Shown: in pieces, positions 1 to 64,000 of the stretch
Numbering within the stretch: position 1 is the stretch's first letter
How the letters are laid out: each line of letters begins with the position of its first letter
Origin: Nodosilinea sp. FACHB-131
Lineage (GTDB): Bacteria; Cyanobacteriota; Cyanobacteriia; Phormidesmidales; Phormidesmidaceae
Assembly: GCF_014695395.1 (NCBI RefSeq)
Contig: NZ_JACJOF010000011.1
Coordinates: forward strand, 62,001-126,000
Direction of reading: 5' to 3'
DNA length: 64,000 nucleotides
Notes under the pieces: generated by a model
Databases searched by the model: none
Seen by the model: only the letters and a program-made list of their open reading frames with translations
Told to the model about the DNA's origin: nothing
Program-made: the position numbers and the translations under genes

Positions 1-308
1 CGATCGCCCTAGAGATGGAGCTGGCCGTTTCCGAAAAGCTCGGCGCGAAGGGCATTTACCCCAACGTTGACTTCTACTCGGGGCTGGTCTACCGCAAGCT
101 GGGCATTCCGACTGATTTGTTTACGCCGATCTTTGCGATCGCCCGGGTGGCTGGCTGGCTAGCCCACTGGAAAGAGCAGCTCGGCGAAAACCGCATCTTC
201 CGGCCTACCCAAATCTATACTGGCCCCCACAGCCAAACCTATATCGACCTAGCCAATCGTCCCCACATTTGGGATAAACAAGGTTTTTCGGTGTCTGCAC
301 CCACCTGA
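1..308 (+). CDS. gltA: Citrate synthase, C-terminal part (5' truncated)
   Basis: The reading frame is open from the window edge (first full codon at base 3) to TGA at 306-308, so this is the last ~101 residues of a longer protein. The residues fit the C-terminal small domain of citrate synthase: the segment N-V-D-F-Y-S-G, then L-G-I-P-x-D-L-F-T-P-I-F-A-I-A-R-x-A-G-W, and W-K-E-Q near the end. The N-V-D-F-Y-S-G segment carries the catalytic Asp and W-K-E-Q follows the helix lining the active site. The enzyme condenses acetyl-CoA with oxaloacetate and feeds 2-oxoglutarate synthesis for nitrogen assimilation. An imperfect terminator lies just downstream. The N-terminal part is outside the window. 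Confidence 0.93.
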   Translation, partial: IALEMELAVSEKLGAKGIYPNVDFYSGLVYRKLGIPTDLFTPIFAIARVAGWLAHWKEQLGENRIFRPTQIYTGPHSQTYIDLANRPHIWDKQGFSVSAPT

Positions 309-713
309 TGGGTCAGACCCCCCTGGGCACTCTTCTCCCCTGCGCAGATTATTGATCTAGTGACGATTTTCAGGAACTCCTGCCCCTCTGGCGCTTGCGC
401 TGGGGGGCTTTTGTTTTGGGGGCTTGGAGAGGTTTAAGGTGCAAGGTACAGGATTACAGGAGACTATGAGAGAGATTTTGAGTGCAGCAGCTATAGGGAC
501 CTCCCCCTGGGTCCTATACCCTATACCTCAGACCCCTCACCCCCTAAATCTGGAACCCTTTACCTACCCCTCCAACCAGCTCCTCAATTCTTTCCCGCCA
601 AAACTTCCTATGAATCCCACCTGTCCGGCTCGGTGGATGGGGGAAGATGACGGTAGAATCTAAAGTGTTTTCTCTCTACCAGAGTTAACTGTACCGTTGC
701 TAAGGACTGGCCC
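309..713. other. Intergenic region gltA-ndhA with degenerate repeat
   Basis: Apart from the terminator I see no gene. Bases 430-560 contain degenerate copies of an AGGTGCAAGGTACAGGATT-like word and a CTATACCCTATACC-like word that recur elsewhere in the window (about 17.5, 28.3 and 29.9 kb). An open frame of 79 codons at 424-663 runs through this repeat. It has low-complexity, Pro-rich composition and no family resemblance, so I do not call it. The ndhA promoter must lie here, but no clear -35/-10 pair could be fixed. Confidence 0.5.
382..416 (+). terminator. Rho-independent terminator after gltA
   Basis: An imperfect GC-rich stem (GCCCCTCTGGCGC opposite GCGCTGGGGGGC with a short TT loop) is followed by CTTTTGTTTT. 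It lies about 75 bases after the citrate synthase stop codon on the same strand. Confidence 0.65.
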
Positions 714-1832
714 ATGAATCAAGGAATTGACCTACAGGGTAGTTTCGTCAGCGCCCTCGTCGACCTGGGACTGCCCACTGGAGCGGCCAAGGCTCTGTGG
801 TTGCCCCTGCCCATGGTGGTGATTCTGATTGGGGCTACGGTCAGCATTTTTGTGACGGTATGGCTAGAGCGCAAAATTTCTGCGGCCGCTCAGCAGCGAA
901 TTGGGCCTGAGTTTGCTGGGCCTCTTGGCACCCTTCAAGCCGCTGCCGACGGTATCAAGCTGATCTTCAAAGAAGACATTACCCCCGCCAAGGCCGACCC
1001 AATTCTGTTTACGCTGGGGCCGGCGATCGTGGTGATCCCGGTGTTTTTGTCGTACCTAATCGTGCCCTTTGGCCAAAATCTGGTGATCACCGACATTGGC
1101 GTTGGCATCTTTTTGTGGATTGCCCTCTCCAGCATTGCCCCCATTGGCCTGCTGATGTCGGGCTATTCCTCCAACAACAAGTACTCCCTGCTGGGGGGGC
1201 TGCGGGCGGCGGCACAGTCGATTAGCTATGAGATTCCCATGGCGCTGGCGGTGCTGGCGGTGGTGCTGATGTCGAACAGCTTAAGCACCATCGACATTGT
1301 CAATCAGCAGTCGGGCTACGGCATTTTGGGCTGGAATATCTGGCGGCAGCCCGCTGGCTTCTTGATTTTTTGGATTGCCGCCCTGGCGGAGTGCGAGCGT
1401 CTGCCCTTTGACCTGCCAGAGGCGGAGGAAGAGCTGGTGGCCGGTTACCAGACCGAATACACCGGCATGAAGTTTGGCCTGTTCTACGTAGGTTCCTACG
1501 TCAACCTGGTGCTGTCGGCGCTGATCGTCTCGATTTTGTATCTGGGCGGCTGGGAATCTCCCATCTCGGTGAGCTGGTTAGCCAGTTTGATTGGGGTCAG
1601 CGAAACTACCCCCTGGCTCCAGGTGATCACTGCTTCCCTCGGCATTGTGATGACCCTGTTCAAGGCCTACGCCCTAGTCTTCATTGCGGTGCTGCTGCGG
1701 TGGACTGTGCCCCGCGTTCGCATTGACCAACTGCTTGACTTTGGCTGGAAGTTTCTGCTGCCGGTAGCGTTGGTCAACCTGTTGCTGACTGCGGCCCTCA
1801 AGCTGGCGTTTCCGGTTGCCTTTGGTGGCTAG
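714..1832 (+). CDS. ndhA: NAD(P)H-quinone oxidoreductase subunit 1 (NdhA)
   Basis: The 372-residue hydrophobic protein is the NuoH/ND1 homologue of the photosynthetic NDH-1 complex in the thylakoid membrane. It joins the peripheral arm to the membrane arm and forms part of the plastoquinone site. Recognisable segments are [16 protein letters not shown] near residue 50, the [14 protein letters not shown] loop near 162, and the acidic loop [16 protein letters not shown] near 226. These are the hallmark ND1 loops. Length matches cyanobacterial NdhA. The ATG follows a weak AAGGAC Shine-Dalgarno. It is the first gene of a co-directional ndhA-I-G-E cluster closed by a terminator at 3679. Confidence 0.97.
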
Positions 1833-1939
1833 CTCAAAGCGCTTGCTCTACCCTGTAAATAGGTGGCTGCTGGTAGCTAGCCTCTGCTGAAAGCTCAACT
1901 ACCCCACTGACAACCTGTACCACTGCGGAGATTTTCCCC

Positions 1940-2563
1940 ATGCTGGGTTTTCTTAAACAAGTCGGCGATTATGCCAAAGAGAGCTTACAGGCGGCCAAAT
2001 ATATTGGCCAGGGGCTTTCTGTAACCTTTGACCATATGAGTCGCCGGCCGGTGACGGTGCAGTACCCCTATGAGAAACTGATCCCCTCAGAGCGGTTTCG
2101 GGGACGCATTCACTTTGAGTTTGACAAGTGCATTGCCTGTGAGGTGTGTGTGCGGGTGTGCCCCATCAACTTGCCTGTAGTTGATTGGGAGTTTGATAAG
2201 GCGACTAAGAAAAAAGACCTGAAGCACTACAGCATTGACTTTGGGGTTTGCATTTTCTGCGGCAACTGCGTGGAGTATTGCCCCACCAACTGTCTGTCGA
2301 TGACTGAAGAGTATGAGCTGGCTGTCTATGAGCGCCACGAGCTGAACTATGACAACGTAGCCCTAGGTCGTTTGCCCTACAAGGTCACCCAAGACCCGAT
2401 GGTCACTCCCCTGCGGGAACTGGCCTACCTGCCTAAAGGCGTCATGGGTCCTCATGATCTGCCGGTCAACGCTCGGCGGGCGGGCCAGATGCCCCAAGAA
2501 ATTTTGGAGGCGGCCCAAAAAGAGGCTAAAGCGGCTGAAGGCGAAGCCAAGCCTAAGGAGTAA
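1940..2563 (+). CDS. ndhI: NAD(P)H-quinone oxidoreductase subunit I, 2x[4Fe-4S] ferredoxin type
   Basis: The protein has 207 residues. Two CxxCxxCxxxCP clusters ([12 protein letters not shown] near residue 65 and [12 protein letters not shown] near 104) bind the two [4Fe-4S] centres that carry electrons from ferredoxin-reduced NDH-1 toward plastoquinone. The amphipathic N-terminus (residues 1-50) matches the NuoI/NdhI membrane-docking helix. The C-terminal ~30 residues are Ala/Glu/Lys rich and variable in the family. It lies 107 bases after ndhA, with GGAG upstream of the ATG. Interior of the ndhA-I-G-E operon. Confidence 0.97.
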
Positions 2564-2645
2564 TGCACGCGTCAGGGTTCCGTGGTACATTCGCCTAAGC
2601 TAAGACCACGGCTGCGATCGCTCAATTTTTACAGGAGTCAAGACT

Positions 2646-3257
2646 GTGACGCTAGCGGAAGGGGTACAACTCGTTGCCTTTGGCATACTGGTTGCAATGA
2701 CGCTGGGGGGTGCCCTGGGGGTCGTGCTATTAGATAACATTGTCTACTCGGCGTTTTTGCTGGGAGGCGTGTTCACCAGCATGGCAGGCCTTTACATCTT
2801 GCTCAATGCGGGGTTTGTAGCTGCTGCTCAGGTGCTGGTGTATGTGGGTGCAGTCAGCGTGCTGATTCTGTTTGGGATCATGCTGGTGAATAAGGAACAG
2901 GAGTTCACCCCCATGAAGCAGGCCTGGGTGGGCAAGATCGCTACTGGCGGAGTTTGCGTTGGTCTGTTTGCGCTGCTGACAACCTCAACTCTAAATACGC
3001 CGTGGGCTATTTCTACCGAGGTGCCCCAGGGTGAGCTAGCCACTGTCGCCATTGGTATTCACTTTTTTACCGATTATCTGCTCCCCTTTGAGCTGGCTTC
3101 GGTGCTGCTGCTGATCGCGCTGATTGGGGCGATCGTGCTGGCTCGCCGCGAATTGATTCCTGACGTAGCTCCTGGGGAGACTGCCTCTGAAGCATTGCAG
3201 CTGCCAGAGCGGCCGCGCGAACTGGTGTCGTCGGTGGCAAGCCCAGAGTCTGATTAG
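2646..3257 (+). CDS. ndhG: NAD(P)H-quinone oxidoreductase subunit 6 (NdhG)
   Basis: A 203-residue membrane protein homologous to NuoJ/ND6 of the NDH-1 proton-pumping membrane arm. About five transmembrane helices are visible. The conserved segment A-A-Q-V-L-V-Y-V-G-A-V-S-V-L-I-L-F near residue 60 is the ND6 signature around the pi-bulge helix. The C-terminal ~35 residues are hydrophilic and Pro/Glu rich. GTG is the likely start because AGGAG sits nine bases upstream. Third gene of the ndh operon. Confidence 0.95.
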   Translation: MTLAEGVQLVAFGILVAMTLGGALGVVLLDNIVYSAFLLGGVFTSMAGLYILLNAGFVAAAQVLVYVGAVSVLILFGIMLVNKEQEFTPMKQAWVGKIATGGVCVGLFALLTTSTLNTPWAISTEVPQGELATVAIGIHFFTDYLLPFELASVLLLIALIGAIVLARRELIPDVAPGETASEALQLPERPRELVSSVASPESD

Positions 3258-3346
3258 ACCTCTGTTTGTCAGCCTTGTCAGGCTGAGGAACTGCTGCTTG
3301 AGGCTCAAAACTGTTGTTAGGTACTGGAACGAATTCTTCTTTAGCC

Positions 3347-3652
3347 ATGCAACTTGAGTATTTTCTGCTTACTGCCGCTGCCCTGTTCTGTATTGGCATC
3401 TATGGCCTGGTTAACAGCCGCAACGTCATTCGCGTGCTGATGTCCATTGAGCTGATGCTGAATGCCGTCAACCTGAACCTGCTGGCGTTTTCGAACTACC
3501 TCGACCCGGTGGGCATTAACGGTCAGGTGTTTGCGGTGTTTGTGATTAGCATTGCGGCGGCAGAGGCGGCAGTGGGGTTGGCTATCGTGCTGTCGATCTA
3601 CCGCAACCGCGACACAGTAGATATGGAGCAGTTCAATTTGCTCAAGTGGTAG
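3347..3652 (+). CDS. ndhE: NAD(P)H-quinone oxidoreductase subunit 4L (NdhE)
   Basis: A 101-residue NuoK/ND4L homologue with three transmembrane helices. [12 protein letters not shown] in the second helix carries the conserved membrane Glu that takes part in proton transfer. I chose the ATG at 3347 (M-Q-L-E-Y-F) over an upstream TTG at 3314 because it gives the standard family length and N-terminus. The last gene of the ndh operon, followed within 30 bases by a strong terminator. Confidence 0.96.
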
Positions 3653-3678
3653 AACTGCCGAAGCGTAGGAATGTCTGG

Positions 3679-3719
3679 ATTGTAGAGGGGGTGGCATTGC
3701 TCCCTCTACAATTGTTTTT
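3679..3719 (+). terminator. Terminator of the ndhA-I-G-E operon
   Basis: A perfect 11-bp stem (ATTGTAGAGGG at 3679-3689 with CCCTCTACAAT at 3702-3712) and a 12-base loop are followed by TGTTTTT. Confidence 0.88.
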
Positions 3720-3801
3720 AAAGCACTGGGGTGTCGCTGTCTAAGAACGCTGGAGACGGTGTACTCTCTCGCTCTGTACTATCAACCCACGGCATTTTGT
3801 T

Positions 3802-4722
3802 GTGCAACTTGAGCAAGTCATCATTGTCCATAAGGCTGGTAATCGGCTGAGCCAAAAGTGGGCCGAGAAGTGCGCCCACCAGCTAGAAGCCTTGGGAAGT
3901 AAGGTCTTGCGCGGCCCCAGCGGGCCTAAGGACAACCCCTACCCGGTGTTTTTGGCCTCGGTGAGTCAGCCCATTGATCTGGCTATTGTGTTTGGTGGTG
4001 ACGGCACAGCGCTGACGGCGGCTCGTAACTTGGCCGCCGAGAATATTCCTATCTTGGCGGTCAATATTGGCGGTCATCTGGGGTTTTTGACCGAAAGTTC
4101 TGAGGAGATGGATGACACCGAGTCGGTGTGGGAGCGGTTGCTGAGCGATCGCTTTGCCGTTCAGCGGCGCATGATGCTCCAGGCCCGCATCTACGAAGGC
4201 CACCGCACCAACCTCGATCCCCTCAGCGAGGTCTACCTGGCCCTCAACGAAATGGCCATCAAGCCAGCTTCCCCCGATCGCATGATCACCTCCATGCTCG
4301 AAATGGAGATCGACGGCGAGGTGGTAGACCAGTACCAGGGCGATGGTCTGCTGATCAGCTCCCCCACGGGCTCGACCGGCTACACGGTAGCGGCAGGTGG
4401 CCCGATTATTCACCCCGGAATGGATGCGATCGTGGTGACGCCCATTTGCCCCCTCAGCCTGTCGAGCCGCCCGATTGTGCTGCCGCCCGGCTCAGTGGTC
4501 AGTGTGTGGCCCCTGGCCGATCCCGACCTCACCACCAAGCTATGGACCGATGGAATTTTGGGCACCGCCATCTGGCCCGGGCAGCGGGTGGATGTGCGCA
4601 GCGCTGAGGCCATGGCCCAGTTTATTATTCTGAGACAGGACCATTCCTACTACGGCACCCTGCGCAACAAGCTCAACTGGGCTGGCACCCGCGTCAACTA
4701 TGTGAACAATCATAGAAACTAG
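3802..4722 (+). CDS. nadK: NAD kinase
   Basis: This 306-residue protein phosphorylates NAD to NADP with ATP or polyphosphate, supplying NADP for photosynthetic electron transport. The G-G-D-G-T catalytic motif is at residues 65-69 and the NAD-binding N-E (L-A-L-N-E-M) is near 150. The glycine-rich D-G-L-L-I-S-S-P-T-G-S-T-G-Y segment near 180 is the second signature of the family. The C-terminus ends in the R-x-x-L-x-W segment common to cyanobacterial NadK1-type enzymes. The start is GTG, which opens V-Q-L-E-Q. It stands alone after the ndh terminator and converges with the small gene on the minus strand at 4794. Confidence 0.95.
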   Translation: MQLEQVIIVHKAGNRLSQKWAEKCAHQLEALGSKVLRGPSGPKDNPYPVFLASVSQPIDLAIVFGGDGTALTAARNLAAENIPILAVNIGGHLGFLTESSEEMDDTESVWERLLSDRFAVQRRMMLQARIYEGHRTNLDPLSEVYLALNEMAIKPASPDRMITSMLEMEIDGEVVDQYQGDGLLISSPTGSTGYTVAAGGPIIHPGMDAIVVTPICPLSLSSRPIVLPPGSVVSVWPLADPDLTTKLWTDGILGTAIWPGQRVDVRSAEAMAQFIILRQDHSYYGTLRNKLNWAGTRVNYVNNHRN

Positions 4723-4793
4723 GTGACCCGTTGTAGAAAGAATGAAAAACGAAAAGCCGTACTCCTCTTCGTTCTTCGCCTTTCTGTTTTTTC

Positions 4794-5084
4794 CTACGAG
4801 CTGTGGCGATCGCGGTGGATATCATAAATCGCTTTTTCCCAGCACCACTGCTCGCTCTGGTTGGGGTTGCGCAGCTGCACCTGCTCGACTAACCGCTCGG
4901 CTACGGCTTGGTTGCCTCCTACCAAGCGCAGGAGCTGCCGTTGGGTGCGGCCCCGCACCGACCGACTTGGGGCGCTGGCGGTTGGTGAGCGATAGGCGGC
5001 GGGCCCTCGTCGGCCCTGGCGACGATTCAGCCAGAAGAGGAGCGCGATGATGAGCGCGATCGCCAACAAAAAAGATAAATCCAT
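4794..5084 (-). CDS. Small single-pass membrane protein, cyanobacterial hypothetical
   Basis: A 96-residue protein with one N-terminal transmembrane helix (about residues 4-19, L-L-A-I-A-L-I-I-A-L-L-F-W-L). A basic, Ser/Pro-rich linker follows, then a soluble tail around R-L-V-G-G-N-Q-A-V-A-E-R-L-V-E-Q-V and W-C-W-E-K-A-I-Y-D-I-H-R-D. The tail looks like a conserved cyanobacterial module of unknown function (residues about 45-92). It converges with nadK and diverges from ycf3. No function can be assigned; coding status rests on the coherent membrane-plus-tail design and its conservation-like composition. Confidence 0.7.
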   Translation of the reverse strand: MDLSFLLAIALIIALLFWLNRRQGRRGPAAYRSPTASAPSRSVRGRTQRQLLRLVGGNQAVAERLVEQVQLRNPNQSEQWCWEKAIYDIHRDRHSS

Positions 5085-5104
5085 TCCAGCGGCATAACGT
5101 GGCT

Positions 5105-5162
5105 ATGACCCTCGGAGCCCTTGGCTAGACGCAGGCTACGGCCAGTGGCTCACGTCTAGGGT
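5105..5162. repeat. Imperfect long hairpin upstream of the 5084 gene
   Basis: GACCCT and CTAGACG in the left part face CGTCTAG and AGGGTC in the right part, leaving a ~20-base loop. The dyad lies between the divergent small membrane protein gene and ycf3. It could be a transcript structure or a repeat remnant; nothing fixes its role. Confidence 0.35.
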
Positions 5163-5275
5163 CGAATTGAGCTAACTCTAGTTCTACCCAAAAATGCCGT
5201 CTGTCGGCAGGTGGTCGCAATGCCGCTGCCATTAAACCGCCAGGGTTTGCTAGTGTAATTTATATATTTGTCTAG

Positions 5276-5326
5276 CCTAGGCCCCCGAGCAGCTGCTGCG
5301 GCAATATTACCGCCGTCGGGCTTAGG
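5276..5326 (+). promoter_or_regulatory. Structured leader hairpin before ycf3
   Basis: CCTAGGCCCCCGA (5276-5288) can pair with TCGGGCTTAGG (5316-5326), allowing a G-U and a small bulge. A smaller GCGG/CCGC hairpin sits inside. It starts about 20 bases after an AT-rich TATATATT stretch and ends 36 bases before the ycf3 ATG. It may be part of the ycf3 leader; the transcript start is not known. Confidence 0.4.
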
Positions 5327-5361
5327 TAAGCGTTAAGTCCCTCATTTGCGCGTCGCTACCC

Positions 5362-5883
5362 ATGCCAAGAACCCAACGCAACGACAACTTCATCGACAAA
5401 TCCTTCACCGTCATGGCCGACATGATTTTGAAGATGATGCCCACTAAAAAGAGCCAGAAGGAGGCCTTCGCCTACTACCGCGACGGCATGTCTGCTCAGG
5501 CCGACGGGGAATACGCTGAAGCCATGGAAAACTACCGCGAAGCCCTGCTCTTAGAGGAAGAACCCTACGACAAGAGCTTCATCCTTTACAACATGGGCCT
5601 GATTCACGCCAGCAACGGCGAACATGAAATTGCCCTAGAGAAGTACAAAGAGGCGCTCGACCTCAACCCTCGCCTATGCCAGGCCCTCAACAACATCGCG
5701 GTGATCTACCACTACAAGGGCGAGCAGGCCGAGGCCAGTGGCGACACCGACACCGCCGAAAATCTCTTTGACGAGGCGGCCCGCTACTGGCTAGAGGCTA
5801 TCACCATTGCCCCCAACAACTACATCGAAGCCCAAAACTGGATGAAGAACACCGGCCGCATGAAGAACGATATTTTCTTCTAA
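5362..5883 (+). CDS. ycf3: Photosystem I assembly protein Ycf3
   Basis: A 173-residue tetratricopeptide protein required to assemble photosystem I on the thylakoid surface. The N-terminus [16 protein letters not shown] and the C-terminus near N-W-M-K-x-T-G-R-M are typical of Ycf3 in cyanobacteria and plastids. Three TPR motifs cover roughly residues 36-69, 73-106 and 121-155. Length equals the family norm. It is transcribed away from the 4794 gene; the spacer to gatC holds two dispersed palindromes, so it is probably a single-gene unit. Confidence 0.97.
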
Positions 5884-5901
5884 GGCAAGCTCTGTAGCCC
5901 G

Positions 5902-5921
5902 TAGGGTGGGCACTGCCCACC
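5902..5921. repeat. Dispersed GGTGGGC-ACT-GCCCACC palindrome
   Basis: A perfect 7-bp stem with a 3-base loop, preceded by GTAG. It matches a short palindromic repeat I know as common in intergenic DNA of many cyanobacteria. It lacks a T-tract, so it is not a classic terminator, though it may protect the ycf3 mRNA end. Confidence 0.55.
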
Positions 5922-5970
5922 ACCGCTTGTCGCTTGTATCAGTTGAATTTTGCCCTGGTTTTCCCCAGCT

Positions 5971-6009
5971 CGATGCGTTGGGTGACCTAGCGTTTCACCC
6001 AACCTACAA
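5971..6009. repeat. Dispersed GATGCGTTGGGT...ACCCAACCTAC palindrome
   Basis: GTTGGGTGA (5977-5985) pairs with TCACCCAAC (5995-6003) around a 9-base loop, with GATGC at the left edge and CTAC at the right. This form is a widespread cyanobacterial intergenic repeat. It lies 40 bases before gatC. Confidence 0.6.
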
Positions 6010-6047
6010 CTGACGAGACTCAGTCCTCTTTTCTGGATTACGTTTCC

Positions 6048-6335
6048 ATGATCGATCTCGAACAGGTTCGCAAAGTTGCCCTGCTGGCCCGCTTAGAACT
6101 CACTGCCGAAGAAGAAGATCAGTTCACCGGGCAGCTCAGCGGCATTCTCGACTATGTGGAGCAGCTCAAGGAGCTCAACACCGACGACGTAGAACCCACC
6201 ACCCGTGCTATTGAGCTCAGCAACATCACCCGCACCGATAGCCTTCAGACCTTCGCTGAACGCGATGCTATTCTCGACTGCGCTCCCGACTGCGAAGATG
6301 GCTTCTTCAAGGTGCCTAAGATTTTGAGCGAGTAG
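6048..6335 (+). CDS. gatC: Asp-tRNA(Asn)/Glu-tRNA(Gln) amidotransferase subunit C
   Basis: A 95-residue GatC, the small stabilising subunit of the GatCAB amidotransferase that converts Glu-tRNA(Gln) to Gln-tRNA(Gln). Family features are V-x-K-V-A-L-L-A-R-L-E-L near the start, then L-S-x-I-L-D-Y-V-E-Q-L-K-E-L-N-T-D-D-V-E-P-T at residues 28-50, and F-F-K-V-P-K-I-L at the C-terminus. The other Gat subunits are not in this window, which is usual in cyanobacteria. Confidence 0.96.
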   Translation: MIDLEQVRKVALLARLELTAEEEDQFTGQLSGILDYVEQLKELNTDDVEPTTRAIELSNITRTDSLQTFAERDAILDCAPDCEDGFFKVPKILSE

Positions 6336-6541
6336 CACCGAGTTAAAACCCAACTAATTCAGCCCTACTGGCCGCCCAGCTCGCTGTCTGTTAAGTAGGG
6401 ACTGTTTTCTTACGATTTCCTACTGATAGCGCTGACAGATCTCAACCTATAGGACAATCGACCTCAGTTTGAATAGTTAGCAGTTGTCAACCGATAGCTG
6501 CGGCTCTACTTTGTCCTGGGGTTTCCCTACGTTGAGGTGCC

Positions 6542-7684
6542 ATGAAGCGTCGGCAGTTGGTTAAAACGACAACCTGGGGCGTGGCGGCGGCTACGACCGC
6601 AAGCCTGGGGGCCTGTGCTGGGGCCTCTTCCTCTGGGGTCGAGGGCGCCGCTGAGGATCTGCCTCGGATCGATTGGCAAATGGCCACCAGCTGGCCTGCC
6701 GCCCTCGACACAATTTTGGGCGGGGCTCAGACCTTTGCTGATCGCGTCAGCGCTATGAGCGGCGGCCGGTTTACCATTTCACCCCGCTCCGCTGGCGAAA
6801 TTGCCCCACCGCTAGAAGTGCTCAATGTGGTTTCCCAGGGGGCGGTGCCCTGTGGCCACACGGCCTCGTACTACTACGTGGGTCGCAGCCCGGTAATGGG
6901 CTTCGGGGCCAGCCTGCCCTTTGGCCTGACCCCTCAGCAGCAAAACGCCTGGCTCTACGAGGGGGGCGGGCTGGAAAAGCTTCAGGAGTTTTACGCCCGT
7001 CAGTTCAACGTGATTCAGTTCCCCGCTGGCAATACCGGGGCGCAGATGGGGGGGTGGTTTCGCCGCGAGATCGCCAGCGTCAGCGATCTGGCCGGGCTCA
7101 AGATGCGCATCCCCGGGCTGGGGGGCCAGGTGATGAGCAAACTGGGGGTAACGGTGCAGACACTGCCGGGGGGCGAGATTTTTCAGGCCCTGCAAACCGG
7201 GGCGATCGACGCTGCCGAGTGGGTCGGCCCCTACGACGACGAAAAGCTGGGACTGAATAAGGTGGCTCAGTACTACTACTACCCCGGCTGGTGGGAGCCG
7301 GGCAGCACCCTGGAGGTGCAGATCAACCTCGACCAGTGGAACCAACTGCCCGAGGTCTATCAGCAGATCGTGCGTACGGCGGCCTTTGAGGCTAATACGG
7401 AAATGCTGTCGCGCTACGAAACCCGCAACAACGAAGCCCTTCAGCGCTTGGTTGACGGCGGCGTGCAGCTGCGCGAATACAGCGCCGAGATTATGACCGC
7501 CGCTCAGGAGGCCACCTTTGACCTCTACGACGAGTTTGCCGCCGGCGATGCCGACTTTAAGGCCATCTATGACGACTGGCGCGGGTTTCGCGATCGCATC
7601 TATGCCTGGAGCCAGCTCAACCAGGGGGCCTTTGAACGCTTTGTCTACAGCAATCTGAAGGCTGGGGGCGAGGCACCCGCCTAG
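6542..7684 (+). CDS. TRAP transporter periplasmic substrate-binding protein (DctP/TakP type)
   Basis: A 380-residue secreted binding protein of a Na+-driven TRAP transporter. The leader M-K-R-R-Q-L-V-K ends in an L-G-A-C lipobox-like site at residue ~25, so it may be membrane-anchored. W-x-M-A-T-S-W near residue 45 opens the mature fold. [10 protein letters not shown]-x-V holds the Arg that clamps the substrate carboxylate, and E-W-V-G-P-Y-D-D and W-E-P-G-S-T resemble 2-oxoacid-binding TakP proteins. The nearest characterised cyanobacterial system I know is the glutamate transporter GtrABC of Synechocystis. The substrate here is uncertain (2-oxoacid or glutamate). It converges, 22 bases apart, with the permease genes on the other strand. 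Confidence 0.9.
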
Positions 7685-7706
7685 GTCTCATGGAGCTGAC
7701 GGTGAG

Positions 7707-9041
7707 CTACTGGAGCGATCGCTCTACCAGCCAGCTTACCGTCTGGGGAAACACCATCACGACTACCAGCACTACCAGCTGAATGGCCATAAACGGCAGC
7801 GCGCTGCGGTGAATTTCGCGGGTGCTGATTGTCTTTGGGGCCACGCTCTGCAAATAAAACAGCGAGAACCCGACGGGTGGCGAAATAAACGCCGTCTGCA
7901 AATTCAGCGCCATCACCACCCCAAACCACACCATGTCGATGCCTAACGCCTGAGCGGCGGGCACCAGCAGCGGCATGGCGATAAAGCAAATTTCAATAAA
8001 TTCTAAAAATACCCCCATGGCAAAAATGACTAGGTTGGCCACCAGCAAAAAGGTCAGGTAGCCTCCCGGCAGATTTATCAGCAGGTTGGTGATCAGGGTT
8101 TTGCCTCCCAGCGCATCAAACACCAGGCCAAAAAACGACGAGCAAAACAAAATAATCAGCACGACCCCGGTCACGATCGCTGTAGCGTGGGCGGCCTCTT
8201 GCAGCAGCTTGAGCGACAGCCGTCGGTTCAGGGCGGCCAGTCCGCAGGCTCCCACGGCCCCGACCGCGCCCGCCTCGGTGGGGGTAGCAATGCCAAAGAA
8301 AATGCTGCCCAGCACCACAAAAATCAGCAGTACTGGCGGCACGATCGCCTTCAGCGCCCGCTTTAGCAGCTCCCAGCGGCTGATCTGGCGCATTGCTAGG
8401 GGCAGCGATGGGGCTGTACCGGGTTTGAAGTAGGCCACCACTAGCACATAGACCGCGTAGGCTGCGGCCAGCATCAGCCCCGGAATCAGCGCCCCCAAAA
8501 ATAGATCGCCCACCGACACCCCCAGCTGGTCGCTCAGCACCACCAGCACCAGGCTGGGCGGAATCAGCTGCGCCAGGGTGCCCGAGGCAATGATGGTGCC
8601 AGCGGCCAGCTCCTTGTCGTAGCCGTGGCGCAGCATAATCGGCAGCGAAATCATGCCCATGAGAATGACCGTGGCGGCCACCACCCCAGTTGTCGCCGCC
8701 AGCAGGGTGCCAACCAGCACCACCGCCAGGGCCATGCCGCCGCGCAGGGGGCCGAGCACCAGGCCGATGGTCTCTAGCAGTTCCTCCGCTAGGCCCGACT
8801 TTTCGAGCACCGCGCCCAAAAACACAAAAAACGGAATCGCCAGCAGTGTGAAGTTGCCCATGGTGCCAAACCAGATGTTGGGCAGCAACAGTAGTCGGGC
8901 AGGCTCAAAGGCCCCCAGCAGCCAGCCCACCAGGCCAAACACCAGCCCCGTACCGGCAAAGGAAAACGCCACGGGGTAGCCGCTCATCAAAATCAAAAAG
9001 AAGCCAACGAACATCGCGATCGCCAACCACTCGTAGCCCAT
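7707..9041 (-). CDS. TRAP transporter large permease (DctM type)
   Basis: The 444-residue polytopic protein (about 11-12 transmembrane helices) is the ion-coupled permease of a TRAP transporter in the plasma membrane. It opens [10 protein letters not shown]. Family features include the G-x-P-V-A-F-S-F-A-G start, I-P[15 protein letters not shown], and I-P-P-S-L-V-L near residue 177. P-T-E-A-G-A-V-G-A and the C-terminal [10 protein letters not shown] are also seen. It forms a unit with the small permease 65 bases upstream. The binding protein is encoded convergently on the plus strand. Confidence 0.95.
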
Positions 9042-9106
9042 GGCGCACCTTACAAGGGGGACTCAAGAAACTGCATGCTGAAAACTGTGGGATTGCCCAT
9101 GACCGC

Positions 9107-9718
9107 TCACTCTAAGGGAGGGAGATCAGCCTCAGCCTCCGGCAGCTGCCTGCCCTCGATATAGCCGCACCACACCGCCCAATACTTGATTGCCTGGGCC
9201 ACGGCTTGGAGCAGCAGCAGCCCGAAGCCCACCAGCACCATCGATTTGATCGGTGCCCTGGGCAGCCCGCTGGCGTCGGGAGAAATCTCCCAGCGGCCCC
9301 AAGTGCCATCGGGCAGCAGCCCCCACGACTGCATCACTGGGTTCACCGTCACCCACAGCCCCAGCACGCAAAAGGGAATCAGGAACAGCACCGTGCCCCA
9401 AAAGCTGATCATGGCCTTGCGGCGATCGCTCCAGCTCGCCTCCAAAAAATCGACCCGCACATTTGCCCCCTGCTGGAGGATGTAGGGAAAGCTGAGCAAA
9501 AAGGTGAGCGAAAACAGGTACCACTGCAACTCGAGCAGCCCGTTAGAGGCCAGCTGCAAGCCCAAAAAGCGGCCAATGTAGCGAGCTATGACGTTATAGA
9601 AACCCACGGCAACAGTGAGTAGTACCAGCCAGCTCAGACTTTTGCCAATCCACTCGCTCAGGTCATCAATGGCCTGAGCCACGCGCAACAGCCGTCCAAT
9701 TATCCCAGGACTCAGCAC
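9107..9718 (-). CDS. TRAP transporter small permease (DctQ type)
   Basis: A 203-residue protein with four transmembrane helices, the DctQ partner of the large permease. E-L-Q-W-Y-L-F-S-L-T-F-L-L-S-F-P-Y-I-L near residue 66 and N-V-R-V-D-F-L are typical: the conserved E-x-Q-W-Y motif and the R-V-D turn. GTG at 9718 is chosen because GGGAG lies just upstream. It is somewhat longer than the usual ~160 residues because of a Trp/Gly-rich periplasmic loop near 130-150. First gene of the dctQ-dctM unit. Confidence 0.9.
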   Translation of the reverse strand: MLSPGIIGRLLRVAQAIDDLSEWIGKSLSWLVLLTVAVGFYNVIARYIGRFLGLQLASNGLLELQWYLFSLTFLLSFPYILQQGANVRVDFLEASWSDRRKAMISFWGTVLFLIPFCVLGLWVTVNPVMQSWGLLPDGTWGRWEISPDASGLPRAPIKSMVLVGFGLLLLQAVAQAIKYWAVWCGYIEGRQLPEAEADLPPLE

Positions 9719-9774
9719 TCTTAGCTCCCTCGCCGACTAGCGTTGGAGTTGATAATACCGCCTAATGGAATGGG

Positions 9775-10104
9775 CTAGATGGGAGTCAACTCGCTAGCCC
9801 GGTCATAAATGACTACCCCAACGCGATCGATGTGGTCAGTCAACGGCTGGTCCAAGCCGCTGTAGTGAACAACGTCGAAGAAATAGGGCAGCGGCAGCTC
9901 TTCATTGAGAAGGTCAGCGAACTGAGCAATGGTGCGGTGGGTGACGCGATCGCCCTTCACCGCCAAATCTACATCTGACCCTGGCTTGTAGTTGCCCTTG
10001 GCTCGCGAGCCAAACAGCACCACCGCCGCAATTTCCTCAAATTGGCGGCTAGCCCCAATGATCTGAGCCATATCGCTCTCTGTGAGACCGTGGGCGTTAG
10101 CCAT
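9775..10104 (-). CDS. mntA: MntA-type nucleotidyltransferase antitoxin
   Basis: A 109-residue minimal nucleotidyltransferase. The motif G-S-R-A-K-G-x(5)-S-D-V-D-L-A at about residues 32-47 is the active site, with two metal-binding Asp residues and a third Asp (F-F-D-V-V near 77). In studied HepT-MntA pairs MntA neutralises the toxin by adding AMP groups to a Tyr next to its RNase site. The start codon overlaps the end of the upstream hepT gene by eight bases, so the two are translationally coupled. Confidence 0.85.
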   Translation of the reverse strand: MANAHGLTESDMAQIIGASRQFEEIAAVVLFGSRAKGNYKPGSDVDLAVKGDRVTHRTIAQFADLLNEELPLPYFFDVVHYSGLDQPLTDHIDRVGVVIYDRASELTPI

Positions 10105-10501
10105 TAGCCTTCACCTTTAGGACTTGGTAAAGTTCGGTCAGCAAGGGAAAGTAGTCGTTGCGAATGCTGGTTTCGACTGCGATCGCCGTGGCTTCGTTGT
10201 AGGTATGCGTGGTCAAATTGCGGTCTTGTAGCGCGCTCATCCAGCCGTGCCCTTGACTAATCAAGCCGATCTGAAATCCCTGCTTGATGGCCTCCCTGGG
10301 AGTTTTGACCAGAATTCCCTCAGCTTCTTCATAGTCTTTCATCACCTTCCAAGCTAGCTCAAAGGCCAGCTCAAAAAACTGAATGATCCCCGCCCTCTCC
10401 ACCAGCGAGGGCGACTCAATTGTCAGGGCATCGCGCAGCAGCAAAAACGTGCGCTCGAAGTTCGCGAATCGCTGGACCCAGCGGGTATCGAGGGGATGCA
10501 T
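10097..10501 (-). CDS. hepT: HepT-type HEPN toxin / nucleotidyltransferase substrate-binding protein
   Basis: A 134-residue all-helical protein of the HI0074/HepT family. The HEPN ribonuclease motif R-x4-H-x-Y is present as R-N-L-T-T-H-T-Y at residues 94-101; its Tyr is the AMPylation target in characterised pairs. I-Q-F-F-E-L-A-F-E-L-A-W-K near residue 40 is the other family signature. I chose the ATG at 10501 (M-H-P-L-D-T-R-W); the frame continues upstream without a stop, but that part only overlaps the deacetylase gene. Its stop overlaps mntA. Toxicity is inferred from the family, not shown. Confidence 0.85.
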   Translation of the reverse strand: MHPLDTRWVQRFANFERTFLLLRDALTIESPSLVERAGIIQFFELAFELAWKVMKDYEEAEGILVKTPREAIKQGFQIGLISQGHGWMSALQDRNLTTHTYNEATAIAVETSIRNDYFPLLTELYQVLKVKANG

Positions 10502-10532
10502 GGGCGCGCTAGGCAAGGTGAACTCTTTCAGG

Positions 10533-11447
10533 TTAGGCGGGTTTGTGGTGCTCGTGCCAGTGGCGGGCGATGTCGACGCGGCGGCAGATCCAGACGCGAT
10601 CGCGCCCCTGCACATAGTCCAAGAACCTCGCCAGCGCTGCTGTGCGCCCCGGTTTACCCGCCAAACGACAGTGCAAGCCAATGCTCATCATTTTGGGGCA
10701 CTCATCGCCTTCAGCATAGAGGGTGTCGAAGGCATCGCGCAGATAGGCAAAAAACTGATCCCCCGAGTTAAACCCGGCGTAGGTGGCAAAGCGCATGTCG
10801 TTGTTGTCGAGGGTATAGGGAATCACCAGGTGCGGCCTACCGTACTCAATATTCCAGTAGGGCAGGTCGTCGGCATAGCTATCGGCATCGTAGAGAAAGC
10901 CGCCGTCTTCAACCACCAAAGCGCGGGTATTCGGGCTGTTGCGGCCCTGGTAAAAGCCCAGGGGGCGGCTACCTGCCACCTGCGTGTGAATCTCCACCGC
11001 CTTCCGAATGTGCTCGCGCTCGGCCTCAATGCCGAAGTACTGGTAGTCAATCCAGCGGTAGCCGTGGCTGGCGATCTCCCAGTCGGCCTCGGTCATGGCG
11101 GCGACAGCTTCGGGGTGGCGGGCCATGGCCATGGCCACGGCATACACCGTCAGCGGCAGGCCGCGACCCGTGAATAGCCGGTGCAGCCGCCAAAACCCAG
11201 CCCGACTGCCGTACTCGTACATCGACTCCATATTCATATTGCGCACTCCGGGCAGCGGTGCAGCCCCGACGCTTTCTGATAGAAACGCCTCCGAGGTTGC
11301 ATCGCCGTGAAGAATGCAGTTTTCACTCCCTTCTTCGTAATTGATCACAAACTGCACTGCAATTCTGGCGTTGCTGGGCCACTGAGCGTGGGGCGGAGTG
11401 CGGCCGTAGCCAACCAGGTCGCGGGGATAGGAAGGAGTAATTGCCAT
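10533..11447 (-). CDS. Polysaccharide deacetylase-family protein, PuuE-like (putative allantoinase)
   Basis: A 304-residue NodB-fold (CE4-like) protein. The N-terminus Y-P-R-D-L-V-G-Y-G-R-T-P-P-H-A-x-W-P is the signature of the PuuE branch, which includes metal-independent allantoinases. N-Y-E-E-G-S-E-N, E-Y-G-S-R-A-G-F-W-R-L and E-I-A-S-H-G-Y-R-W-I-D-Y follow at about residues 39, 79 and 127. The ATG at 11447 is chosen because the PuuE N-terminus begins there; an upstream in-frame start at 11540 adds non-conserved residues. The hepT gene starts 31 bases downstream on the same strand. The role may be ureide breakdown or another amide hydrolysis; no other allantoin gene is nearby, so the substrate is open. 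Confidence 0.82.
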   Translation of the reverse strand: MAITPSYPRDLVGYGRTPPHAQWPSNARIAVQFVINYEEGSENCILHGDATSEAFLSESVGAAPLPGVRNMNMESMYEYGSRAGFWRLHRLFTGRGLPLTVYAVAMAMARHPEAVAAMTEADWEIASHGYRWIDYQYFGIEAEREHIRKAVEIHTQVAGSRPLGFYQGRNSPNTRALVVEDGGFLYDADSYADDLPYWNIEYGRPHLVIPYTLDNNDMRFATYAGFNSGDQFFAYLRDAFDTLYAEGDECPKMMSIGLHCRLAGKPGRTAALARFLDYVQGRDRVWICRRVDIARHWHEHHKPA

Positions 11448-11821
11448 AGGAGATGGGGAATGGAGTCTGCAGCGCAATTTAGGCTGGATTTTAGGGGTTA
11501 CATCACGTTTTGGTCTAGTCAAATCACTGCACAAACTCACATCTTATTCATCACAAAAGGGATCCCCCAAATTCGGTTTCCCGTAAAAAAGCGGTTTAAG
11601 GTCACGAATTGTCCCTTCTACGCTCGTTTATGATCTACAGATCGGCTAATGTCGAAATATGGCTACGGGCAGAGAAGAATACAGTGGACTGAGCTACGGT
11701 GTAGCATGAACTTTGTGTTCTTAAATATCAATTAACGCTGCTGGCGGTCTGACTGACAGCACAATCACCACAGAATTGTGGCACTGGAGCTACGACTTTG
11801 TTGAACGGAAGGAGTAAACCC

Positions 11822-12598
11822 ATGTCAGATGTCGCACTCTTGCCCAGCAAGAGGCAAGCTGCCCCCGTTCTTGACCTCGATGCCATCAATCGAGAGTGGG
11901 GAGAGGCGGACGCCACCAGTTTGGTGCAGTGGGGCCACAATACCTTTGGTGATGGTCTAGTTCTCAGTACTAGCTTTGGCATTCAGTCGGCGGTGATGCT
12001 GCATCTGGTGACCCAGGTAGTGCCTCAGATTCCAGTTGTTTGGGTTGACACCGGCTACCTACCGGCCGAAACCTACCGCTTTGCTGAAGACCTCTCGACC
12101 CGTCTCGACCTCAATCTCAAGGTCTACCAGTCGCCGCTCAGCCCGGCCCGCATGGAAGCACTGCATGGCCGCCTTTGGGAGCAGCACGATATAGAGGCGC
12201 TCAACCGCTACGACAAAATCCGTAAGGTAGAGCCCATGCAGCGGGCCTTAAGCGACCTCAACGCTACTGCCTGGCTCACCGGGCTGCGATCGGACCAGAC
12301 TGATCACCGCAAGTCGCTGGGGCGGGTGGGCCAGCAGGGTGGGCGCTACAAGCTGCTGCCCATTCTCAAGTGGACCTCTAAGGATGTGTACGACTACCTC
12401 GTGGCCCATGACTTGCCTTACCACCCCCTGTTTGACCAGGGCTATGTGACCGTGGGCGATTGGCACTCTAGCCGTCCCATCACGGCGGCCGATGACAACG
12501 AGCGCGACACCCGGTTTAAGGGGCTCAAGCAAGAATGTGGTCTGCACCTGCCTCAGTCGCCTGAGGAGGCGGCTAGCTTAGACTCTAGTTCGCTATAA
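11822..12598 (+). CDS. cysH: Phosphoadenylyl-sulfate (PAPS) reductase
   Basis: A 258-residue enzyme of assimilatory sulfate reduction that reduces PAPS to sulfite with thioredoxin. The PP-loop-like S-T-S-F-G-I-Q-S near residue 51, V-D-T-G-Y-L near 77, G-L-R-S-D-Q-T near 161, and the C-terminal E-C-G-L-H with catalytic Cys239 are all present. The Cys pairs that bind [4Fe-4S] in APS reductases are absent: the region reads [11 protein letters not shown]. This indicates a PAPS-type enzyme. ATG at 11822 is preferred over an upstream TTG because GGAAGGAG lies upstream. Confidence 0.94.
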
Positions 12599-13186
12599 TC
12601 GCCCCCTCGCCCACTGCCACTTTGGCTCCCGCTCAGTATCCTGACAGCGCCTCTCTGTTTAAGTGTGCCACTGTTGCTGGGGCGAAAAGCGCTCCCGCTA
12701 GGAGATTCTAAACGCTGAATTAGCACCAGACTCTGCGGTATTGACTGCCGCTGATTAAGCGATTAGCCCTTAGTGTAAGCTGTGAAAAGTTGAGGCGATC
12801 AGCCAAATTAACCCGCTTCTATGGAGAAGTGAGGCAAAATTTTTGCGTCTGCTGCTTGAGTGAGCCAGCAAAAGAAGATGCAGGCATGGCTAAGTTCAAA
12901 AGCATAGCTTTAAGCCTGTTTAAAGTTTGGGATCAGTTGTTAAAGCTATGGCAGCATTAGGCATGGGCACCGCAATGGCTAGCCAATTGCAGCTAAAAGT
13001 AGGTTTAACCAAATGTGTACTGTGTTGAGATTGTTAAGATTAACGTCTGCCCGAGGGGTGATGTCTTCTTGTCTAAATTCTTCTAGGCTTGGGGGATTGT
13101 ACCAGAGATGTAACTTCTAACCAAATTCTCAAAAGCGCCCATCAACGGCATAGCTTATCCTTCTTGGTACATGCCCTTAACCCCCA
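12599..13186. other. Non-coding interval cysH - sensor kinase
   Basis: 588 bases with no credible reading frame, tRNA or strong hairpin on either strand. It is more AT-rich than the flanking genes and contains several TTAAG/AATTAA patches that could hold the kinase promoter, but I cannot fix one. Confidence 0.5.
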
Positions 13187-16100
13187 ATGTCCTCAGCTCT
13201 TTTACCCAACGACGAAGCGGGACGGTTAGAAGCCCTGCGGCGTTACGAAATTTTAGATACTCCTCCCGAAGCTGGGTTCGATCGCATCACTGCTTTGGCA
13301 GCACGATTATTTAATGTGCCGATGGCCCTAGTTTCCCTAGTGGATGAAACTCGGGTTTGGTTTAAATCTTGCTATGGGTTTGAGGGGCAAGAAATTCAGC
13401 GACATAGTTCGTTTTGTAGCCATGCGCTGCTGTCTGAAGACGTGTTGGTCGTACCTGAGGCGCGCCACGATAGCCGCTTTGCCGATAACCCCCTAGTGCA
13501 GGCTGAGCCAGGGCTGCGCTTTTATGCCGGGGCTCCCCTACGAAATCAAGACGGCTTTATCTTAGGCACTCTGTGCGTGCTTGACACTCAGCCACGAGAC
13601 GATTTTGGCCTTGATCAGCAGGCGATGTTGTCGGATCTAGCCGCCATGGTGATCGATGAACTCGACCTGCGTTTGGCAGCCCACCGGGTGGCTGCGATCG
13701 ACCAGGCCCTGCTGGCGGTCACCCAGGGGGTAGCTACCCAAACGGGGGATGCCTTTTTCCCGGCGCTGGTGCTGCATCTGACCCAGACCCTAGGGGTTGA
13801 CTATAGTTACATTGGCCTGATTAAAGGCGATAGGCAAGATGCCATTCAAACCATTGCTGCCTGCGCCCAGGGGCAACTTATCGAAAACTTTGAATATTTG
13901 CTGCACCATACTCCCTGCCATCAGGTGTTGCTGAAACGCGAATTGTGCTGTTATGCCAGCGGCGTTAGGGTTCAGTTCCCGGAGGCGCCGCTATTGCACC
14001 CCCTGGGGGTTGAAAGCTACGCGGCGATTCCCTTTTTTGACCCCGAGGGCAATCCCCTGGGCCTGCTGGGAGTGATGGATGGCAAACCCTGGAGCAACGT
14101 GCAGCTGATTGAGGCGCTGCTGCCTATTTTTGCCCTGCGCATTGCCACCGAACTCGACCGTCAGCGCACCGATGCTGCTCGGCTCCAGGTGCAGCAAGAC
14201 CTTGAGCACCTGGTGGCCCAACGTACTGCCGAGCTCTCTCAAACCAATCACCAACTGCAGCTAGAGATTGAAGAACGGCGACAAGCCGAAGTCGCCCTAG
14301 AAAAAGAGCAGGAGCTGCTGCGAGTGCTGCTCGAAAACGTGCAGGCGGGCATTGTGGCCTGCGATGAAGCAGGCATTTTAAGCCTGTTCAACCAGGCAGC
14401 GCGAGACTTCCACGGCCTGCCGAAAGAACTGCTGCCCCCCGACCAGTGGGCCGACCACTATGACCTCTACCATCCCGATGGCAAAACGCCCCTGGCTAAG
14501 GAGGCAATTCCGCTGTTTCGGGCGCTGCAAGGCGAACGTGTGGTCGGTGCTGAGATGGTGATTGCGCCCAAGGGGGACAAGGCTCGAACGGTGCTGGCGA
14601 GCGGACAGGCGATCGCAACGGGAGACGGCAATAACAGGGGTGCCGTAGTCGTTATGCACGACATTACCGAACGCAAGCAGGTCGAAAATGCCCTGCGCGA
14701 TAGCGAAGCTCGGCTATCCAGCATTTTTGAAACGGTGCCCAACGGCATTATCATTTTTGACGACCAGGGCCAGCTAGTTACCGCAAATTCAACCGCAGAA
14801 GAGATCTTTAGGCTGACTCGCAGTGAATTGGCCGATCGCGCCTATAACGACCTGTCTTGGGCCATTACAACAGTGGATGGGCAACCCTTTGTCCCCGAAG
14901 ACCTGCCGTTTGCCCAGGTGATGCGCGCTAAAGCACCGATTCACGGCATCGAATATGCAATTACCCATGCCGATGGCACCCGCGCAATTCTTTGCATTAA
15001 CGCTTCCCCGTTATTCGATGCCAATGACCAGATTACCAATGTGATTACGTCGATTACCGACATTACCGAGCGGCACCAATCTGCAGCTACTCTCCATGCC
15101 TCTGAAGAACGCTATCGCTCGGTGATTGAGACTGTCGCCGAGGGCATTGTGCTACAGCATGCCGATGGCAGCATTTTTACCTGCAACGCTAGCGCTGAAG
15201 AGATTTTGGGCCTAACCGCTGAACAAATGATGGGGCGCAGTTCTCTCGACCCCCGCTGGTCGTGTATCTATGAGGATGGTTCTCCCTTTGCTGGCGATCA
15301 GCACCCCGCCATGGTCACGCTGCAAACCGGGGAGCCGCAGTCTAACGTGATCATGGGAGTGCGTAAACCCGATGGCACTCTCACCTGGATCTCGATCAAT
15401 ACCCGGCCGCTGTTTCACCCCAACGATCCCACGCCCTTTGCCGTGGTAGCCTCGTTCTCAAACATTACTGCCCGCAAACTGGCTGAGGCTGAGCGGGCTC
15501 AGCTGATTCGCGAGCAGGCAGCCCGCCTCGATGCCGAAGTTGGCCAGTTTCGTTCAGCGCTCCTGGTGGATATTAGTACTACGCTGGCCTCGCTGCTCAA
15601 CCATACAGACACCCTGGAACGGGTTGCCGATCGGGTGGTGCCGTTTTTTGCCGACTGGTGTGCGATCGATCTGCTGCACCCCGCCCAGGGATCGGGGCAA
15701 AGCATTGAGCGGGTGGCGATGGCGCACTGCGATCGCGCCAAGGTCGAGCTGGGCTGGCAGCTGCATCGCCAATACCCACCGTCACTGGTCGCGTTAGAAG
15801 GAGTGCCCAAAATTTTGCGCACGGGTCAAACCCAACTGGTGGCGGAGATTCCGCCAGCCATGCTAGAGGGGGCGGCTCACGATGCTGAGCACCTGCGTTT
15901 GCTGCAAGGGCTAGGTCTAAAGTCCTGTATTATTGCCCCGCTAATTGCTCGGGGGCAAACCCTGGGAGCGATTTCCTTTGTGATGGCTGAAACTGGCCGC
16001 CGCTATGCCGCCAACGACCTGGCTCTGGCCGAGAACATCGCCCATCAAGTGGCGATCGCAGTCGATAACGCCCGCCTCTATCAGGCGGAGCAAACCGCGC

Positions 16101-17296
16101 GCAGTGAGGCCGAGGCGGCTAGCCGCATCAAAGACGAGTTTTTGGCGGTGCTCTCCCACGAGCTGAGGTCGCCCCTCAACCCGATTTTGGGCTGGTCGCA
16201 GCTGCTGCAAAAGCGATCGCCTGATGCTACTACGCTGATGCGAGGGCTACAGACCATTGAGCGCAACGCTAAACTGCAAACCCAGCTAATTGCCGATCTG
16301 CTTGATATGTCCCGTATTTTGCAGGGCAAGCTCAGTTTGGAGGTAGCGCCAGTGCAGCTTCAGGCCACCGTCGAAGCGGCTATGGAAACCGTGCGGCTGG
16401 CGGCAGAGGCCAAGGCCATTGAGATGCGCGCCCAGTTTGACCCCGCCGTTGCTCCTGTGATGGGCGATGCCGGGCGGCTCCAGCAGGTGGTTTGGAACCT
16501 GCTAGCCAATGCGGTGAAATTTACCCCTGAGGGTGGCCGCATTGAGATTCAGCTGAGAGCTATTGCCTCAGTCAACCAGCGGGCTGGGCTGCCCGCTGCC
16601 GGTCACCTAGCTCAGGCCGAGCTGACGGTGACCGACACCGGCAAAGGCATTGCCCCAGAGGTGCTACCCTACGTTTTTGAGCGCTTTCGCCAGGCTGACG
16701 GCAAGACCACACGCCAGTTTGGCGGGCTGGGTCTGGGCTTGGCGATCGCCCGACAGCTGGTTGAGCTGCACGGGGGCACCATCAGCGCCGGCAGCCCCGG
16801 CGATAACCAAGGCGCTACGTTTACTGTGCGTCTGCCCCTTCAGCGCCGCCCAAGCAATGGGTCGAACGGCACAAGCCATGCATCCTACCCATCAAGTTTT
16901 TTGAGTCAGACAAATACACTAGCCGGCATCCGCATTTTGGTAGTTGAAGACGAAGCCGATGCCCGCGAGCTGTTGGGGTTTGTGCTCAAGCAGGCCGGAG
17001 CCGCCGTCACCGCCGTAGCCTCTGCTGAAGAGGCGCTGAAACAGCTGCCCGATCTAGGAATAGATATCTTGGTCAGCGACATCGCCATGCCCCAGATGAA
17101 TGGCTACATGCTGATGCAACAGATGCAGGCTGAGCTAAACCGTCGGGGGCAGCGGTGCAAAGCTATCGCTCTAACCGCCTACGCCAGTGATGTGGACCAG
17201 CGGCAGGCTCTCGCGGCGGGGTTTCAGCGCCATCTCAGCAAACCCTTTGAGCCAGCGGAACTGATTGAGGCGATCGCTACCCTAGCTGCTGAATAG
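13187..17296 (+). CDS. Hybrid sensor histidine kinase, GAF-GAF-PAS-PAS-PAS-GAF-HisKA-HATPase-REC
   Basis: A 1369-residue soluble hybrid kinase with no transmembrane helix. Modules in order are GAF (about 23-165), a second GAF-like region (175-335) and a coiled coil (335-375). They continue with three PAS domains (375-497, 505-630, 640-765) and a third GAF (785-965). The phosphotransfer segment L-S-H-E-L-R-S-P-L-N carries His991, followed by the ATPase (N-x-x-x-N-A-V-K-F near 1103, D-T-G-K-G-I, G-L-G-L-A). The C-terminal receiver has D-E-D at its start and phospho-acceptor Asp1298. The first GAF lacks the Cys of a bilin lyase-type chromophore site, so there is no sign of phytochrome function. 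The signal is unknown. A single-domain response regulator is encoded convergently 447 bases away. Confidence 0.93.
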   Translation: MSSALLPNDEAGRLEALRRYEILDTPPEAGFDRITALAARLFNVPMALVSLVDETRVWFKSCYGFEGQEIQRHSSFCSHALLSEDVLVVPEARHDSRFADNPLVQAEPGLRFYAGAPLRNQDGFILGTLCVLDTQPRDDFGLDQQAMLSDLAAMVIDELDLRLAAHRVAAIDQALLAVTQGVATQTGDAFFPALVLHLTQTLGVDYSYIGLIKGDRQDAIQTIAACAQGQLIENFEYLLHHTPCHQVLLKRELCCYASGVRVQFPEAPLLHPLGVESYAAIPFFDPEGNPLGLLGVMDGKPWSNVQLIEALLPIFALRIATELDRQRTDAARLQVQQDLEHLVAQRTAELSQTNHQLQLEIEERRQAEVALEKEQELLRVLLENVQAGIVACDEAGILSLFNQAARDFHGLPKELLPPDQWADHYDLYHPDGKTPLAKEAIPLFRALQGERVVGAEMVIAPKGDKARTVLASGQAIATGDGNNRGAVVVMHDITERKQVENALRDSEARLSSIFETVPNGIIIFDDQGQLVTANSTAEEIFRLTRSELADRAYNDLSWAITTVDGQPFVPEDLPFAQVMRAKAPIHGIEYAITHADGTRAILCINASPLFDANDQITNVITSITDITERHQSAATLHASEERYRSVIETVAEGIVLQHADGSIFTCNASAEEILGLTAEQMMGRSSLDPRWSCIYEDGSPFAGDQHPAMVTLQTGEPQSNVIMGVRKPDGTLTWISINTRPLFHPNDPTPFAVVASFSNITARKLAEAERAQLIREQAARLDAEVGQFRSALLVDISTTLASLLNHTDTLERVADRVVPFFADWCAIDLLHPAQGSGQSIERVAMAHCDRAKVELGWQLHRQYPPSLVALEGVPKILRTGQTQLVAEIPPAMLEGAAHDAEHLRLLQGLGLKSCIIAPLIARGQTLGAISFVMAETGRRYAANDLALAENIAHQVAIAVDNARLYQAEQTARSEAEAASRIKDEFLAVLSHELRSPLNPILGWSQLLQKRSPDATTLMRGLQTIERNAKLQTQLIADLLDMSRILQGKLSLEVAPVQLQATVEAAMETVRLAAEAKAIEMRAQFDPAVAPVMGDAGRLQQVVWNLLANAVKFTPEGGRIEIQLRAIASVNQRAGLPAAGHLAQAELTVTDTGKGIAPEVLPYVFERFRQADGKTTRQFGGLGLGLAIARQLVELHGGTISAGSPGDNQGATFTVRLPLQRRPSNGSNGTSHASYPSSFLSQTNTLAGIRILVVEDEADARELLGFVLKQAGAAVTAVASAEEALKQLPDLGIDILVSDIAMPQMNGYMLMQQMQAELNRRGQRCKAIALTAYASDVDQRQALAAGFQRHLSKPFEPAELIEAIATLAAE

Positions 17297-17742
17297 ATGT
17301 AGCCAACCCCCTCAAAAATATGGCTGATTCCTAGTTATTAAAAAACTTTTTATTGCGGTTTAACCCTGCACTTGTCGCCATAACTCTAGGTTTAGTTTTA
17401 AGCGTTAGTATCCAGTTTTGGTGTTGCTAAATTGCAGCATGAATGTAGGTAGGGGTAAGCGATTATTTTCTTCTACGAGAGACGTTGCAGTTTTGATTCA
17501 TACCTATACCTAGCAAAGCTCCACTTTGTGTTAAGCAAAAGGCCAAAGTGCAAGGTTTAAGTACGCTGTGTTTCTAAAACTCTAAACTTTGCACTTTGGT
17601 CTTCTCCAGTCCATCAAAGTAAAGATGATGGCCTACCGATAGGCTTAAGCTAATATTGATCTGCTGTTCCCTCTCGGGCTTAGCGCTTTGGTGCTGTCCT
17701 GGGCCTGGAGAACACAAATCTCATTATTACCTGGGTAGCTCT
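17297..17742. other. Convergent intergenic region kinase / response regulator
   Basis: No gene is seen. The interval is AT-rich. Its only clear structure is the long inverted repeat at 17542-17600. Confidence 0.5.
17542..17600. repeat. Long imperfect inverted repeat (GCCAAAGTGCAAGGTTTA)
   Basis: The left arm at 17542-17559 and right arm at 17583-17600 pair over 18 bases with a couple of mismatches and a 23-base AT-rich loop. It sits between two convergent genes and may act as a bidirectional end-of-transcript structure, though no clean T-tract follows. The word GTGCAAGGTTTA relates it to the degenerate repeats near 0.45, 28.3 and 29.9 kb. Confidence 0.6.
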
Positions 17743-18132
17743 TCAATGGTGATGATTGGCCTCTAGCAAGGCCGCGACCTTAGTGAGCAACTGGTCAAAC
17801 TCAATCGGCTTGCGAATGAAATTGTTGGGTTCTAACGCCAGCCCCTGATTGGTCTGGAGGGTGTCGTAGGCTGTAACAATTAAAATCGGCATTAGCGGCA
17901 GGGCAGGATTTTGCCGAATCTTTTTAGTGACTTCATAGCCATTCATATCTGGCATCATCACATCCATCAAAATCAAATCTGGCGGAGCGTTTTCAACCTT
18001 GGCTAGGGCCGAGCCACCATTGCCAGCGGTCTCAACTTCATAGCCTTCTGTTTCTAAAACAGTTCTTAGCAAAAACAAGTTATCTTCTATGTCGTCGACG
18101 ACTAGAATACGAAAATCAGAAGGGGTGCACAC
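17743..18132 (-). CDS. Single-domain response regulator (CheY-like)
   Basis: A 129-residue stand-alone receiver. V-V-D-D-I-E-D-N at the first acidic pocket (Asp13/Asp14), phospho-acceptor Asp57 in L-M-D-V-M-M-P-D-M-N-G, Thr87 in I-V-T-A-Y, and Lys108 in R-K-P-I complete the active site. There is no output domain. The protein must act by docking on a partner, as in a phosphorelay. The convergent hybrid kinase is a plausible but unproven partner. The start ATG gives M-C-T-P-S-D-F-R-I-L. Confidence 0.92.
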   Translation of the reverse strand: MCTPSDFRILVVDDIEDNLFLLRTVLETEGYEVETAGNGGSALAKVENAPPDLILMDVMMPDMNGYEVTKKIRQNPALPLMPILIVTAYDTLQTNQGLALEPNNFIRKPIEFDQLLTKVAALLEANHHH

Positions 18133-18220
18133 AGCAAAGGTTTGAATAGGGTTATGTGAATATAGCTAGTTTAAGGGATAAGTTATTCTACCTACCTCGC
18201 ACTTGAGACACAGATCAAAG

Positions 18221-18252
18221 TCATAAAAAAGGTAGGCTTATGCCTACCTTTT
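18221..18252 (-). terminator. Terminator of the 18289 membrane-protein gene
   Basis: A perfect 11-bp stem (AAAAGGTAGGC / GCCTACCTTTT) with a 4-base loop. Read on the minus strand it ends in a run of six T. It lies 37 bases after the stop of the membrane-protein gene. Confidence 0.88.
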
Positions 18253-18288
18253 ATACTGTCTGCTGTGTTGACAAAAAAGCCGTTGGCG

Positions 18289-18957
18289 TTAACGAGGAGC
18301 AGCGCCGTAGGTGCGGGGGTTACGAGCACCTGTAGCAGCACCAGCAAGGGAAGCCACTAGGCCCAGCAGAGACCCTAGAGCAAATGACCAACCAACCTTG
18401 GCAGCATTGCCAGCAATGTTTTGGGCTTGCTCTTGACTCACGTTGGGGTCAGCAGCATTGGGCAGAGCATCGGTGGGCACCTGATTAACGACGGCGTCGG
18501 CTCCCTGGGCTACTAGACCAAAAGCACCAGCTACGCCACTCGAAAGCAGCCAGGCGCTAACGGCCAGGGTGGTTGCCCACAAAATAGCGCCGTTGAGCAA
18601 AGCGGTTTTGCGGTTCATGGGGCCGCAGGCGCGAGAGGTAACGTAGCCGCCTAAGAACAAGGCAATCAGCAAGCTGATAATTGACCAGATGCCTACGGCA
18701 GTACCAACGTCGCCGGCGTTACTTTGGGCAGCATCTGAGCCAGCTATATTGGTGAGGCCCACGGCCGCACCTAAGGCAGTGAGCACAAGCTGAGTGGCGA
18801 TCGCCACAACTAGACCGGCAATAATTGGACCCCAGCGTACCAGGTCATGGTAGCCGGTAACGGCAACGGGCGCTGCGTCTGCTATGCGCTGGCCCGGGGC
18901 GGTGCCGTAAGCAACAGGCTCTTCTCTATAAGCGCCGGGTTCATTGGTGTAGGACAT
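18289..18957 (-). CDS. Four-helix membrane protein of unknown function
   Basis: A 222-residue protein with an N-terminal hydrophilic arm (1-38), then about four transmembrane helices (roughly 42-68, 87-108, 118-140 and 190-208). A polar Asn/Gln/Ala-rich loop lies between the last two. The block V-R-W-G-P-I-I-A-G-L-V-V-A-I-A and the block V-G-I-W-S-I-I-S-L-L-I-A-L-F-L-G-G-Y-V-T can be aligned by eye with the N-terminus of the 1023-residue protein at 21243-24314. There the second block reads V-G-I-W-T-V-I-T. I therefore take the two as sharing one membrane domain. GAGAGG precedes the ATG. Function is unknown; neighbours hint at stress or envelope roles. Confidence 0.8.
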   Translation of the reverse strand: MSYTNEPGAYREEPVAYGTAPGQRIADAAPVAVTGYHDLVRWGPIIAGLVVAIATQLVLTALGAAVGLTNIAGSDAAQSNAGDVGTAVGIWSIISLLIALFLGGYVTSRACGPMNRKTALLNGAILWATTLAVSAWLLSSGVAGAFGLVAQGADAVVNQVPTDALPNAADPNVSQEQAQNIAGNAAKVGWSFALGSLLGLVASLAGAATGARNPRTYGAAPR

Positions 18958-19363
18958 GGAAACTCTTTACCTCTCTGTGGGACAACTCTAGGGGTTGATA
19001 AATCTTGTCCCTAATTTATGACGTTGTCTGGATGTGGCCATCTACACAGAGACGCAAACTAAAACACCTAAAGAGGTAGATGCGGTGTGGCCGTATTGGA
19101 ATAGCTTAAAAAAATAACCTCAGCAACCCTACCGGTAGTGTTAAGAAAACGTTTATAGACATATATAGAAATAAGAAAAGGACTATTGAGCTTTTTTATT
19201 TACAAAAAGCAAGCGACTTCCCTCAGCAATTCTGCCCTTAGGTGTATGCCTCAAATGGGGTAATACTTCACCCTGGGAAAAGCTGCCAAGCGGCGATCGC
19301 CCTTTGGTGGGTGAGTTGGGCGGTTAGTTGTCGTGGCGATCGAGCGTGATTTAAGGAGATGTT
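18958..19363. other. Divergent promoter region before glgC
   Basis: About 400 AT-rich bases between the divergent membrane-protein gene and glgC. It must hold both promoters. I see A/T tracts at 19140-19205 but no site I can name, and no reading frame worth calling. Confidence 0.45.
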
Positions 19364-20653
19364 GTGAATAAAGTATTAGGTATTGTGCTGGGCGGCGGTG
19401 CTGGAACCCGTCTCTATCCCCTGACCAAGACCCGGGCCAAGCCGGCGGTGCCCCTAGGTGGCAAACATAGGCTAATTGATATTCCTATTAGCAACTGTAT
19501 CAACTCAGGTATCTCGAAAATCTACGTTCTTACGCAGTTCAACTCGGCTTCACTGAATGCCCACATTTCCCGAGCCTACAGTTTTTCAGGCTTTCAGCAG
19601 GGCTTTGTAGAAGTATTAGCAGCCCAGCAAACCCCCGAAAATTTAGACTGGTTTCAGGGTACTGCCGATGCCGTGCGACAGTACCTACCGCGCTTTGAAG
19701 ACATGGATGTAGATGAATACTTGATCCTGTCGGGTGATCATCTGTACCGCATGGACTACAGCGATTTTGTAGAGCATCATCGGCGCACCAATGCTGACAT
19801 TACCCTGTCGGTGCTGCCGGTTGACGAGGCTCACGCCTCCAGCTTTGGTCTGATGAAAATTGACGATTCGGGCCGCATCATCAACTTTAGCGAAAAGCCC
19901 AAGGGCGATGCTCTCAAGCAAATGCAGGTCGACACTACCACCCTAGGCCTTTCCCCAGAAGGGGCTAAAGAAAAGCCCTATATTGCCTCCATGGGCATCT
20001 ATTTGTTTAAGCGAGATGTATTGATCGATCTGCTTAAAAAGCAGCCTCAATCACCTGATTTTGGTAAAGAGATTATTCCAAATTCTGCTAAAGATCACAA
20101 TGTGCAGGCCTATCTCTTTAACGACTATTGGGAAGACATTGGTACAATCGAGTCGTTCTTTAACGCCAATTTAGCTCTGGTCAAGCAGCCTAACCCGCTG
20201 TTTAGCTTTTACGATGAGGCGGCCCCTATCTATACCCGCGCTCGCTATCTGCCACCGACTAAACACCTTAAGTGTGATATTGCCGAGTCGATGATTAGCG
20301 AGGGCTGCATTCTTAAGGAATGTCGTATTACCAATTCGATTATTGGCATTCGCTCTCGCATTGAGTCGGGCTGCACTATTGAGGACAGCCTGATTATGGG
20401 AGCCGATTATTACCAAGACAATTTTGAGCGGCGCGGTAGTTGTGACACAGCCAGGGTTCCCCTCGGTATTGGTGCCAACACTACCATCAGTCATGCCATT
20501 GTCGATAAGAATGCCCGCATCGGCTGTAACGTGAAAATTCTCAATAAAGATCGCGTTGAGGAAGCCGAGCGCGAAGACGAGGGCTTTTACATTCGCAGCG
20601 GCATTGTTGTCGTTTTGCGGGGGGCTGTTATCCCCGACGACACGGTTATTTAA
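19364..20653 (+). CDS. glgC: Glucose-1-phosphate adenylyltransferase (ADP-glucose pyrophosphorylase)
   Basis: A 429-residue enzyme making ADP-glucose, the committed step of glycogen synthesis; in cyanobacteria it is activated by 3-phosphoglycerate. [13 protein letters not shown] at residues 8-20 binds nucleotide. [20 protein letters not shown] follows, and [11 protein letters not shown] with the catalytic Asp lies near 125. The C-terminal half is a left-handed beta-helix ending in the regulatory segment around G-I-V-V-V-L-R. The start is GTG with AAGGAG upstream. A strong terminator follows; single-gene unit. Confidence 0.97.
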
Positions 20654-20681
20654 GCTGGGTTAACTGAGACGTATAAACCAC

Positions 20682-20719
20682 AAAAAAGAGGCCTTGGTCG
20701 CGACCAAGGCCTCTTTTTT
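20682..20719 (+). terminator. Perfect-palindrome terminator after glgC
   Basis: A 38-base perfect palindrome: AAAAAAGAGGCCTTGGTCG followed by its exact complement ending in TTTTTT. Being symmetric it can stop transcription from either side. Confidence 0.93.
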
Positions 20720-21242
20720 GGCATGTTGTATAGCTGTATTGATGCATAGCGTTGATAGCCGCGCTTAAGAGAGTCACTACCACTGGCAAAACCTAGGGCG
20801 GTGCATGATGTGTAGCCCATCGCCCAAGAGGTTATGCAGAGTCTCCTAACACAGCTGGTGATGACTGTAATTGGGTATGACAGAAAAGGCTATAGGCTTG
20901 AAGTTTGATGTTCTGAGTTGCTTTAGTAATGCTGCTGCTGCGATCGCTTCAATGATTAGGCCGTCTCAAGTCTGCCTACAGCCCTGCCTTGCTGTGTGAG
21001 GTAAGCCTAATGCTTGGATATTGAGGGTTTGAGGACGACCCATATACCTCACCAGCTTTTTGAGAAGGCAGTAAAAGTCTCGCTTTTCAAGGAGATGTTC
21101 ACTTTTGCCGCAGGAAACAGAACCTTTCAAACGTCCGCTTCGACTTGTGCAATTCATCAATGGCTGGTTTGGATTGAGGTGGGCAACAAAAAGGGCGATC
21201 GCGCTACTAACGCGATCGCCCCTATCTGTCGGTGCTCTATAT
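20720..21242. other. Intergenic region after glgC
   Basis: About 520 bases between the glgC terminator and the end of the repeat-protein gene. Reading frames of 60-95 codons exist on both strands (20966-21160 minus, 21014-21298 plus), but they lack family resemblance and a ribosome site, and the second runs over the terminator. I see nothing else except the HIP1 hairpin at its right end. Confidence 0.5.
21188..21221 (-). terminator. Terminator built from two HIP1 sites
   Basis: GGGCGATCGCG (21193-21203) pairs perfectly with CGCGATCGCCC (21211-21221) around a 7-base loop. Each arm contains a full GCGATCGC octamer. Read on the minus strand the stem ends in five T, right after the stop of the repeat-protein gene. 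Confidence 0.8.
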
Positions 21243-24200
21243 CTAGCTCACGACTGCCAGACCACCAGCGGCGGCAGCACAGATGGCTGAGATCGTAGCG
21301 GTAGCAAAGATCCACCAGGAGGCAGCAGCGGCGGTTTTGCGGGTGTCTTCCACCTGCTGGTAGGCCTGGTGCTTGATCTCGCTCAAGCGGTTCTCGACTG
21401 CGTGTTCGAGCTGTTCGGCTTTGCTGAGAGCGCTGCTGCGAACATCTTCGATCTGGTCAATGATGCGGTTAGCATCGCTTTCTGAAATCGCATCGTGGGA
21501 ACTCATAAGCGCCACTAGCGTACCGCGATCGACCTGGCCGAGGCGCACTTTGAGAGACTCAAAGCCTGCCTGGGGGTCATCCATGAGCTGCTGCAAGTCG
21601 CGGCGAATGCCGTAGTAGTCAAGCTCGGGGCGACCCAGCGAGTCGAGGTAGGTGCGAATCCGCGACAGAATGCCGTTTACCAACGACGAAATGCGAGACT
21701 GCACATTGCGAATCTGGGCCACGAACTGGCTCCGCACCGATAGCACCTGATCGACTGCCGCTTCGGCTTCGGCCTGGGTCATGTCGGGACGTTGGGCCAG
21801 CAGAGCCACAACGGTGTCACGATCGATTCTTGACAGGCGAGCTTGCAGACGCTCGGCCCCCAGGCGAGGATCATTGAGCAGCAGCTTGAGATCGCGCTTG
21901 ATGTCGTCGGGGTTGAGCGCTGCTTTGTTGGTGTTGCGCAGATAGTCTTCCAGGGCGGTTTCAAAGGAGACAACCTGGGTCTGGGCCCGACGAGCCAGCC
22001 GCTGAGGCATGTGCAGAATACCGCGAATGGTACCTAGCACATCGTCAATGATGCGATTGGCTTCTGCTTCGCTGAGGTCCTCGCGCTGGCTGAGTAGCTG
22101 CACTAGGGTGTCGCGATCCATGGCCGATAGGCGATCGCGCATAGCCCCCATCCCCGCCTGAGGGTTGTTCACCAACAGCTCCAGGTCGCGCTTAATGCCC
22201 TCGGGGTTGAGTTCGGGCTTGCCGGTTTCGAGCAGATAGCGCTCGATCGCACTGGTGGCTTCATCGTACTTGGCCTTGGCCTGGGCCGTCAGCGCGCCGG
22301 GTGCGTTAATCGTCTTGTACCAGGTCGACTCAACCTGATCGAGAGTGCGGTTGATCTCAGCTTCGGAGAGATCTTGACGCTGGTTGAGCAATTGCACCAG
22401 GGTGTCGCGATCGAACTGGGCCATGCGCTGGCGCAGGCGGTGCACACCAGCATCGGGCTCGTGGAGCAGCGTAGCAAGGTCGGCCTTGATGCCCTCAGGG
22501 TTAAGCTCAGCTTTATTGGTGTTTTGCAGATAGTGCTGTAACCCCATCCACTGGTTCTCAACCCGAGCTTTGGCCGAGGATTGCAGCCCGGCGGCATCGG
22601 ACCGCACGTTGTTCATCACCCCTTCTAAACGGCTGGCAACAGCCTGTATTTCTGCCTCGCTCAGATCGCCACGGGTGCTTAGGGTCTGGGTAAGAGCTTC
22701 ATAGGTGAAGGGGGCAAACCGCTCTTGCAGGTCGTCAGCATCGGCGTAGGGATCGTCTAGCAGGCTGCTGAAGGCGCTGCTACCCGTTTCAGACAGCAGC
22801 TCTTCGCGCGGGGTTTGACGCAGAAAAGTATAAACCTTAGTCTGTGCATCCTTGGCCGCTTCGATCCGGTAGCGCTCAGAAACTTCGCCTAGGGCTTGAA
22901 GCCGCACAGCTTCGAGCTGGCGCGAAACATCGGCAATTTCGCTCTTAGTTAGCAGCCCTCGCGAGGCCAAAAGCTCGGCGAAGAATGACTGATCTAGGTT
23001 CATCAGCTCTTGGCGCATCAGACCCGCGTCAGCAAAGGGATCGTAGATGACATCCCAAAACTCTTTCTGCATGCGCTGGGTGTTGAGCTGCCACGGGTAG
23101 GCGTTGAGCAGGTAGGTTTCGACGTCAGCTCTGACCACGCTGTAGCGATCGCTGCCGCTTACCTGGCTAGTGAGCGTGTCAGCTTGGCTGGTGACATCGT
23201 TCTTGAGCTGCTTAAAGCGCTCGGTGATCTTCTCCACGTCCAGGTCAGAGAGGTCGGCTCGACCCATCACCACACCCATCAGGGTGCTCAACCCCTGGTT
23301 GAGCGGGTTGGTTTTGGCCTCTTTGCCCTTGCGCTGCTGGCGCAGTTCGCCCAGAAACTCGTCTAGGCGGCTGCCCAGCGAGTCGGCCAACAGTTCCTCT
23401 GGGCGGGCTGACTTGAGGTAGTTGACCAGTTCACCAAGGCTGTCGTTGCCAGAGGCCTTGCCCAGCGCTTTGTTCCAGGTGCTGTAGAGGCGATCGGCGA
23501 TGCGGCTAGCTTCTTTGCGCGACAGATCGGTACGGCTGCTGACCAGCTTCTCAAAGCTGTCGCGGTTGAGCTGGGATAGAGTATCGCGATCGGCCAACGA
23601 TGTTAGGTCAGACTCGTGAATCAGGCGCTCAAACTCAGCCTCTAACCCTGCGATATCCAATGCTGGGGATGTGAGGGAGCTAACGTAATCGCGCAGGGTG
23701 TCCTTGATATCGCTGCCGCTCCAGCCGGCGGTGAGTTCGCGGCGCACAGCGGCGGCGGTGGCTTCGGCGGTCTCAATCACCTGGTTGCTGGCCATCTTGG
23801 CCCCCACAGCCCCGGTGGCTGCCCCTAAGAGGGATTGAAAACTAGAGGTTGCGGTTTTGACCACTGATCCAATCAGCGACCCAACGGTAGTTGAGCTAAA
23901 CCAAAACAGCAGGCAAAAGTAGGTGCCCCACACCACCAAACCGGTAATAGCCCCTAGCAACGCACTGCTGTAAAGGCTGAGCTTAACGGCCAAAAAGCAG
24001 GCACAAAAAAGGGCCAAACTAACCGTGATCACGGTCCAAATACCAACTTTGGTGGCAATTTTTTTGTCACCGCTACCAGAGCTGCTGCTGCTACTACTCG
24101 ATGAAGACTGGCCGATGTAGGTGAGGCCAGCGGCGACCGACAGGTTGGTTAGCAGAAGATGAAAGCCGAAGGCCAAAATTACGCCCGAAAGCAGGGCAAT

Positions 24201-24314
24201 GAAAAACTGAGGCCCCGAAAAAATAAGGGCAGCATCTTCAGGGGTGGTGACTCCTGGAGATACTACCTGTGCCAGAGGGCCGCTTAGTATGTTTAGTCCA
24301 ATGTGCTCAATCAC
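21243..24314 (-). CDS. Large membrane protein with eight degenerate ~90-residue helical repeats
   Basis: A 1023-residue protein. Residues 1-175 hold about four transmembrane helices with a poly-Ser stretch near residue 70. The middle consists of about eight related units of 80-95 residues. The best four (roughly residues 570-960) follow Y-L-x(4)-K-x-E-L-N-P-x-x-I-K-x-D-L-x-x-L-L, then D-P-x-A-G, R-L-x-x-x-D-R-x-T-L-V-x-L-L, R-x-D-L-S-E-A-E and an Ile/Glu helix. The first four are more diverged. A last transmembrane helix (about 993-1018) closes the chain. No enzyme motif is seen. The design suggests an anchored helical solenoid or coiled rod. The N-terminal membrane part resembles the 222-residue protein at 18289. 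It is transcribed divergently from csbD. Confidence 0.85.
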   Translation of the reverse strand: MIEHIGLNILSGPLAQVVSPGVTTPEDAALIFSGPQFFIALLSGVILAFGFHLLLTNLSVAAGLTYIGQSSSSSSSSSSGSGDKKIATKVGIWTVITVSLALFCACFLAVKLSLYSSALLGAITGLVVWGTYFCLLFWFSSTTVGSLIGSVVKTATSSFQSLLGAATGAVGAKMASNQVIETAEATAAAVRRELTAGWSGSDIKDTLRDYVSSLTSPALDIAGLEAEFERLIHESDLTSLADRDTLSQLNRDSFEKLVSSRTDLSRKEASRIADRLYSTWNKALGKASGNDSLGELVNYLKSARPEELLADSLGSRLDEFLGELRQQRKGKEAKTNPLNQGLSTLMGVVMGRADLSDLDVEKITERFKQLKNDVTSQADTLTSQVSGSDRYSVVRADVETYLLNAYPWQLNTQRMQKEFWDVIYDPFADAGLMRQELMNLDQSFFAELLASRGLLTKSEIADVSRQLEAVRLQALGEVSERYRIEAAKDAQTKVYTFLRQTPREELLSETGSSAFSSLLDDPYADADDLQERFAPFTYEALTQTLSTRGDLSEAEIQAVASRLEGVMNNVRSDAAGLQSSAKARVENQWMGLQHYLQNTNKAELNPEGIKADLATLLHEPDAGVHRLRQRMAQFDRDTLVQLLNQRQDLSEAEINRTLDQVESTWYKTINAPGALTAQAKAKYDEATSAIERYLLETGKPELNPEGIKRDLELLVNNPQAGMGAMRDRLSAMDRDTLVQLLSQREDLSEAEANRIIDDVLGTIRGILHMPQRLARRAQTQVVSFETALEDYLRNTNKAALNPDDIKRDLKLLLNDPRLGAERLQARLSRIDRDTVVALLAQRPDMTQAEAEAAVDQVLSVRSQFVAQIRNVQSRISSLVNGILSRIRTYLDSLGRPELDYYGIRRDLQQLMDDPQAGFESLKVRLGQVDRGTLVALMSSHDAISESDANRIIDQIEDVRSSALSKAEQLEHAVENRLSEIKHQAYQQVEDTRKTAAAASWWIFATATISAICAAAAGGLAVVS

Positions 24315-24960
24315 GGTACTGTTCCTTTGAAAATTGCAACTGTCTCGATGCCGCTTGGTCTACCCGTTTCTAGTAACTGTTAGTGGAGATACTGAGAATG
24401 CAGTTTGGTCTGCCAAAGACTAGAAGGCTATATGTGTGAGTCAGCTCGGGCGATCGCTCTTCGCTCTTCGGGACATAAAACCGATCGAGCGGGGCCAGAC
24501 TCAAACACACAAAAAATAGACTTAAAAAATGAAAGAATCTGAGTAGTCTGAGTCGCAACTCTAGATACCTCAGGACAACGAATACAGCCTCTAGGCTTAC
24601 ATCAAACTCTATTAGTCCTAATAAAGCATCTATCCCACTGCGTAATTCTTTGGGGGGATAATATGTGGGCGTAATCCTGTCTAGGTCTGAGGTATGGCTG
24701 ATGGTTGGTCAACCTTTGGAGGGAGCGATCGCCCCATAGCCCAGTCCGGCACTGCTAAAAAATAAAGTTCTTGCGACCCATGGGCAAAGGCTTTAGCCTC
24801 TGCTCAGTTGTCTAAATCTGTTTGACTAGATTGCAGCATCTCTTCAATAGCACCGTGATAGAGTGCCGCCGAAGTAAAGTGTTCCTCTTGACGGATGGTA
24901 CCTATAAACCGTGTTTTTAGACTGTACAAAGTGAAAATCAAAAAAGTAGAGGAATAACCA
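24315..24960. other. Divergent control region between repeat-protein gene and csbD
   Basis: 646 bases with no credible gene; a 62-codon frame at 24370-24558 minus is hydrophobic but isolated. The region must carry the promoters of both divergent genes. Patches such as CTAATAAAG and TATAAACC occur, but no -35/-10 pair with normal spacing could be settled. Confidence 0.5.
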
Positions 24961-25143
24961 ATGAGTATTCAAGATAGAGCCGAAGCTACCGGCAAGAACA
25001 TTCAAGGTAAAGCGCAGGAAGCGGCCGGCAAAGTAACCGGGAATACCTCCGACGAAGCGAAAGGTAAGTCCAAGCAGGGCGAATCCAGCGTTCAGCACGC
25101 CAAAGAAGATGTCAAAGATCAAGTCAAGAAAGTTATTGACTAA
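24961..25143 (+). CDS. CsbD-family stress protein
   Basis: A 60-residue, very hydrophilic Lys/Glu/Ala/Gln-rich protein. A-T-G-K-N-I-Q-G-K-A-Q-E-A-A-G-K-V-T-G-N is the CsbD signature (compare the E. coli YjbJ type). Members are abundant general-stress or osmotic-stress proteins of unknown mechanism, predicted to be largely disordered in water. AGAGGAA precedes the ATG and a strong terminator follows, so it is a compact single-gene unit. It is divergent from the repeat-membrane protein. Confidence 0.9.
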   Translation: MSIQDRAEATGKNIQGKAQEAAGKVTGNTSDEAKGKSKQGESSVQHAKEDVKDQVKKVID

Positions 25144-25173
25144 TATCGTCTGACAATCTGCTGTAAGCCATAG

Positions 25174-25206
25174 AAGGGAGAGCACTAAAACTGCTCTCCC
25201 TTTTTT
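25174..25206 (+). terminator. Terminator of csbD
   Basis: AAGGGAGAGCA pairs with TGCTCTCCCTT around a 7-base loop and is followed by TTTTTT. It lies 31 bases after the stop codon. Confidence 0.92.
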
Positions 25207-25574
25207 GATCAGATTCTTGGGGTTTAAATGTTTTTGAGCCGACCAATTTGTTTGACCTCCTTCAGTTCATTTGCATAGAGTGCGCAAACTATAGAACCAC
25301 AGCATTAAGCTTCTTTTTAAGGGCTGTTTAGGAAGGGATCGGTATCAAATTTAATCGTCTGCCAATTTTTCTGCTCCCAGTACTTAGACTTAAGCACTTG
25401 CTTGAAAGAAAAAATTGAGAGACTGTAATTTTCTCGCAACAGAGTCAAAACTCTTGTGACGACCTTTCGATGGGCACTGCTCTCTAGCCTGAACTCTATT
25501 AATAGACAGATTTATTCTGAGAGTTAAAAATTATAAAGTTTATAAAAATTTATAAATGAGCTAAGGAGATATCA
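25207..25574. other. AT-rich intergenic region before the SDR gene
   Basis: About 370 bases, the most AT-rich stretch of the window (for example TTATAAAGTTTATAAAAATTTATAAATG just before the gene). It probably holds the SDR-gene promoter. No gene or RNA is seen. Confidence 0.5.
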
Positions 25575-26378
25575 ATGGAGCTTGGCATTAAAGACAAAGT
25601 GGCTGTTATTACTGGCGGAGATTCTGGCATTGGCCGCGCTACCGCTAAGCTGTTAGCTAGTGAAGGGGTAAAAGTTGCCCTGGTTGACAAGACAACGACA
25701 CAGCTCCAAAACACAGTAGATGAAGTCAGCGCCATTGGTGAGGCCTTGGCGGTGCAGGCCGATCTACGCAGTCTGGCCGACGTTGAAGCGGCTCAAAAAG
25801 AAATTTTGAGCCGGTTTGGTCAGGTCGATATTTTGGTTAATTGCGCGGGCATTACTGGGGCCACGGGTGACTTTTTAGACATTGGCGATGACGATTGGCA
25901 GCAGGCACTCGACATCAATTTGATGGGAGCTGTGCGTGTATGCCGCACGTTTATTCCGGCGATGCGAGAGGCAGGCTGGGGGCGAGTGGTGCTGGTAGCC
26001 TCAGAAGATGCGGTGCAGCCCTACGTCGACGAAATGCCCTACTGCGCCTCTAAAGCTGGGGTACTAAATTTTGCTAAGAACCTGTCGAAGGCCTACGCCC
26101 AAGATGGTGTGCTGGTGAACTCGGTGGCTCCGGCCTTTATCGCTACCCCAATGACCGACGCCATGATGGAGCAGCGGGCTGAAAAAATGGGCACTACTGT
26201 TAATCAGGCGATCGCTACCTTTCTCGATGAAGAGCGGCCTCACCTGGAGCTGAAGCGCCGGGGCAAAGCTGAAGAGGTCGCGGCGGTAATTGCCTTCCTC
26301 TGCTCTCAGCAGTCAAGCTTTGTGGTGGGAGCCAACTATCGGGTAGATGGAGGCTCGGTAGCTGGCGTAGGGCTGTAG
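25575..26378 (+). CDS. SDR-family NAD(P)-dependent oxidoreductase
   Basis: A 267-residue classical short-chain dehydrogenase. T-G-G-D-S-G-I-G at residues 13-20 binds the cofactor, with Asp38 at the end of strand 2 suggesting NAD(H) preference. N-C-A-G is at 89-92. Catalytic residues are Asn115, Ser143, Tyr156 and Lys160 (Y-C-A-S-K). The C-terminus has V-D-G-G-S. AAGGAG precedes the ATG. An insertion of about 20 residues around 205-225 (M-G-T-T-V-N-Q-A-I-A-T-F) forms the substrate lid. The alcohol or sugar substrate cannot be told. Confidence 0.92.
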   Translation: MELGIKDKVAVITGGDSGIGRATAKLLASEGVKVALVDKTTTQLQNTVDEVSAIGEALAVQADLRSLADVEAAQKEILSRFGQVDILVNCAGITGATGDFLDIGDDDWQQALDINLMGAVRVCRTFIPAMREAGWGRVVLVASEDAVQPYVDEMPYCASKAGVLNFAKNLSKAYAQDGVLVNSVAPAFIATPMTDAMMEQRAEKMGTTVNQAIATFLDEERPHLELKRRGKAEEVAAVIAFLCSQQSSFVVGANYRVDGGSVAGVGL

Positions 26379-26478
26379 AGAGCTTGCCTTGGTCGAAATG
26401 CGTCTTGTGAAAGATGTGTTCAGGGCTACACCCCTAGCAGGATAAACGAGATTTAGCTCATAACCCCGCGCGATCGCC

Positions 26479-27816
26479 ATGGATCTCGAACCCCCCAGTC
26501 TGCGTCTGCTAATTACGATGAATTTAGGCTTTTGGGGGGTGCAGATTGGCAACGGTTTGCAAACTGCCCACGCTAGCGCTGTTTTTGAGAGCTTGGGGGC
26601 CGAGGCCAGCCAGCTGCCCCTGCTGTGGCTAGGGGCACCGCTGATGGGGCTATTGGCCCAACCCATTGTCGGAGAACTGAGCGATCGCACCGTCAGCCGC
26701 TGGGGCAGACGGCAGCCCTACTTCCTGGGCGGGGCTGTGATTGGGGCGGCGATGCTGCTGGCAATGCCTATGGCTACCAGTTTGGTGCAGGCGGTAGCGC
26801 TCTATTGGGTACTACAGCTAGCCCTTAACGTCAGCGTTGCCCCAAGTCGCCCCTTTGTGGGCGACTTGCTGTCTCCGGCCCATCGCACCCTGGGCTACTC
26901 GCTCCAAGGGTTTTGCATTGGTCTTGGCACCATCTGCGCGGCAGGGCTGCCCTGGATTTTGGAGCATGTGTTTCGGCTAGAACCGGTCTCCCACATGGGC
27001 ATTCCAGACGTAATTCGGGCGGCCTACTGGGTGGGGGCAGCGTTCTGTTTAGTCGGCACCCTGGTCACCTTCTGGGCCGTGGATGAACCCGCTCCCCAGG
27101 TGGCGCTTTTCCATGAAGATGAAGAGGAGGGCAATCGCTTGCCGATGCTAGGGGCGATCGCCCAGGCGATGGCAGAACTGCCGCCGATGATGCGGCAGCT
27201 AGGGATGGTGCAAGCCCTGAGCTGGGCTGGTATCTACTGCATTTTTTTGTACTTGCCCAATGCGATCGCCCTCAATGTTTTGGCCACCCCCGATCGCTCC
27301 CTAACTAGCTACTCCCACAACGTGGAATGGGCTGGCCTTTGTACAGCCTTCTACAACCTGGTCTGCCTAGGGGTGTCGTGGGTAATCCCCTCCCTGAGCC
27401 AGCGCTGGGGTCGGGTGACGGTGCACGCCTGCTGCCTGATGGCTGGGTCTGTAGGGCTGCTGTCGCTCCTGCTGGTACACAGCCGCTACCCGGTTTTGCT
27501 CTCGATGGTCGGACTGGGTATCGCCTGGGCCAGCATCCTAGCCATTCCCTACTCGCTGCTGATGGATGACCTGGCAGAGGGCCAAAGCGGGGTCTATATG
27601 GGAATTTTTAATGGCTTTATTACCCTGCCTCAGATCGCCATGTCCCTAGGATTTGGTTGGGTGATGAAGACCCTGCTGCAAGACAATCGCCTTTGGGCTT
27701 TGGCCTTAGGGGGCATCTTGCTAGGTCTAGCGGCTCTGCTGATGCTGCGAGTGACAGAACCCGCTAGAACGGGTGGAAACGAAGCGGTTGGCGCCCTAGC
27801 CCCAGCGACAAAATAG
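26479..27816 (+). CDS. MFS transporter, sucrose/SLC45-like
   Basis: A 445-residue protein with about 12 transmembrane helices. The N-terminus N-L-G-F-W-G-V-Q-I-G-N-G-L-Q, then G-L-L-A-Q-P-I-V-G-E-L-S-D-R-T and S-R-W-G-R-R-Q-P-Y-F near residue 75, is the pattern of the sugar-cation/SLC45 branch. That branch also includes plant sucrose carriers and bacterial MFS proteins named after them. A central cytoplasmic loop of about 30 residues (H-E-D-E-E-E-G-N-R) divides the halves. Sugar transport is inferred from family; the substrate is unknown. It starts 100 bases after the SDR gene on the same strand. Confidence 0.85.
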   Translation: MDLEPPSLRLLITMNLGFWGVQIGNGLQTAHASAVFESLGAEASQLPLLWLGAPLMGLLAQPIVGELSDRTVSRWGRRQPYFLGGAVIGAAMLLAMPMATSLVQAVALYWVLQLALNVSVAPSRPFVGDLLSPAHRTLGYSLQGFCIGLGTICAAGLPWILEHVFRLEPVSHMGIPDVIRAAYWVGAAFCLVGTLVTFWAVDEPAPQVALFHEDEEEGNRLPMLGAIAQAMAELPPMMRQLGMVQALSWAGIYCIFLYLPNAIALNVLATPDRSLTSYSHNVEWAGLCTAFYNLVCLGVSWVIPSLSQRWGRVTVHACCLMAGSVGLLSLLLVHSRYPVLLSMVGLGIAWASILAIPYSLLMDDLAEGQSGVYMGIFNGFITLPQIAMSLGFGWVMKTLLQDNRLWALALGGILLGLAALLMLRVTEPARTGGNEAVGALAPATK

Positions 27817-27918
27817 CTACAACGAGAGACTTGGACCTGCCTCCTTTGAGCGATGTAGCGAGTACCCCAAAAGCATTAGTTTATGCTCATGCAAACGCTA
27901 CTCAAAGAGGTAGAGTCC

Positions 27919-28269
27919 ATGGATAATCAGAATTCTGAAGAGCGTAAGCCAATCAGCCAGCCCCTCACCCCCGAGGAAGTTTCCCCAGAGCAGCGGGCGG
28001 CCATGAAAGAGGCTATGGACAAAGGAGATCTGGTGCTCAACCCCGGTGACTACGTCACTGAGGAAAAGACCCTTGAAGAGAAATCGAAGCAGGTAGCAGT
28101 TGATACGGCTGACATTACCGGCGATCGCATTGTAGTACCTACCTACTTCGTCGTCGACGACCCAGAAGAAGGCCAGAAAGCGCTGCACCACATCAAAGAT
28201 GCAGAGGAAATTTCCGACGTTATTCGTCAAGCTCGCATTGACGAAGACGGCAATCGCACCTGGCGCTAA
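27919..28269 (+). CDS. Small acidic hypothetical protein
   Basis: A 116-residue soluble protein, rich in Glu/Asp/Lys. No family is recognised. Visible are an N-terminal disordered part (S-E-E-R-K-P-I-S-Q-P-L-T-P-E-E-V), then L-V-L-N-P-G-D-Y-V-T-E-E-K-T near 47, and a possible folded part V-V-P-T-Y-F-V-V-D-D-P-E-E-G near 75. The ATG at 27919 has AGAGGTAG upstream; an in-frame ATG at 27883 would add twelve residues. A small hairpin/repeat follows at 28305. Confidence 0.6.
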   Translation: MDNQNSEERKPISQPLTPEEVSPEQRAAMKEAMDKGDLVLNPGDYVTEEKTLEEKSKQVAVDTADITGDRIVVPTYFVVDDPEEGQKALHHIKDAEEISDVIRQARIDEDGNRTWR

Positions 28270-28302
28270 GGTTTGAGCAGGCGCTTGGTGACGGCCTCAG
28301 AG

Positions 28303-28346
28303 GCTTGGGTTTAGGGTTCAAGGTCTGCCCGTGAACCTTAAACCCT
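28303..28346. repeat. Inverted repeat GGGTTTAGGGTTC / GAACCTTAAACCC
   Basis: The arms at about 28307-28319 and 28332-28344 pair with one or two mismatches over a 12-base loop. It is one of several related TTTAGGGT/GGGTTTA-type palindromes in the intergenic DNA of this window. There is no T-tract. Confidence 0.55.
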
Positions 28347-28412
28347 CAGTCTATCTAACCGGTCACCTTTAGCTTGGCTGGCTACCACTGTCTACTTTGG
28401 CTTCGTTTGACC

Positions 28413-28688
28413 ATGAAAAACAATGCCCGTCAGCCCAACCCCTCTGACCTGTCAGTGAGGGCTCAAAACAGCAGCATGTCTGCTTTTGTGACACGGGTTT
28501 CGCTGTCGCTTTTAGGGCTGCCGTTAGGAGGATACATTCTCGGTAGCATTGTCGACAGGCAGCTACAAGGGGAAATTTCCTGGGCGATCGCAGCGGCCCT
28601 CCTGGGCCTAACTGCAGGGCTGATCAACCTTTGGATGTGGATGAAACGCCCTGCACCCGAGGCTGATGTTTCCTCTACGCGGCCCTAG
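28413..28688 (+). CDS. Small two-helix membrane protein, AtpZ/AtpI-like
   Basis: A 91-residue protein with two transmembrane helices (about residues 24-47 and 57-78). L-G-L-P-L-G-G-Y-I-L-G-S-I-V-D-R-Q in the first helix and G-L-T-A-G-L-I-N-L-W-M-W in the second resemble the AtpZ/AtpI family linked to F-type ATP synthase assembly. No ATP synthase genes are in the window, so the link is by resemblance only. The ATG at 28413 (M-K-N-N-A-R) is preferred to the upstream in-frame start at 28374. Confidence 0.55.
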   Translation: MKNNARQPNPSDLSVRAQNSSMSAFVTRVSLSLLGLPLGGYILGSIVDRQLQGEISWAIAAALLGLTAGLINLWMWMKRPAPEADVSSTRP

Positions 28689-28897
28689 GAATGAGTCTTG
28701 CCCTCGCCAGAAAGGGGTAGGGCAAATGTTACTCTATAGGCTGGTTTGGCATATTGCTGAACCAGCCAGCTGTCGTGTTTGTCCTTGGTAGGCTCTAGGT
28801 CAAAATGGCTCGTCTGAACGATCGGCGATCGAGGCGTGGCCGATGCCTCTTTCAGAACGGCAGCTGAATCGATGGACTGTATTGCTACTGCGCCCCT

Positions 28898-29491
28898 ATG
28901 TTAGAATCCTCGCTGCTGCGCGCCCTAGTCTGGACGGACTATCGACTGGCGGTTTTGTTCACCGTATTTTTGCCCCTAGTGCTGCTGATTTGGGCCTTTG
29001 TGCAAAAAAACGAATCCATTCAGCACCTGCTTACCATCTACTGGAGGGTGGCCAGCCTGCTGATGATCACCGTCTATCTGATGATTGGCGGCTTCAATAT
29101 CAGCTTCCTCGCGGGGTTGATGGCGCGCATTCTGATTCCGGTGGGGCTGTGGTTTTGGGTAGACCTCAACGAAGAAATTCGCGAGCAGCCCGACTCGCTG
29201 CTCAAGCTTCTCTTTAGTGCCTGGCGCTGGGCCATTACCCTCTTCAACATCATTGGTGGGGCGATTTTGCTCGGCTTTTTGCCCTGTGCCTTCTCCAACG
29301 CCCGCTTTGGCGCGGTCGATTGCCAAACCTGGCTAGAGCCACCCTTGCTCTACAAAGAATATTTCCACGCTGGCTATACCAACGGCTTCCTAGGGTTCTT
29401 TGGCATTTTGGGGCTGATCATCTACATGGCGTCGCTGGCCTGGTTTGTGTTTGTGCGCCTGGGCAAGCAGGGTCGTCAAGCGATCAACTAA
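28898..29491 (+). CDS. DUF3177 family membrane protein
   Basis: A 197-residue protein with about five transmembrane helices, known from nearly all cyanobacteria and without known function. L-V-W-T-D-Y-R-L-A-V-L-F-T-V near residue 10 and I-Y-W-R-V-A-S-L-L-M-I-T-V-Y-L-M-I near 48 are recognised family segments. Conserved Cys residues lie in the periplasmic loop (P-C-A-F...D-C-Q-T-W, about 129-143). The next gene starts seven bases after its stop, so both are probably one unit. Confidence 0.85.
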   Translation: MLESSLLRALVWTDYRLAVLFTVFLPLVLLIWAFVQKNESIQHLLTIYWRVASLLMITVYLMIGGFNISFLAGLMARILIPVGLWFWVDLNEEIREQPDSLLKLLFSAWRWAITLFNIIGGAILLGFLPCAFSNARFGAVDCQTWLEPPLLYKEYFHAGYTNGFLGFFGILGLIIYMASLAWFVFVRLGKQGRQAIN

Positions 29492-29498
29492 ACCCGCC

Positions 29499-29792
29499 AT
29501 GATCCCCGGTTTTCGGCTAGAGCAATTTACCCTCAGGCGCCCCCAGCTAGTGCTGCTGGTGCAGGCCGTTGTTGAGGGCGAAGCCGACGAGGTGCTGATT
29601 TTTCGCGGCTTCTCTAGCTCACTGATGCACCCTACCGCCGCCGACCCCGACGTGCCCGTACTACCTGGAAATGCCGTTATCAAGACCATCGATATCATGG
29701 CTGGCCCCTACAATCCTGCTACCCCTCAATACCTGCACCGGGGGTTAGCCTGGACTGACGTGCTGCCGCTGTTAGAAGCGGCCGGGGTTTAG
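29499..29792 (+). CDS. Small conserved cyanobacterial/plastid protein (DUF7734-like)
   Basis: A 97-residue protein. L-E-Q-F-T-L-R-R-P-Q-L-V, V-E-G-E-A-D-E-V-L-I-F-R-G-F-S-S-S-L and G-P-Y-N-P-A-x-P-Q-Y-L are segments I associate with a small family shared by cyanobacteria and plant plastids, function unknown; the DUF number is from memory. The ATG at 29499 is chosen because upstream codons overlap the DUF3177 gene. It ends where a repeat-rich spacer begins and converges with glmU. Confidence 0.65.
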   Translation: MIPGFRLEQFTLRRPQLVLLVQAVVEGEADEVLIFRGFSSSLMHPTAADPDVPVLPGNAVIKTIDIMAGPYNPATPQYLHRGLAWTDVLPLLEAAGV

Positions 29793-29805
29793 GGGTTGTT
29801 TGAGG

Positions 29806-29930
29806 GAAAGGCAAGGGTACAGGGGGAAGAGGATATGAGGTTTAGGGTGCAGGGTATAAGGATTAGGAGCCAAGCTCTGCGCCTTCCACCTTAAACCCTA
29901 CACCTTGCATCCTATACCCTCTTACTCTTC
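29806..29930. repeat. Degenerate AGGGTGCAGGGTATAAGG repeats, partly inverted
   Basis: Plus-oriented copies (GTTTAGGGTGCAGGGTATAAGG, split across 29839-29861) face inverted copies (CTTAAACCCTACACCTTGC and ATCCTATACCCTCTTAC, 29888-29925). The block sits between the convergent ends of the 29499 gene and glmU. It may serve as an end-of-transcript structure and belongs with the repeat remnants at 0.45, 17.5 and 28.3 kb. Confidence 0.6.
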
Positions 29931-31295
29931 TGTCTTCCCTTCCCGCAGATGCTTGGGCTGCCACCCTTCGTGGTTTTTTTGCGGGGCGCGGGAGACGACG
30001 AGGCAGTTGTCGGGAGCATCCTTGCGCACTACTGACCCGGCGGCGATGGTGACGTCGTTGCCAATGGTAACGGGGGCAACGAGGACGCTGTTGCTGCCGG
30101 TTTTGGTGCGATCGCCAATCACAGTCGGGTGCTTCTTGTAGCCGTCGTAATTTGCCGTAATCGTCCCTGCTCCCACATTTACCTTATTGCCCAGGGTGGC
30201 ATCGCCCAGGTATGACAGGTGAGCTACGTTGGTGCCCGCCCCTAAGGTCGATTTCTTGATTTCCACAAAGTTGCCGATGCGACAGCCGTCGCCCACTACC
30301 GCCTCACCCCGCAGGTGGGCGTAGGGACCAACCCGCACGCCGCTGCCCACGCTGCTGTCGCTGACTACCGAAAAGGCCACAGTGGCGTTGGTTCCAATCT
30401 GGCTATTTTCAATTAAGCTGCCGGGGCCGATGCGACTGCCGGTGCCCACTACGGTTTTGCCTCGTAGATGGGTCTGGGGCTCGATGATCACGTCGGGTTC
30501 GAGCTGGACTGTAGTGTCAATGGTAGTGCTGTCGGGGTCGATCAAGGTGACTCCCGCTGCCATCCAGTAGTCTTTGATGCGGTCTTGTAGAATGGCGTAG
30601 GCCTCGGCGAGCTGCTTGCGGCTGTTGATGCCAAAAATCTCTTGGCAGTCTTCCACATCTACCGCCATGGCTGGGGTTAAGTCCTTGACGACGTCGGTAA
30701 GGTAATACTCCTGCTGGTCGTTGTCGGCGCTGAGGTGGGGTAGCACGGTCATTAGCTGAGCCCAGTTAAAGCAGTAGACCCCGGCATTAATACGCGGGTT
30801 TTGGCGCTGGGCGGGGCTACAGTCGCGGTGCTCGACAATTTCGGTAATCAGGTTTTGCTCGGTGCAAAACACCCGCCCGTAGCCCGTCGGGTCGGTGAAC
30901 TGAGCCGTGAGCAGGGTGGCGGCGTTGCCCTTATCCCGGTGGGTCTTGACCAGGGTTTGAATAGTCTCAGGCCGCAGCAGCGGCACATCGCCATTGAGCA
31001 CCAGCAGATCGCCATCAAACCCTTCTAGGTGAGGGATCACCTGCTGCACGGCATGGCCGGTGCCGAGCTGTTCGGTCTGTTCCACAAAGGTGAGGCCGGG
31101 GACGTGGGCCAGGGCGGTTTTGACCTGGTCTTGACCAAAGCCGACGACGATGATGGTGTGGCTAGGGTTGAGGTCGGCTAGCCCATCCAGCACGCGTTCG
31201 ACCATTGATTTGCCGCCCACCGAGTGCAGCACCTTGGGCAGGCTCGATTTCATGCGGGTGCCGCGCCCGGCGGCAAGAATGGCGACAGCGACCAT
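29922..31295 (-). CDS. glmU: Bifunctional GlmU: GlcNAc-1-P uridyltransferase / GlcN-1-P acetyltransferase
   Basis: A 457-residue cytoplasmic enzyme making UDP-GlcNAc for peptidoglycan and lipid A. The N-terminal pyrophosphorylase domain (1-230) has [15 protein letters not shown] at residues 7-21 and G-D-V-P-L-L near 97. The C-terminal left-handed beta-helix (about 250-435) shows hexapeptide rungs such as I-G-P-G-S-L-I and [16 protein letters not shown]. The acetyltransferase part contains H-L-S-Y-L-G-D-A and N-Y-D-G-Y-K-K-H. Its 3' end overlaps the repeat block. The G-rich tract lies upstream of its start. Confidence 0.97.
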
Positions 31296-31338
31296 GGGTG
31301 ATGTCCTTAGTGGGGATGGCTCGAAGGAGTATATCGCG

Positions 31339-31503
31339 GTTTGGGGAGGGGGTGAAGGGTAAATGGGTGGGTGAGTGGATGGGTGGATGGGTGGGTGAGT
31401 GAGGGGTAAGGGGGATAAGGAAGGTGGGGGAGGTGGGGGGGTAGCCTGATGGGTTTGGGTTAGGGGGTGGGGGATGGGGTGGTTGGGGGGGGGGAGGGGT
31501 TGA
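31339..31503. repeat. G-rich simple-sequence tract
   Basis: Strongly G-rich plus strand with near-tandem ATGGGTGGGTGAGTG units (31363-31401) followed by GGGGG-type runs up to ten G long. Many closely spaced GGG runs make G-quadruplex folding likely. The tract lies between the ftr1 3' end and the glmU start; the last ~15 codons of ftr1 are inside it. Confidence 0.85.
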
Positions 31504-32389
31504 GGCTGCGGAAGTAGCGGCTGCCGACAAGGGCTAAAAAGCCCAGGTAGGCGATGATCTGAAGTAGATATAAATGATCGCGGTAGCCGAGCAGGGTTTT
31601 GAGGACGATGCCGGGGAATTGGCGCTCGGGTAGGATGCTGCTGCCATCCCAGACCAGTGGGCCGAGGATGCAGGAGCTTTGGGCGAAGCAGAGATCGGCG
31701 GCGGGGTTGATTTGGCTGATGGCGGCTAGGGCTGCATCTAGATTCTTAAAGACTGATACCACCAGGCCGCCGACGATCAGGAGGAGGAGTACCCCCATCA
31801 CCTGAAAGAAGCGCTTGAGGTTGATGCGCAGACCCCAGCGAAAGAGCGCCAGGCCGATGAGCACGGCACCGAGCAGTCCACCCACAGCCCCCGCGACGGC
31901 AGACACACTGGTTTCGACATTGGTGAAGATAAACAGCACGGTTTCAAACCCCTCGCGCAGCACGGCGATGCAGACCAGGCTAAAGACGCTCCAACCAGCG
32001 GTTTGGGCCTCGTCGAGGGCCGATCGCACGGTGCCTTCAATTTCGCCTTTGAGACTGCGGGCCTGACGGGTCATCCACAGCAGCATCCAGCTCAGCATGA
32101 TGATGGCGATCGCCCCAAACAGCACATTCAACAGCGGCTTGATCACCGTTTGCAGACTGGGCAGCACCTGCTGAATCTGCTGAAGCCCCAGCCCCAGCGC
32201 AATGCCGAGCATGACGCTACCGGCCAGCCCGGCAGCGATGCCCGCATAGGCCCAGGGGTTGAGGCTTTGGCGGTTGGCCTTGGCCAGGCAGGCCAGCACA
32301 ATGCCGACGACCAGGGCCGCTTCTACCCCTTCGCGCAGAGTGATAAAAAACGTGGGCAGGGCAGCGGTGAAATCCATGCTTAGGGCCAT
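31460..32389 (-). CDS. FTR1-family high-affinity iron permease
   Basis: A 309-residue, seven-helix membrane protein of the Ftr1/EfeU family for iron uptake. The iron-path motifs R-E-G-V-E (near residue 19) and R-E-G-F-E (near 145) are both present, as in characterised permeases. The C-terminus [15 protein letters not shown] is low complexity because the gene end runs into the G-rich repeat. That tail is probably not functional. EfeO/EfeB partners are absent nearby. An alternative start is the Met at residue 5 (M-D-F-T-A-A-L-P). Confidence 0.9.
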
Positions 32390-32504
32390 GCTGGGTTTGG
32401 TTATGGGGCTATTGGTATTGTGTCAAACAACCTCACCCTTTGCCGTGAATCTGGGCTGGGCCAGCGGCACGAGGTTGGCATTCGTGGTTGGAAATGCGTT
32501 GGCC

Positions 32505-34085
32505 CTAACTATCGACCACGACCCAGGCTCCCCCCCGACGACCGTCGCCTATCCCTGAGAGAGTGCCATCGGGGTCAACCGCTACGGCATGGACGCCGCC
32601 AAAAAACATGCTGGGAGCCTGCCACCAGGTGCAAACGTCATCGCCGGTAATGCCTTGGGCAGCGATCGCCGCCTGTTCGTAGCCCGGCTCTAAATGTAGT
32701 GCCCCTCGTTCCCAATGGAGGCGGGGCGCGCTGACGGCGGCTTCAATATCCATGCCAAAGTCGAGTACGTTCGACACTACCTGCAAAATCGCGGTGCGAA
32801 TCCGGTTAGACCCACCCGAGCCCAGCACGATATGGGGTTTGCCGTCTTTGAGCACTATGGTGGGGGCCATCATCGACGACATGCGCTGATTAGGTGGCCA
32901 TTGGTGAAAGCCCTGAGGGCTGAGGTCTTCTTCGCCCAGCATATTGTTCATCATGATGCCGGTGCCGGGGATGATGCAGGCTGAGCCTTCGCCGTTGGAG
33001 GTGGTGAGGCTGGCGGCGTTGCCCTCACCATCGATCGCGCTAATGTGGGTGGTGCTGCCCCACCGATTGCCGCGCTGGCTGAGGGTGGCCCGGAGCTGTT
33101 CTAGATAGGGGGCCAAGTGGGCCGGGCTAAGAAACTCTTCAGCAATATCGGGGCGGTAGAGGTGGTCGTCGTAGCCCCGCTGGCGAGCCAGGTTGGTCAG
33201 GCCCATGACGTCTCGCAAAATGGCCACGTGGCGGGGGCTGCTGTGGGGAGTGCAGGCGGGCGACACCTGTGACAACAGGTGCAGCGCAAAGGCGATCAGC
33301 GTACCGCCAGAACTGGGGGGCGGGTTAGTCAGAATCGTGTCGCCGCCGTAAGCTACGCTCAAGGGGTCGCGCTCGATCACGCGGTAGGTTTGCAGATCCT
33401 CCAGGCTCAAGTAGCCGCCGTGGCTCTGGCAGTCTTGGGCAATCGCATGAGCCAAATCGCCCTGATAAAACCAGTCGGCTCCGTAGCGCACCAGGTCGTG
33501 CAGAAAGGCAGCGAAGTCGGGCAGATAGAGGCGATCGCCCTGGGTTAGCAAGTCGCCCTGCGGCGCATAGATTGCCCTGGCAGCAGCGGTAGCCGTGAGA
33601 ATAGGCGCTAGGATCTTAAAGCTGTAGGCGCGAAAGGCATCGACCTCAAAGCCGTGAGTAGCCCAATGCTGAGCTGGAGCGACAATTTTCTCTAGCGGCA
33701 GTCGCCCTAGCTTTTGATGGACATGGAGTAGCCCTGCGATCGCCCCAGGCACCGCCATCGACCCTAGTCCAATGTGAAACTCCTGGGTGGTATCGCCAAA
33801 GTTAGCGTGGATGGGGTAGAAATCGGGCGATCGCTCAGTTTTCTGCGACCGGGGCGTCTGGCAAAAAAAGTCGAACAGCCGGTTGTCGCCCGCCGCCGTA
33901 TGGGCTAGCAGAAAGCCGCCCCCTGCCAGGGAGGTCAACGATGATTCCACCACGCAGGCGGTGAAGGCAGCGGCGATCGCGGCATCAAAGGCATTGCCGC
34001 CCTGGCGCAGCATCTCTGCCCCAGCTTCGGCGGTAAGGGCGTGGCCCGCCGCGATCGCGCCCCGGTTAGGCTTAAGACTACTCAT
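32505..34085 (-). CDS. ggt: Gamma-glutamyltransferase
   Basis: A 526-residue N-terminal-nucleophile hydrolase that cleaves glutathione and other gamma-glutamyl compounds. The self-processing site is Thr345 in G-S-T-T-H-I-S-A-I-D, which becomes the catalytic N-terminus of the small subunit. The large subunit has G-G-N-A-F-D-A-A-I-A-A-A near residue 30 and P-P-P-S-S-G-G near 255. The small subunit has N-N-M-L-G-E and G-S-G-G-S-N-R-I. No clear signal peptide is visible (M-S-S-L-K-P-N-R-G-A-I-A-A), so a cytoplasmic form is likely. The adjoining DUF3288 gene is on the same strand upstream. Confidence 0.94.
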   Translation of the reverse strand: MSSLKPNRGAIAAGHALTAEAGAEMLRQGGNAFDAAIAAAFTACVVESSLTSLAGGGFLLAHTAAGDNRLFDFFCQTPRSQKTERSPDFYPIHANFGDTTQEFHIGLGSMAVPGAIAGLLHVHQKLGRLPLEKIVAPAQHWATHGFEVDAFRAYSFKILAPILTATAAARAIYAPQGDLLTQGDRLYLPDFAAFLHDLVRYGADWFYQGDLAHAIAQDCQSHGGYLSLEDLQTYRVIERDPLSVAYGGDTILTNPPPSSGGTLIAFALHLLSQVSPACTPHSSPRHVAILRDVMGLTNLARQRGYDDHLYRPDIAEEFLSPAHLAPYLEQLRATLSQRGNRWGSTTHISAIDGEGNAASLTTSNGEGSACIIPGTGIMMNNMLGEEDLSPQGFHQWPPNQRMSSMMAPTIVLKDGKPHIVLGSGGSNRIRTAILQVVSNVLDFGMDIEAAVSAPRLHWERGALHLEPGYEQAAIAAQGITGDDVCTWWQAPSMFFGGVHAVAVDPDGTLSGIGDGRRGGAWVVVDS

Positions 34086-34102
34086 AGCTGGCTAGTATAG
34101 CC

Positions 34103-34390
34103 TTAGCTCCAGTCTTCGCGGCCTCGGCCTAACCCCTTGTAGACTTCGCCCTGCTGATGGATGGCGCGGGTTTTCTCAAATAGCTCGGCCTCGGTGAGTT
34201 GCCAGCGGGTAAGAGCTTTTTTAAGGTCGGTTTGAATGTCGCGAGCCCCAGGGAACCCCTCATAGCGAGTCATCAGCCGGGCTAGCTCGACGAGGTTGAA
34301 ATCGTTGGCTTCTCCAGCCAAAAGCTGGTTTACCACCTGGCGATCAGTCTTGTACTGAGGATGTTGCTGGTCTTTAGTGATATCAGACAT
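34103..34390 (-). CDS. DUF3288 family protein
   Basis: A 95-residue soluble protein of a cyanobacterial family with no known role. K-D-Q-Q-H-P-Q-Y-K-T-D-R-Q-V-V-N-Q-L-L-A-G-E, Y-E-G-F-P-G-A-R-D-I-Q and L-T-E-A-E-L-F-E-K-T-R-A-I-H are the conserved segments, and length fits the family. It sits between mnmA and ggt on the same strand, with short spacers, so co-transcription is possible. Confidence 0.85.
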   Translation of the reverse strand: MSDITKDQQHPQYKTDRQVVNQLLAGEANDFNLVELARLMTRYEGFPGARDIQTDLKKALTRWQLTEAELFEKTRAIHQQGEVYKGLGRGREDWS

Positions 34391-34426
34391 AGTGGGCCGT
34401 TTAGTGGCTAAGAAGGCTGGCTTCGG

Positions 34427-35515
34427 TCACGGGGTAGACAGCTCAGGGACAGCGGCCTCAATCAGGCCGCCGCCAAGCACCCGATCGCCGTCGTACCACA
34501 CCGCTGCCTGGCCAGGGGTAACACCAAACTGAGGCTCGTCAAAGACAATACGAACGCGAGCGCCCGTGCCATCCCCACTCGGCAGGGGCACCAGCGTGGC
34601 CCCCACCGCTTCGCTGCGATAGCGAATTTGTACAGAGACCTTCATCGGTTCTTCGGGAGCGGCGATCGAGACCCAGTTCACCCGCTGCACGGTGCAGTCG
34701 GGCAGGTGGGCATCGCTGCGATCGGCCACAATTACATGGTTTTTGCCCATGTCAAAGCCCACCACGTAGAGCGGGTTGGCGGCAGCAATGCCCAAGCCTT
34801 TGCGCTGGCCAATAGTGTAGTGGTGAATGCCCGTATGCTGACCGAGAATACGGCCTTCGGTGTCGACAATGTCGCCGGGCTTGGGAGCCAGGTATTTATC
34901 CAAAAAGGTTTGCATCGAGCCGTGGTGCTCGATCAGGCAGAGGTCTTGGCTGTCGGGTTTGGCGGCGGTGTGCAGGCCCAACTCAGCGGCCATACGACGG
35001 GTTTCGGTCTTGGTTTGGTGGCCGAGGGGAAAGTCGCAGGCGGCCAGTAAATCCTGGGTGAGGTCGTAGAGAAAGTAGGACTGATCTTTGGCCGGATCGA
35101 CGGCGCGGCGCAGCTCATAGCGTCCCGTTTCAGCATTTTGGGTGATGCGGGCGTAGTGGCCTGTGGCAATGCGATCGCACCCCAGCTCCTCCTTGGCGTA
35201 CTGCAACATCGGCCCAAACTTGACCGCCCGGTTGCACTGCGAGCAGGGCAGGGGCGTAATGCCGCTGCCGTAGCCTTCTACTAAATAGTTAATGATTTCG
35301 CGCTCAAACACCTCGCGGCTGTCCACCACGTGGTACTCAATGCCCAGGTCTTCGCAGAGTTTGGCCGCATCGACCATGCCCTCAGAGCAGCACTGACCCT
35401 TGCCCTTCATCAGCCACAGGGTGAGACCTACCACGTCGTACCCCTGCTGGTGCAGGGTGGCCGCCGCTACAGAGCTATCTACGCCGCCGGAGAGCCCGAC
35501 TACAATCCTTTCCAT
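34427..35515 (-). CDS. mnmA: tRNA-specific 2-thiouridylase MnmA
   Basis: A 362-residue enzyme placing the 2-thio group on U34 of Lys, Glu and Gln tRNAs. The PP-loop [10 protein letters not shown] lies near residue 9. Catalytic Cys residues are in L-P-C-S-Q-C-N near 95 and D-S-Q-D-L-C near 195. G-T-G-H-Y-A-R near 117 and the C-terminal beta-barrel with G-Q-x-A-V-W-Y are also visible. The ATG at 35515 (M-E-R-I-V-V) is preferred to TTG at 35521. First gene of a likely mnmA-DUF3288-ggt run. Confidence 0.95.
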
Positions 35516-35649
35516 GGCCAAAATTCTGCGCCTAAACCGCTAGTGAGAGTTCACGGGTGGAAATTTCACCTTGTAGGGCAAAATTTCAATCTAGCCTCCC
35601 ATTCTAGCTCACGGCCTTTAGCCCTACAGAGAGGTTGGCGTAGCTGGGG

Positions 35650-36072
35650 CTAAACCGTCAGCGGCACGGTTTCAATCAGCGGGCAAATATCTCCAGGTTG
35701 CGGGTGGGGCTGCGACTCTGCCCAGCGATCGCGATAGTCCTCTAAATCGGCTTTAAACGCCGTCATCTGCTGAATCTGGTCTTCTAGCTGCTGAATTTTG
35801 TCTTGCAGCAGCGATTGCACAAACCCACAGGGCACATCTCCCCGCTGGTGAACGTTGAGCACATCCCCCACATCTTCTAGGGAAAAGCCCAATGCCTGAG
35901 CCTTTTTAATGAACTGCACTTGGTGTACCGCTGTGGGCGAATAGTAGCGATAGCCGTTATCACCGCGCTCAGAGTGCAATATGCCCAGACTTTCGTAATA
36001 GCGCAGTGCCCCCACTGCAATACCGGTTTGTTTAGCGACATCGCCAATTTTTAGTCGGGTTGCCACAGTCAT
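35650..36072 (-). CDS. MerR-family regulator, heavy-metal-like
   Basis: A 140-residue dimeric activator. The N-terminal winged helix reads L-K-I-G-D-V-A-K-Q-T-G and R-Y-Y-E-S-L-G-I-L at residues 7-32, followed by R-x-Y-S-P. A long dimerisation helix covers about 84-118. Cys82 falls at the position that binds metal in MerR-type sensors, and Cys130 lies in a C-terminal D-I-C-P-L loop. Together they suggest a thiol-coordinated metal or redox signal. The target promoter is unknown: no efflux gene lies next to it, and the divergent neighbour is a DUF3105 protein. Confidence 0.88.
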   Translation of the reverse strand: MTVATRLKIGDVAKQTGIAVGALRYYESLGILHSERGDNGYRYYSPTAVHQVQFIKKAQALGFSLEDVGDVLNVHQRGDVPCGFVQSLLQDKIQQLEDQIQQMTAFKADLEDYRDRWAESQPHPQPGDICPLIETVPLTV

Positions 36073-36266
36073 AGTGAGCCTTCGATATCGACATCCCTAT
36101 CCTAAACTCTCCAGTTTCCTGGAGGGTCAAGGCATTCTCTCGCCGATCGCTTTTCCTAGCGAAAGCGGCTAATTGTGCGACCGGTAACCGCAACTTCTAG
36201 CCCACCCACAGCTTGCCGCCGCTACACTGGTCAACAAGACCTATGTTGATAGTTTTGCCAAGGAAT

Positions 36267-36857
36267 ATGACTCGGACTGCACGATCTAAGCGCCGCCAGA
36301 CCTCTTCTAAAACGCTGTCGTTGATTCTCGGGCCTTTGGGGATAGCAGCGCTCATGGTCGCCCTGCTTGGCGGTCTGTGGTACCGCAACCGCCCACAAAC
36401 TGTGGCCTTTGAGCCCAACACCAGCGTTGGCGAAGCGGCGATGGCGGCGATCGAAACCTTCCCCGACCAAGGGCAGGCCCACGTTAGCCCTGGTCAGGCA
36501 GTCAACTACGACAGCGACTTCCCCACCTCTGGCCCCCACGACCCCAATCCCGTACTGCCCGGAGTTTATACCCAGGAACAGCGGCTAGAGCAGCTGGTGC
36601 ATTCCATCGAGCACGGCAACATCGTGATTTATGTTGACCAGCCTGGTCAGGCCGCGATGGACACGCTCACGGCCTGGGCCAGCGAATTTCCAGGCCTCTG
36701 GGATGGGCTTGTGGTGGTGCCCAAGGCCGGTTTAGGAAAAGAAGTCGTGCTCACCGCCTGGACGAAGAAGCTGATTTTGCCGGAATTTGAGCCAGAAGCC
36801 GCTGCCACCTTTATCGACACTTATCGCGGACGCGGCCCTGAGAACCCGGTGCGGTAG
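36267..36857 (+). CDS. DUF3105 domain protein, membrane-anchored
   Basis: A 196-residue protein. A basic N-terminus and one transmembrane helix (about 22-40) anchor a periplasmic domain. The DUF3105 pattern is clear: G-Q-A-H-V near residue 72, Y-x-S-D-F-P-T-S-G-P-H-D-P-N-P, G-V-Y-T-Q-E-Q-R-L-E, and L-V-H-S-I-E-H-G-N-I-V-I near 120. The conserved His and Glu residues suggest metal binding, but the role is unknown. The ATG at 36267 has CCAAGGA upstream and is preferred to the in-frame ATG at 36243. It is divergent from the metal-type MerR gene. Confidence 0.82.
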   Translation: MTRTARSKRRQTSSKTLSLILGPLGIAALMVALLGGLWYRNRPQTVAFEPNTSVGEAAMAAIETFPDQGQAHVSPGQAVNYDSDFPTSGPHDPNPVLPGVYTQEQRLEQLVHSIEHGNIVIYVDQPGQAAMDTLTAWASEFPGLWDGLVVVPKAGLGKEVVLTAWTKKLILPEFEPEAAATFIDTYRGRGPENPVR

Positions 36858-37054
36858 GTCGGGGAATGGGTCAAGAGGAGGGAATTTCGCACCGAGAACC
36901 CCTCGCCCCGAGCGGTCGTCACAGTAGGGGCCAAACGGTTGTTTGCCCTCCTCAGGGAGATTTGCCCCGAGCCATGTCCTTAAGTTTCATGCCGTAGCCA
37001 GCGTTGGCAGATCGCGCTGGGCACCCTAGGCTCAGCACTCTGTAAGGTTGGCTA

Positions 37055-38956
37055 ATGCTGACATCATCGCCCCATCAATTGTTTATGGTTAGCGGCAAGG
37101 GCGGCGTGGGCAAAACCACCCTTTCCTGTGGGTTTGCGCGGCAGCTAGCTCAACAGCACCCCAACGAAACGGTGCTGCTGCTCTCCACCGACCCGGCCCA
37201 TTCTCTCGGGGATGTGCTGCAGCTTGCCGTCGACAACACGCCCACCCCCCTGCCCGATTTGGCAAACGTGCAGGTGCGTGCCCTGGATGCGGCGGCACTG
37301 CTAGAGCAGTTTCGGGCTGACTACGGCACCGTGCTGGAGCTACTGGTTGAGCGGGGCAGTTTTGTGGAGGGCGATGATCTCAGCCCGGTGTGGGATATGG
37401 GCTGGCCCGGCCTCGATGAGCTGATGGCCCTGCTAGAAATTCAGCGAATTCTGCGCGATCGCGAAGCCGATCGCGTCGTCGTCGATATGGCCCCCAGCGG
37501 CCATACCCTCAGCCTGTTTGCCCTGATGGATTTTCTCGACACCCTGCTGGAGGCGCTGGGGCAGTTTCAGCAAAAGCACCGCACCCTGACCGAAACTTTG
37601 GCGGGTCGCTATACCCCCGATCGCGCCGACCAGTTCATCGCCGACATGCGCCACGATCTAGAGCAGGGCCGAGCGCTGATTCAAGACCGCGATCGTGCGG
37701 CCTGCTGGGTGGTGGGCATTCCCGAACCGATGAGCCTGGCCGAGAGCGATCGCTTCATCACTGCCCTAGGGCGATTGGGAGTCCCCCTGGGGGGCCTAGT
37801 GATCAACCGCGTGCTTCAGGAGTCTGGTCATATTGACGATACCCACCGCCGGGTGCTAGCTCAATTTGAGACGATCGCCCAGGGGCACCCGGTGCTGTGG
37901 GTGCCTGCCCAAACTCAGGAACCACTGGGCGGCGTTGCCCTCGATACCCTCATGCTTCAGGTTAAGCCCCTGACTCCGGAGCAGACCGTAGCTGATCCTG
38001 TCGTCGGACAATCTCCAGTACTCGCATGGCCACAGCCAATTTCCCCTAGCGTAGAAGACTTGGTAGCGGCGGGACGGCGGCTGATTGTGGTTGGTGGCAA
38101 GGGCGGCGTAGGCAAAACCACCGTGTCGGCAGCCCTGAGCTGGGGGCTGGCCGAGCGCCATCCCGAGGCCAACCTGCGAGTCATGTCCATCGACCCGGCC
38201 CACTCCTTGGGCGACGCCTTTGGCCAGCCCCTGAGCCACGAACCCACCCTGCTGCGGCCTAACCTCCAAGCCCAGGAGGTCAGCGCCGACATGGTGCTCG
38301 ACCAGTTTCGCACTGACTATCTGTGGGAACTGGCCGACATGATGGCGGGCGATGGCGACATTGCCAGCGGCATTCAGATGGCTTACGGCCCCGCCGCCTG
38401 GCGGCAGATCGTCGCCCAGGCTTTGCCCGGCATTGACGAAATGCTCTCGCTAATCACTGTCATGGATTTGCTGGAGCGCAATGAGCAGCAGCTGATTGTG
38501 CTCGACACTGCCCCCACTGGTCATCTGCTGCGGTTTCTAGAGATGCCCACCGCCCTGGGCGACTGGCTGGGATGGATCTTTAAGCTTTGGATTAAGTACA
38601 AAGATGTGGTGGGCCGGGTGGAGTTTATGGGCCGCCTGCGTACCCTGCGGCAGCGGGTGCTGGCCGCCCAAGACAAGCTCAAAGACCCCCAGCACACCGA
38701 GTTTATAGGCGTGGTGCAAAACCAGTCGGCGATTTTGGCTGAGGCCAGTCGGCTAAACCACACCCTGGGCGATCGCGGCATTGCCCAGCGCTATATCGTC
38801 CACAACCGCTACCAAGCTGGCAGCGATTTACCGGCTGAGCTGTTTCCCCACCAGTGTGTGGTGCGGCTCCCGGCGCTGGTGCCCTGCCCTAGCGCTTTTG
38901 ACCAGGTGAAGCAGGCCGCCTATCTGCTGCTCGCTCCAGAGTCGCCCCAGGCTTAG
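37055..38956 (+). CDS. Double ArsA/Get3-type ATPase (two fused halves)
   Basis: A 633-residue protein made of two ArsA ATPase domains. The first deviant Walker A, S-G-K-G-G-V-G-K-T-T, is at residues 13-22 and the second, G-G-K-G-G-V-G-K-T-T, near 347-356. Each is followed by a S-T/I-D-P-A-H-S-L-G-D switch segment and a L/V-D-x-A-P-S/T-G-H motif. The three arsenite-binding Cys of E. coli ArsA are not in the expected context, and no arsB or arsR lies nearby, so arsenite export is unlikely. Targeting of tail-anchored membrane proteins, as by Get3, or another chaperone role is possible. Confidence 0.9.
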   Translation: MLTSSPHQLFMVSGKGGVGKTTLSCGFARQLAQQHPNETVLLLSTDPAHSLGDVLQLAVDNTPTPLPDLANVQVRALDAAALLEQFRADYGTVLELLVERGSFVEGDDLSPVWDMGWPGLDELMALLEIQRILRDREADRVVVDMAPSGHTLSLFALMDFLDTLLEALGQFQQKHRTLTETLAGRYTPDRADQFIADMRHDLEQGRALIQDRDRAACWVVGIPEPMSLAESDRFITALGRLGVPLGGLVINRVLQESGHIDDTHRRVLAQFETIAQGHPVLWVPAQTQEPLGGVALDTLMLQVKPLTPEQTVADPVVGQSPVLAWPQPISPSVEDLVAAGRRLIVVGGKGGVGKTTVSAALSWGLAERHPEANLRVMSIDPAHSLGDAFGQPLSHEPTLLRPNLQAQEVSADMVLDQFRTDYLWELADMMAGDGDIASGIQMAYGPAAWRQIVAQALPGIDEMLSLITVMDLLERNEQQLIVLDTAPTGHLLRFLEMPTALGDWLGWIFKLWIKYKDVVGRVEFMGRLRTLRQRVLAAQDKLKDPQHTEFIGVVQNQSAILAEASRLNHTLGDRGIAQRYIVHNRYQAGSDLPAELFPHQCVVRLPALVPCPSAFDQVKQAAYLLLAPESPQA

Positions 38957-39188
38957 GACAGCCAACTTTAGCCCAGTATTTCTAGGGCCGCACCTGTCAG
39001 TTTTGAGGTTCAGCAGGGCATACTAAAGCCAGTTCTGGGCTAAATTGGGCGGGGCGGTAGCAGGGTATTTGAAACCCACACTTAGCTGTCGCTATATTCT
39101 TCGGCCCCAGCACAGACTTTCCGGAAACCTGAACTATACTTAATGGCACCGCCTACCATGGCCTTCGACACCGCGAGAGGAATCAACT

Positions 39189-39752
39189 GTGGCAAATCAT
39201 AGGATTTTGGTCATCGATGATAGCCGGGTGATTCGCATGCGGGTGCGCGACATGCTTCCCCAGGGCAATTTTGAAGTCATTGAAGCCCAAGATGGTGTAG
39301 AAGGCATGGATGCCATTCGCAGCCAACGCCCCAACCTGATCATGCTCGACTTCTTGCTGCCCCGTATGAGCGGCTGGGAAGTCTTCCAAGAAATTCAGGC
39401 GAACCCAGACCTTCAGAATATTCCCCTGGTGCTGATGTCGGGCCGCAAAGAAGAAGTTACCGAAAAAATTACCGAGCCCTTCGAGTACTTCGAGTTTATT
39501 CAAAAACCCTTTGAGCAAAAAGAACTAATCGAAGCCATCAAAGCGTCGATGGTCAAGGCCCGCAAGCCACGTCGTACCCCAATGACAGCCCCCGCCTCAG
39601 CAGGTACTGCGGCGTCATCCGGTGGTGGCGATGTGAGTGCCGCCGAATTCCAGGCTCTCCAGGCCCAGGTGACCCAGCTGCAAGGCGAGGTGGCCCAGCT
39701 CAAAGGCCAGCTAGGCAAAATGCTGGCCTATATCAAACAAAAGCTGAAGTAG
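39189..39752 (+). CDS. Response regulator with C-terminal coiled coil
   Basis: A 187-residue protein. The receiver (1-120) has Asp10/Asp11, phospho-acceptor Asp54 in M-L-D-F-L-L-P-R-M-S-G, Ser84 in L-M-S-G-R, and Lys106 in Q-K-P-F. A Pro/Ala/Ser/Gly linker (about 128-150) leads to a short coiled coil with Q-x-x-V-x-x-L heptads (152-187). There is no DNA-binding domain, so the tail probably drives oligomerisation or partner binding. It starts at GTG with GAGAGGAA upstream. A terminator follows. Confidence 0.9.
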   Translation: MANHRILVIDDSRVIRMRVRDMLPQGNFEVIEAQDGVEGMDAIRSQRPNLIMLDFLLPRMSGWEVFQEIQANPDLQNIPLVLMSGRKEEVTEKITEPFEYFEFIQKPFEQKELIEAIKASMVKARKPRRTPMTAPASAGTAASSGGGDVSAAEFQALQAQVTQLQGEVAQLKGQLGKMLAYIKQKLK

Positions 39753-39854
39753 AGCAATTTGGAGCGGCGGCAATACAACAGGCATTGTGCTGCCGCCGCC
39801 CATCGGAATGGGTACTGCACCCTAAGCTCAGCAAACTTTTAGGCTCATAAACTA

Positions 39855-41663
39855 TTAGCGGGGTTCAATAGCCCCGCTTTTTGCGGTGTGGGCGCCATCA
39901 CCATTGTGGTTGTGGTGTTCTGCGCCGTTAGGCAGCTCCGTAAACGCCTGCTGGGGTACCCCGATGGCAATGCCCGCCTTATCAAAGGCGATGCGCAAGC
40001 GGCGGCGAAACTCACGTGCCACCAAAAACTGCTTGAGGGGTCGGGTGCGAATCCAAATCAAAAGGGTGAGGCCTGCGTGGGTCATGCTCTCAACCCCCAG
40101 CATTTCGACTGGGTTGAGAATGGCGTAGCGCCACTCGGGGTCACTGGCCATAATCTGGGCGGTTTCATGTAAGACCCATAGGGCTTCATCAACGTTGGTA
40201 CCGTAAGCCACATCAATGAGAATATTGGCCCGCGACCAGCTGCGACTGAGGTTTTCGACCTGGGCAATGAGGCTGTTGGGCAAGGTGACCAAACGGCCAT
40301 CTTCGCCGCGAATTTGGGTAATGCGCAGGTTGAGATTTTCCACAATGCCGGTGGTGGTGCCGGTAGTGACCAGATCGCCAATGGCGTACTGATCTTCCAG
40401 CAAGATTAAGAAGCCGTTGACTAGGTCTTTAACCAAATTCTGGGCCGCAAAGGAAATGGCCAGGGCAGAAATTGCTCCAAAGGCCAGCAGCGACGCTGGA
40501 GCAATTCTCAGAGTCTGTAGCACTAGCAGGGTAGCTAGGGCGTAAATGACGGCTGTCTTGAGTCCTTTGAGGGCACCGATAATGGTCGAAATGCGCATCG
40601 ATTTGCGCTGAATGTCGTCCAAATCGCCCAGTTCGTTTTTGCTCCAGGCCTGGGCTACTCGCTCAATGGCCAGATTGGCCAGTCGGTTGAGCAACCCGGT
40701 GAAAAACCAGGTCAGCAGCAGCAGCACCGGAATTGAGAACAGCCCAAAGGCATAGCTGCGGGTTTGCGGAAAAATGTAGAGCCCGCTGGCGATGCCCGTA
40801 ACCCACACGAAGGCAATGCCCCAAAACATGAGCCAGCGCAAGAAGGCTACGACCTGAAGCCGCTGGGCCAGGGTGAGCTGGTAGCTAAACACCTGCAAGA
40901 GCTGCTGCTCGGGGACATCGGCTCCGGGGGAAATGGGGAGATTGTTTTGGGCCGTTTGCTTTTGCTCTAGCTCACTTTTGCGCCTGCCCAGCACTCGCCA
41001 AATGGCAGTTAGCACAAGGGTTAGCAGCAGGCTGGCTAGCAAAATCCAGAGGGTGCGGCGAATTTGCCGTCGGCGAGCTTCGGGCAGGCGACTGTCGACT
41101 GCCTGCCGCAGCGAGGCGCGCAGCACAGCCTGCCAGCGTTCGGCCAAGTCGAGTTGCGACACGCCGTTGTACTGAGCATCGGTGTCGGTAATGGTGAGCA
41201 GTACTCTCGGCTCGATCAGGCCTGCTCCATTTGCAAATAGCACCGGCTGGCCGCTAATGGTTTCAATGCTGACATCAATGGCTGAGCTATCGACGGCGTT
41301 ATCGTCATACATCATCTCCAGGGTGCGGTTGACCACCTGGTTGAGATTGGTCTCGATCTGCCGCGCGCGCACCTCAACGGGCACCTCCGCGCCCGCTTCG
41401 TTGCGGTTAAATACCGCAGGGGAGGCAATGTCGAATAAGGGGGTGCCATCGAGGGCAACGACGGTGGTCTCAAGCAGGCCAATGCGCTCTACCCCAGCTG
41501 GGGGAAGGGTGCTGTTGCCGCCGAAGGGGTTGGAGATCTGGGCCACGGCTGGGGACAGGCCCCAGCCTAGGGTGAGTAACAGTCCCAGCAGCGCTAGCAG
41601 CAGCTGCATCCACCGTTGGGGACGGCTAGACCTAGTCGTCGGTTTGGGTGTGGGTCTGGGCAT
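39855..41663 (-). CDS. MscS-type mechanosensitive ion channel family protein
   Basis: A 602-residue membrane protein. It has a signal peptide or first helix (about 18-42), a ~150-residue periplasmic domain with V-V-A-L-D-G-T-P-L-F-D, and about four transmembrane helices. The MscS core follows near 370-540: pore helix A-L-L-A-F-G-A-I-S-A-L-A-I-S-F-A-A-Q-N-L-V-K-D-L, then E-D-Q-Y-A-I-G-D-L and V-T-L-P-N-S-L-I in the beta domain. Channel opening would release solutes under osmotic downshock. The periplasmic extension is typical of larger cyanobacterial members. ATG at 41663 is chosen over TTG at 41684. Confidence 0.92.
   Translation of the reverse strand: MPRPTPKPTTRSSRPQRWMQLLLALLGLLLTLGWGLSPAVAQISNPFGGNSTLPPAGVERIGLLETTVVALDGTPLFDIASPAVFNRNEAGAEVPVEVRARQIETNLNQVVNRTLEMMYDDNAVDSSAIDVSIETISGQPVLFANGAGLIEPRVLLTITDTDAQYNGVSQLDLAERWQAVLRASLRQAVDSRLPEARRRQIRRTLWILLASLLLTLVLTAIWRVLGRRKSELEQKQTAQNNLPISPGADVPEQQLLQVFSYQLTLAQRLQVVAFLRWLMFWGIAFVWVTGIASGLYIFPQTRSYAFGLFSIPVLLLLTWFFTGLLNRLANLAIERVAQAWSKNELGDLDDIQRKSMRISTIIGALKGLKTAVIYALATLLVLQTLRIAPASLLAFGAISALAISFAAQNLVKDLVNGFLILLEDQYAIGDLVTTGTTTGIVENLNLRITQIRGEDGRLVTLPNSLIAQVENLSRSWSRANILIDVAYGTNVDEALWVLHETAQIMASDPEWRYAILNPVEMLGVESMTHAGLTLLIWIRTRPLKQFLVAREFRRRLRIAFDKAGIAIGVPQQAFTELPNGAEHHNHNGDGAHTAKSGAIEPR
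39858..39882 (+). terminator. Terminator after the coiled-coil response regulator
   Basis: GCGGGG pairs with CCCCGC around an 8-base loop, followed by TTTTT. It overlaps the last codons of the convergent mechanosensitive-channel gene. Confidence 0.7.
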
Positions 41664-42072
41664 AGAAGAACGCGATCGCAACAATAGGGCGGGGCAGGGT
41701 TACCCCTGGGTTGTTTTAGCATCCTGACAACCTCAGTTGCACAGCCTAGTCTACAACTGCGTCAAACGTAACCCTGTTTTTCCCACTGTCACATCAGGAT
41801 CCAATTCGCTCAGATTAGCCCCCTGACGGCATTGCCCAACGCCGGTACGATTGTTCCCGACTCACATCAAAATACGCCTTTGGAGATATTTTGAGAGGGC
41901 TAGACTCTTCGGAGCCTCCAAACTTGGGCAACCAATACCTATCGCCTATGCCGCCAGGGCAGCACAGGCAACAGGCTAAAAAAACAGCCGTAGTCAAGCG
42001 GAGTCGTTACCCCAGTTTGAACATCACGTTATTAGGAGCAAAGGGTGTTTACCCCGCCCTCAAGGCCAGGAG
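41664..42072. other. Intergenic region MscS - ccsA
   Basis: About 400 bases without a convincing gene. A 61-codon plus-strand frame at 41891-42076 has no ribosome site or family pattern and overlaps the ccsA stop. The region holds the MscS-gene promoter; no structure stands out. Confidence 0.45.
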
Positions 42073-43056
42073 CTAGAAAAACCAGCCGTAGCTGTGCAGC
42101 CCTTTGCCGAGAATGTTTACCCCCAGATAGCACACCCACACCACCACAAACCCTGTGGCAGCGAGAATCGCTGGCCGACGTCCCTGCCAGCCCTTGGTGA
42201 TGCGGGCGTGGAGGTAGGCGGCGAACACCAGCCAGGTAATTAGTGCCCAGGTTTCTTTAGGGTCCCAGCTCCAGTAGGAGCCCCAGGCTTCATTGGCCCA
42301 TACTGCCCCGGCAATGATGCCGATGGTGAGCAACGGAAAGCCCAGGCCAATCATGCGGTAGCTGATGTTGTCGAGGGTGTCGGCCAAGGTCAACCGCTGG
42401 GGTGAAAGGGTGACGGTGGCGGGTTTTTCGAGCACCGCTGCGCCCCCAGTGGACATGGTCATCACCGTAGATGCTTCAGCGGCATCCTCAGCCCGACGCA
42501 GCTTAACGTTGCGAAAGCCGCCGGTGCCTACGGAGCTGCCTTTGAGCTCTACTGCCTGGCCTCGGGTGACGAGGAGGAATGCGATCGCCAACAGCGCTCC
42601 TACCAGCAGCGCCGCATAGCTCAGCAGCATCACGCTGACGTGCATCATCAGCCAGTTCGACTTGAGGGCAGGTACTAGCGGCTCTGAGCCCTGCATGGTG
42701 TCGGGCAGGGTCAGAGTGGCAAAGGCGGCGATCGCCATGGCAATGGGAGCAGTGACGGCCCCCACCAGAGAGCTGCGGCTCATGCGCTCGGCCACCAGGT
42801 GCATAGCGGTAATGCCCCAGGTCAAGGCAAATAGCGATTCGTAGAGGTTGCTCATGGGGAAGTATCCCCCCTCGATCCACCGGGCCCCGAGCAGAGCGGC
42901 GACGGTGAGGTTACCCACGGCCATGGCGGCAGTGCCCAACGATGGCAGAACGGTGGCCTTGGGAAAGGCTACGCCGCACCAGTAGAGCAGCATTGCCGCA
43001 AACAGCACCGCAAAGGATGCATTGTCAAGCCAACCCTGGAGCGCAATCAGATCCAT
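42073..43056 (-). CDS. ccsA: Cytochrome c assembly protein CcsA (ResC type)
   Basis: A 327-residue thylakoid-membrane protein of the system II cytochrome c maturation pathway (called CcsB in some annotation schemes; ycf5/ccsA in plastids). It handles haem with Ccs1/ResB and attaches it to apocytochromes such as cytochrome f and c6. The tryptophan-rich [15 protein letters not shown] near residue 262 is the haem-handling signature. His residues in W-L-M-M-H-V and the C-terminal L-H-S-Y-G-W-F-F are the expected haem ligands. A ~50-residue soluble insert at 172-225 is variable in the family. The Ccs1 partner is not in this window. Confidence 0.95.
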
Positions 43057-43142
43057 GTTCGGTAGCCATGAGGAGTCTTTCCTATCGTACCGATTTTTCG
43101 GACCGACTTTTGCGGGTTGAATTGTCGAGGCGGCGGTGAGAG

Positions 43143-44978
43143 TTATTGGGGCGTGGAAGGAGCGGTATCGGGAGCGGCCTCGGGGGTGGCTTCTGGAGTA
43201 GGAGTGGCTTGGGGCTCGTCTCCGCCGGGGAGGGGGCCCGGGCGATCGCCTCGCTTGAGCGCCGCCGTTATGTCGTAGCGCACCTGGCGATCGCTGAGCA
43301 CCGTCGCCGTTACCCCAATCGCCTCAATGGCTTCAGAACTCAGCAGCCCATCCTGGGGCAGGGGCGGCAGCAGCAGGTTGTTTTCCACCCCGGTGAGAGT
43401 CTCTAAGTTAATAAAAAAGTGGCCGTTGTTGGGGCGCGGTGCGTTGCCGGTAGTGGTCTGGAAGAGGTCGTTTTCGCCCAGGCTGCGGTTAGGGGTTGGG
43501 GCCACCTGCTCGGCAATGCCCTGCCCCACAGTCAAGAACGCAATATCGCCGTCGAGCCAGCCGTGGGCCATCACCAATGAGTCGAAGGGCGAGGTCCAGC
43601 GGGTGACGGGCACGCCGCCTAGCTCCGTGGTCTCGATCGCAAAGCGGTAGCGGCTCTCCATCACGGCGTCGAGCTGTTCAAAGGTGGCAGTGGCGGCCTC
43701 GCGATCGTTGGTTTTGACCATCAGCACCAGGGCCGGGTTCGGCAGCGGTGGGGCACTGCCATCCCCAGCTGGTGGAGGTGGGTTGAGCACCCCTAGAGCA
43801 AATTCTCCAGCCATCCAGGGCAGCAGGTTTTCTTTCAAACTTAGGCCAGTGGCGGTTTGCAGCCCCAGAGCTAAATCGTTGGCCCGCAACGGCAGCAGGG
43901 CCGAGAGCTGCTCGCCAGCCTCAAAGTCTTCCCAAAACTGTTGAAAATCGCCCCCAGACACCGCTACCAGAGTGCCCGTGGGCAGCCGCTGGGGCATTTG
44001 GTCGGCCTTGTTGCCGGTGGCCAAGGCCTGGGGGCCGGGTTCTAGCCAGCTAATGCCCTGAAGACCGACGCCGCGGCTTTGCAGCGCGATCGCCCCTACC
44101 AGACCCCGCGGGGTCTGAAACGCCCGCAGCCGCTCAGGGGCAATGGGTGGGTCGGCCGCCGCAGCTACGGTTTGAGACAGGGCTGGCACATCCACATAAA
44201 AGCGGGCTAGAGGCCGAGTTTCGGTAAGTTGCTCAAAGGCTTTGCCCACCCCAGGGCGGGTAACCAGCGACTCGCCCCCCCGATAGGTATCGATTGCCCG
44301 CTTCAGCAGGGGCAACTGGGGACTGAGCACCGCCGTCTCGGCGTCGAGCACGGCAGCGTAGAGAGGAGTGTCTGCCTCGCCGTTGAGCTGCTGTAGCGTC
44401 ACGCCACGGTAGGGCTCTTCTACTGCCTCAGCATTTCCCAGCCGCTCGCCCAGGTCGTTTTGGGCGCGGTTGGCATCGGCAATGGGGATGACCACCAGCA
44501 GGTTTGAGGCCAGGGCCAGTTCAGGAGCGGGCAGCGATGGGGGCAAGTCGCTCGAGCCGGTCTCAACGGGCAGCACCGCCAGGGTAATCTCGGGGCCAAC
44601 CCAGGGCTGAATATCGCGGGCAAAGTTGAGGTCTTGCTCGCCCAGCAGGCGATCGCGCCACTGCACTAGCTGCTGGTCAAACTGGGCCTGGGTGGTCTCG
44701 GTACCAAACTGCCGCAGTCGTCGCCACTGAGCTTCATCGCTGCTCAGGGCCACCACCGCCAGGGCATCGGCCGGAATGGCGTTAGCCCCAGCGGGCAATG
44801 TTTTGGCTAGTTGCCCGTGCCGGGAGGTGGCCCAAAAGGTCAGCGCGCCGCCGCCAATAAAGAGGAGAGCTGCGCCTATGGGCAACAGCAGCGGAGGCTT
44901 TTTCTGCAGCAGCTTAGAATGCAACACGATGGGAGCCTGGCCAATTTGCCCTGCCACTCTAGCAAAGAACTTCGCCAA
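43143..44978 (-). CDS. DUF3352 domain protein
   Basis: A 611-residue protein with one N-terminal transmembrane helix (about 29-50) and a large extracytoplasmic part. The DUF3352 pattern is seen in L-P-A[15 protein letters not shown] near 60, [10 protein letters not shown] near 128 and repeated later as [10 protein letters not shown] near 390. L-L-V-V-I-P-I-A-D and L-V-L-M-V-K-T-N-D indicate two similar halves. The C-terminus is Pro/Thr/Ala rich and disordered. The function of the family is unknown. The next gene upstream, on the same strand, starts 24 bases away in the same order. Confidence 0.87.
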
Positions 44979-45001
44979 CGGACCACGGGTTGCGGCGCGC
45001 C

Positions 45002-45562
45002 CTAGCGAAAGCGAAAGTCGTATCCGGCGTAGCGATCGCCCTCGTAGAGCACCACCAACCAGGTTTGCGGGTCAAACTCCAGGGGGTAGGCCTCGCGCTC
45101 TGCGGGCAGCCCCGCCTCGGTTTTGCCCGGCGATAGAACGCAGTAGGGCACCTGAAGAAACTCCTGCACCGTGGCCTTGGGCGCTTGCAGCTCGGTTTCT
45201 AAGAGCTTTTTAATTTGGTCGCGCGAGACTAGCGCCTTGGGCTGCTCTTGCCGAATGCAGGTAAAAGCCTCGGCCTCCTGCACCTTGCCCTGATCGGGGT
45301 TGGGTGAAATCAGCAGCGCTGCTAAAGCGAGCATTGAGCCCCCCGCCATGCCTCCCGCCATCAGCACCTGGCGGGGCTGAGGACGGTCTGAGAAGGCTCT
45401 ATGGGCAGTCCGTCGCGGTCGGGACGCGTAGGCATAAGGGCCAGGCTGAGGCCGCACCGATCGCGGCGGCATCGCCTGATGGTTCACCGGGCGAGGATGC
45501 ACCGGCTGGGGCTGGGGTGGCTGATAGTGGGCCGACACAGGGTAAGAAGAACGTTGAACCAT
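45002..45562 (-). CDS. Membrane-anchored cyanobacterial hypothetical protein
   Basis: A 186-residue protein. Residues 1-65 are Pro/Gln/Arg/Tyr rich and probably disordered in the cytoplasm; one transmembrane helix spans about 67-87. The outer domain includes F-T-C-I-R-Q near 99, V-P-Y-C-V-L near 138 and a well-formed end, E-R-E-A-Y-P-L-E-F-D-P-Q-T-W-L-V-V-L-Y-E-G-D-R-Y-A-G-Y-D-F. The two Cys could form a disulfide. The C-terminal pattern is familiar from cyanobacterial proteins of unknown role. It lies just upstream of the DUF3352 gene and is probably co-transcribed. Confidence 0.75.
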   Translation of the reverse strand: MVQRSSYPVSAHYQPPQPQPVHPRPVNHQAMPPRSVRPQPGPYAYASRPRRTAHRAFSDRPQPRQVLMAGGMAGGSMLALAALLISPNPDQGKVQEAEAFTCIRQEQPKALVSRDQIKKLLETELQAPKATVQEFLQVPYCVLSPGKTEAGLPAEREAYPLEFDPQTWLVVLYEGDRYAGYDFRFR

Positions 45563-45920
45563 GGCGTTGACCTTTGCTATTTACCGTTTGAGATAAGGAA
45601 GTGCCCAATGCTGGGCAGCCAAAGTCTTTACTCTGGCTTTGCGAGCTTGCTTGAAACAAAGAACTAGCACGGGGTCCTTGAGCACAGGTGTTCTGCACTC
45701 AGGGTCACCTGGGGCTAAAGGTGATTGGCCGCCGAGGGGTATAGCCCCGAAACGGGGCCTAGGTGGCAGCGAAGAGGGTGGGAAATTGATAGACTCAAGT
45801 ATAGTACAAGAATACTATTTGGCAATCAGGTAGGCCAATTGTTTTTTGTTACGGTTTGAGAAGTGCTGTCTTGTTTTTTTGTGTTTCCCTAGGGGCTACT
45901 GAGGCTAAAGCCGAAACGCT
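45563..45920. other. Hairpin-rich intergenic region before the photolyase-like gene
   Basis: About 360 bases without a gene. Several short hairpins follow one another: TGCCCA-ATGC-TGGGCA (about 45601-45620), CAGGTG/CACCTG (about 45685-45711), GCCCC-GAAAC-GGGGC (45744-45758), and the dyad at 45801-45818. A small structured RNA or a complex leader is possible; none of the motifs of known cyanobacterial RNAs was recognised. Confidence 0.4.
45801..45818. promoter_or_regulatory. Dyad ATAGTA-N6-TACTAT, possible operator
   Basis: A perfect 6-bp dyad with a 6-base spacer, in AT-rich DNA 103 bases before the photolyase-like gene. Spacing fits a dimeric repressor site, but no regulator can be named. 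Confidence 0.35.
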
Positions 45921-47582
45921 ATGAACAGAACCATCGTCTGGTTCCGCCGCGACCTGCGCATTTCTGACCATGAGCCGCTGCTGCGGGCGGCCGGACGGGG
46001 GCTAGTGGTGCCGGTGTTTGTGTTCGATCGCGCCCTGCTGCACCATCCTGAAACCGGCTCGGCTCGGGTGGCGTTTTTGCTGGCCGCCCTGCACGCTTTG
46101 GATGCAGACCTGCAAGCTCTGGGTGGACGGCTAATTGTGCGATCGGGCGATCCAGTTCAGGTCTTGCCCGATTTGGTCAAGGAAACCGGCGCTGACGGCA
46201 TCTATGCCCACACCGATGTTGAGCGTATCTATGGTCGGGTGCGCGATGCCCGCCTCAACCAGGCCCTCGCCCAGCAGGGAATGAAAATCCGCTGGTTTGA
46301 GCCCACGGCCAGCGCCGCCGAACTCATCCCTTACCCCCAGTATCGTGAGCTGTGGCATCGGGAGATGGGCCAACCCCTGGTGCCCACGCCCCAACAAGTG
46401 CTCGTACCGCCCGAGATCCCTAGCGATCCATTACCTGCTCTGGATGCCTTAGGCCATCGGGCTGACGAAAAGCCTATTCCCCTCGCCAGCACCGCCGCTG
46501 CCCGTGCCCTGCTGCAAAGCTTTTTGACCGACAAGGCCGATCGCTACTACTGGCAGCTGTCGTACCCCAGTGCCGAGGCCACTACGGGCCTTAGCCCCCA
46601 CATCAAGTTTGGCGTGATCTCGGTGCGAGAATGCGTGCAGACCATTCGCAGCGCGCCTGATTTTGGCGACAGCCGGCTCCGCCGCAGCCATCAACAATTA
46701 ATCTCGCGGCTGCGGTGGGGCAACGGGTTTACCCAGCGGTTTCGGTATCTGCCGCAGCTAGAGCTGCGATCGCTCTACCGCACTTTTGACGAGGATGGCT
46801 GGGCCTTTGATCCCGATCTCTACCAGGCCTGGCAGACTGGCCACACCGGCTTCCCAATTGTGGATGCCGCCGCTCGCTGCCTGCAGGCCACGGGGGGGTA
46901 TTTAGCGCTGAACTTTCGCACCCGCGCCATCTATGCCAGCTTTCTCAGCAACCTGGGCGGCATCGACTGGCGCTACGGGGCGCTGCACTTTATGCGCCAC
47001 TTAATAGACGGCGACTGCCCCATCGACCATTACCAGTGGGCGATGCAGTCGGGGGTGACTCACTGCATCGACAAAACCTGGACGCGCATTTACAACCCTG
47101 GCCAGGTGGCGGTCGATCGCTGCGACCCCGAGGGCGAGTTCATCAAGCGCTGGGTGCCGGAGCTGGTGGATGTGCCCCCCGCCCAGCTCGGTAGTCCGCC
47201 GACTCTCTCGGGCTACCCCGCCCCAATTTTGAACTATAAAGCGGCTCGCCAGCGCCGGGTCAAACTGCTCGAAGCCCAGCGGGGCAAGTTTCTCAACGCT
47301 AGCAACCTGCTGCCTCACCTGGCGCAGATGCCAAAGGATCTGACGCCCTTTGGCGTTGAAGTCTATGGGGGTGAGGTGGCTTGGGCTAAGGATGCGATCG
47401 CCCATCTCTTCCCCGCCGCGCTGCCGTTGGCTGACCTGGATGCCGCGCAAGCGGCGGCGCTACGCACCTGGTTTGTGGCCCACGTGAGTGTGCTGCCGCC
47501 GCAGTCGCGGCGACGAAAGCCGCAGGCTTTGGCCACAGACTCCAACATTCGCCAGCTCACGTTGCTGGGGGATATCAAATAG
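45921..47582 (+). CDS. Photolyase/cryptochrome-family flavoprotein (atypical)
   Basis: A 553-residue protein. The Rossmann antenna domain opens with T-I-V-W-F-R-R-D-L-R-I-S-D-H. The FAD-binding helical domain has S-P-H-I-K-F-G-V-I-S near 225, T-G-F-P-I-V-D-A-A-A-R near 310, L-N-F-R-T-R near 334, and Y-N-P-G-Q...E-G-E-F-I-K-R-W-V-P-E-L near 392-415. These identify the family, whose members repair pyrimidine dimers or sense blue light. The flavin-side segment that reads N-N-G-G-W-Q-W in E. coli PhrB reads P-I-D-H-Y-Q-W here (367-373). Dimer repair is therefore not assured. A C-terminal extension of about 80 residues follows the usual end. Confidence 0.9.
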   Translation: MNRTIVWFRRDLRISDHEPLLRAAGRGLVVPVFVFDRALLHHPETGSARVAFLLAALHALDADLQALGGRLIVRSGDPVQVLPDLVKETGADGIYAHTDVERIYGRVRDARLNQALAQQGMKIRWFEPTASAAELIPYPQYRELWHREMGQPLVPTPQQVLVPPEIPSDPLPALDALGHRADEKPIPLASTAAARALLQSFLTDKADRYYWQLSYPSAEATTGLSPHIKFGVISVRECVQTIRSAPDFGDSRLRRSHQQLISRLRWGNGFTQRFRYLPQLELRSLYRTFDEDGWAFDPDLYQAWQTGHTGFPIVDAAARCLQATGGYLALNFRTRAIYASFLSNLGGIDWRYGALHFMRHLIDGDCPIDHYQWAMQSGVTHCIDKTWTRIYNPGQVAVDRCDPEGEFIKRWVPELVDVPPAQLGSPPTLSGYPAPILNYKAARQRRVKLLEAQRGKFLNASNLLPHLAQMPKDLTPFGVEVYGGEVAWAKDAIAHLFPAALPLADLDAAQAAALRTWFVAHVSVLPPQSRRRKPQALATDSNIRQLTLLGDIK

Positions 47583-47632
47583 CAAAATTCTGGCGGTATT
47601 GAGGTGAGTTAGACAGAGCTTAGGTCTTGCCC

Positions 47633-49204
47633 CTAGCTCTGCAAACCCCAGGCTTTTTTGAGCCCCTGGAGCCGATAGTAGGCGGCTTTAGGCCGGTTTT
47701 CGCGATTGAGCAGCCCGCCAAAGGGCCAGAAAACAGCCTGGTCTGACAAATCCCACCAGGAGACCACTTCGATTTCGGGTTTGCTGTAGCCCAGGGTGTA
47801 GATCTGCTCGACCCAGTCGGCCTGAACCTGCTCGCTCCAAGGGGCGTGCCACATACCTTCAGCCTCGCCCATGATCGAAATTTCATCGATGCCGGTGTTA
47901 GAAGAACAGCCCATTTCGGTGATGTGGATGGGCTTGCCCAAGCCGACGAAGCGATCGAGCATGCGATCGATTTCGAACATATCCTGGTCGGGATAATAGA
48001 GCTGTAGACCAATCACCTCAAAGTCGATGGCGGCGGCCAGACAGGCTTGGAGGTACTGATAGGGGCTGCGCTGGGGCGGGCCGTAAATCGCCACGTTGCG
48101 CGCCCATAGGCAGCAGCTATTAATGACGCGCTGCACGGCGGGGTAGCCCTCCTTTGCCGCATCGCAGGCCATACGGGTGAGGTCGAGAAATTGGTCTTGG
48201 TCGTAGCCTAACTCGTTGCCCCAGGGGACGATATGGCCTTCATTAATCACGTCGTAGGTGGGGATTTGGCTGCTGTACCGCCGCGTGATCTCCACGATGC
48301 GCTGATGCAAGGCTGCTTTAACTTGCTCGTAGGGCAGTGGGCGTACCCAGTCGGGCACGCTGACCTCGTGGAACCAGGTGAGCGGGTGACCCTTGGGGGC
48401 AATGCCCGCCTGCCGTAGCCATGCTACCTGAGTATCGACTTCGGTATAGGTGGGTTGGCCCTGCTCAGGTTCAAAGGGTTTCCAGTAGAAGGGCACTGTG
48501 GCAGTAGTGAAAAGGGCCTCAAAGTGGCGATCGTACTCCGCTCCCAAGCCGGGGTGGGCAAAAGCATTGCAGCCCAGTTTGAAATTCTGGCGCGGTGGAG
48601 TGCGGGCAATGCGCTGGCGGGCGCGGCTGAGGGCGGCTTCTTCTCCAGCCCATAGCCCTTCCACCAGGGCGTTGTTCCACAGCGGAATCTGGGTTTGCAG
48701 GTCGGGGGATTGGCTGGTCTGGGTGAGGTAGGCCTGGGCGCGGTGGAGACGATCGCGCACACTCTCAGGAATACCGTAGCCCTGACGCTGCCAGCGATCG
48801 CACGCTTGGCTAACTCGATAAAGGCGATCGCGCGCAAATGCCCCGTTCAGCACTAGCGGAAAATCCGTTGGTGTAAAGCCGCGCCCCTGGTTGTCAGCGT
48901 AGAGAGTGATGTCGCCAAAGCCCTCGACGGGGAGCTGAAGGGCGATCGCGAAGCGGCCCGCTGGCGGCTGGGTAGTGAGAATGCCGTCCTCTACGGCGCG
49001 ATCGGGGTGGGGAATGGGTTCGTCGTCTAGACCTAGAAAGTAGAGGCGGCTGAGTTCAAACTTGGGTAGCGGATCACTGTTGGGCAGGTAGGCGCGCAGG
49101 GTGAGCGGCGGTGGACCAGCGAGAAGTTCACCTGAGACATAGCCTAGACCTGAAACTGTGAGGGCAGTGGTCGTGGTATAGCGCAAAAAGGGGCGACGTT
49201 TCAT
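47633..49204 (-). CDS. GH10 endo-1,4-beta-xylanase-like glycoside hydrolase, Tat-exported
   Basis: A 523-residue enzyme. The leader K-R-R-P-F-L-R matches a twin-arginine signal, followed by a hydrophobic stretch. Residues 30-200 form an N-terminal region seen in some GH10 proteins. The GH10 barrel starts near 205 with F-K-L-G-C-N-A-F and has acid/base Glu322 in D-V-I-N-E-G-H and nucleophile Glu430 in H-I-T-E-M-G. W-W-D-L-S-D near 490 also fits the family, which cleaves beta-1,4-xylan or related glucans. Substrate here is unknown. A membrane-type gene and a GH1 gene lie upstream on the same strand. Confidence 0.9.
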   Translation of the reverse strand: MKRRPFLRYTTTTALTVSGLGYVSGELLAGPPPLTLRAYLPNSDPLPKFELSRLYFLGLDDEPIPHPDRAVEDGILTTQPPAGRFAIALQLPVEGFGDITLYADNQGRGFTPTDFPLVLNGAFARDRLYRVSQACDRWQRQGYGIPESVRDRLHRAQAYLTQTSQSPDLQTQIPLWNNALVEGLWAGEEAALSRARQRIARTPPRQNFKLGCNAFAHPGLGAEYDRHFEALFTTATVPFYWKPFEPEQGQPTYTEVDTQVAWLRQAGIAPKGHPLTWFHEVSVPDWVRPLPYEQVKAALHQRIVEITRRYSSQIPTYDVINEGHIVPWGNELGYDQDQFLDLTRMACDAAKEGYPAVQRVINSCCLWARNVAIYGPPQRSPYQYLQACLAAAIDFEVIGLQLYYPDQDMFEIDRMLDRFVGLGKPIHITEMGCSSNTGIDEISIMGEAEGMWHAPWSEQVQADWVEQIYTLGYSKPEIEVVSWWDLSDQAVFWPFGGLLNRENRPKAAYYRLQGLKKAWGLQS

Positions 49205-49268
49205 GGGGTGCTTCCCAAGTAGTAGACGATATTTTCTCCCTAGTTTCGCCCGGTACCAAGATAGTCAC

Positions 49269-49940
49269 TTATCCAGTAGCCTCGAAAATGCCGTTATTGC
49301 GCAGCAGTGATACATAAACTACTCCCAGCGTGAGTCGCTCCCAGTTCGGTTGATTTAGGGTCCAAACGATTCCACCGGCCCAGGCTGTCCACCCGACTGG
49401 GCCTAACACTAGGGCGATCGTCTGGTTCATGCCCATATACACTGCAAACGGCAATGTCAGGCCCAAGGAATTCGTCAGCCCACCCAGCACCGTATTAGCC
49501 ATCAAATAGACGCCAAACCCACTCATCTTAGCCGCCGCGATCACTCCACTGCTCAGCAGTAATGCTTCTAAGCGAGGGTCATCGCTTTCTCGCTGCATCT
49601 CCATCACGACCTTTTGCTGCTGCTCGGGCGAAAGCTGGTCGAACATATCGTGAAACAGCTTGGACACCACCGCAGCCTCAATTTTCTGAGTGGGTAACTC
49701 ATACCACTGCCGCCCGGCAAGCAGCGCTAACCAGTTAATCCCTACATGGTCAGCGACATCTGTCACCACCTGCTTCCATGACGACTGCCAAAACAGCTGC
49801 CTAATAGTGCCAGCCCGCAAATATTTGATGTGATCGCAGAGCGTATCTGGCTGGCTGCCAAATCCTGAGCCGATGAGTTCGCCCAGTTCATGACGCTGCT
49901 CATCTGTCGCGGCTTGGACGATATCGTAGAACTCGCGCAT
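49269..49940 (-). CDS. YaaW/UPF0174-like protein
   Basis: A 223-residue protein. The first ~125 residues are helical and soluble (L-G-S-G-F-G-type turn, then Q-L-S-P-E-Q-Q-Q-K-V). The last ~90 are hydrophobic, with L-P-F-A-V-Y-M-G-M-N-Q and L-G-P-V-G-W-T-A-W-A-G-G near 170-192, then R-L-T-L-G-V-V-Y-V-S-L-L-R. This layout recalls the YaaW/UPF0174 family, whose function is not established. It lies between the GH10 and GH1 genes on the same strand; no direct link to sugar degradation is visible. Confidence 0.6.
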   Translation of the reverse strand: MREFYDIVQAATDEQRHELGELIGSGFGSQPDTLCDHIKYLRAGTIRQLFWQSSWKQVVTDVADHVGINWLALLAGRQWYELPTQKIEAAVVSKLFHDMFDQLSPEQQQKVVMEMQRESDDPRLEALLLSSGVIAAAKMSGFGVYLMANTVLGGLTNSLGLTLPFAVYMGMNQTIALVLGPVGWTAWAGGIVWTLNQPNWERLTLGVVYVSLLRNNGIFEATG

Positions 49941-50015
49941 GGTGAACCTGAAGCGACTAAAGGCTATTAATGCTTTCAGGTTGCGCCGCTGCGGTCGGGA
50001 TACATCTTCTACTGG

Positions 50016-51380
50016 CTACACCACTCGATTTTCTTCAATGCAGCGGGCGTACCAGTGGTAGCTGGCTTTGGGGATGCGCTGCTGGGTGGCAAAGTCCACG
50101 TAAGTAACGCCAAAACGGCGATCGCGCCCATAGGCCCATTCAAAGTTATCCATAAAGCTCCAGAGGAAATAGCCCATCAGCGGATAGCCCTCTTGCACAG
50201 CGCGGTGGGCCGATCGCAGATACTGCTGTAAGTACTGGATGCGGTCTAGATCTAGCACCTCTCCAGCAGGCGTGAGTTCATCCTGGGCGGCGCATCCATT
50301 CTCGCTGATGAAGACTCGCAACTCGGGGCGCTGAAGGGTATCGCTGATGTGGCGCACGCCCCAGTAGAGGCTGTCGGGCAAAATGTGCAGCCAGGGCATG
50401 TGCATGCGCGGGTAGCTCTGGGGGAAGGGCAGCGCCTCAAAGCCTCTAGCGTTGTCAGCCGCTCTCACATAGACCCCGGTGTAGACGTTGAACCCAAGGG
50501 AGTCCAACGGTTGGTGAATAGTGGCCAGGTCGCCAGGCAAAATATCGGGGGCATTCTTGCCCAGGTCTGCTAGCAGTTGAGGATTGTATTCTCCGGTTAG
50601 GGCTGGGTAGATAATGCCGCCGTTGGTGCCCGTCAGGGGAAAGGCCGCCTGGGCTGCCGCGATGTCCGCTGGGGTATCGGTGAGGGGGACGGTGGCGAGG
50701 TAGTTATCGACTAGCGCCACCTGGCAGGGCTGGGGCGAGGCGGCGCGAATGGCTTGACAGCCGAGGCCGTGGGCCAGCAGGGCGTGGTGGGAGGTCTGCC
50801 AGACTTCTTTGCTAGTTTTGACGACGGTGCCGGGGGCCATTTCGGGAACGTGGCCAACGCCGTAGCCAATGTGGGTAAAGCAGAAAATTTCGTTGAGGGT
50901 CATCCAGTGGGTGATGCGATCGCCCAGCTTTTTCACCACCACCGTGACGTAGTCGACATAGTCTTGCGCCATCTGGCGACTGCGCCACGAACCATACTCG
51001 TCTTCGAGCGCTTGGGGACTATCCCAGTGAAACAGGGTGGCGTGGGGAGTGATGCCAAACTCCAGCAGGGTGTCGACCAGCTCGCTGTAGAAGGCCAAAC
51101 CAGCGTCATTCACCGCGCCGCGCCCCTCGGGGATTATGCGAGGCCAGGAGATGCTGAAGCGGTAGTGGCGCACGCCCAGGTCAGCCATCAGGGCGATGTC
51201 GTCGCGGTAGCGGTTGAAATGGTCGCAGGCGATCGCCCCAGTGTCGCCATGCAGCACCCGCCCTGGGGTCTGGCTAAACACATCCCACACGCTGACCCCG
51301 CGAGCCTCCGAGGCCCCCTCGATCTGGTACGACGCCGTCGCTACCCCCCACTGAAACCCTGGCGGAAATGTGTATACCAT
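50016..51380 (-). CDS. GH1 beta-glucosidase
   Basis: A 454-residue cytoplasmic (no leader) beta-glucosidase. F-x-W-G-V-A-T-A-S-Y-Q-I-E-G at residues 9-22 is the GH1 N-terminal signature. Acid/base Glu164 sits in M-T-L-N-E and nucleophile Glu360 in F-I-S-E-N-G. The aglycone-side G-Y-F-L-W-S-F-M-D-N-F-E-W near 415 is intact. It would hydrolyse cellobiose or other beta-glucosides. Together with the nearby GH10 it could form a small beta-glycan use set, although no dedicated sugar importer adjoins it. Confidence 0.95.
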   Translation of the reverse strand: MVYTFPPGFQWGVATASYQIEGASEARGVSVWDVFSQTPGRVLHGDTGAIACDHFNRYRDDIALMADLGVRHYRFSISWPRIIPEGRGAVNDAGLAFYSELVDTLLEFGITPHATLFHWDSPQALEDEYGSWRSRQMAQDYVDYVTVVVKKLGDRITHWMTLNEIFCFTHIGYGVGHVPEMAPGTVVKTSKEVWQTSHHALLAHGLGCQAIRAASPQPCQVALVDNYLATVPLTDTPADIAAAQAAFPLTGTNGGIIYPALTGEYNPQLLADLGKNAPDILPGDLATIHQPLDSLGFNVYTGVYVRAADNARGFEALPFPQSYPRMHMPWLHILPDSLYWGVRHISDTLQRPELRVFISENGCAAQDELTPAGEVLDLDRIQYLQQYLRSAHRAVQEGYPLMGYFLWSFMDNFEWAYGRDRRFGVTYVDFATQQRIPKASYHWYARCIEENRVV

Positions 51381-51810
51381 CGCTTTGTCCTAATCCTGTT
51401 TTGTACGCCGCGTTACTCAACTGAGGGACGCTTTGAAAAGCTTGGGTGATGGCTTAGATTTTTCTAGCAAGGGCACAAAGTTTGCTCTAGAGCAGAAGTG
51501 GGGAACTAAAACCCTGCAAAAACGTCGCCTCAAAAACTCTTAAAGCTGACCTCGTGGGCCTAAGTAAATACTACCTAAGGCTGATTTTCATCAAGTTTTA
51601 TTGCATGTATTCTGAACGAAATGTTACGCTCGCTGCTGCTTGCGCGATCGGTAGGTTTTTCTCAATTGATAGCTATGCCCGAGCGACAGTTTTCCCGTGA
51701 GTCGCGCCTGTGGGCATAGCGGCGTTTACTGGTTTAACCCACTCTAGTAACCCTTGTGTAAATGAGGGCTTAGAGCGCTTCGAGGCCAAACTTACTGAAG
51801 TCGTCGGTTT
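51381..51810. other. Divergent intergenic region GH1 - acyltransferase
   Basis: About 430 bases between divergent genes. No gene or RNA is seen. AT-rich patches near 51590-51665 may hold the acyltransferase promoter. Confidence 0.45.
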
Positions 51811-53259
51811 ATGTCTCAATTCAATTCTAAGCATTATCAGCCTTCGAAACAACGGCTCAACTGGCTAGAAGGTATTCGGCTATTAGCGGCCGTTGGCATT
51901 TTGCTCTACCATGCCCAGCTGCTGTTTACCAAGTATGCCTATACTCCCCAGCCCACCGGGCTGCGAGCCAACTGGGCTGCCATTGTCGAGGCCAACGCTC
52001 ATCTCGGTCAAAATGCGCTAGCTTCTGCGATCGCGCTGCCGGTGTGGTTCGGCTTTCAGGCAGTCGATATATTTATTTTAATTGCTGGCTTTGTGCTGGT
52101 TTTGTCGCTGCGCAGCAAAGCCTCTGCTGTCGGTGCAGGCGAGTTTATTCAAAGTCGTCTGCTGCGCATTCTCTGGCCGTTTTGGACCGTAGCCTGGCTG
52201 GCCTATCCAATTCTTTGGCTGATTGGTATTGCCACCAACAGCTATCGACCCTCGCCGTGGGATACCTTTGCTGGGGCTACATTTCCGCTGCTGTTTGGCT
52301 TTGATGGCGAACGTTTGCTGGCGACCAGCGGCCCCTGGTGGTTTATTCCTTTAATTATTAGTTTTACGCTAATTTCTCCTGTCCTCTGGCACCTTCTGAA
52401 CCGCTGGGGAACCCGCAATTTGCTGCTGGTGAGTTTAGGGCTCACGCTGCTCTATCGCTACGGCGCGGTCTACCACTTTGGTGGACATCTAACTTACTCC
52501 ATGTTCGACACGCCCAATAACTGGCTGCCCTTTGTCTCATTTGCGGCCAAGCTGAGCACCTTCGTAGTCGGCATGGCGATCGCAGAGGCCTACTGTCAGC
52601 ACCGTGGCCCTTTGTTTTGGCGTCCTCAGCGGCTGCTTTGGGTGGGGCTCCTGGTCTACGCTCTGGGCTTTGTAGCGCAGTTTTATAAAATTGGCTGGGT
52701 GGTCTGCGATCTGCTGTTGCCTATTGGTTTTGTCATGGTGGCGGCAGTGGTGCTGCGATCGCTCAGCAATGTTCCGGCGCTGTCAGCGGCGATGGGGCAG
52801 CTGGGCGTGCATAGCTATAGCTACTTTTTAATCCACGGCTTTGTGATCGATCGCACGATTAATCTGTGGGTGCAAGACAGCGTTTGGCGCTACTGGGTGG
52901 CTCTGCCGCTGATGGTGGTTGGCACCTTAGCTCTGGCCATGATTGCCGATGCGGCGTGCCCGTTCATTCAGCGCAGCGCTGTGCAGCTGTGGCGCGACAT
53001 TGACTATCTGCTGATGCAGAACCCAACGACTGAGGGAGCTAGCTGGCGGCCAGTGGTGGGCGATCGCGTCAGCTACAAGGGCAGCCGAGACTGGATTGTG
53101 CAGAAGATTGAAACTCTGCTCGACGAAGGCGAATCCTATCTTTGCCAAATTTCAGAGGGTCGCCGAACAATTTGGGTCAACGCCAACCAGCTGAGCCTAA
53201 TTGAGGCCACACCGAGGGTTCAGAGCAGCCCCTACGCCCCGATCAAAACTGTTGTTTAA
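51811..53259 (+). CDS. Acyltransferase-3 (OafA-like) membrane protein with extra C-terminal module
   Basis: A 482-residue protein. Residues 15-390 are a ten-helix acyltransferase-3 domain that moves acetyl or similar groups onto exported sugars: L-N-W-L-E-G-I-R-L-L-A-A near 17, L-Y-H near 33 with the conserved His, S-R-L-L-R-I-L-W-P near 115, and G-P-W-W-F-I near 173. After the last helix comes an added soluble part (about 411-465) reading V-V-G-D-R-V-S-Y-K-G, W-I-V-Q-K-I-E, and R-T-I-W-V-N-A-N-Q-L. It looks like a small SH3/Tudor-like barrel. The GT2 gene starts 18 bases downstream. Likely exopolysaccharide decoration. Confidence 0.88.
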   Translation: MSQFNSKHYQPSKQRLNWLEGIRLLAAVGILLYHAQLLFTKYAYTPQPTGLRANWAAIVEANAHLGQNALASAIALPVWFGFQAVDIFILIAGFVLVLSLRSKASAVGAGEFIQSRLLRILWPFWTVAWLAYPILWLIGIATNSYRPSPWDTFAGATFPLLFGFDGERLLATSGPWWFIPLIISFTLISPVLWHLLNRWGTRNLLLVSLGLTLLYRYGAVYHFGGHLTYSMFDTPNNWLPFVSFAAKLSTFVVGMAIAEAYCQHRGPLFWRPQRLLWVGLLVYALGFVAQFYKIGWVVCDLLLPIGFVMVAAVVLRSLSNVPALSAAMGQLGVHSYSYFLIHGFVIDRTINLWVQDSVWRYWVALPLMVVGTLALAMIADAACPFIQRSAVQLWRDIDYLLMQNPTTEGASWRPVVGDRVSYKGSRDWIVQKIETLLDEGESYLCQISEGRRTIWVNANQLSLIEATPRVQSSPYAPIKTVV

Positions 53260-53277
53260 GCCAGGAGTTGCACCGCA

Positions 53278-54714
53278 GTGGCCAAAACATGGTCTAGCGA
53301 AATTCAAAAGGTCATCTTTACCCACGTGCTGCTGATTGGTCTGCCTACCGTCTTTTATGGGTATTTGCTGCTCAGCGGCTGGGCTTTAGTGGAGCCACGG
53401 GCCGTCGTATTGACGCTTTTTTTGTTCAACGCGGTGATGATTATCATCGAGTCGAGCAACGCGCTGTTTCGCCGGTTTGCAACCCATCGTCACCGGTTCA
53501 ACCATCCGTCAGAGCAGACCCGCAACCAGGTCAAAGCCTGGATGGGAGTGCGGGGAGCTGAGTACCCCTCACCTCTAGATCCGGTGCCCCGTTGCTCGTT
53601 TTTGGTTGCCGCCTACTTGCCCAACGAGCAGAGCATTATCGTTGAGACTCTACACCATTTGCTCGCTCACATTGAGCGACCGGCGGGCGGGTTAGAGATC
53701 ATTTTGGCCTACAATACGCCGGTAGATTTGCCCATTGAAGCTGAGCTACATCAGCTAGCCAGACAGCATAATGAGCTGATCATTTTGCGGGTCGAAGGCA
53801 GCCGCTCTAAGGCCGAAAATATGAATGCCGCCCTCGACATTGCGACAGGAGAAATCACCTGCGTGCTCGATTCTGACCACCACCCCAGCGCCGACTGTTT
53901 TAGGCGGTCATGGCACTGGATTGCCCAGGGCTATGACGTGATTCAGGGCCGCAACGTTATTCGCAACTATGATGAAAATTTCTTAGCTCAAAATGTGGCG
54001 ATCGAGTTTGAGCAGCTCTATGGCATCAGCCATGCGGCGAAGTCGTTTCTCACCGACTCCAGCATCTTTGGCGGCTCGAACGGCTACTGGCGCACCTCGG
54101 TGCTCAAACAAATTCGCTTTAACCCCAACCGGCTGACTGAGGACATTGATGCCTCCTTGCGAACGCTGCTCAATGGCTACAAAATCTTGCACGATCGCAG
54201 CATTGTCACCAGCGAGCTAGCGCCCGCCTCGCTCAAAACCTTTTGGTTTCAGCGCAAACGCTGGGCCCACGGCTGGCTAGAGGTGTCGCTGCTCTACCAG
54301 CGTCGATTGTGGCGATCGCCCCACTTCAATAACTGGCAAAAATTCTACTGGACTTATCTGCTCTACTACTGCAAGTTCTTTGCTCTAGTTTCGGTACAGC
54401 TCTTGCCGGTGTTGCTGGCCTTTTTACTGGTGCCCGGTGCGGTGTCTGGTCAGATGCGCGGTTATTTTCTGATTGCCGGTGGCCTTTCGCTCTTCAGCGG
54501 GGTTTACCAAATTCTAGCCACCGCGAAGGTCGCCTCTAGGCGTTATCCGCTGGCTTACTACATTAAGCATGTACTGTTTTTGCCCTTCTACGTCACCCTC
54601 AAAAACTCGATCGCAATCGTCGCGATCTACGACTATCTCAATGGCGAAAACACCTGGGTCGTGACCCCTCGCGACACGCGATCGCAGAAGCGGTATCGCC
54701 TCAAGCAGGGTTAA
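53278..54714 (+). CDS. Processive GT2 glycosyltransferase (cellulose/PNAG-synthase-like)
   Basis: A 478-residue membrane glycosyltransferase. Two N-terminal helices (about 13-32 and 42-58) precede the GT-A domain. Catalytic marks are D198-x-D200 in V-L-D-S-D-H, E288-D289 in L-T-E-D-I-D and Q325-x-x-R-W329. This D,D,D,QxxRW set is typical of enzymes that polymerise and export beta-linked polysaccharide. Three further helices span about 345-440. There is no PilZ domain. The start is GTG. It follows the acyltransferase by 18 bases and is surely co-transcribed; the two may make an acylated surface glycan. Confidence 0.9.
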   Translation: MAKTWSSEIQKVIFTHVLLIGLPTVFYGYLLLSGWALVEPRAVVLTLFLFNAVMIIIESSNALFRRFATHRHRFNHPSEQTRNQVKAWMGVRGAEYPSPLDPVPRCSFLVAAYLPNEQSIIVETLHHLLAHIERPAGGLEIILAYNTPVDLPIEAELHQLARQHNELIILRVEGSRSKAENMNAALDIATGEITCVLDSDHHPSADCFRRSWHWIAQGYDVIQGRNVIRNYDENFLAQNVAIEFEQLYGISHAAKSFLTDSSIFGGSNGYWRTSVLKQIRFNPNRLTEDIDASLRTLLNGYKILHDRSIVTSELAPASLKTFWFQRKRWAHGWLEVSLLYQRRLWRSPHFNNWQKFYWTYLLYYCKFFALVSVQLLPVLLAFLLVPGAVSGQMRGYFLIAGGLSLFSGVYQILATAKVASRRYPLAYYIKHVLFLPFYVTLKNSIAIVAIYDYLNGENTWVVTPRDTRSQKRYRLKQG

Positions 54715-54796
54715 GGGGCATCAGTTGGTTTGGCGTTATGGATCTGGGGCATACTCTCAGCGTGCCTAGCAGTCAGCCCCAGGAAGTTTATCAACC

Positions 54797-55579
54797 ATGA
54801 AGCTAAACGCCCGCAGGCAACGGGTATCTCCCCTAAAAGACAAACCCTTGCGAAATCCAGGGCAATCCCTTGATGAGGAGTTACAGCGCTTATGGGATGA
54901 AGACCTCAACACGTGGCTGAGCCTGTTTTTGCTGCCCATCATCTTCACCGGATACGAGTGGTGGCGCGCGGTGAGTAACACCCCACCTCGACCCTTAGTA
55001 ACCCTCATAGTTGCCATCCCAATTTCGAGCTATGCCTGCTTTCGGCTTTACCGATTGAGACTAAAACTCAGGCGCTTGAGAATGGCGCGAGATGGAGAGA
55101 AGGCGGTTGGCCAATATCTGTCAGATTTGAGAGAAAAAGGCTATCGAGTCTTTCACGACATTGTGGGAAAGGGTTTCAACGTTGATCACGTGGTGATTTG
55201 CGATCGCGGCATTTTCACGATCGAAACCAAAACCTATAGCAAACTACCGTCTGGAAGATCCACCGTTCACTTCGATGGCGAAACTATTCAGGTCAATGGT
55301 CAGTTAATGGAGCGCAATGCGGTGGAGCAAGCCAAGGCGCAGGCTTATTGGGTTGCAGAAGTTCTGAAAGAAAGTACCGGCAGGTCTTTTGCTGTCAAGC
55401 CAGTAGTGGTTTTCCCAGGATGGTTCGTGGAGTCGTCTAATACAAAAGGGTCTTCTGACCTCTGGGTGCTCAACCCCAAAGCGCTACCCAGTTTTATCGA
55501 CAACGAACCGCAACGGGTTACCCCAGAGGACGTAAAGCTGGCGGCTTACCATTTATCTCGCTACATTCGTACCTCTTGA
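54797..55579 (+). CDS. NERD-domain protein with N-terminal membrane helices
   Basis: A 260-residue protein. Two transmembrane helices (about 40-56 and 68-86) anchor a cytoplasmic NERD (nuclease-related) domain at 97-215. The restriction-type core is intact: Glu101 in D-G-E-K-A-V-G, Asp130 in F-N-V-D-H-V-V-I, and Glu143/Lys145 in I-E-T-K-T-Y. NERD proteins are thought to act on nucleic acids; a defence or repair role is inferred for some. It is a single gene here, with no helicase or other partner, and converges with the GNAT gene. Confidence 0.87.
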   Translation: MKLNARRQRVSPLKDKPLRNPGQSLDEELQRLWDEDLNTWLSLFLLPIIFTGYEWWRAVSNTPPRPLVTLIVAIPISSYACFRLYRLRLKLRRLRMARDGEKAVGQYLSDLREKGYRVFHDIVGKGFNVDHVVICDRGIFTIETKTYSKLPSGRSTVHFDGETIQVNGQLMERNAVEQAKAQAYWVAEVLKESTGRSFAVKPVVVFPGWFVESSNTKGSSDLWVLNPKALPSFIDNEPQRVTPEDVKLAAYHLSRYIRTS

Positions 55580-55606
55580 GTAGAGTGGAAACTAACCCTG
55601 CCGCAC

Positions 55607-56068
55607 CTAACTTATCAGTGTTTTTTGCATAAATGAGCTGTTGGGGTCGTTGGTGTAGTCGCCAAAGGGACCTCGATATTCAAAGCCGTAGCGCTCGTAC
55701 AAGCTGCGAGCTGGGGCAAAGGCGGGGAATGCGCCGGTTTCTAAATACAGATGGGTGTAGCCCCGCTGCCGGGCGACTTCGATAATGTGATCCAAGATGC
55801 TAGAGGCAATACCCTTACGGCGGTGAGCTGCGGGCGTACGCATTGACTTGATTTCACCGCTGGTGGGGTCGAGTTCCTTCAGTGCGCCGCAACCCAGCAG
55901 ATCGTCCCCATCCCAAGCCGTCCAAAAGGTGATGTTTGGTGCCCTAAGTCGTTCCAAATCCAGCGCGTGAACGCTGCCGGGGGGCGTGATCTCGTGCATG
56001 TTTTCCAGATGCTCGCGCAGCAGGGCGATAATCTGTGGCTCAGTCAGATCGTCCTCGCGGATGTGCAT
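55607..56068 (-). CDS. GNAT-family N-acetyltransferase
   Basis: A 153-residue acetyltransferase. The acetyl-CoA loop H-R-R-K-G-I-A-S-S-I-L is near residue 86, followed by the alpha helix, L-Y-L-E-T-G-A near 110 and Y-E-R-Y-G-F-E-Y near 126. It resembles the PhnO/YsnE-type small acetyltransferases. The ATG at 56068 (M-H-I-R-E-D-D) is chosen, with GAGGTGAG upstream; the longer open frame reads antisense through the oxygenase gene. The acceptor is unknown. Confidence 0.9.
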   Translation of the reverse strand: MHIREDDLTEPQIIALLREHLENMHEITPPGSVHALDLERLRAPNITFWTAWDGDDLLGCGALKELDPTSGEIKSMRTPAAHRRKGIASSILDHIIEVARQRGYTHLYLETGAFPAFAPARSLYERYGFEYRGPFGDYTNDPNSSFMQKTLIS

Positions 56069-56105
56069 TCGGCTCACCTCCCTAGCGTGTTGAAAAATTT
56101 TACCG

Positions 56106-56816
56106 TTAGGAGATCTGGCCAAACCGTTGCCACTGAACCGGCGGCGGCATGAGAAATTCGTAGGCCCCTGCCGCCTGCCCTTGTGCGGCGGTGAGCACAA
56201 TGTCGAAGGAGAGCGACAGGCGTAGCTCGTCGGTGTGGTTTGGCGTGACCCCATGGCGCTGTTTGGCGGGGAAGACGATCAGTCGCCCTTCGGTGGGCAA
56301 GTAGAGGGCCTGGTCTTGGTTGAGGTAGTTCCAGGTGGAGATGATGTCGGTGTTTTCGCTGCCCAGGCCGGGGCTAACCTCGTTGGGGCGGGCATCGTCT
56401 AAAAAGGTGAGGCAGCCGGCAGCATCGGTGCCCGAGTCAGGTACGGCGACGTAATACACGGCGCTGACGTGGGCGGTGTTGTGGCAGTGGGCACCGACTT
56501 CTTGCTGGGGACGCGACACTACGGGCCAGGCTCGCTGAATGTAGAGATCGATCTGGCTGAGGTCGAGGCCGAGTTCTTGAAGATAGGTCACGACGTGGGT
56601 TTCAACTTGGCTAACCACCCAGCTAAACCGGGGATCGGTGTGCACTTTTTCGACGCCGTGTAGGTCGCCCGTCCAAGCCATCTCGGGAAAGTTGCGGGGT
56701 TCGCTGCCGTTGGCTTCTAGGTCAAGAATGGCCTCAGAGAGAGCCGCTTTGTGCTGGGCTGCATCGGGCAGGTCGGTGTAGTAGACGGCGAGGGGAAACC
56801 AGGTATCGACGGGCAT
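56106..56816 (-). CDS. Putative 2OG-Fe(II) oxygenase (TIGR02466 type)
   Basis: A 236-residue double-stranded beta-helix protein. H-C-H-N-T-A-H-V-S-A-V-Y-Y-V at residues 110-123 carries the iron ligands near the start of the barrel. H188 in Q-R-H-G-V and Arg199 in E-L-R-L-S-L-S-F-D complete the Fe and 2-oxoglutarate sites. The N-terminus F-P-L-A-V-Y fits the family. The substrate is unknown. A GGGGAGAT repeat lies just upstream of the start codon. Confidence 0.82.
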   Translation of the reverse strand: MPVDTWFPLAVYYTDLPDAAQHKAALSEAILDLEANGSEPRNFPEMAWTGDLHGVEKVHTDPRFSWVVSQVETHVVTYLQELGLDLSQIDLYIQRAWPVVSRPQQEVGAHCHNTAHVSAVYYVAVPDSGTDAAGCLTFLDDARPNEVSPGLGSENTDIISTWNYLNQDQALYLPTEGRLIVFPAKQRHGVTPNHTDELRLSLSFDIVLTAAQGQAAGAYEFLMPPPVQWQRFGQIS

Positions 56817-56858
56817 GGGGAGATGAGGAGATGGGGAGTGGGGGAGATGGGGAAGTTG
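56817..56858. repeat. Short GGGGAGAT simple repeat
   Basis: About five degenerate copies of GGGGAGAT/GAGGAGAT in a row, right next to the oxygenase start codon. On the oxygenase mRNA side it reads as a C/T-rich leader. Confidence 0.65.
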
Positions 56859-57027
56859 TTTGGGAGGGGTTTGACCTCTTGGATGGTTGAGAGGGCAAAG
56901 AGTTGGTTTAGGCGAGGGTAGACGGAGTTGGCGCAGGTATGTGCTGGATTGTACTGTTTAGTCTTGATATAGCTCGACTGACTAGCTTAAAACATTGCTT
57001 AGCTCATCAGCCTAGGAGAGGCCAGCG

Positions 57028-57717
57028 ATGGAGTGGATTACGACCCGACCCATTGCCCACCGGGGCCTGCACCAGGGGACAGCGGTGCCAGAGAATTCGC
57101 TGGCGGCTTTTGAGGCGGCGATCGCAGCCCACCACCCCATCGAGCTCGATGTGCAGCTATTGGCCGACGGCAATCTAGTTGTGTTTCACGATCGCGATCT
57201 AAAGCGGCTGACGGGCAAAAAAGTCCGCATTGCTGAGCAAACGTTGGTCACGCTCAAGGGCTATCGCCTCTACGACACCGACCAAACCATTCCTTCGCTG
57301 GCTGAAGTTCTGTCTTGTGTTGAGGGGCGAGTGCCGCTGCTAATTGAAATTAAAAACAAAAAGAAAGTTGGCCCGCTGGAGCAAGCTCTGGTCAAAACTC
57401 TGGACAGCTACCGGGGGGAGTTTGCGGTGCAGTCGTTTAACCCGCGATCGCTCCAGTGGTTTAAGCGCCACGCTCCCGAAATTATGCGCGGCCAGCTGGC
57501 CAGCAAGCCGCAGCAGTTTTTGCGCAGCAACCTATTGCTTACCTGGGCCAGTTCCCCGCAGTTTATTTCCTATAACGTTAAGGCGCTACCGACGCTACCC
57601 ACCACTCTGGCCCGCCGCTACTTTAACCTGCCCCTGCTGGCCTGGACGGTGCGTAGCCAGGATGAACGCGATCGCGCCATCCAGTACGCCGACAACTACA
57701 TTTTTGACCAGTTCTAG
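57028..57717 (+). CDS. Glycerophosphodiester phosphodiesterase
   Basis: A 229-residue TIM-barrel GDPD that cleaves glycerophosphodiesters to glycerol-3-phosphate and an alcohol. A-H-R-G-L at residues 10-14 and P-E-N-S at 21-24 are present. E-L-D-V-Q near 40 and V-V-F-H-D near 50 give the catalytic His pair and the Ca2+/Mg2+ ligands. L-L-I-E-I-K near 104 and W-T-V-R near 207 complete the barrel. No leader, so it acts inside the cell. The glycosyltransferase gene follows 103 bases downstream. Confidence 0.94.
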   Translation: MEWITTRPIAHRGLHQGTAVPENSLAAFEAAIAAHHPIELDVQLLADGNLVVFHDRDLKRLTGKKVRIAEQTLVTLKGYRLYDTDQTIPSLAEVLSCVEGRVPLLIEIKNKKKVGPLEQALVKTLDSYRGEFAVQSFNPRSLQWFKRHAPEIMRGQLASKPQQFLRSNLLLTWASSPQFISYNVKALPTLPTTLARRYFNLPLLAWTVRSQDERDRAIQYADNYIFDQF

Positions 57718-57820
57718 AGCCCGCTGCCGCTCAGCAACCACTCAAGGGTCTTTCATAGAATTGCCCCTGGAGTCGGCTAAATTGGGCTCCCTGGACTGTT
57801 CCCTGGCTTGGGCTTTAGCG

Positions 57821-58519
57821 ATGACATTGCCTTTAATCTCAGTCATTATTCCTACCCTAAATGAGGCCAGAACCCTGCCGCAGACCCTGTCCACCTTCTC
57901 TGAGGTGCTTGGCGTGGAGGTGGTGGTGGTCGATGGCGGCAGTGGAGATCAGACCGTAGCGGTGGCCAAGGGGCTGGGGGTGCAGGTCATTGAGTCTGCG
58001 CCGGGGCGATCGCACCAGCTCAACTGTGGGGCCGCCGCCGCCAGCGGCCCCCTGCTGCTGTTTCTCCACGCCGATACCCGTCTGCCTGAAGGGTTCGATC
58101 GCACGATTCGGCAAACCCTCGCCCAGCCTGGGGTGGTCGCCGGAGCCTTTCGCCTCGCCATCGACGGCCCTGGCCGAGGTCTGCGCTGGGTAGAATGGGG
58201 AGTGAATTTGCGATCGCGCCTTCTGCAAATGCCCTACGGCGACCAGGCTATCTTTTTGAAGGCCGAGATTTTTCACGAACTGGGCGGCTTCCCCGACCTG
58301 CCGATGATGGAAGACTTCGAGCTAATGCGGCGACTGCGGAAGGTAGGGAAGGTGGCGATCGCGCCTAGCGCCGTGGTGACAAGCGATCGGCGCTGGCGTA
58401 CCCTGGGCATTTTGCGCACTACTTTAGTCAATCAAATCATGGTGGTTGGCTATCTGCTTGGCGTTGATCCCCACAAACTTGCCCGCTGGTATCGCCGCTT
58501 GGGAAAACCCTGCAACTAG
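57821..58519 (+). CDS. Family 2 glycosyltransferase, TIGR04283 (arsenosugar-associated) type
   Basis: A 232-residue GT2. It opens I-S-V-I-I-P-T-L-N-E-A, with V-V-D-G-G-S-G-D-Q-T near 38, F-L-H-A-D-T-R-L-P near 81 (DxD metal site), P-Y-G-D-Q-A-I-F near 141 and M-M-E-D-F-E-L near 165. This matches the group linked to the radical-SAM protein ArsS and TIGR04282 proteins. Those partners are not in this window. The ATG at 57821 is chosen; the open frame upstream is a shadow of the GDPD gene. Its acceptor is unproven. Confidence 0.88.
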   Translation: MTLPLISVIIPTLNEARTLPQTLSTFSEVLGVEVVVVDGGSGDQTVAVAKGLGVQVIESAPGRSHQLNCGAAAASGPLLLFLHADTRLPEGFDRTIRQTLAQPGVVAGAFRLAIDGPGRGLRWVEWGVNLRSRLLQMPYGDQAIFLKAEIFHELGGFPDLPMMEDFELMRRLRKVGKVAIAPSAVVTSDRRWRTLGILRTTLVNQIMVVGYLLGVDPHKLARWYRRLGKPCN

Positions 58520-58571
58520 CAATCTTAGGTTTGTGGTTTTGTGACAGGCTGGAGGTTCCACTCTGGACTGA

Positions 58572-59048
58572 TTATGTTCTAGAAGATGCTTGCTGAGACC
58601 AGTTTTCTTGTGCCTGTGACCAAAGGTCCATCAACCGCTTTGAAAACAACTGAAGACGTTCTGTGTCATCCTCCATGTTGGTGTACTCCCCGCTGTCCTG
58701 GAGATACAAGAACAGTTCAGCCTGAAAACTTTGGGAGATATTACGAGATTGAACCCACATTTTTTGTGAGTTAGTCTGACTGAGTAAGGTCGTAGCAAGC
58801 GTAGCCAAGCCGCTTATAGCTAGGACTATCCAATCTAACTGACCCAATACTTTGCTAGCGGATAGAGCAGATAGGATCGTTGTAGAAATAGCCAGACCGA
58901 GACTAGCGGTTTGCAGCCGCTTGAAATGAAGTTTATGTCGATCTGCACGGGTAGCGAAATCTCTGATGAGGCGATCGCATTGACTCAGGGCCTGCTGCCT
59001 TTTTTCTTCAAAGGTTTCGGCGGTTGATAGCGGACTGTATCTGTCCAT
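58572..59048 (-). CDS. DUF4231 two-helix membrane protein (SLATT-like)
   Basis: A 158-residue protein. A basic helix (residues 14-46) is followed by two transmembrane helices (about 48-66 and 72-90), then an amphipathic tail rich in Gln/Ser/Leu. The layout and A-S-L-G-L-A-I-S-T-T-I-L-S-A-L suggest DUF4231, a relative of the SLATT domains found in nucleotide-signalled defence systems. No cyclase, SMODS or SLOG partner lies nearby, so a defence role is only a possibility. Confidence 0.7.
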   Translation of the reverse strand: MDRYSPLSTAETFEEKRQQALSQCDRLIRDFATRADRHKLHFKRLQTASLGLAISTTILSALSASKVLGQLDWIVLAISGLATLATTLLSQTNSQKMWVQSRNISQSFQAELFLYLQDSGEYTNMEDDTERLQLFSKRLMDLWSQAQENWSQQASSRT

Positions 59049-59103
59049 AGGATTTTTGTGGCTTTAGATGAAAGCTGTGAATCGTAGCTTCCGGCTGAAA
59101 TGG

Positions 59104-60222
59104 CTACCCTGACAACAACCCTCCACTGAGCCGCTTCATCACTCGACCGGCAATATCGGCGTAGCGCACCTCGCCAGCCAAAATCTGCCCCAGCCGCTGG
59201 GTGGCTGTGGGGCGCTTAATGCCCACTCGGTAACCGATCCCCGGCACTCGAAAGAACAGCCCAGCAATGCGCTTGGCCCAGGGCATATCCTCACCCCAGG
59301 TGGCGTGCATGGTGGCGGTGTAGTTGGCCAGGGCTTGGGAATCGCCGCCCAGTGCGGCATGAATTGCTTCCGCAGCTCGCACGCCGCTGATCATGCCGGG
59401 GCGAATGCCTTCGGCACTGAGCGGATCGACAATGGCAGCGGCTTCGCCCACCAGCACGGCCCGATGGGTGTGCAAAGGATGGTTGCCATCCCACAGCTTT
59501 AGCGGGTGGCTGTAGACCGTACCCTGGTCGAGGCTGACCCCAAAGGACTGGCTGTATTTTTCTAAGGCCTTTCTGTAGTCTGTCGGGGCTTGGCCCAAAA
59601 AGGTCGCCGCCCCAATCGAGTAACCCTCTGCTTTAGGGAAGTTCCACGCGCAGCCCTGCTTGATGAGGCCAAACTCAAAGTTGATGGCGCAGTTATCCCC
59701 TGGGGGGGCAAGCACTTCTAAGACGCTGGCGGTGCGCAGGGTTAAATCAGGAAAGCCCAGCCATTTAGCCATGTGGCCGGTGGCCCCGTCGGCGGCCACC
59801 AGGTAGGCCGCTTCCAGCGTGCCAGCTGTAGTGGTGACCTGCCAGTAGTCGCCTTGGTTGGCGATCGCCGTCACAGCCGTACTATCCTTTAGCTGCGCGC
59901 CTAGCTTTTGCGCCTGCTGCACCAAAAAGTGGTCAAACACCTCGCGTTTCACCATCCAGATCGGGTCGGTGGTGGCAAGTTCGGCCTCAACGGGGTCGGC
60001 TAGCTTGTAGGTATAGCGCACTCGGCGCATGGGGCGATCGATCGCCGGAGCAAAGTCAAAGTCAAAAAACTCCGCCACGCTGGGCGATACTGCGCCGCTG
60101 CAAGGCTTGTAGCGAGGCAGGGCATCTTTTTCCACGATCAGTACCGAGTGCCCCTGCTTGGCGAGGTGGTAGGCGGTCGATGCTCCGGCGGGGCCAGCCC
60201 CCACCACAATGACGTCGTACAT
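59104..60222 (-). CDS. Geranylgeranyl reductase-family FAD protein
   Basis: A 372-residue flavoprotein. V-G-A-G-P-A-G-A-S-T-A-Y-H-L-A at residues 7-21 and V-E-K-D near 31 bind FAD. P-R-Y-K-P-C-S-G-A near 37 and G-E-A-A-A-I-V-D-P-L-S-A-E-G-I near 268 are the group signatures of the ChlP-like reductases. The K-x-C-x-G segment suggests a polyprenyl or related lipid double-bond reductase. It is shorter than, and different from, the chlorophyll enzyme ChlP (about 405 residues). The substrate is not known. Confidence 0.88.
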   Translation of the reverse strand: MYDVIVVGAGPAGASTAYHLAKQGHSVLIVEKDALPRYKPCSGAVSPSVAEFFDFDFAPAIDRPMRRVRYTYKLADPVEAELATTDPIWMVKREVFDHFLVQQAQKLGAQLKDSTAVTAIANQGDYWQVTTTAGTLEAAYLVAADGATGHMAKWLGFPDLTLRTASVLEVLAPPGDNCAINFEFGLIKQGCAWNFPKAEGYSIGAATFLGQAPTDYRKALEKYSQSFGVSLDQGTVYSHPLKLWDGNHPLHTHRAVLVGEAAAIVDPLSAEGIRPGMISGVRAAEAIHAALGGDSQALANYTATMHATWGEDMPWAKRIAGLFFRVPGIGYRVGIKRPTATQRLGQILAGEVRYADIAGRVMKRLSGGLLSG

Positions 60223-60522
60223 TGGGTTTTTGACTGGGTAGATGAGTTACAGCGTGGCTGTGCCCCCATCGTACCGTCTTAGAGAACCCAGAAAATTTGG
60301 TCGGTTTGGGCTTGGTGCCCCCCCTGGGCATTGAAGTTTCTGCCTTCTCGGGGTTAAGTAAACAGGTTGGAGCACGGGTCTTAGAGCGTTTGGGATAACG
60401 TTTGGCATGGATAAGCGCTACTCAGCATTGGCCCTAAGTCAGGCCAAGCCCAGCGCCGAGCTTAGAGATTTCTTACCATCAATGCTTCATGGCCAGACTT
60501 AGACGACGTTAATTTATTTGTT
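60223..60522. other. Leader region of the metal ECF operon
   Basis: 300 bases between divergent genes. I looked for a cobalamin or Ni/Co riboswitch core and saw none. An AT-rich ACGTTAATTTATTTGTTATG immediately precedes the lipoprotein gene. No regulator site is recognised. Confidence 0.4.
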
Positions 60523-61413
60523 ATGGGTACTATGCAACGCAATTCTCTTAAGGCTTTCGCGGTAAGCACGCTGGGCTTTTTGGCCCTAGGCGTGCTGGCT
60601 GGCTGCGGCAGCGAAAGCCCCACCGCCACAACCCCTGAGGCCGAATCCGCCGAACCTACCGAAACCGCCAGCGCTGACGGCGAAAGCGGCACCCTGGTAA
60701 TTCGCGCCAATGGCGAAGATTTTGTGCGCCAGGGGTTTACCACCAAAGACGGTTGGGAGATCGAGTTTGACAACCTCTACGTGTCTCTAGCCGATATCAC
60801 CGCGGCCCAGACCGACCCTCCCTTTGACCCTGAGGCAGGCGACACCCTGGAGGCTAAGGCCGAAGTCAAGGTGGACGGTACCCAAGTAGTCGATTTGGCG
60901 GAGGGCGATGAAGCGGCTGAACCTGTGGCTGTGGGTGAGGTAGAGGCTCCGGCGGGGCGCTTTAATGCCTTAGCCTGGCGCATGGTGCCGGCGGAAAGCG
61001 GCCCTTCAGAGGGCTACTCCATCTGGATGCAGGGCACGGCCACCAAGGAGGGCGAAGCGATTCCGTTCACCGTCAAGGTGAATGAAGAGCTGGCCTTTAC
61101 CTGCGGCGACTTTGTTGGCGACGATCGCAAGGGCATTCTCACCGCTGGGGAAGCGGCCGACCTAGAAGCTACCTTCCACTTCGACCACCTGTTTGGCGAC
61201 GGCAGCGCCCCCGCTGACGACGGCATCAATACCGGTGCCCTGGGCTTTCAACCCCTAGCGGACCTGGCTGAGAATGGCGTGGTTGATGTCGATAGCGCTG
61301 CCCTACAGGCGGAGCTATCGGAGACCGATTACAAGACGTTTCTCTCGATTTTGCCGAGCCTGGGCCACGTGGGTGAAGGCCACTGTGCAGAAACTAAGCT
61401 GACTACCCTATGA
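60523..61413 (+). CDS. Lipoprotein of metal ECF operon, putative metal-binding
   Basis: A 296-residue exported lipoprotein: basic start, hydrophobic stretch and lipobox L-A-G-C at residue 28, then a Thr/Glu/Ala linker to about 55. The folded part has W-E-I-E-F-D-N-L-Y-V-S-L-A near 75 and V-V-D-L-A near 126. A-G-R-F-N-A-L-A-W near 145 follows, then A-F-T-C-G-D-F near 193 and F-H-F-D-H-L-F-G-D-G with His219/His222. The end has G-H-V-G-E-G-H-C near 282. His and Cys clusters suggest Ni or Co binding. The family is not firmly named (perhaps near DUF4382). Its stop overlaps the next start in ATGA, so it is translationally coupled to the transporter genes. Confidence 0.8.
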   Translation: MGTMQRNSLKAFAVSTLGFLALGVLAGCGSESPTATTPEAESAEPTETASADGESGTLVIRANGEDFVRQGFTTKDGWEIEFDNLYVSLADITAAQTDPPFDPEAGDTLEAKAEVKVDGTQVVDLAEGDEAAEPVAVGEVEAPAGRFNALAWRMVPAESGPSEGYSIWMQGTATKEGEAIPFTVKVNEELAFTCGDFVGDDRKGILTAGEAADLEATFHFDHLFGDGSAPADDGINTGALGFQPLADLAENGVVDVDSAALQAELSETDYKTFLSILPSLGHVGEGHCAETKLTTL

Positions 61414-61898
61414 GACTAAACCTGACATTGGCATTGACCTTAGGCTTAGCTGGCTGGACGCTGCCGGCGATCGCCCATGGCGTCACGGTAGAGTACCGCC
61501 AGGTCAGCAGCGTTGAGATCAGTGCTCAATTTGAGACTGGTGAGCCGATGGCCAACGCCCAAGTACTGATCTATGCCCCGGCTAACCCCGCCGAACCCTG
61601 GCAGCAGGGCACCACCGACGACCAGGGACGATTCAGCTTTACTCCAGACCAGACCCAGCCTGGTAGTTGGGAGGTCATGGTGCGCCAGGCGGGGCACGGG
61701 GTGGTGACTACCATTCCGGTGGAGAACTCCTCCCCTGAAAACTCTACTTCTAACCCTGGGACAGAGGCGGAAGCGGAGCCCAATTCTTTAATCTCTCCTA
61801 GTACTGGCCTATCTCCAGTGCAGCAGGGCATTACTATTGGCTCTGTAATCTGGGGCTTTATTGGCACCGCCCTATTTTTTGCCAGAGGCAAGCGCTAG
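61410..61898 (+). CDS. Exported single-pass subunit of metal ECF transporter (CbiN/NikL-like role)
   Basis: A 162-residue protein. A signal peptide ends at P-A-I-A (about residue 22), so the mature chain begins H-G-V-T-V-E-Y. A carboxypeptidase-regulatory-like beta fold with D-D-Q-G-R-F-S-F near 70 follows. A Ser/Pro/Glu linker leads to a C-terminal transmembrane helix (about 138-157). Such proteins accompany NikM/CbiM, and an exposed N-terminal His is a feature seen in this group. It overlaps the lipoprotein gene by four bases and cbiM by one base. Confidence 0.82.
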   Translation: MRLNLTLALTLGLAGWTLPAIAHGVTVEYRQVSSVEISAQFETGEPMANAQVLIYAPANPAEPWQQGTTDDQGRFSFTPDQTQPGSWEVMVRQAGHGVVTTIPVENSSPENSTSNPGTEAEAEPNSLISPSTGLSPVQQGITIGSVIWGFIGTALFFARGKR

Positions 61899-62542
61899 TG
61901 CACATTCCCGACGGAATCTTACCAGCCCAGGTTTGTGCGGCTGGGTACGCCATAACTGGAGTAGCAACCTGGTATTCCCTGCGGCAGATTAACCGGAAGC
62001 CCGACCCTGCTGCCGAAATCCCCAAGGCGTCGCTGTTGACGGCGGCGTTTTTTGTGGCGTCGTCTATTTACATTCCGGTGCCGCCCGCCAGCGTTCACTT
62101 AATTTTGAACGGGCTGCTGGGGGTGGTGCTGGGCTATTTTGCTTTTCCAGCCATTCTGATTGGCCTATTTTTTCAGGCGCTAGTGATTGGCCACGGGGGC
62201 ATCACCACCCTGGGGATCAACGCGGCGATGATGGGCATTCCGGCACTGCTGGCGTACCACATTTTTCAGAGCCGTAACGCTGTGGGCAAGATGCTCAAGG
62301 AGCCGACCCGCACGGGGGTATTTTCTTTTTTAGGCGGTGCCTTGGGCCTAGGGATCGCGGCCCTGATCTTTCTGGCACTGATCATTTTCAACATTCCTGC
62401 TGAGCTCAATGCGGGAGCCGAGCAGGCGGCGGTGCTGACGCTGTCGGTGGGTCACATACCCCTGGCCATTATTGAAGGCATATTTACGACCATGCTGGTG
62501 CTATTTTTGCGCCGGGTAAAGCCCGAGCTGCTGGAGGGTTAG
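61898..62542 (+). CDS. cbiM: Cobalt/nickel ECF transporter substrate-binding subunit CbiM/NikM
   Basis: A 214-residue integral S-component with about seven helices. The N-terminal M-H-I-P-D-G is the metal-binding strap: the Met1 amine and His2 coordinate Ni2+ or Co2+. The V-P-P-A-S-V-H-L-I-L-N-G segment near residue 61 (with the second conserved His) and G-H-G-G-I-T-T-L-G-I-N near 99 complete the site. The start is GTG, overlapping the previous stop in TAGTG. Motifs do not tell nickel from cobalt. Confidence 0.95.
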   Translation: MHIPDGILPAQVCAAGYAITGVATWYSLRQINRKPDPAAEIPKASLLTAAFFVASSIYIPVPPASVHLILNGLLGVVLGYFAFPAILIGLFFQALVIGHGGITTLGINAAMMGIPALLAYHIFQSRNAVGKMLKEPTRTGVFSFLGGALGLGIAALIFLALIIFNIPAELNAGAEQAAVLTLSVGHIPLAIIEGIFTTMLVLFLRRVKPELLEG

Positions 62543-62548
62543 GCCACC

Positions 62549-63346
62549 ATGGGAGCCGCCAATCTTGATACCTACGTGCACCGCGAGTCGGTGATTCATC
62601 GCTGGTCGCCCCGGCTGAAGCTGGTCAGTCTGGTGGCGCTGATGTTTGCCTTTGCCATGGTGCGCCAGCTCACCCTGGTGCCCTGGATGCTGGCGCTGGC
62701 GGCCACGCTGTACGGGCTATCTGGGCTGCCAGTGTCGTTTTTGCGACAGCGGCTGAGCTATCCGGGACTATTTATTCTGTCGTTGGTGGTGGTGCTGCCG
62801 CTGACGGTGGGCGATACGGTGCTGGGGCAGTGGGGTTGGCTGACCCTACGCCAGGAGGGGTTGCAGGCGACGCTGCTAATTGTGGGGCGGTTTTTGTCGA
62901 TTTTGACCCTGGGGTTTATTTTGCTGGGGACGACACCGTTTTTGACCCTGCTAAACGCGATGCGATCGCTCGGTCTACCCACCATTTTGGCGGATATGAC
63001 GTTGCTTTCGTACCGCTACCTGTTTGAGATCGCCACCATGCTGGCCACTATGCAGCAGGCCATGCGGCTGCGGGGCTTTGGCCAGCGGCGGCAGCGCTGG
63101 CTGCGGATCAACGGTCAAGTGATGCAACAGCTAGCCATGCTGGCGGGCAATCTGCTGATTCGCAGCTATGAGCAGTCTGACCGGGTCTACCGGGCTATGC
63201 GGTTGCGAGGCTACGGCTACGGAGGAAAGATAGTGGTGGGCCAGAGTGCGGCGGCGCAGCCCAGTACCCTGAGCTGGATGCTGGCGGCGGCGGTGCTGAC
63301 GGCAGCGGTAAGCTTAGTAATCGCTGAAGGACTTTTGCGCCTGTGA
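62549..63346 (+). CDS. cbiQ: ECF transporter transmembrane coupling subunit CbiQ/NikQ
   Basis: A 265-residue T-component. Its hydrophobic N-terminal half has about five helices. Two coupling helices carry A-M-R-L-R-G-F near residue 171 and A-M-R-L-R-G-Y-G near 216, the twin A-x-x-x-R-G signatures that dock on the ATPase. It starts six bases after cbiM and its stop overlaps the cbiO start (TGATG). Confidence 0.95.
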   Translation: MGAANLDTYVHRESVIHRWSPRLKLVSLVALMFAFAMVRQLTLVPWMLALAATLYGLSGLPVSFLRQRLSYPGLFILSLVVVLPLTVGDTVLGQWGWLTLRQEGLQATLLIVGRFLSILTLGFILLGTTPFLTLLNAMRSLGLPTILADMTLLSYRYLFEIATMLATMQQAMRLRGFGQRRQRWLRINGQVMQQLAMLAGNLLIRSYEQSDRVYRAMRLRGYGYGGKIVVGQSAAAQPSTLSWMLAAAVLTAAVSLVIAEGLLRL

Positions 63347-64000
63347 TGGAGATGCCTATGATGAATTCGATTTCGACTGGGTTTGACCCCTTAGCCATGG
63401 CCCAAAAGCCTCTGCGGGAGGCGATCGCGGCTCGCGACCTCTGCTTTGGCTACCCTGACCAGCCCGAGGTGCTGGGGAATATTTCGCTGACGATTGGCGA
63501 GGGCGATCGCGTCGGCATTATTGGCCACAACGGCTGCGGCAAGACCACGCTGTTTATGCTGCTGTGCGGCGTGCTCGCCCCCGCTGGCGGAACCATTCAC
63601 CTGTTTGGCGAACCCCTCAAGCCCGGCCAGTTTCGTCCCGAGGTGGGGCTGCTGTTCCAAGACCCCGACGATCAGCTATTCTCGGCCTCGGTGCGCGACG
63701 ACCTGGCCTTTGGCCCCCAAAACATGGGCCTTGACCCGGCTGAGGTGGCGGCGCGGGTCGCCCAGGCTGCCGATATGGCGGGCATCACCCACCTGCTCGA
63801 TCGCCTGCCCCACCACCTGTCGGGGGGTGAAAAGCAGATGGTGGCGATCGCCGGTCTTTTGGCCATGACTCCCCAGATCATTCTCTACGACGAACCCACG
63901 GCCAGCCTCGACCTGCGTACCCGCCGTCGCCTGATTCGCTTTTTGCAAAACTCCACCGAGACCGTGCTGATCTCCTCCCACGATTTGGAGTTTGTGCTGG
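63346..64000 (+). CDS. cbiO: ECF transporter ATPase CbiO/NikO (3' truncated)
   Basis: An ABC ATPase running off the window end after 218 codons. Walker A is G-H-N-G-C-G-K-T-T near residue 60, the Q-loop L-F-Q-D-P-D-D-Q-L-F near 105, the signature L-S-G-G-E-K-Q near 160, Walker B I-I-L-Y-D-E-P-T near 180, and the switch H in S-S-H-D near 211. D-D-Q-L-F after the Q-loop is typical of ECF ATPases. The ATG at 63346 overlaps the cbiQ stop; in-frame ATGs at 63352, 63358 and 63361 are alternatives. Confidence 0.95.
   Translation, partial: MEMPMMNSISTGFDPLAMAQKPLREAIAARDLCFGYPDQPEVLGNISLTIGEGDRVGIIGHNGCGKTTLFMLLCGVLAPAGGTIHLFGEPLKPGQFRPEVGLLFQDPDDQLFSASVRDDLAFGPQNMGLDPAEVAARVAQAADMAGITHLLDRLPHHLSGGEKQMVAIAGLLAMTPQIILYDEPTASLDLRTRRRLIRFLQNSTETVLISSHDLEFVL

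Follow-up and report, generated by a model that had tools for sequence, protein, structure and literature searches.

The window, the whole stretch of 64,000 nucleotides that was analysed, comes from a genome of the Nodosilinea/Leptolyngbya group of cyanobacteria. On its minus strand, positions 21243-24314 form an open reading frame that starts with GTG and whose translation of 1023 amino acids consists of three N-terminal membrane helices, eight repeat units (residues 199-973) and one C-terminal membrane helix. The features of the gene, and of the stress gene that diverges from it, are as follows, with the evidence for each in brackets.

21243..24314, minus strand: whole gene of a helical repeat protein of 1023 aa anchored at both ends, paralog clade A (sequence, repeat HMM, tree)
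24322..24327, minus strand: probable ribosome-binding site AAGGAA, with its AGGA core 8 bases 5' of the GTG start (read from sequence)
24123..24212, minus strand: membrane helix 1, residues ~35-64 (hydropathy; AF2 helix 35-69)
24078..24107, minus strand: poly-Ser run at residues 70-79, within the loop that joins membrane helices 1 and 2 (sequence)
23976..24050, minus strand: membrane helix 2, residues ~89-113 (hydropathy; AF2)
23892..23963, minus strand: membrane helix 3, residues ~118-141 (hydropathy; AF2)
23457..23711, minus strand: repeat unit 1, residues 202-286, 48 bits (repeat HMM)
23163..23438, minus strand: repeat unit 2, residues 293-384, 15 bits, the most diverged (repeat HMM)
22884..23147, minus strand: repeat unit 3, residues 390-477, 26 bits (repeat HMM)
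22578..22856, minus strand: repeat unit 4, residues 487-579, 48 bits (repeat HMM)
22281..22571, minus strand: repeat unit 5, residues 582-678, 127 bits (repeat HMM)
21984..22277, minus strand: repeat unit 6, residues 680-777, 130 bits (repeat HMM)
21690..21983, minus strand: repeat unit 7, residues 778-875, 117 bits (repeat HMM)
21399..21680, minus strand: repeat unit 8, residues 879-972, 113 bits, whose long helix (945-1022) enters the C-terminal membrane helix (repeat HMM; AF2)
21255..21323, minus strand: C-terminal membrane helix, residues ~998-1020, with a basic stretch ahead of it (hydropathy; AF2)
24961..25143, plus strand: csbD-like stress gene (60 aa), divergent from the repeat gene, whose start lies 646 bp away (Pfam PF05532, E=7e-14)

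A sequence-only reading of this DNA had divided the protein into about eight units of ~90 residues, the last four much alike and the first four strongly diverged. Self-comparison of residues 176-990 confirmed the periodicity, with diagonals at offsets of 98, 196, 294, 385 and 483, that is, at multiples of 98, scoring 77-119, well above the maximum of 44 reached in 30 shuffles. A repeat HMM, built from units 5-8 across family relatives, found exactly eight units with a period of 98 in the window protein and bore out the proposed asymmetry, with units 5-8 strong (113-130 bits) versus the diverged units 1-4 (15-48 bits). The units are indeed periodic and of similar length, but that length is 98 and not ~90 residues, and unit 2 is weak. 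The motifs DRDTLV and QRxDLS are conserved in several units. A further division of each unit into two half-repeats, with halves resembling YL..ELNPEGI and LV..DLSEAE, was considered and rejected, as profile-profile comparison gave it no support.

Membrane helices occur at both ends of the protein, as that reading had proposed, at about residues 37-62, 90-113 and 118-141 on the N-terminal side and about 998-1020 on the C-terminal side; the poly-Ser run is also real, but it is sited between membrane helices 1 and 2, and the composition of this run of ten serines differs among relatives and is not conserved. The repeat domain is acidic, with a pI of about 4.9-5.0 (mean 5.0), and contains no Cys in the window protein; in 73 of 90 orthologs, the repeats include no hydrophobic 19-mer of membrane type. 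A topology with the repeats inside would agree with two weak signals, a basic stretch ahead of the C-terminal helix and an acidic N-terminus.

No match covering the repeats was found in Pfam, NCBIfam, PHROGs, PDB sequences or PDB folds, and the protein can still be called undescribed across all five. Likewise, no enzyme family was matched in Pfam or NCBIfam, in agreement with the absence of enzyme motifs remarked upon earlier. The PDB sequence search retrieved no significant match for the repeat protein, and a profile of the single unit retrieved one weak match, to a protein named H12 (E=6e-4, 34 residues). Annexin-like repeats were also discarded as a candidate, because profile matches reached just E=0.1-0.57 and the type II calcium core GxG[TS] is missing from the window protein.

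AlphaFold (AF2) modelling of the full protein with 60 sequences (pLDDT 60.6, pTM 0.35) predicted for each unit, with low confidence, one ~45-residue helix that runs unbroken into the following unit, together with three or four short helices; residues 390-580 were the best predicted part of the model (about 75-90 pLDDT). A two-unit construct with 68 sequences gave the same secondary structure at a pLDDT of 62, which did not raise the confidence, and the pTM of the models ranged from 0.34 to 0.35. Sequence and prediction together back a helical protein tethered to membrane at both ends. They do not back the solenoid that had been anticipated, in that the model, at its low confidence, shows long helices alternating with small helical knots. 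When these low-confidence models, full and two-unit, were compared with the PDB using Foldseek, nothing was retrieved at E<=0.001, and an alpha-actinin rod appeared at E=1.7 only. Because AF2 confidence is low, the models do not settle the tertiary arrangement of the units, and a rod, although knots linked by helices naturally suggest it, is not a demonstrated shape. Fully extended, eight helices of ~45 aa (~7 nm each) would span about 50-55 nm.

Identity is 85-95% for the close relatives in the family and 45-65% for a wider circle. At least 567 of 587 candidate stretches of the genome collection encode relatives, and the 80 that were kept are all cyanobacterial; we found no relatives among viral contigs or plasmids. 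The window protein has the hallmarks of the family: three membrane helices at the N-terminus, units of 98 aa and, at the C-terminus, a membrane helix starting with a WW[IL]F-type motif. In a class-wide sample of 291 genomes and 131 genera, the family was present in 129 genomes and 73 genera, and the smallest genome among the matches listed was of 3.1 Mb; the family is common in large-genome cyanobacteria. It is missing from more than half of the cyanobacteria sampled, which shows that it is not a core thylakoid part. The tree contains a well supported clade B, a remainder with its deep forks left open (clade A, to which the window gene belongs), and a very divergent pair. Clades A and B are two old paralog clades, and several genomes carry both.

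Mean identity among orthologs is 68% in the N-terminal membrane part, 60-67% in units 6-8 and 62% in the C-terminal tail, and the units that drift most are 1, 2 and 4 (41-48%). Eight units are the rule among the repeat-bearing family ORFs of the first 115 loci (n=102), followed by seven (n=7) and by one or two (n=3). The divergent relatives have lengths of 371, 519, 693 and 881-977 aa, and most of them keep both ends. The shortest form, of ~371 aa, consists of the N-terminal part plus the C-terminal end; forms of 480-519 aa carry one or two significant units and the form of 977 aa carries seven. Unit number therefore varies from about one to eight between conserved ends, both membrane ends being retained in the complete versions examined. 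Partial pieces also exist, such as a 303-aa ORF of genome G165 that holds the C-terminal part only.

Genes of the family recurrently adjoin stress-protection genes, which is the new observation of this work. The position of the csbD-like gene is kept in six loci closely related to the window, whose wider synteny is conserved only within its closest relatives. In two further cyanobacterial families (G205 and G094), a csbD gene is likewise divergent from the repeat-family gene, at about 470 and 850 bp; there are only one to three CsbD genes per genome, yet they adjoin family genes in three cyanobacterial families. A YflT-type heat-stress gene lies divergently beside paralog B in three sampled Nostocaceae genomes (f31), and YflT genes also occur near family genes at loci L043, L045 and L138. 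At L043, a Dps-type ferritin gene (7131-7664, minus strand) diverges from the repeat gene and the YflT gene lies downstream of it, which places stress genes on both sides.

High-light-inducible-protein (HLIP) genes (PF00504) are found as one to four tandem, divergent copies within ~1.5 kb upstream of the family gene in 27 of the 80 kept loci, with HLIP matches elsewhere in the flanks of 2 of the 80. These HLIP-linked loci belong to Nostocales, Trichocoleus and Gloeocapsopsis. Six of 60 further upstream regions (five f31, one f26) contained HLIPs and 54 did not; beyond these three groups, most of the lineages sampled lack an adjacent HLIP gene. The outer neighbours vary between HLIP-linked loci while the HLIP pair stays, and are in some cases a Ras-like GTPase/OmpA/HATPase cluster and in others an NMT1-type ABC transporter with Usp and CitMHS. 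At L068 (2197-6716) and ten similar Nostocales loci, the former is an operon-like cluster that encodes a Ras-like small GTPase together with a HATPase and an OmpA-domain protein, and is located upstream of both the repeat gene and the HLIP array. Every HLIP-linked row of the tree belongs to one clade, which means that the HLIP link may have been a single event. A literature search with the Anabaena hlip locus tags asr3041-3043 found nothing.

The HLR1 element is the RpaB site of high-light genes (PMC6331805). We searched 1.25 Mb with a strict motif, [GT]TTACA[AT][AT]NN[GT]TTACA[AT][AT], whose form was compared with published examples (PMC6331805), and retrieved 14 sites, all of them between an HLIP array and a family gene (14 of 80 loci); none was found in the window's own intergenic region. 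The sites are in HLIP orientation, 286-376 bp from the family gene and, in the eight loci measured, 156-161 bp 5' of the first hlip ATG. Since their orientation and position suit the HLIP genes, they need not control the repeat gene. In the scp genes of Synechocystis, HLR1 lies 3-13 bp from the transcription start (PMC6331805), and the fixed spacing of 156-161 bp before the hlip start codon at L068, L080, L056 and other loci makes a long leader possible.

HLIP/SCP, CsbD and YflT are small proteins unrelated to the repeat protein, partners by position and not homologues, and as recurrent gene neighbours they probably belong to the same stress response. We see roughly even chances that the family forms a cytoplasmic helical rod, membrane-anchored at both ends, that serves as a scaffold or spacer in the cyanobacterial high-light or general stress response. 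The repeat gene would be induced together with its stress neighbours; the three N-terminal helices and the C-terminal helix would hold the rod in the thylakoid membrane, or in the plasma membrane next to it, and the repeats, as the weak charge signals suggest, would lie in the cytosol. There, the rod would stabilise or space the stressed membrane, with each helical knot acting as a contact or docking point. A stress-induced scaffold had already been suggested; the conserved stress-gene neighbourhoods now give its presumed induction real support. A more specific proposal, which we regard as speculative, is that of an undescribed, length-variable spacer of the high-light regulon, made with HLIPs (or with CsbD/YflT), that would set the distance between thylakoid sheets or support photosystem repair zones in stress. 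Thylakoid spacing, attachment and integrity under stress are poorly understood and few proteins are known to take part, and the family is a concrete and easily tested candidate, Nostoc strains being genetically tractable, with two-end anchors, an HLIP/HLR1-linked gene, a repeat type that matches nothing solved and a presence in nearly half of the sampled cyanobacteria.

How such a scaffold would be arranged can be viewed in two ways, to which the data are equally compatible; both are sub-cases of the stress scaffold, and our confidence in them overlaps with that in the general case. One is a tether inserted in one membrane by its N-terminal helices and in a second by its C-terminal helix, joining either two thylakoids or a thylakoid and the plasma membrane, the number of units setting the gap. 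The proposal that the protein spaces or links membranes came with the sequence-only reading, and the variable unit number between conserved ends helps it, as do the membrane helices at both ends and the extended length of the eight-unit rod, which, as estimated from the length of the helices, would be similar in magnitude to the spacing between thylakoids. Yet both ends in the same membrane would fit equally well, and most family members keep eight units, the shorter forms being diverged paralogs; we therefore entertain the tether only tentatively. The other arrangement, for which our support is just as guarded, is a platform that loops over one membrane and whose repeated knots would serve as docking sites for photosystem, HLIP, phycobilisome or protease complexes in the course of repair under stress. 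The linkage to HLIP arrays and the motifs shared by several units agree with a platform, but no partner is known and the divergence of units 1-4 makes identical docking at all units unlikely.

An alternative is chance linkage, in which a slowly evolving gene happens to adjoin stress genes. In its favour, the HLIP link may trace to one ancestor, and the loci are related, such that their counts are not independent. However, CsbD (three families, with so few copies per genome), YflT with paralog B, and Dps are linked on separate branches, and these different partners on different branches make chance linkage an unlikely explanation.

The closest functional parallel in the literature is AncM, which in Synechocystis anchors the thylakoid to the plasma membrane and increases in cold stress (PMC13353191, PMC10708155); a homologue, Q31MA1, is reported from Synechococcus elongatus 7942 (PMC10708155). 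Both are cyanobacterial membrane proteins thought to act in membrane architecture, and the general description is similar enough to ask whether the family is a cyanobacterial form or homologue of AncM. The genome of S. elongatus 7942 is small, ~2.7 Mb, and the repeat family, among the matches listed for the 291 genomes sampled, occurs in none below 3.1 Mb; this apparent difference in phyletic distribution argues against identity, which, judged by distribution, we hold to be very improbable. EzrA and spectrin-type proteins are membrane-attached helical repeat rods that act as spacers or scaffolds, which is how the repeat protein would also work. The spectrin-type unit consists of three long helices in about 106 aa, whereas the low-confidence models show here one long and three or four short helices per 98 aa, with membrane helices at both ends and no PDB fold match. 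The membrane-shaping proteins of cyanobacteria, CurT, IM30/Vipp1 and bacterial dynamins (PMC9950537), possibly share with the family the field of thylakoid shape and stress maintenance, but none of them is among the Pfam matches of the repeat protein.

The sole Pfam match above the cut-off was HU (PF00216), with E=1e-9 over the whole protein; 11 of 14 relatives matched it too. The match, summed over the repeats, spans positions 1-36 of 90, which is the helical hairpin only of a fold that includes a beta-saddle and a DNA-binding arm, and reflects the resemblance of the DRxTLVxLLxQRxDLSExEA stretch to the N-terminal hairpin of HU/IHF. Individually, one of 26 units matched PF00216 (best E=0.0011), hhalign against cyanobacterial HU gave probabilities of 6% and 2%, and the motif of the DNA-binding arm (GRNPxTG), present in cyanobacterial HU sequences, is absent from the window protein. 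Membership of the HU type was rejected on these grounds and on the acidity of the repeats in what is a membrane protein. That the family anchors the nucleoid to the membrane through HU-like DNA-binding units is scarcely credible despite the whole-protein match, because an acidic repeat domain (pI 4.9) and so weak a resemblance to HU make DNA binding unlikely.

Other sequences related, or weakly similar, to the family were observed in the window, elsewhere in the source genome and in a further genome. A 222-aa membrane protein encoded 2.3 kb downstream of the repeat gene (18289-18957, minus strand) is weakly similar (about 27%) to the membrane part at the N-terminus of the repeat protein, and relatives of ~220-245 aa are found in many related genomes. 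The source genome also contains a short paralog of 502 aa (L021, G000:C41:26000-31000, ORF 1881-3386), with the same N- and C-terminal membrane parts and one clear unit, and a lone C-terminal piece (L022, G000:C9:113000-117000, positions 2046-2321) with 67 of 78 residues identical to the clade B protein of a close relative, probably the remnant of a clade B copy that this genome has lost. Finally, at L136/L145 (G186:C1:3716395-3721072) the family gene appears as two ORFs about 1.5 kb apart, possibly separated by an insertion.
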